Assembly (NCBI GenBank): GCA_947174035.1
Contig: CAMWHH010000009.1
Location: 1 to 11,612 of the forward strand
DNA: 11,612 nucleotides
Direction of reading: 5' to 3'
Source of the DNA: an uncultured Mycoplasma sp.
GTDB lineage: Bacteria > Bacillota_I > Bacilli_A > Mycoplasmatales > Mycoplasmoidaceae
Below, piece by piece: positions 1-11,612 of the stretch (its first letter is position 1; every line of letters starts with the position of its first letter). The notes below the pieces were generated by a model. The model searched no databases, was not told the origin of the DNA, and saw only the letters and a list, made by a program, of their open reading frames with translations. Position numbers and translations under genes: made by a program.

Positions 1-396
1 ATTTAAAGATATTAAGAAAACAAGAAAAATATTTCAAATAAAACTTGAAAAAACCAATAAAAAACAATAAATTGCAACTATTACATTAGAATGAATTGGT
101 TTTTTTGAAAAAACAAAAATTCTTTCTACAATTGAATTCTTTTTTAAGTCAAAAATTAATGTAGTCAAAATAATAAAAGGCATACTAACTAAAGGAGTAC
201 TAATAACACTTGGCATAACTAAAGATGCATATTCTTTATTGATTAAAAGTAACATAATAGAAAATAAAGGGAAAATAATAAAAGTTGAAATAGGGGCAGC
301 TATAGACTTTCAAAAATAAAGGTTAAGAATATTAACCAAAATAAAATATTTATTAAAATAATTCTTAACGTTAAAAAATACTTTTTTAAAAATCAT
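1..396 (-). CDS. ABC-2-like transporter permease, N-terminal part
   Basis: This is the first 132 codons of a minus-strand gene that continues past the left edge. Reading TGA as Trp gives a protein starting MIFKKVFFNVKNYFNK, then a hydrophobic segment at about residues 35-53, further ones at about 60-80 and 110-130, and basic or polar stretches between. The opening (short basic amphipathic piece, then FWKSIAAPIS leading into the first helix) is typical of mollicute ABC-2 type export permeases, which would pair with an ATPase encoded elsewhere. The assignment rests on hydrophobicity pattern and style of the N-terminus, not on a diagnostic motif. The start at 396 follows a weak AAGG site about 11 nt upstream. 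It lies 52 nt downstream of pgi with no terminator hairpin between them, so co-transcription with pgi is possible. Confidence 0.55.
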
Positions 397-448
397 TTCT
401 AAACCTTATAAATAAAAAGTAAGTTTAAATTCGTCAATAAACAATCTT

Positions 449-1738
449 TTAATCTTCTAACTTTGCAAACATTCTTTTTTTGTATGCTTCAACTCCTGGT
501 TGATCAAAAGGATTAACTTTTAATAGTAAACCACTCATTGTAACTGCTTTTGAAAATCAAGAATATAAAAAACCAAAAGTCTCTTCATTTCTTTGTTCTA
601 GTTCAATTTTTATCACATCAACTTTTCCTTCGATGTGGTGAGCATCAATAGTGCTACTTGCAGCAACTTTATTTATATAATCAAGTTTTTTACCATTTAA
701 AAAACCTAATCCATCTTCGTCATTTAAAAACTCTTGAATAGTTATGTTAGCAAGTGGTTTTCTAAATTCAATACATGTTTCAAAAAGAATCTTATTTCCT
801 TCTTGTAAAAATTGTCCTACAGAGTGTAAATCAGTAGAAAACAAACAATTGAATGGTAATAATCCTTTTCCTTCTTTTCCTTCAGATTCAGCAAATAATT
901 GCTTTAAATGTTCGCTAAAGAATTGCAAAGCATTTTCATAAATACAAAAAACTTCAACAGACTTATTGTTCTTTTCATATTCATAGTGTCTTAAAGCTGC
1001 ATATTGATATGCAGTATTCTCTTCGATGTTAGAACTTTTTGTTGCTTCAATTGCTTTTGCACAACCTTTTAAGACTTTTTCTACATCTAATCCCATTACA
1101 CCCATTGCAAATAGTCCAACTGGAGTAATTGCACTAAATCTACCACCTATATCACTTGGGATAGAAAAAGTTCTAATTTTTTGTTTATGAGCAATTTTTC
1201 TTAATGTTCCTTTTGTTTTATCAGTGATTGCAACTATTCTTTCTTTTGCACCCTCACTTCCAAATTTTTCAAACAATAAGCTATAAAAAATTCTAAAAGC
1301 TACTCCAACTTCTAAAGTTGTCCCAGACTTTGAAACTACTATTAAATAAAATTCTTCTTTTTTTAATTTTTCTAACAAGGAAGCAACGTAAGAAGAAGAC
1401 ATACTTGAAACATAATAAATTTTTTTATCTCTATTAAATTCTGGTAATACCAAATCAATCCCAGCTCGTACCCCAATATAAGAACCACCAATTCCTAATA
1501 AAACAACATTTTTAATTTTTTTGTTGTTATGTCATTCTTTAGCTAAATTGATTAGTTCTTTGATTTCATTTTTGTCATAGTTTTTAGGATAGTCAATTCA
1601 TCCCAACATTGAAGCACCTTTACATTTTCTTTCTTCAATGCTTTTGTTTAAAGTTTCAATTTTTGATTTATAGGTCTTAAAAATTTTTTCAGCATCTTTT
1701 GGATTACTTGAAAAATTATCTAAATTTAATTTAATCAT
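449..1738 (-). CDS. pgi: Glucose-6-phosphate isomerase
   Basis: Cytoplasmic glycolytic enzyme that interconverts glucose 6-phosphate and fructose 6-phosphate. The protein is 429 residues, usual for the Firmicute-type short Pgi. Visible motifs are GIGGSYIG near residue 85, the sugar-phosphate loop SKSGTTLE at about 136-143, FAESEGKEG with the active-site glutamate around 284-286, His305 in DLHSVGQ, and the C-terminal signature [12 protein letters not shown] with catalytic Lys420. Three TGA codons (in LGWIDY, KEWHN and YSWFSK) must be read as Trp. The start at 1738 has a good AAGGAGA ribosome binding site a few bases upstream. The gene sits after the terminator of the EIIB-like/nadK operon, so it should have its own promoter in 1740-1790, but I could not pick a convincing one. 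All key residues are present. Confidence 0.97.
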
Positions 1739-1787
1739 TATCTTGTCTCCTTAGATAATATGATAATTACTTTTTAACATCTAGATT

Positions 1788-1823
1788 AAAAAAAATAAAA
1801 AAGATTAATAATTAATCTTTTTT
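1788..1823 (-). terminator. Rho-independent terminator of the spx-like/nadK/EIIB-like operon
   Basis: On the minus strand a 12-bp hairpin (AAAAAAGATTAA, loop TTA, TTAATCTTTTTT; arms 1812-1823 and 1797-1808) is followed by a T-rich tract. The first arm contains the last codons and the stop of the EIIB-like gene, so the terminator is built into the end of the reading frame. It separates that operon from pgi. Confidence 0.8.
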
Positions 1824-2177
1824 CACTAAATTTGTATCATTAATCAAAGTTGATAATTTTTTTGAATAATCACCAAACAAACAAGTGACAGTTTCATCAC
1901 TCATCATTACTCCTTTAGCACCCATTTTTTTAATTCTGTCTTTATCAACTAATTCAATGTTTTTAACACTGAATTTAATCGAATTAAGAGATGCTGTATT
2001 TGAAATATAATTCTCTACTCCTCCAATTGCTTCAATAATTTCATTTACCTCAAAAGGAATTTTTTCACTTACAGTTAACTCAGTGTTAACATTTGTAGCA
2101 ATTTTTTTAGCTTTTCTTTTGGCAATTAAATAACCTATTCCAAAAGTTAAAATATAATATCATGTAGTTTTTTTCAT
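1812..2177 (-). CDS. Membrane-anchored PTS EIIB-like protein lacking the phosphorylated Cys
   Basis: 121 residues. Residues 5-19 (TWYYILTFGIGYLIA, with Trp6 from TGA) form a single hydrophobic anchor followed by a basic stretch (KRKAKK). Residues 43-112 look like the EIIB domain of the glucose/sucrose PTS family: IIEAIGGVENY matches the usual A-GG-xNI opening, IKFSVKNI matches the strand after the phosphorylation site, and KKMGAKGVMMS...VTCLFGDYSKKL matches the K-x-GA-GV...Q-IFG-ADK block. Where the family has the phosphorylated Cys (usually D/x-x-C-x-T-R-L-R), this protein has TASLNSIK, with Ser63 at the Cys position and the following Arg lost. It therefore cannot work as a standard phosphocarrier. 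It starts 1 nt from the end of nadK, using AGGGATAAAT at the nadK end as ribosome binding site. The role is unknown; a sensor, scaffold or structural remnant are all possible. Confidence 0.75.
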
Positions 2178-2178
2178 T

Positions 2179-2943
2179 TTATTTATCCCTTACAAAAGAA
2201 TCTCTTAGCTTTTTAAGATAATTTTTTTTACAATCTGGTTTAAACATTTTAAATTTAGCATAATTAAACTTAATAACTAAATTATTAATAAAATTATCTT
2301 CTATTTTTTCTCCATCTAAAATAATTGAAGCAATTGATTCTTGTTTAGATTTTAATATTATTTTATTTTCTGAACTTAGGATAAAAGGTGATTTTAAAGT
2401 ACTATATCTTTTTTGTGTTAGTGGTTCAATTTCAATAAATTGCACCAAATCAAGGTTTGGGTCTACTATTGCACCACCTGAATTTTTAGCATGCCCTGTA
2501 GATCCCAAAGGTGTAGAAACTAAAATTCCTGTTCCTTTAAATTTTTCAAGTAAAACATTATTAATATAAACTTGTGTATCTAGTACTTTATCACTTCTAA
2601 TTAGAATTTCATTAATACAAAAATAATTTTTATTATTAATGCTTATTTCAATTGTTAAAGGCTGAAAAAAATAACTTTGATCTGTAACTTTTTTAAAAAT
2701 AGTTTTCAAATTAGATGCATTAAAGTATGAGTAATAACCTAAATTACCCCCATTAATTGCAACAATTTTTTTATCAATATATTTATAACGATTTCTTAAA
2801 AAAGTACCATCTCCACCGACTATAAAAATATATTCATAATCAGTTTCGTTGTATTGTCAATCATTTGGTGCTAAATTTTCAATTCTTTTTCTTAGTAAAA
2901 GAGATTTTGGTGAATTATTATCAATAATTAAATATTTATTCAT
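2179..2943 (-). CDS. nadK: NAD kinase
   Basis: ATP- or polyphosphate-dependent phosphorylation of NAD to NADP, the only route to NADP in such cells. 254 residues, close to the usual length of the short Gram-positive enzymes. Visible motifs are GGDGTFLR at 43-50 (Asp45 is the catalytic aspartate of the family), GGNLGYYS for the second loop, the NE motif in CINEILI at 111-112, STPLGSTGHAKNSGG from 143 (family form STPtGSTAYnlSAGG, with His in place of Tyr) and ILDGEKI near the C-terminus. One TGA (PNDWQYN) encodes Trp29. The ATG at 2943 overlaps the stop of the upstream spx-like gene by one base (TAATG), indicating translational coupling; the EIIB-like gene follows after 1 nt. Confidence 0.95.
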
Positions 2944-3458
2944 TATTTATTTGGATTTCCAAGTTTAACTAAAATATCAGTGTCATCTTTTTTTACTTCA
3001 TCATAAAAACAACAAGATTCAAAGATAAAACTTTTATTAATATTTGAATAAACTGGATCTGAAAATTCATTATTCTCTTCTAGAAAAACCTTTCATTCAG
3101 AATCATTAAATCCAATAAATAAATTTCCTGGTTTTTTATTATCATGAATGTCAAAAGCAATTGGGTAACTTAATGCATCAGGACACTGCAAAATAAAATC
3201 CAAAATTTCCCTATTTCTATCAATTGCACTTACATTGGCTAAGTATTCTTTTAAATGAGGATTCATAACAAAAAGTTCAGAATTAAAATTTATTAAATCT
3301 GATAAATTTGGTACCAATTCTTGCATTAAAAACAAAACTTCTTCACTAATTGGAGTAAAACTCAAGTTTACTCTTTCATATCTAATATCATTTTTTTTAA
3401 AAAAATCTTCAGCTTTTTTACTACCTAAGCAATCAGATTTAATGAATAATTTAATCAT
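2943..3458 (-). CDS. Spx/ArsC-family thioredoxin-fold protein
   Basis: 171 residues. The N-terminal half follows the Spx/ArsC/MgsR pattern: MIKLFIKSDCLGSKKAEDFF at 1-20, where Cys10-x-x-Ser13 replaces the CxxC switch of Bacillus Spx, then a second strand (IRYERVNL), a helical middle (residues 38-95) and YPIAFD before NLFIGFNDSEW. The Arg that normally precedes P-I in ArsC/Spx (RPI) is Tyr98 here. Trp122 is a TGA codon. About 45 residues extend beyond the usual Spx end and include a Cys149-Cys150 pair and a charged tail. Spx proteins bind the RNA polymerase alpha subunit and arsenate reductases use the same fold; which applies here is not decidable. Start chosen at the ATG after GTAGG. First gene of a three-gene operon, divergent from trpS. 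A mollicute-specific Spx-like regulator is my best reading. Confidence 0.75.
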
Positions 3459-3614
3459 GAAATACCTACTTATTAACTTAATATATATAACTAATATGAA
3501 TTAAATAAATTATCATATTATATATAACATTAAAAAACATGTAATATATATAATTATATATAAAGTTGAGTTTTTTAAATTAATTTATTCTTGTATTTTT
3601 AGGTTGGATTAGTT
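3459..3614 (+). promoter_or_regulatory. Divergent promoter region between spx-like gene and trpS
   Basis: 156 bp, almost pure A/T, must hold promoters in both directions. For trpS, a perfect TATAAT lies at 3549-3554 but has no good -35 at the right distance. An 8-bp inverted repeat (taatatga at 3492-3499, tcatatta at 3513-3520) and a direct repeat tatatataac (3482-3491 and 3519-3528) sit on the spx side. With this base composition such repeats occur readily by chance, so the promoter role is inferred mainly from the divergent gene order. Confidence 0.4.
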
Positions 3615-4625
3615 ATGAAAAAAATTATTGTATCTGGTATTCAATCAACAAATTCTTTAACACTTGGTAATTATTTAGGTGCATTAAAAAATTTTGTTGA
3701 ATTACAAAATGAAAATGAACTTTTTGTTTTTATTGCTGATATGCATTCAATTACTGTTAATTTTGATCCAAAAGAATTAGCACTTAATCGTAAATCTGTT
3801 GCTGCAATATATGCAGCATGTGGACTTGATTTTGATAATAATATAGTTTTTTATCAATCAAGTGTTTTAGCACACACCCAATTAAGTTATATAATCACTT
3901 GTCATAGTTATATGGGTGAGTTAAGTAGAATGACCCAATTTAAAGATAAGTCGCAAAAAGTAGGTGCAAATAAAACAACTAATATTCCAACTGGTCTTTT
4001 TATATATCCTTGTTTAATGGCTGCTGATATATTGTTATATGATGCAGATTTAATTCCAGTTGGTAAAGATCAAAAACAACACATTGAACTTGCAAGAGAT
4101 ATTGCAATAAGAATGAACAAAAAATATAACAAAAAGCTTTTTAAAGTACCTGAAATTTATGAATCAAAACTTGGCGCAAAAATTATGGATTTAGTTAATC
4201 CAGAAATAAAAATGTCAAAATCTAGTGAAAATCCAAAGGGAACAATTTTTTTATTAGATAAACTTGAAGATGTTAGAAAAAAAATTATGCAAGCTAAAAC
4301 TGATTCTTTAAATGTTGTTAAATACAATGTAGAAACTCAACCTGGAATCAGTAACTTAATCACCATCTATTCTTGTTTAACAAAAAAATCAATATCAGAA
4401 ATTGAAAAAGAATTTGAAAACAAAAATTATGGAGAATTCAAAACAAAAGTTGCAGATGTAACTTGCAACTTTATTGAATCAATTCAAGAAAAATATTTCT
4501 TTTATTTCAACAATAAAGAATTAGAAGAAAAATTAAATAAAAATGCAAAGTTATGTAATGAAATTGCAAACAGAAAAATAAACTTTGTTCAAAATGCTTT
4601 AGGACTTGGCGAATTTAAAGGATAA
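3615..4625 (+). CDS. trpS: Tryptophanyl-tRNA synthetase
   Basis: Class Ic aminoacyl-tRNA synthetase that charges tRNA-Trp; in this organism it must supply the tRNA that reads UGA as well as UGG. 336 residues, normal length. The HIGH-equivalent is TLGN at 16-19 in SLTLGNYLGAL, the same form as in Bacillus; GELSRMTQFKDKS (101-113) and PVGKDQKQHIELARD (148-162) are standard TrpRS blocks, and KMSKS lies at 199-203. The C-terminal half keeps PGISNLITIYS and ends GLGEFKG. The protein contains no tryptophan at all. An AGGTTGGA sequence precedes the ATG. It forms a two-gene operon with the HAD hydrolase 8 nt downstream. Confidence 0.97.
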   Translation: MKKIIVSGIQSTNSLTLGNYLGALKNFVELQNENELFVFIADMHSITVNFDPKELALNRKSVAAIYAACGLDFDNNIVFYQSSVLAHTQLSYIITCHSYMGELSRMTQFKDKSQKVGANKTTNIPTGLFIYPCLMAADILLYDADLIPVGKDQKQHIELARDIAIRMNKKYNKKLFKVPEIYESKLGAKIMDLVNPEIKMSKSSENPKGTIFLLDKLEDVRKKIMQAKTDSLNVVKYNVETQPGISNLITIYSCLTKKSISEIEKEFENKNYGEFKTKVADVTCNFIESIQEKYFFYFNNKELEEKLNKNAKLCNEIANRKINFVQNALGLGEFKG

Positions 4626-4633
4626 AAAAATTT

Positions 4634-5503
4634 ATGAAAAATTTAGCAAACAGAAACTTAGTAGTTTGTGATTTAGATGGATCACTTTTAAGATCAGATG
4701 AAACTATTTCTGACTTTACTGTTAACATTATTAAAAAATTTATTGAAAAAGGTAACATCTTTTGTATTGCCACTGGAAGACCAATAAGAGCAGCAATTGA
4801 TTACTACAACCAATTAGAACTTAATACTATCATGGCAAATTTAAATGGTGGAATTTTGATTAATCCATCAAAACCAAGTTTTTCTTTACTAAATTTAGGT
4901 TTTTCTAGTGATACTGTTAAATCTCTTTTTTCAAACAAAAAACTATTAAGTCATATTACTTGTGTTTTTGTAGAAAGTATTGATGCAACTTATTTATTTA
5001 CAGATAAGAAAAATGAATACCTAAAATGAGAATTTTTATCAAAATTCCATGTAGCGTCAAATAGCAAAAAGGGAAATTTTAAAATTCTAAAATTAAATGA
5101 CTTTGAACAACTTAATAATGAAATTAATTCAATTTTAATTTACATTGAAAACAAAGAAAGTTTAGATTATATAACATTTAAAATTAAAGAATTTACAAGT
5201 ACTTTAGTAGTAAGAAACTGATCATTACCAAGTGACTTTGCAGGTACAGTTATAGAAGTTAATTCTATTTTTTCAAACAAAGGTACAGCAATTAAATTTT
5301 TATCAAGTTATTACATGATTCCTTTATCACAAACATATTCGTTTGGTGATGGTGAAAATGATATAGATATGCTTTCTAAAAGTAATGGTTATGCAATGAA
5401 AAATTCTTCATATACTGTAAAACTATTAACTAATAAAATAACAACCCACACTAATGATGAAGATGGAATAGCCATTCAAATGAAAAAACTTTTTAAGTTA
5501 TAA
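4634..5503 (+). CDS. Cof-type HAD-IIB family phosphatase
   Basis: 289 residues, normal for Cof/HAD-IIB hydrolases, which dephosphorylate sugar phosphates, flavin or pyridoxal phosphates in the cytoplasm. Motif I is VCDLDGSLL with nucleophile Asp13 and acid/base Asp15; motif II lies in FCIATGRP; the cap domain occupies about residues 85-185; motif III is Lys216 in SNKGTAIKFL; motif IV is GDGENDIDML at 238-247. Two TGA codons (after NEYLK and in VRNW) are Trp, which is why the frame looks interrupted under the standard code. It starts 8 nt after the trpS stop, using AAAGGATAA at the trpS end as a likely ribosome binding site, and is probably co-transcribed with trpS. The substrate cannot be told from sequence; mollicutes carry many such paralogues. 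Confidence 0.92.
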
Positions 5504-5534
5504 AAAAAATAGCATTACTAAAATGCTATTTTTT
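5502..5534. terminator. Bidirectional rho-independent terminator
   Basis: A 13-bp hairpin AAAAAATAGCATT / AATGCTATTTTTT (arms 5504-5516 and 5522-5534, 5-nt loop) lies directly after the HAD stop. It has A-runs on the left and T-runs on the right, so it can stop transcription from both convergent genes. It includes the TAG stop (5526-5528) of the minus-strand membrane protein. Confidence 0.85.
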
Positions 5535-5969
5535 AAATTTAAAGATTGATTTTTTTTCAACGTTTCCTTCATTGTAAGAAAATGATGATTGATTATTATT
5601 TCTATTTAATCTTCTTAACAACAAAAAGAAAACCACTGCTAAAATAACTCCAAGAATTAAAAAAGATATTCCTAAAGCAAACATTGAATAACTTGCATAA
5701 ACTCATTGTGTATTAGTTTCATTTTGGTAGTTTGCAACATAATCATTATGACTTTTTAAGTATTCGTCAAACCCAGGACCACCTTTTCAAGCAGAAACTA
5801 AACTTTGATAAGCTTGAAAATTATTGAAATAAACTCCTGCTAATGCAGCTCCTGCAACAAAAAAAGCAACAGCTACAATAAAACCAAAAATAATTCCAAC
5901 TTTTGATCAAGAAATAGCTTTTAAATTTATACTCTTTTTTACTTTTTCTTTTTTAACATTACTATTCAT
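5526..5969 (-). CDS. Two-helix membrane protein, unknown function
   Basis: 147 residues, found only when TGA is read as Trp (three such codons: 21, 61, 89). A basic N-terminus (MNSNVKKEKVKK) leads into a hydrophobic helix at about 24-48 rich in Ala, Gly and Val. A polar segment of about 45 residues follows (FQAYQSLVSAWKGGPGFDEY and on), then a second helix at 96-118, and a basic, Asn-rich tail ending KKSIFKFKK. Positive charges at both ends suggest both termini are cytoplasmic and the middle loop is outside. I do not recognise a family. It lies 44 nt after rpmA, beyond that gene's terminator, so expression would need read-through or a local promoter; only a weak GGATAAAA precedes the ATG. An in-frame TAA three codons upstream fixes the start. 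Confidence 0.8.
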
Positions 5970-5994
5970 ATCAATTTATTTTATCCAATTTTTT

Positions 5995-6037
5995 AAAAAA
6001 AGTAAGTGTTTTTTTATTTTGCAACAACACTTACTTT
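5995..6037 (-). terminator. Terminator of the rplU-prp-rpmA operon
   Basis: On the minus strand AAAGTAAGTGTT (6026-6037) pairs over 12 bp with AACACTTACTTT (5999-6010), followed by a run of T. The first arm is coding sequence for the last residues of L27 (KVSV) and the stop codon lies in the 15-nt loop, so the end of rpmA doubles as terminator stem. Confidence 0.75.
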
Positions 6038-6307
6038 AGTTTTGTTATCTCCAAATTTTGTGAATTTTACAATTCCATCAATTTTTGCAAATAATGTGTG
6101 GTCTTTACCTAAACCAACATTTTTTCCTGGGTAAACTCTTGTTCCTCTTTGTCTATAAATAATTTGACCAGATTTAGCAAATTCACCATCTGATTTTTTT
6201 GCTCCTAAATATTTAGGATTTGAATCACGTCCATTTTTTGTTGACCCAACCCCTTTTTTACTAGCAAAGAATTGTAAATTAATTTGTTTTACAATTAAAT
6301 TTTTCAT
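6014..6307 (-). CDS. rpmA: 50S ribosomal protein L27, with Prp-cleaved N-terminal extension
   Basis: 97 residues. L27 sits at the peptidyl transferase centre, its mature N-terminus reaching toward the P-site tRNA. The body is typical: [20 protein letters not shown], then [17 protein letters not shown] and GKDHTLFA. Residues 1-14 ([14 protein letters not shown]) are the extension found in Firmicutes and Mollicutes that Prp removes between Phe14 and Ala15, exposing ASKKG. The start at 6307 is set by a strong GGAGTAAGG just upstream and by the family; the frame is open further upstream to an ATG at 6367 but that lies inside prp. Third gene of the rplU-prp-rpmA operon, 4 nt after prp. Confidence 0.97.
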
Positions 6308-6311
6308 AACC

Positions 6312-6617
6312 TTACTCCAATTCTTTATTATGTTTTTTAAACTTACAAAATTGGTAATATGAATCACTTATTGTTTTAATTTGTGTTTCAATCAAAGAAA
6401 TTCCCATTTTGTTTTTTTCAGTTAAATTAACTTTTAATGTTAATTCAGCTTTTTCTTCATTACTTTCAAAAATAATAATATCTTTTTTATTAAATCAATT
6501 TATTGATCCAAAACAGATTCCTGATATTGCAGCACATACTATGTCTTTGCCTTTTGTAGCATATTTAGCATGTCCGCTTATCTTAAAACCATCTAAATAA
6601 AAATCTATATGAATCAT
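6312..6617 (-). CDS. prp: Ribosomal-processing cysteine protease Prp
   Basis: 101 residues, normal for Prp (formerly the YsxB/DUF464 family). This protease trims the N-terminal extension of L27, which is essential in Staphylococcus aureus. The catalytic pair is visible: His16 in ISGHAKYA and Cys28 in DIVCAAIS, the family's GHA and xDIVCAAxS motifs, spaced as in the S. aureus enzyme. Trp41 is encoded by TGA, which splits the frame under the standard code. The ATG at 6617 overlaps the rplU stop by one base (TAATG), and the stop is 4 nt before rpmA, so the protease is made between the two ribosomal proteins as is usual in Firmicutes. Its substrate is the next gene product. Confidence 0.95.
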
Positions 6618-6919
6618 TATTTTAAACTAATGTCAGTAACAACTAGTTTTGTATATGGTTGTCTATGACCTTGTCTTTTTAAAGAACGTGTGTATCTTTT
6701 ATGCTTAATAATTAAAATCTTTTTTTGTTTTCCTTGTTTTTCAACTTTACAAGAAACAGAAGCATTTTTAACATAAGGTTTTCCAACTGTAGAATCAACC
6801 ATTAATACTTTGTCAAAAGAAATGCTTTCACCAACTTTTTTATCTTGTTTTTCAACATAGATAACATCACCCTTTTGGACTTTGTATTGTTTACTTCCTA
6901 CTTCAAAAATAGCAAACAT
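6617..6919 (-). CDS. rplU: 50S ribosomal protein L21
   Basis: 100 residues, normal length. L21 binds 23S rRNA and is a primary constituent of the large subunit. The start [14 protein letters not shown] and the C-terminal signature [19 protein letters not shown] are diagnostic. A GGAGGG ribosome binding site lies 4 nt before the ATG. First gene of the rplU-prp-rpmA operon, preceded by a structured leader that probably mediates its regulation. Confidence 0.97.
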
Positions 6920-6922
6920 TTT

Positions 6923-7015
6923 CCCTCCATAAATTTAAACTAGACTCATCTTGGTTGGTGCTCAACTAGAAAACTAGGAGACTTTGTTACCTACAAGAAT
7001 GGTTGAGCTGGGTAA
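6923..7015 (-). promoter_or_regulatory. L21 leader RNA, candidate autoregulatory structure with pseudoknot
   Basis: The 5' untranslated region of rplU is clearly less AT-rich than the spacers around it and can fold. Reading the minus strand 5' to 3', UUACC (7015-7011) pairs with GGUAA (6991-6987), and GCUCAAC (7008-7002) pairs with GUUGAGC (6966-6960). The two stems interlock as an H-type pseudoknot. Between them UCUCC (6981-6977) can pair with the GGAGG ribosome binding site (6928-6924, one U-G pair). An L21 leader in front of rplU is known in low-GC Gram-positives; whether this is the same structure I judge from position only. Repression of translation by free L21 is inference. Confidence 0.6.
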
Positions 7016-7046
7016 TAAATAGTTTTTACACAGCATATATAATAAT

Positions 7047-7075
7047 AACATAGCAAACATAATAAAAAATACCAA
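7047..7075 (-). promoter_or_regulatory. Possible rplU operon promoter
   Basis: On the minus strand TTGGTA (7075-7070) and TATGTT (7052-7047) are separated by exactly 17 nt, each matching the vegetative consensus at four of six positions. The -35 would overlap the 3' arm of the ffh terminator. Transcription would start near 7040, just before the leader. Other AT-rich -10 choices exist. Confidence 0.3.
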
Positions 7076-7093
7076 ATTTAAAATCTTTGGTAT
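7064..7093 (-). terminator. Rho-independent terminator after ffh
   Basis: On the minus strand ATACCAAA (7093-7086) pairs with TTTGGTAT (7076-7069) over 8 bp with a 9-nt loop, followed by a run of six T and more AT. It lies 20 nt after the ffh stop and separates ffh from the rplU operon. Confidence 0.8.
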
Positions 7094-7112
7094 CTTAATT
7101 TTATTTAGTTAA

Positions 7113-8450
7113 TTATTTCATTCATTGTGTAAAAGGATTTTGGCCTTTTTTAATTTGTTTTCCAATTGATTCCATTCTTTCTTTTGCTTTTTCTCATTCA
7201 CTTAGCATTTTATTTAATTCATCTGCTTTTCTTCCAGAACCCTTTATAATTCTTATTCTTCGGTTAGGATTCTTTTTTAAAAGTGCTGGATTTCTTCTTT
7301 CTTTAACTGTCATTGAAGATAATAGTACTTTTCAAACTTTCATTTTTTGTTCAACATCATTAATTTTATCTTCTGTAATTTGAGGAGAATTTGGAAGCAT
7401 ATTCATAATAGAACCTAATGAACCCATTTTTGAAATTTGTTCCATTTGGTTCATTAAATCTTCTAAATCCATTTTTCCAGATAGCATTTTTTGAAATGAT
7501 CGTTTAACAACCTTTTCATCTAAATTTTCAGCTGCTTGCTCAGCCAAAGAAATCATGTCACCAAAACCTAAAATTTTGTCAGCAATTCTATCAGGATGGA
7601 AAACATCTAAAGAACCAACTTTTTCACCTACCCCAGTTAATTTAATGGGAACATTTAAAATTGAACACAATGACAAAGCAGCACCTGCTCTTGCATCTGA
7701 ATCAAGTTTGGTAATAATAATTCCTGTTAAATCTAAATTATTATGAAATTCTTGAGCTACATTTGTAATATCTTGTCCAGCCATAGCATCAACAACTAAT
7801 AATATTTCATCAGGATTAACTGCTTTTTTAATTTGTTTTAACTCATCCATTAATTCTTTATTTGTGTGTAATCTACCAGCAGTATCAATAATAACTAGGT
7901 CATTTTTATTTTTGTTAGCTAATTCAATTGCTTGTTTTGAAGTGGTTGCAGGATTTTGTTGTTTCTTTTCATAAAAGTCCACTTTTATTTCTTTTGCTAG
8001 TGTTTCTAATTGATCAATTGCTGCAGGACGGTAAATATCACAAGCTACTAGAAGAGGTTTTTTATTAAATTTGTTTTTTGCAAAATTAGCAACTTTAGCA
8101 ACAGTAGTAGTTTTCCCAGAACCTTGTAATCCAACCATTAAAATTTTTAAATTCTTTTTATTAAAATCGATTGTTTTTGTTTCATTTCCTAAAACTTTTT
8201 TCAACTCTTCTTTAATAATAAGCAGTAAAGCATCTTCAGGTTTTTGTCCAGGATCCACCATTGTTCCAACAGCAGCTTCTCTAATGTTTTTGATTAGATT
8301 TTTGGTCACACCCAAATTAACGTCAGCGTCTAATAAAGAAATTCGAATTTGTTTCAATACATCTACTAAGTCTTCTTCTTTAATTGTTGAATTTTCAAGT
8401 TTTTTCTTCATTGATTTAGAAACAATTGAAGCAATCATTGACTTAAACAT
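7113..8450 (-). CDS. ffh: Signal recognition particle protein Ffh
   Basis: GTPase subunit of the signal recognition particle; binds 4.5S/scRNA and delivers signal-peptide-bearing ribosomes to FtsY at the membrane. 445 residues, normal length. Order: N domain (1-95), GTPase domain with P-loop GLQGSGKT at 107-114, DIYRPAA at 138-144, DTAGR at 189-193, TKLD at 247-250 and GVGEK at 273-277, then the methionine-rich M domain (about 300-445) with ERRNPALL and RIRIIKGSGRKADELN, the RNA-binding helices. Three TGA codons are Trp (373, in SEWEK, and in TQWMK); read with the standard code the protein would stop at 372 and lose the RNA-binding part. Ribosome binding site AGGAGAAAG. It follows the tandem membrane-protein genes after 57 nt with no strong terminator, so it may be co-transcribed. 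Confidence 0.97.
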
Positions 8451-8507
8451 AACTTTCTCCTAAAAATAACTTTGTTATTAATTCATAAAAATTGTAAAAC
8501 TAAAAAA

Positions 8508-10562
8508 TTAATTCTTTTTATTTTTGCGAATTGGTTTAATAATTTTAATACCAAAATAAAAAAGAATGAAAAAAAGTCAAAAAGCAAACACACAACCAAT
8601 TGCAATAAAAACAATATTAATTGTTCCCAATCCGTCTTCAGGTTTGTCAACTGTTAAAATTGTAAAAATCATTCCAAAAAAATTAATAAACCCAATTAAA
8701 GTAGCAACAATGTAGGCAAATAAAACTGTTCCTCTTTCTTTGTCTTTTTTTGATAATTCATCTGTTTGAATGATTTTCATTCTTAGTGATTCAATAGATT
8801 TTCTTAGATTAATTTGTTCATCAATCTTTGAAACAATTGGTTTAATTTGACTCATTCCATAGTAGTCATCATACCAACTGAAAGACAAGTCTTCTAGTTT
8901 TTTAATTTTGTTTTTATGGTAAGTGTTTTCATTATTTAACTGATCATAAGTGAAATCTTTTTCAACACTAACACTTTTTCATAATCTTGATTGAATAAAA
9001 ATCTGTGCCCATAAATAGTTTTCATACAAACCAGTTGGAACATAATCATCATTTGTATATAATTTATCATTTTTAACTTTAGTGTTATTTTTAACTATAA
9101 ACATTGAGGGTTCATCACCTACAAAAGACATATAGTCAAAGTTAAATTCACACTTTGTTTTAATAATCATATCAATAAAAGATAGTGTTAATTTTCTATT
9201 GTTAATATTGGTTTGTTTAATTGTTTCTAATAATTGAGAATATTCAATAAAATTACCTGTAGCTAAATCCATTCCAAATAATTCTGGAAAAATTACCATT
9301 AAATATAGTATTTTTAATTGGAAATCATCATTAAAAACATCTTCTGCATTTGCATATTTTAATTTATTTTCTTTACAGTAAACTTCAACAGAAAAAATTG
9401 GCATACCAAAAGAAAATTCATATTGATTTTTTTGTAAATTTAATGTTTCAATTAATTCTTCAGCAGTTTTTATTTCTTTATATTTTTTATTTTTCTTACT
9501 TGCAAAATAAGTGTTGTTTAAAAACTTTGCTAATTCATAAAAATCAGTTTCAACATTTTGATTGGGATCTTCTTTAATGATTGATGGCTTATCCAATAAT
9601 CTTAAAATAATTTCTGGATTCTCATTAGTGAAATAAATTTTTAATTCTTCATACAAAGATAAAGTTATTAGATTAATAATTAAAATTGAAAAGAATAATT
9701 CATTTTCAAAAAATTCTTTTTCTTTTTCGCTTATTTTACGATTAGAAAAATATTTTCTATTAATGAAATAAATTCAATTTTCTCTTAAATCATTAATTGT
9801 AATTTCTTCATAATTTAATTTCTTTTTTTGTTTAATCTTTCCTTTTTGGTTTTGTTTTAAATTAGGTTTAGGTTTTTTAGAAATAATTTTGAACTCTTCA
9901 TTTCCATTACTAATTACAGTTAACAAATTTTCTAATGACAATGGATATAGTTGTTTAGACATAAAGTGTTTAATTAATGAATGCAAGTAAACTGAATTCA
10001 TCATTTGTTCAAACTCGTTTGTTTTGTTTTCAGTAATTTGGTTAAAATTGATTGAAAAACCACCTGACAACATTTTTGCTTCTTCTTCTAAAAAGAAAGA
10101 TAGCTGAATATTTGAAAAGTATTTTTTTAAATATGAATCATTATTAATTTCGATTAAAAAATCATATTTTCTTTCATTGTCAAATTTTGATTTATTAGCA
10201 TGAGCATAAAAGTTATTTTCAAAAGCTAAAGATTTTATAAAAACGGGTTCATTGAATTTATTTTTTTCAAAGCAATAAAGTAAATCATTGTTTTTAGATC
10301 CTGTTTTTGAAACAATTTTTCTTAATAAAGAATTTAACATTAATAAAATTTTTGAATTTTTTGTTAAACTATCTAATTCATTGAATTTTTCCATTTCATC
10401 TTCATCAAAGTTTTTTTGAATTTTGGGAAGAATTTTATTAGCAAAAGCTTTGTTTGAATAATTAGATAAACTTTCAAAAAACTTCTCATTAATATTTTCA
10501 ATGTAAAAAGGTCAGATATTTTTAACTTTTATACCATTGTATTTTGATTTATTTTTATTCAT
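8508..10562 (-). CDS. Large protein with C-terminal double membrane segment, unknown family
   Basis: 684 residues in one frame once four TGA codons (Trp17, 263, 528, 662 region) are read through; two other Trp (518 in NYLWAQ, 563 in SWYDDYYG) are TGG, the only TGG in the window. No signal peptide. The first 660 nt encode a mixed, Lys/Asn/Phe-rich region, followed by a basic linker at 229-248 (KKPKPNLKQNQKGKIKQKKK). A hydrophobic patch at 288-303 (LFFSILIINLITLSL) is short for a membrane span. Residues 330-560 match the upstream gene product. WYDDYYG at 563-569 precedes a charged helix and two membrane helices at about 612-638 and 648-672, and a basic tail. I do not recognise the family. Start is set by a perfect AAAGGAGGT 6 nt upstream, overlapping the stop of the paralogue 13 nt before. 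Probably cytoplasmic with a C-terminal membrane anchor. Confidence 0.88.
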
Positions 10563-10568
10563 AATCTA

Positions 10569-10577
10569 ACCTCCTTT
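10569..10577 (-). promoter_or_regulatory. Full-consensus ribosome binding site between the two paralogues
   Basis: AAAGGAGGT on the minus strand, 6 nt before the ATG at 10562; its first As belong to the TAA stop (10578-10576) of the upstream paralogue. It is the best Shine-Dalgarno in the window, fixes the start of the 684-residue protein and implies coupled, efficient translation of the pair. Confidence 0.85.
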
Positions 10578-11612
10578 AGTAATATTGATTTTTCTTTTTC
10601 TTTCCAAAAAACAGAGGAACAAAAACGATGTATAGTAAGATTAAAAAAAGTAATAATGCAAAAAAACTTCCAATCCCAATTACAACTAGATTAACTACAG
10701 GAACATTATCAGGTTGTGAAGATTTAACTGTTAAAATTGAAAAAATCATTGTGAAGAAATCTAAAATTCCAAAAGTTGTTGCTGAAACAAAAGTTGCAGC
10801 CAAATTTTTTCTTTCTTTTCCCTTCCCATACAGTTTATCCTCTTTAGTAATTTTTTCTTTTAGAAACTTATTTAAACTGTTAAAGTCATAAAAAGAATCT
10901 ATTTTTTTAATAATGTTTTTAACTTGCATAATTCCATAATAATCGTCCAAATTAGTAAGTCTTAATGTTTCAAGTTCTGATAAATAATTTCTAAGTTTTC
11001 AAGGTTCTTTAGATTTAGTTTCTTGCAAAACATCTTCTATATTTTGTAATCTTCAAATCAAAGTTTTTCCATATATAAAAGATCATAAATAATTGTTAAA
11101 AATTGAATCTTCTTCATATAAATAAAACTGTTCATCTAAAATAGCATTTTTAACCTTACTAGTTATTAAATCAGGTTGGTTTTTAATAATAAATGCACTA
11201 AAAGATGCATCAATAAAAGTTACATAATTGTAGTTTCACTCACAAATATTTTTGTAAACTAAATCTTTTACTAACTTATTTCATGAATCATCAAAATTAA
11301 CAGATGAAATATTTTTTAAAAATAAATCATAGTTAGAAAAATCTGCTGTTAATAAATTAATTCCTAAAACATCTGAATCAAAGGCCAATAAAAATAAAGT
11401 TTTTAAATCTTTTGAATTTGCAAAAATATCTTCATAATCATTTAAAAAAGGAGTGTTAATATTACGATTGATTTCATAAATTGTTGAAATTGAACCAAAT
11501 GATTGGTTTTCCAACCGATCATAACTTATCAATATTTTTAAAGCATCTTCAGCACTATCAATATTTTTTATTTTTTCTTTACCAAAATAATAATATCTAG
11601 ATTTTAAAAGAC
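10576..11612 (-). CDS. Paralogue of the downstream 684-residue protein, C-terminal 344 residues
   Basis: The gene enters from the right edge; its start is outside. 344 residues are visible after reading five TGA codons as Trp. It aligns along its whole visible length with the downstream gene: RYYYFGKEKIKNIDSAEDAL against TYFASKKNKKYKEIKTAEEL, LKTLFLLAFDSDVLGINLLT against LKILYLMVIFPELFGMDLAT, NYLW followed by another Trp ten residues on in both, LDDYYGIMQVK against YDDYYGMSQIK, KERKNL against KERGTVL, and FFTMIFSILTV against FFGMIFTILTV. Two membrane helices near the C-terminus (about residues 270-296 and 305-333) end in a basic FGKKKKNQYY tail. It contains the only in-frame CGG arginine codon I found (11515-11517). 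Function unknown; a tandem duplication is evident. Confidence 0.88.

Follow-up and report, generated by a model that had tools for sequence, protein, structure and literature searches.

The window analysed here (11,612 nucleotides from an uncultured Mycoplasma sp.) is the whole of one contig, C9. The genome to which it belongs is 79.7% complete, with 787,487 bases distributed over 139 contigs. Two genes occupy its right-hand end, both on the reverse strand. The downstream one, P0001 (positions 8508..10562), encodes 684 amino acids in genetic code 4, with four TGA codons read as Trp. The upstream one, P0002 (10576..11610), is represented by its C-terminal 344 codons in a code 4 frame; its 5' part lies past the contig end, so that the window contains no more than the C-terminal half of the protein. 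Using code 11, both frames were broken up; using code 4, both were open. The genes are separated by a gap of 13 nt (10563..10575, reverse strand), in which the Shine-Dalgarno sequence AGGAGG directly follows the TAA stop codon of P0002, 7 nt before the ATG of P0001. The tight coupling which an earlier note on this DNA had described was thus confirmed, and the two genes are a tandem unit. BLASTP aligned the two products with 31% identity over 316 columns and an E value of 6e-37 (visible residues 8-315 of P0002 on residues 352-657 of P0001); P0001 and P0002 are paralogues, as had been claimed, but the length of at least 340 aligned residues given with that claim was not reached. The motifs listed in the note, i.e., (T/S)AE(E/D), G(M/I)(D/N)L, NYLW with a Trp ten residues later, DDYYG, KER and FFxMIFxILTV, were every one present. 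Within its own genome, P0001 matched only itself and its neighbour P0002. The observation of a gene pair is confirmed as being beyond chance, since the pair recurs in 22 genomes and P0001 scores far above a curated family cut-off.

Elsewhere in the window, a reverse-strand frame at 1812-2177 encodes 121 amino acids, with a hydrophobic helix at the N-terminus and a domain of weak similarity to PTS glucose EIIB (glcB, E 1e-11, far under the cut-off). Its only Cys is situated near the domain end, and the Cys which is usually phosphorylated therefore seems to be absent. A second reverse-strand frame (5526-5969) encodes a membrane protein of 147 residues, in which two hydrophobic stretches were recognized by eye and for which no family match exceeded the cut-off. 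A plasmid origin was rejected, there being no plasmid match.

Contrary to the description of both products as unrecognised proteins, names for them exist in NCBIfam, namely MPN338 and MPN337, and the protein database tags both with PF28262; a function is attached neither to the names nor to the tag. P0001 scored 778 bits against MPN338 (NF045750; residues 11-680 on profile positions 1-641), for which the curated cut-off is 430 bits. The best family for P0002 was MPN337 (NF045749), with 354.6 bits over profile positions 316-637, compared to 330.8 bits against MPN338; it stays under the MPN337 cut-off of 600 bits, as would be expected for a fragment (full-length relatives have about 620-690 amino acids), and in the tree described below it fell within the MPN337 group with a branch support of 100/100. 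The counterparts in M. genitalium are MG242 and MG241 (MPN338 and MPN337, respectively), which have the gene order, length and paralogy found here and show no essential difference. The identity between P0001 and MPN338 of M. genitalium was 35%; MPN337 of M. genitalium and seven full-length MPN337 proteins of the Malacoplasma type shared 20-22%, and MPN337 looks like the faster-evolving copy on the strength of such values. Weak Pfam matches, DUF2207_C and SUR7 among them, were all under the cut-off and were discarded. A search for solved relatives by sequence, with an MPN338-led alignment, returned two chance rows only (E 0.6 and 6.7). In the literature covered, outside of which lay most subscription journals, one paper was relevant to these genes by name, no paper joined two of the subjects MPN338 family, MPN337 family, CorA-like and Mycoplasma, and papers on the attachment organelle, on Mg2+ transporters and on neighbouring MPN genes yielded nothing on the MPN337 and MPN338 genes.

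Structures were predicted with AlphaFold2 for P0001 (model mbffc6b0835e3; 54 rows, mean pLDDT 78.7, pTM 0.78) and for a full-length MPN337 protein from genome G001 (43 rows, mean pLDDT 77.7, pTM 0.77), from alignments in which both paralogues were mixed. In both models the elements succeed each other in a closely similar way: a large, presumably cytosolic part, a long helix that continues as the first transmembrane helix (TM1), and a second one (TM2). The P0001 model has two alpha/beta parts, with strands at 8-21 and 132-176 in one and at 389-396 and 470-502 in the other. C-terminal to these come helices 512-542, 550-559 and 571-584, then a 49-residue helix, 586-634, which includes TM1, a turn of 12 residues, and helix 647-683, which includes TM2; the model confidence decreases to 63 at residues 631-640, at the end of TM1. 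The corresponding C-terminal helices of the MPN337 model are 578-629 and 640-678. According to hydropathy, the model and conservation, TM1 of P0001 comprises residues 612-638 (8649..8729, reverse strand) and extends helix 586-634; TM2, placed by hydropathy and the model, comprises about residues 650-672 (8547..8615, reverse strand) and is followed by a basic tail. For P0002, TM1 was assigned to residues 269-295 (10726..10806, reverse strand) from the BLASTP alignment, hydropathy and conservation, and TM2 to about residues 308-326 (10633..10689, reverse strand) from hydropathy. Exactly two C-terminal hydropathy peaks were present in 47 of 65 rows, three to five in 17 and none in one. Mean charges in those 47 rows were +1.9 before TM1, -1.0 in the loop and +5.3 after TM2, and both ends of the proteins are therefore predicted to be cytosolic (N-in/C-in). 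The C-terminal membrane hairpin and the shared order of elements that had been proposed are supported by hydropathy and by the predicted models for the two families.

The note had likened this layout to that of CorA-like or RMD1/DUF155-like proteins. Comparison of folds lends moderate support to the first of these. With the MPN337 model, Foldseek ranked CorA chains at all positions from 1 to 19 among PDB entries (probability 0.54-1.00, best E 1.8e-3), and the first row other than CorA had a probability of 0.25; with the MPN338 model, CorA was found at ranks 2, 3 and 4 (probability 0.69-0.87). PR-10/Bet v 1, considered for MPN338, was rejected, its Foldseek probability being 0.35 or less among the 50 matches listed. 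VIA-align gave CorA, MRS2 and ZntB among the matches with both models, and CmaX (7nh9) with MPN337, and placed residues 500-664 of MPN337 on residues 163-349 of T. maritima CorA. However, the overall superposition of the MPN337 model on CorA was poor despite the Foldseek ranks, and the Pfam family PF01544 (CorA) matched neither P0001 nor P0002 at E values up to 1, nor was it among the 25 of 67 families listed as matched by 43 family members. The predicted likeness to the CorA/MRS2/ZntB group (2-TM-GxN) would consist in an alpha/beta part in the cytosol, a stalk helix which is preceded by other helices and leads into TM1, a short loop, TM2, a basic tail and the N-in/C-in topology; the mycoplasma proteins differ from the group in the lack of a GxN filter and of a Pfam match, in the retention of two paralogues together and in an additional long stretch at the N-terminus. 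Yeast mitochondria have two related proteins of the CorA type, Mrs2 and Lpe10, in the same membrane, one of which reportedly modulates the channel of the other (PMC9276622); these belong to the CorA superfamily, whereas the mycoplasma pair consists of tandem genes without the motif.

Profile comparisons lean weakly in the same direction. In global alignments, the P value of a 54-row family profile was 8e-5 against 17 CorA sequences from the class and 0.027 or worse against 17 decoy families; in another setting, the same comparison gave 0.0028. For profiles of single clades against CorA, P values were 4e-4 for MPN337 (reversed controls 0.05-0.06) and 0.0019 for MPN338 (0.012-0.037); the M. mobile group gave 0.012, with reversed controls at 0.008-0.011, and thus no signal. 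CorA was better than reversed CorA in three of four clade tests. Against four CorA proteins of the own mycoplasma family, values were 0.058 (all rows), 0.036 (MPN337), 0.013 (MPN338) and 0.001 (M. mobile group), with all reversed controls worse; against a wider CorA set, they were 0.0026, 0.0004, 0.014 and 0.0038, respectively, all better than reversed, the last nearly tied. Taken together, these two sets gave better values for CorA in eight of eight tests, one nearly tied. The decoys also included 156 single sequences, of which the best and fifth-best matches to the family profile (P 0.016 and 0.04) turned out to be CorA homologues; this set contained three CorA homologues without GMN, passed by the GMN filter, the third of which was not among the best six of the 156. 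The MPN337 rows in the profile and TM1 comparisons contained one sequence, P0060, which is an N-terminal fragment of MPN338 without letters in TM1; the profile result was the same without it. The second comparison, an RMD1/DUF155-like protein serving organisation and not transport, would share the general layout, since such proteins also have an alpha/beta part, a helix and a C-terminal transmembrane segment; it appears highly improbable. The profile PF02582 was unmatched by both proteins at E values up to 1; searched in genomes, it matched nowhere, not even in the controls, and that search carries no weight.

In a CorA structure paper (PMC3629940), the GMN motif is called universally conserved in CorA. 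At the outer end of TM1, GMN (GxN) was absent from MPN338, MPN337 and the M. mobile group, and the pair was not filed as CorA because this motif is the defining mark of that family. The end of TM1 reads FFGM(V/I) in MPN338, with GM in 34 of 38 rows and Val (27) or Ile (11) as the next residue; Asn after GM occurred in 0 of 38 rows, which upholds the view, already taken in the note, that no GMN is visible. MPN337 has mostly DF(F/L)TxV, and where GMN has its Gly, Thr was found in 15 rows and Asn in 2. One full-length alignment placed FFGM on the FYGMN region, with low confidence. For the analysis of conservation in TM1, rows more than 95% identical to another were removed (65 to 62). Residues A616, A620, G624, N627, M631, T634 and V638 of MPN338 were each found in 38 of 38 rows, and seven of eight invariant columns lie within 80 degrees, an arrangement which was equalled in 127 of 200,000 random draws. 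This face may line a pore or may serve helix packing only. The codon for Asn627 of P0001 (8682..8684, reverse strand) stands in the same column as that for Asp284 of P0002 (10759..10761, reverse strand); Asn was present in all 38 MPN338 rows, the 17 MPN337 rows with a letter there have an acid, Asp (15) or Glu (2), and the M. mobile group has Asp (4) or Val (2). The division between Asn and an acid suggests that the paralogues face each other. If the loss of GMN is equated with the loss of transport, the proteins could be a CorA-fold complex which conducts no ions, perhaps a regulatory or mechanosensing membrane protein. This seems unlikely, considering that TM1 keeps an invariant small and polar face and that MgtE and CorA were not found in the 22 genomes with the pair.

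Of 320 genomes examined from the order, 22 (in 3 of 50 genera) carry the pair, all in one family, where it occurs in 3 of 11 genera; no members were found outside this family in 296 genomes of the class. The restriction to one lineage proposed earlier is supported. Nineteen of the 22 genomes are at least 90% complete. Members of the protein group are carried by Malacoplasma, Mycoplasmoides and M. mobile, the last-named with a third type of the protein. In 19 of the 22 genomes both genes are adjacent and on the same strand; in G003 the arrangement is hidden by contig breaks, and in G005 three pieces are present because contigs break one gene. Two related genomes, G298 and G299, have the pair 6.6-6.7 kb apart with other genes between (L072 of G298, 4630-15141; G299:C1:462505-472852), and the MPN337 copy of G299 contains an in-frame TAA. 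Next after the pair is ffh in the window genome and three others (L063, L066, L076); most loci of the Mycoplasmoides type have another set of neighbours, common to them. Since neighbours vary between loci, the pair behaves as a unit of its own. A maximum-likelihood tree of 43 rows (unrooted, with P0060 excluded, and with long MPN337 branches, for which the program gave a warning) separated MPN337, MPN338 and the M. mobile group, each with a branch support of 100/99 or better. The M. mobile relative scored nearly equally with the two family models (748 and 745 bits) and has five further relatives among the candidates scored. A duplication after divergence from the M. mobile line would fit this three-way split, which does not prove it. 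The carriers are largely gliding or organelle-bearing mycoplasmas, and the pair might accordingly be part of gliding or of the terminal organelle, as a membrane anchor of the internal scaffold. We consider this quite unlikely: M. mobile and M. pneumoniae glide by unrelated machines, and an anchor would not predict the response of M. genitalium to metal chelation.

This response is described in PMC6968530, according to which the transcripts of MG_241 and MG_242 increased 9-fold and 6-fold, respectively, upon chelation with 2,2'-bipyridyl; two transmembrane segments and co-transcription with uvrD are noted there, as well as joint induction of chaperones and proteases, including dnaK, clpB and lon. 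In the M. genitalium genome analysed here (G024), the genes next after the pair encode a membrane protein of 226 amino acids and a UvrD-like helicase (function read from sequence), matching the published description of MG_241/MG_242. The joint transcription and induction (PMC6968530) would also suit a general membrane protein of envelope or protein stress, co-regulated with chaperones and uvrD. That reading is very unlikely in our estimation. Control of the pair by CIRCE was rejected after a scan of 17 loci, two of them with the upstream region cut off, in which no CIRCE-like site with up to 4 mismatches was present upstream of the pair; locus L074 had one such site with 5 mismatches, 175 bases before it. 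Also, of the 8 loci where the uvrD-like family was seen, 7 have it on the other strand from the pair. The sole perfect CIRCE of the scan, in M. genitalium (L069:2325-2351), is located about 3.5 kb from the pair, before another gene, a 798-aa frame.

In the 95 genomes that represent the family, 22 had the pair, 28 had MgtE and 4 had CorA above the cut-off, with zero overlap among the groups; 41 genomes, 38 of them in two genera, had none of the three. The chance of zero overlap between pair and MgtE was 1.3e-4 with genomes taken as independent, and 0.06 by genus. In an Ffh tree of 30 genomes, a single-gene tree with long branches, the genera with the pair needed three changes, at least two of which were forced by well-supported branches. 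A P-type cation ATPase domain (PF00689) was present in 77 of the 95 genomes and in 21 of the 22 carriers of the pair; genome G010, a single contig, contained the pair, and MgtE, CorA and PF00689 were all unmatched. Genera g4 (6 of 6 genomes) and g10 (32 of 36) were without MgtE, CorA and the pair, and another route for Mg2+ is therefore to be expected there; the P-type ATPase domain was found in 39 of their 42 genomes.

For the pair itself, the reading which we put forward tentatively, giving it somewhat less than an even chance, is that of a divergent CorA-like, probably hetero-oligomeric, channel for divalent cations with an altered filter; oligomer, pore, gating and ion are inferred, the hetero-oligomer suggested in the note being plausible. 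The products of the two genes would join in a single membrane complex with a CorA-like plan. Each subunit would have a large cytosolic alpha/beta part, helices like the willow helices of CorA, a long stalk helix continuous with TM1, a short loop on the outside, TM2 and, in the cytosol, a basic tail. The subunits would assemble, probably with each other, with TM1 around a central pore; the invariant small and polar face would point inward, and the Asn of MPN338 and the Asp or Glu of MPN337 would stand at an equal level. The cytosolic parts might sense metal and gate the pore, which could admit Mg2+ or a divalent transition metal where MgtE and canonical CorA were not found.

A bolder version, possible though doubtful, would see in MPN337/MPN338 the missing channel through which Malacoplasma and Mycoplasmoides, M. 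genitalium among them, take up divalent cations. It would be a heteromeric CorA-type pore which dropped GMN in favour of an Asn ring from MPN338 and an Asp/Glu ring from MPN337, whose two subunits go back to a tandem duplication in an ancestor with a single one, as still seen in M. mobile, and which replaces MgtE. If the reading as a channel is right, a metal channel would be named for organisms without a detected MgtE or CorA, and a CorA-type pore would be seen to work without GMN. The genome of M. genitalium is among the smallest of any culturable organism, and for its genes MG241 and MG242 an empty annotation becomes one which can be tested.
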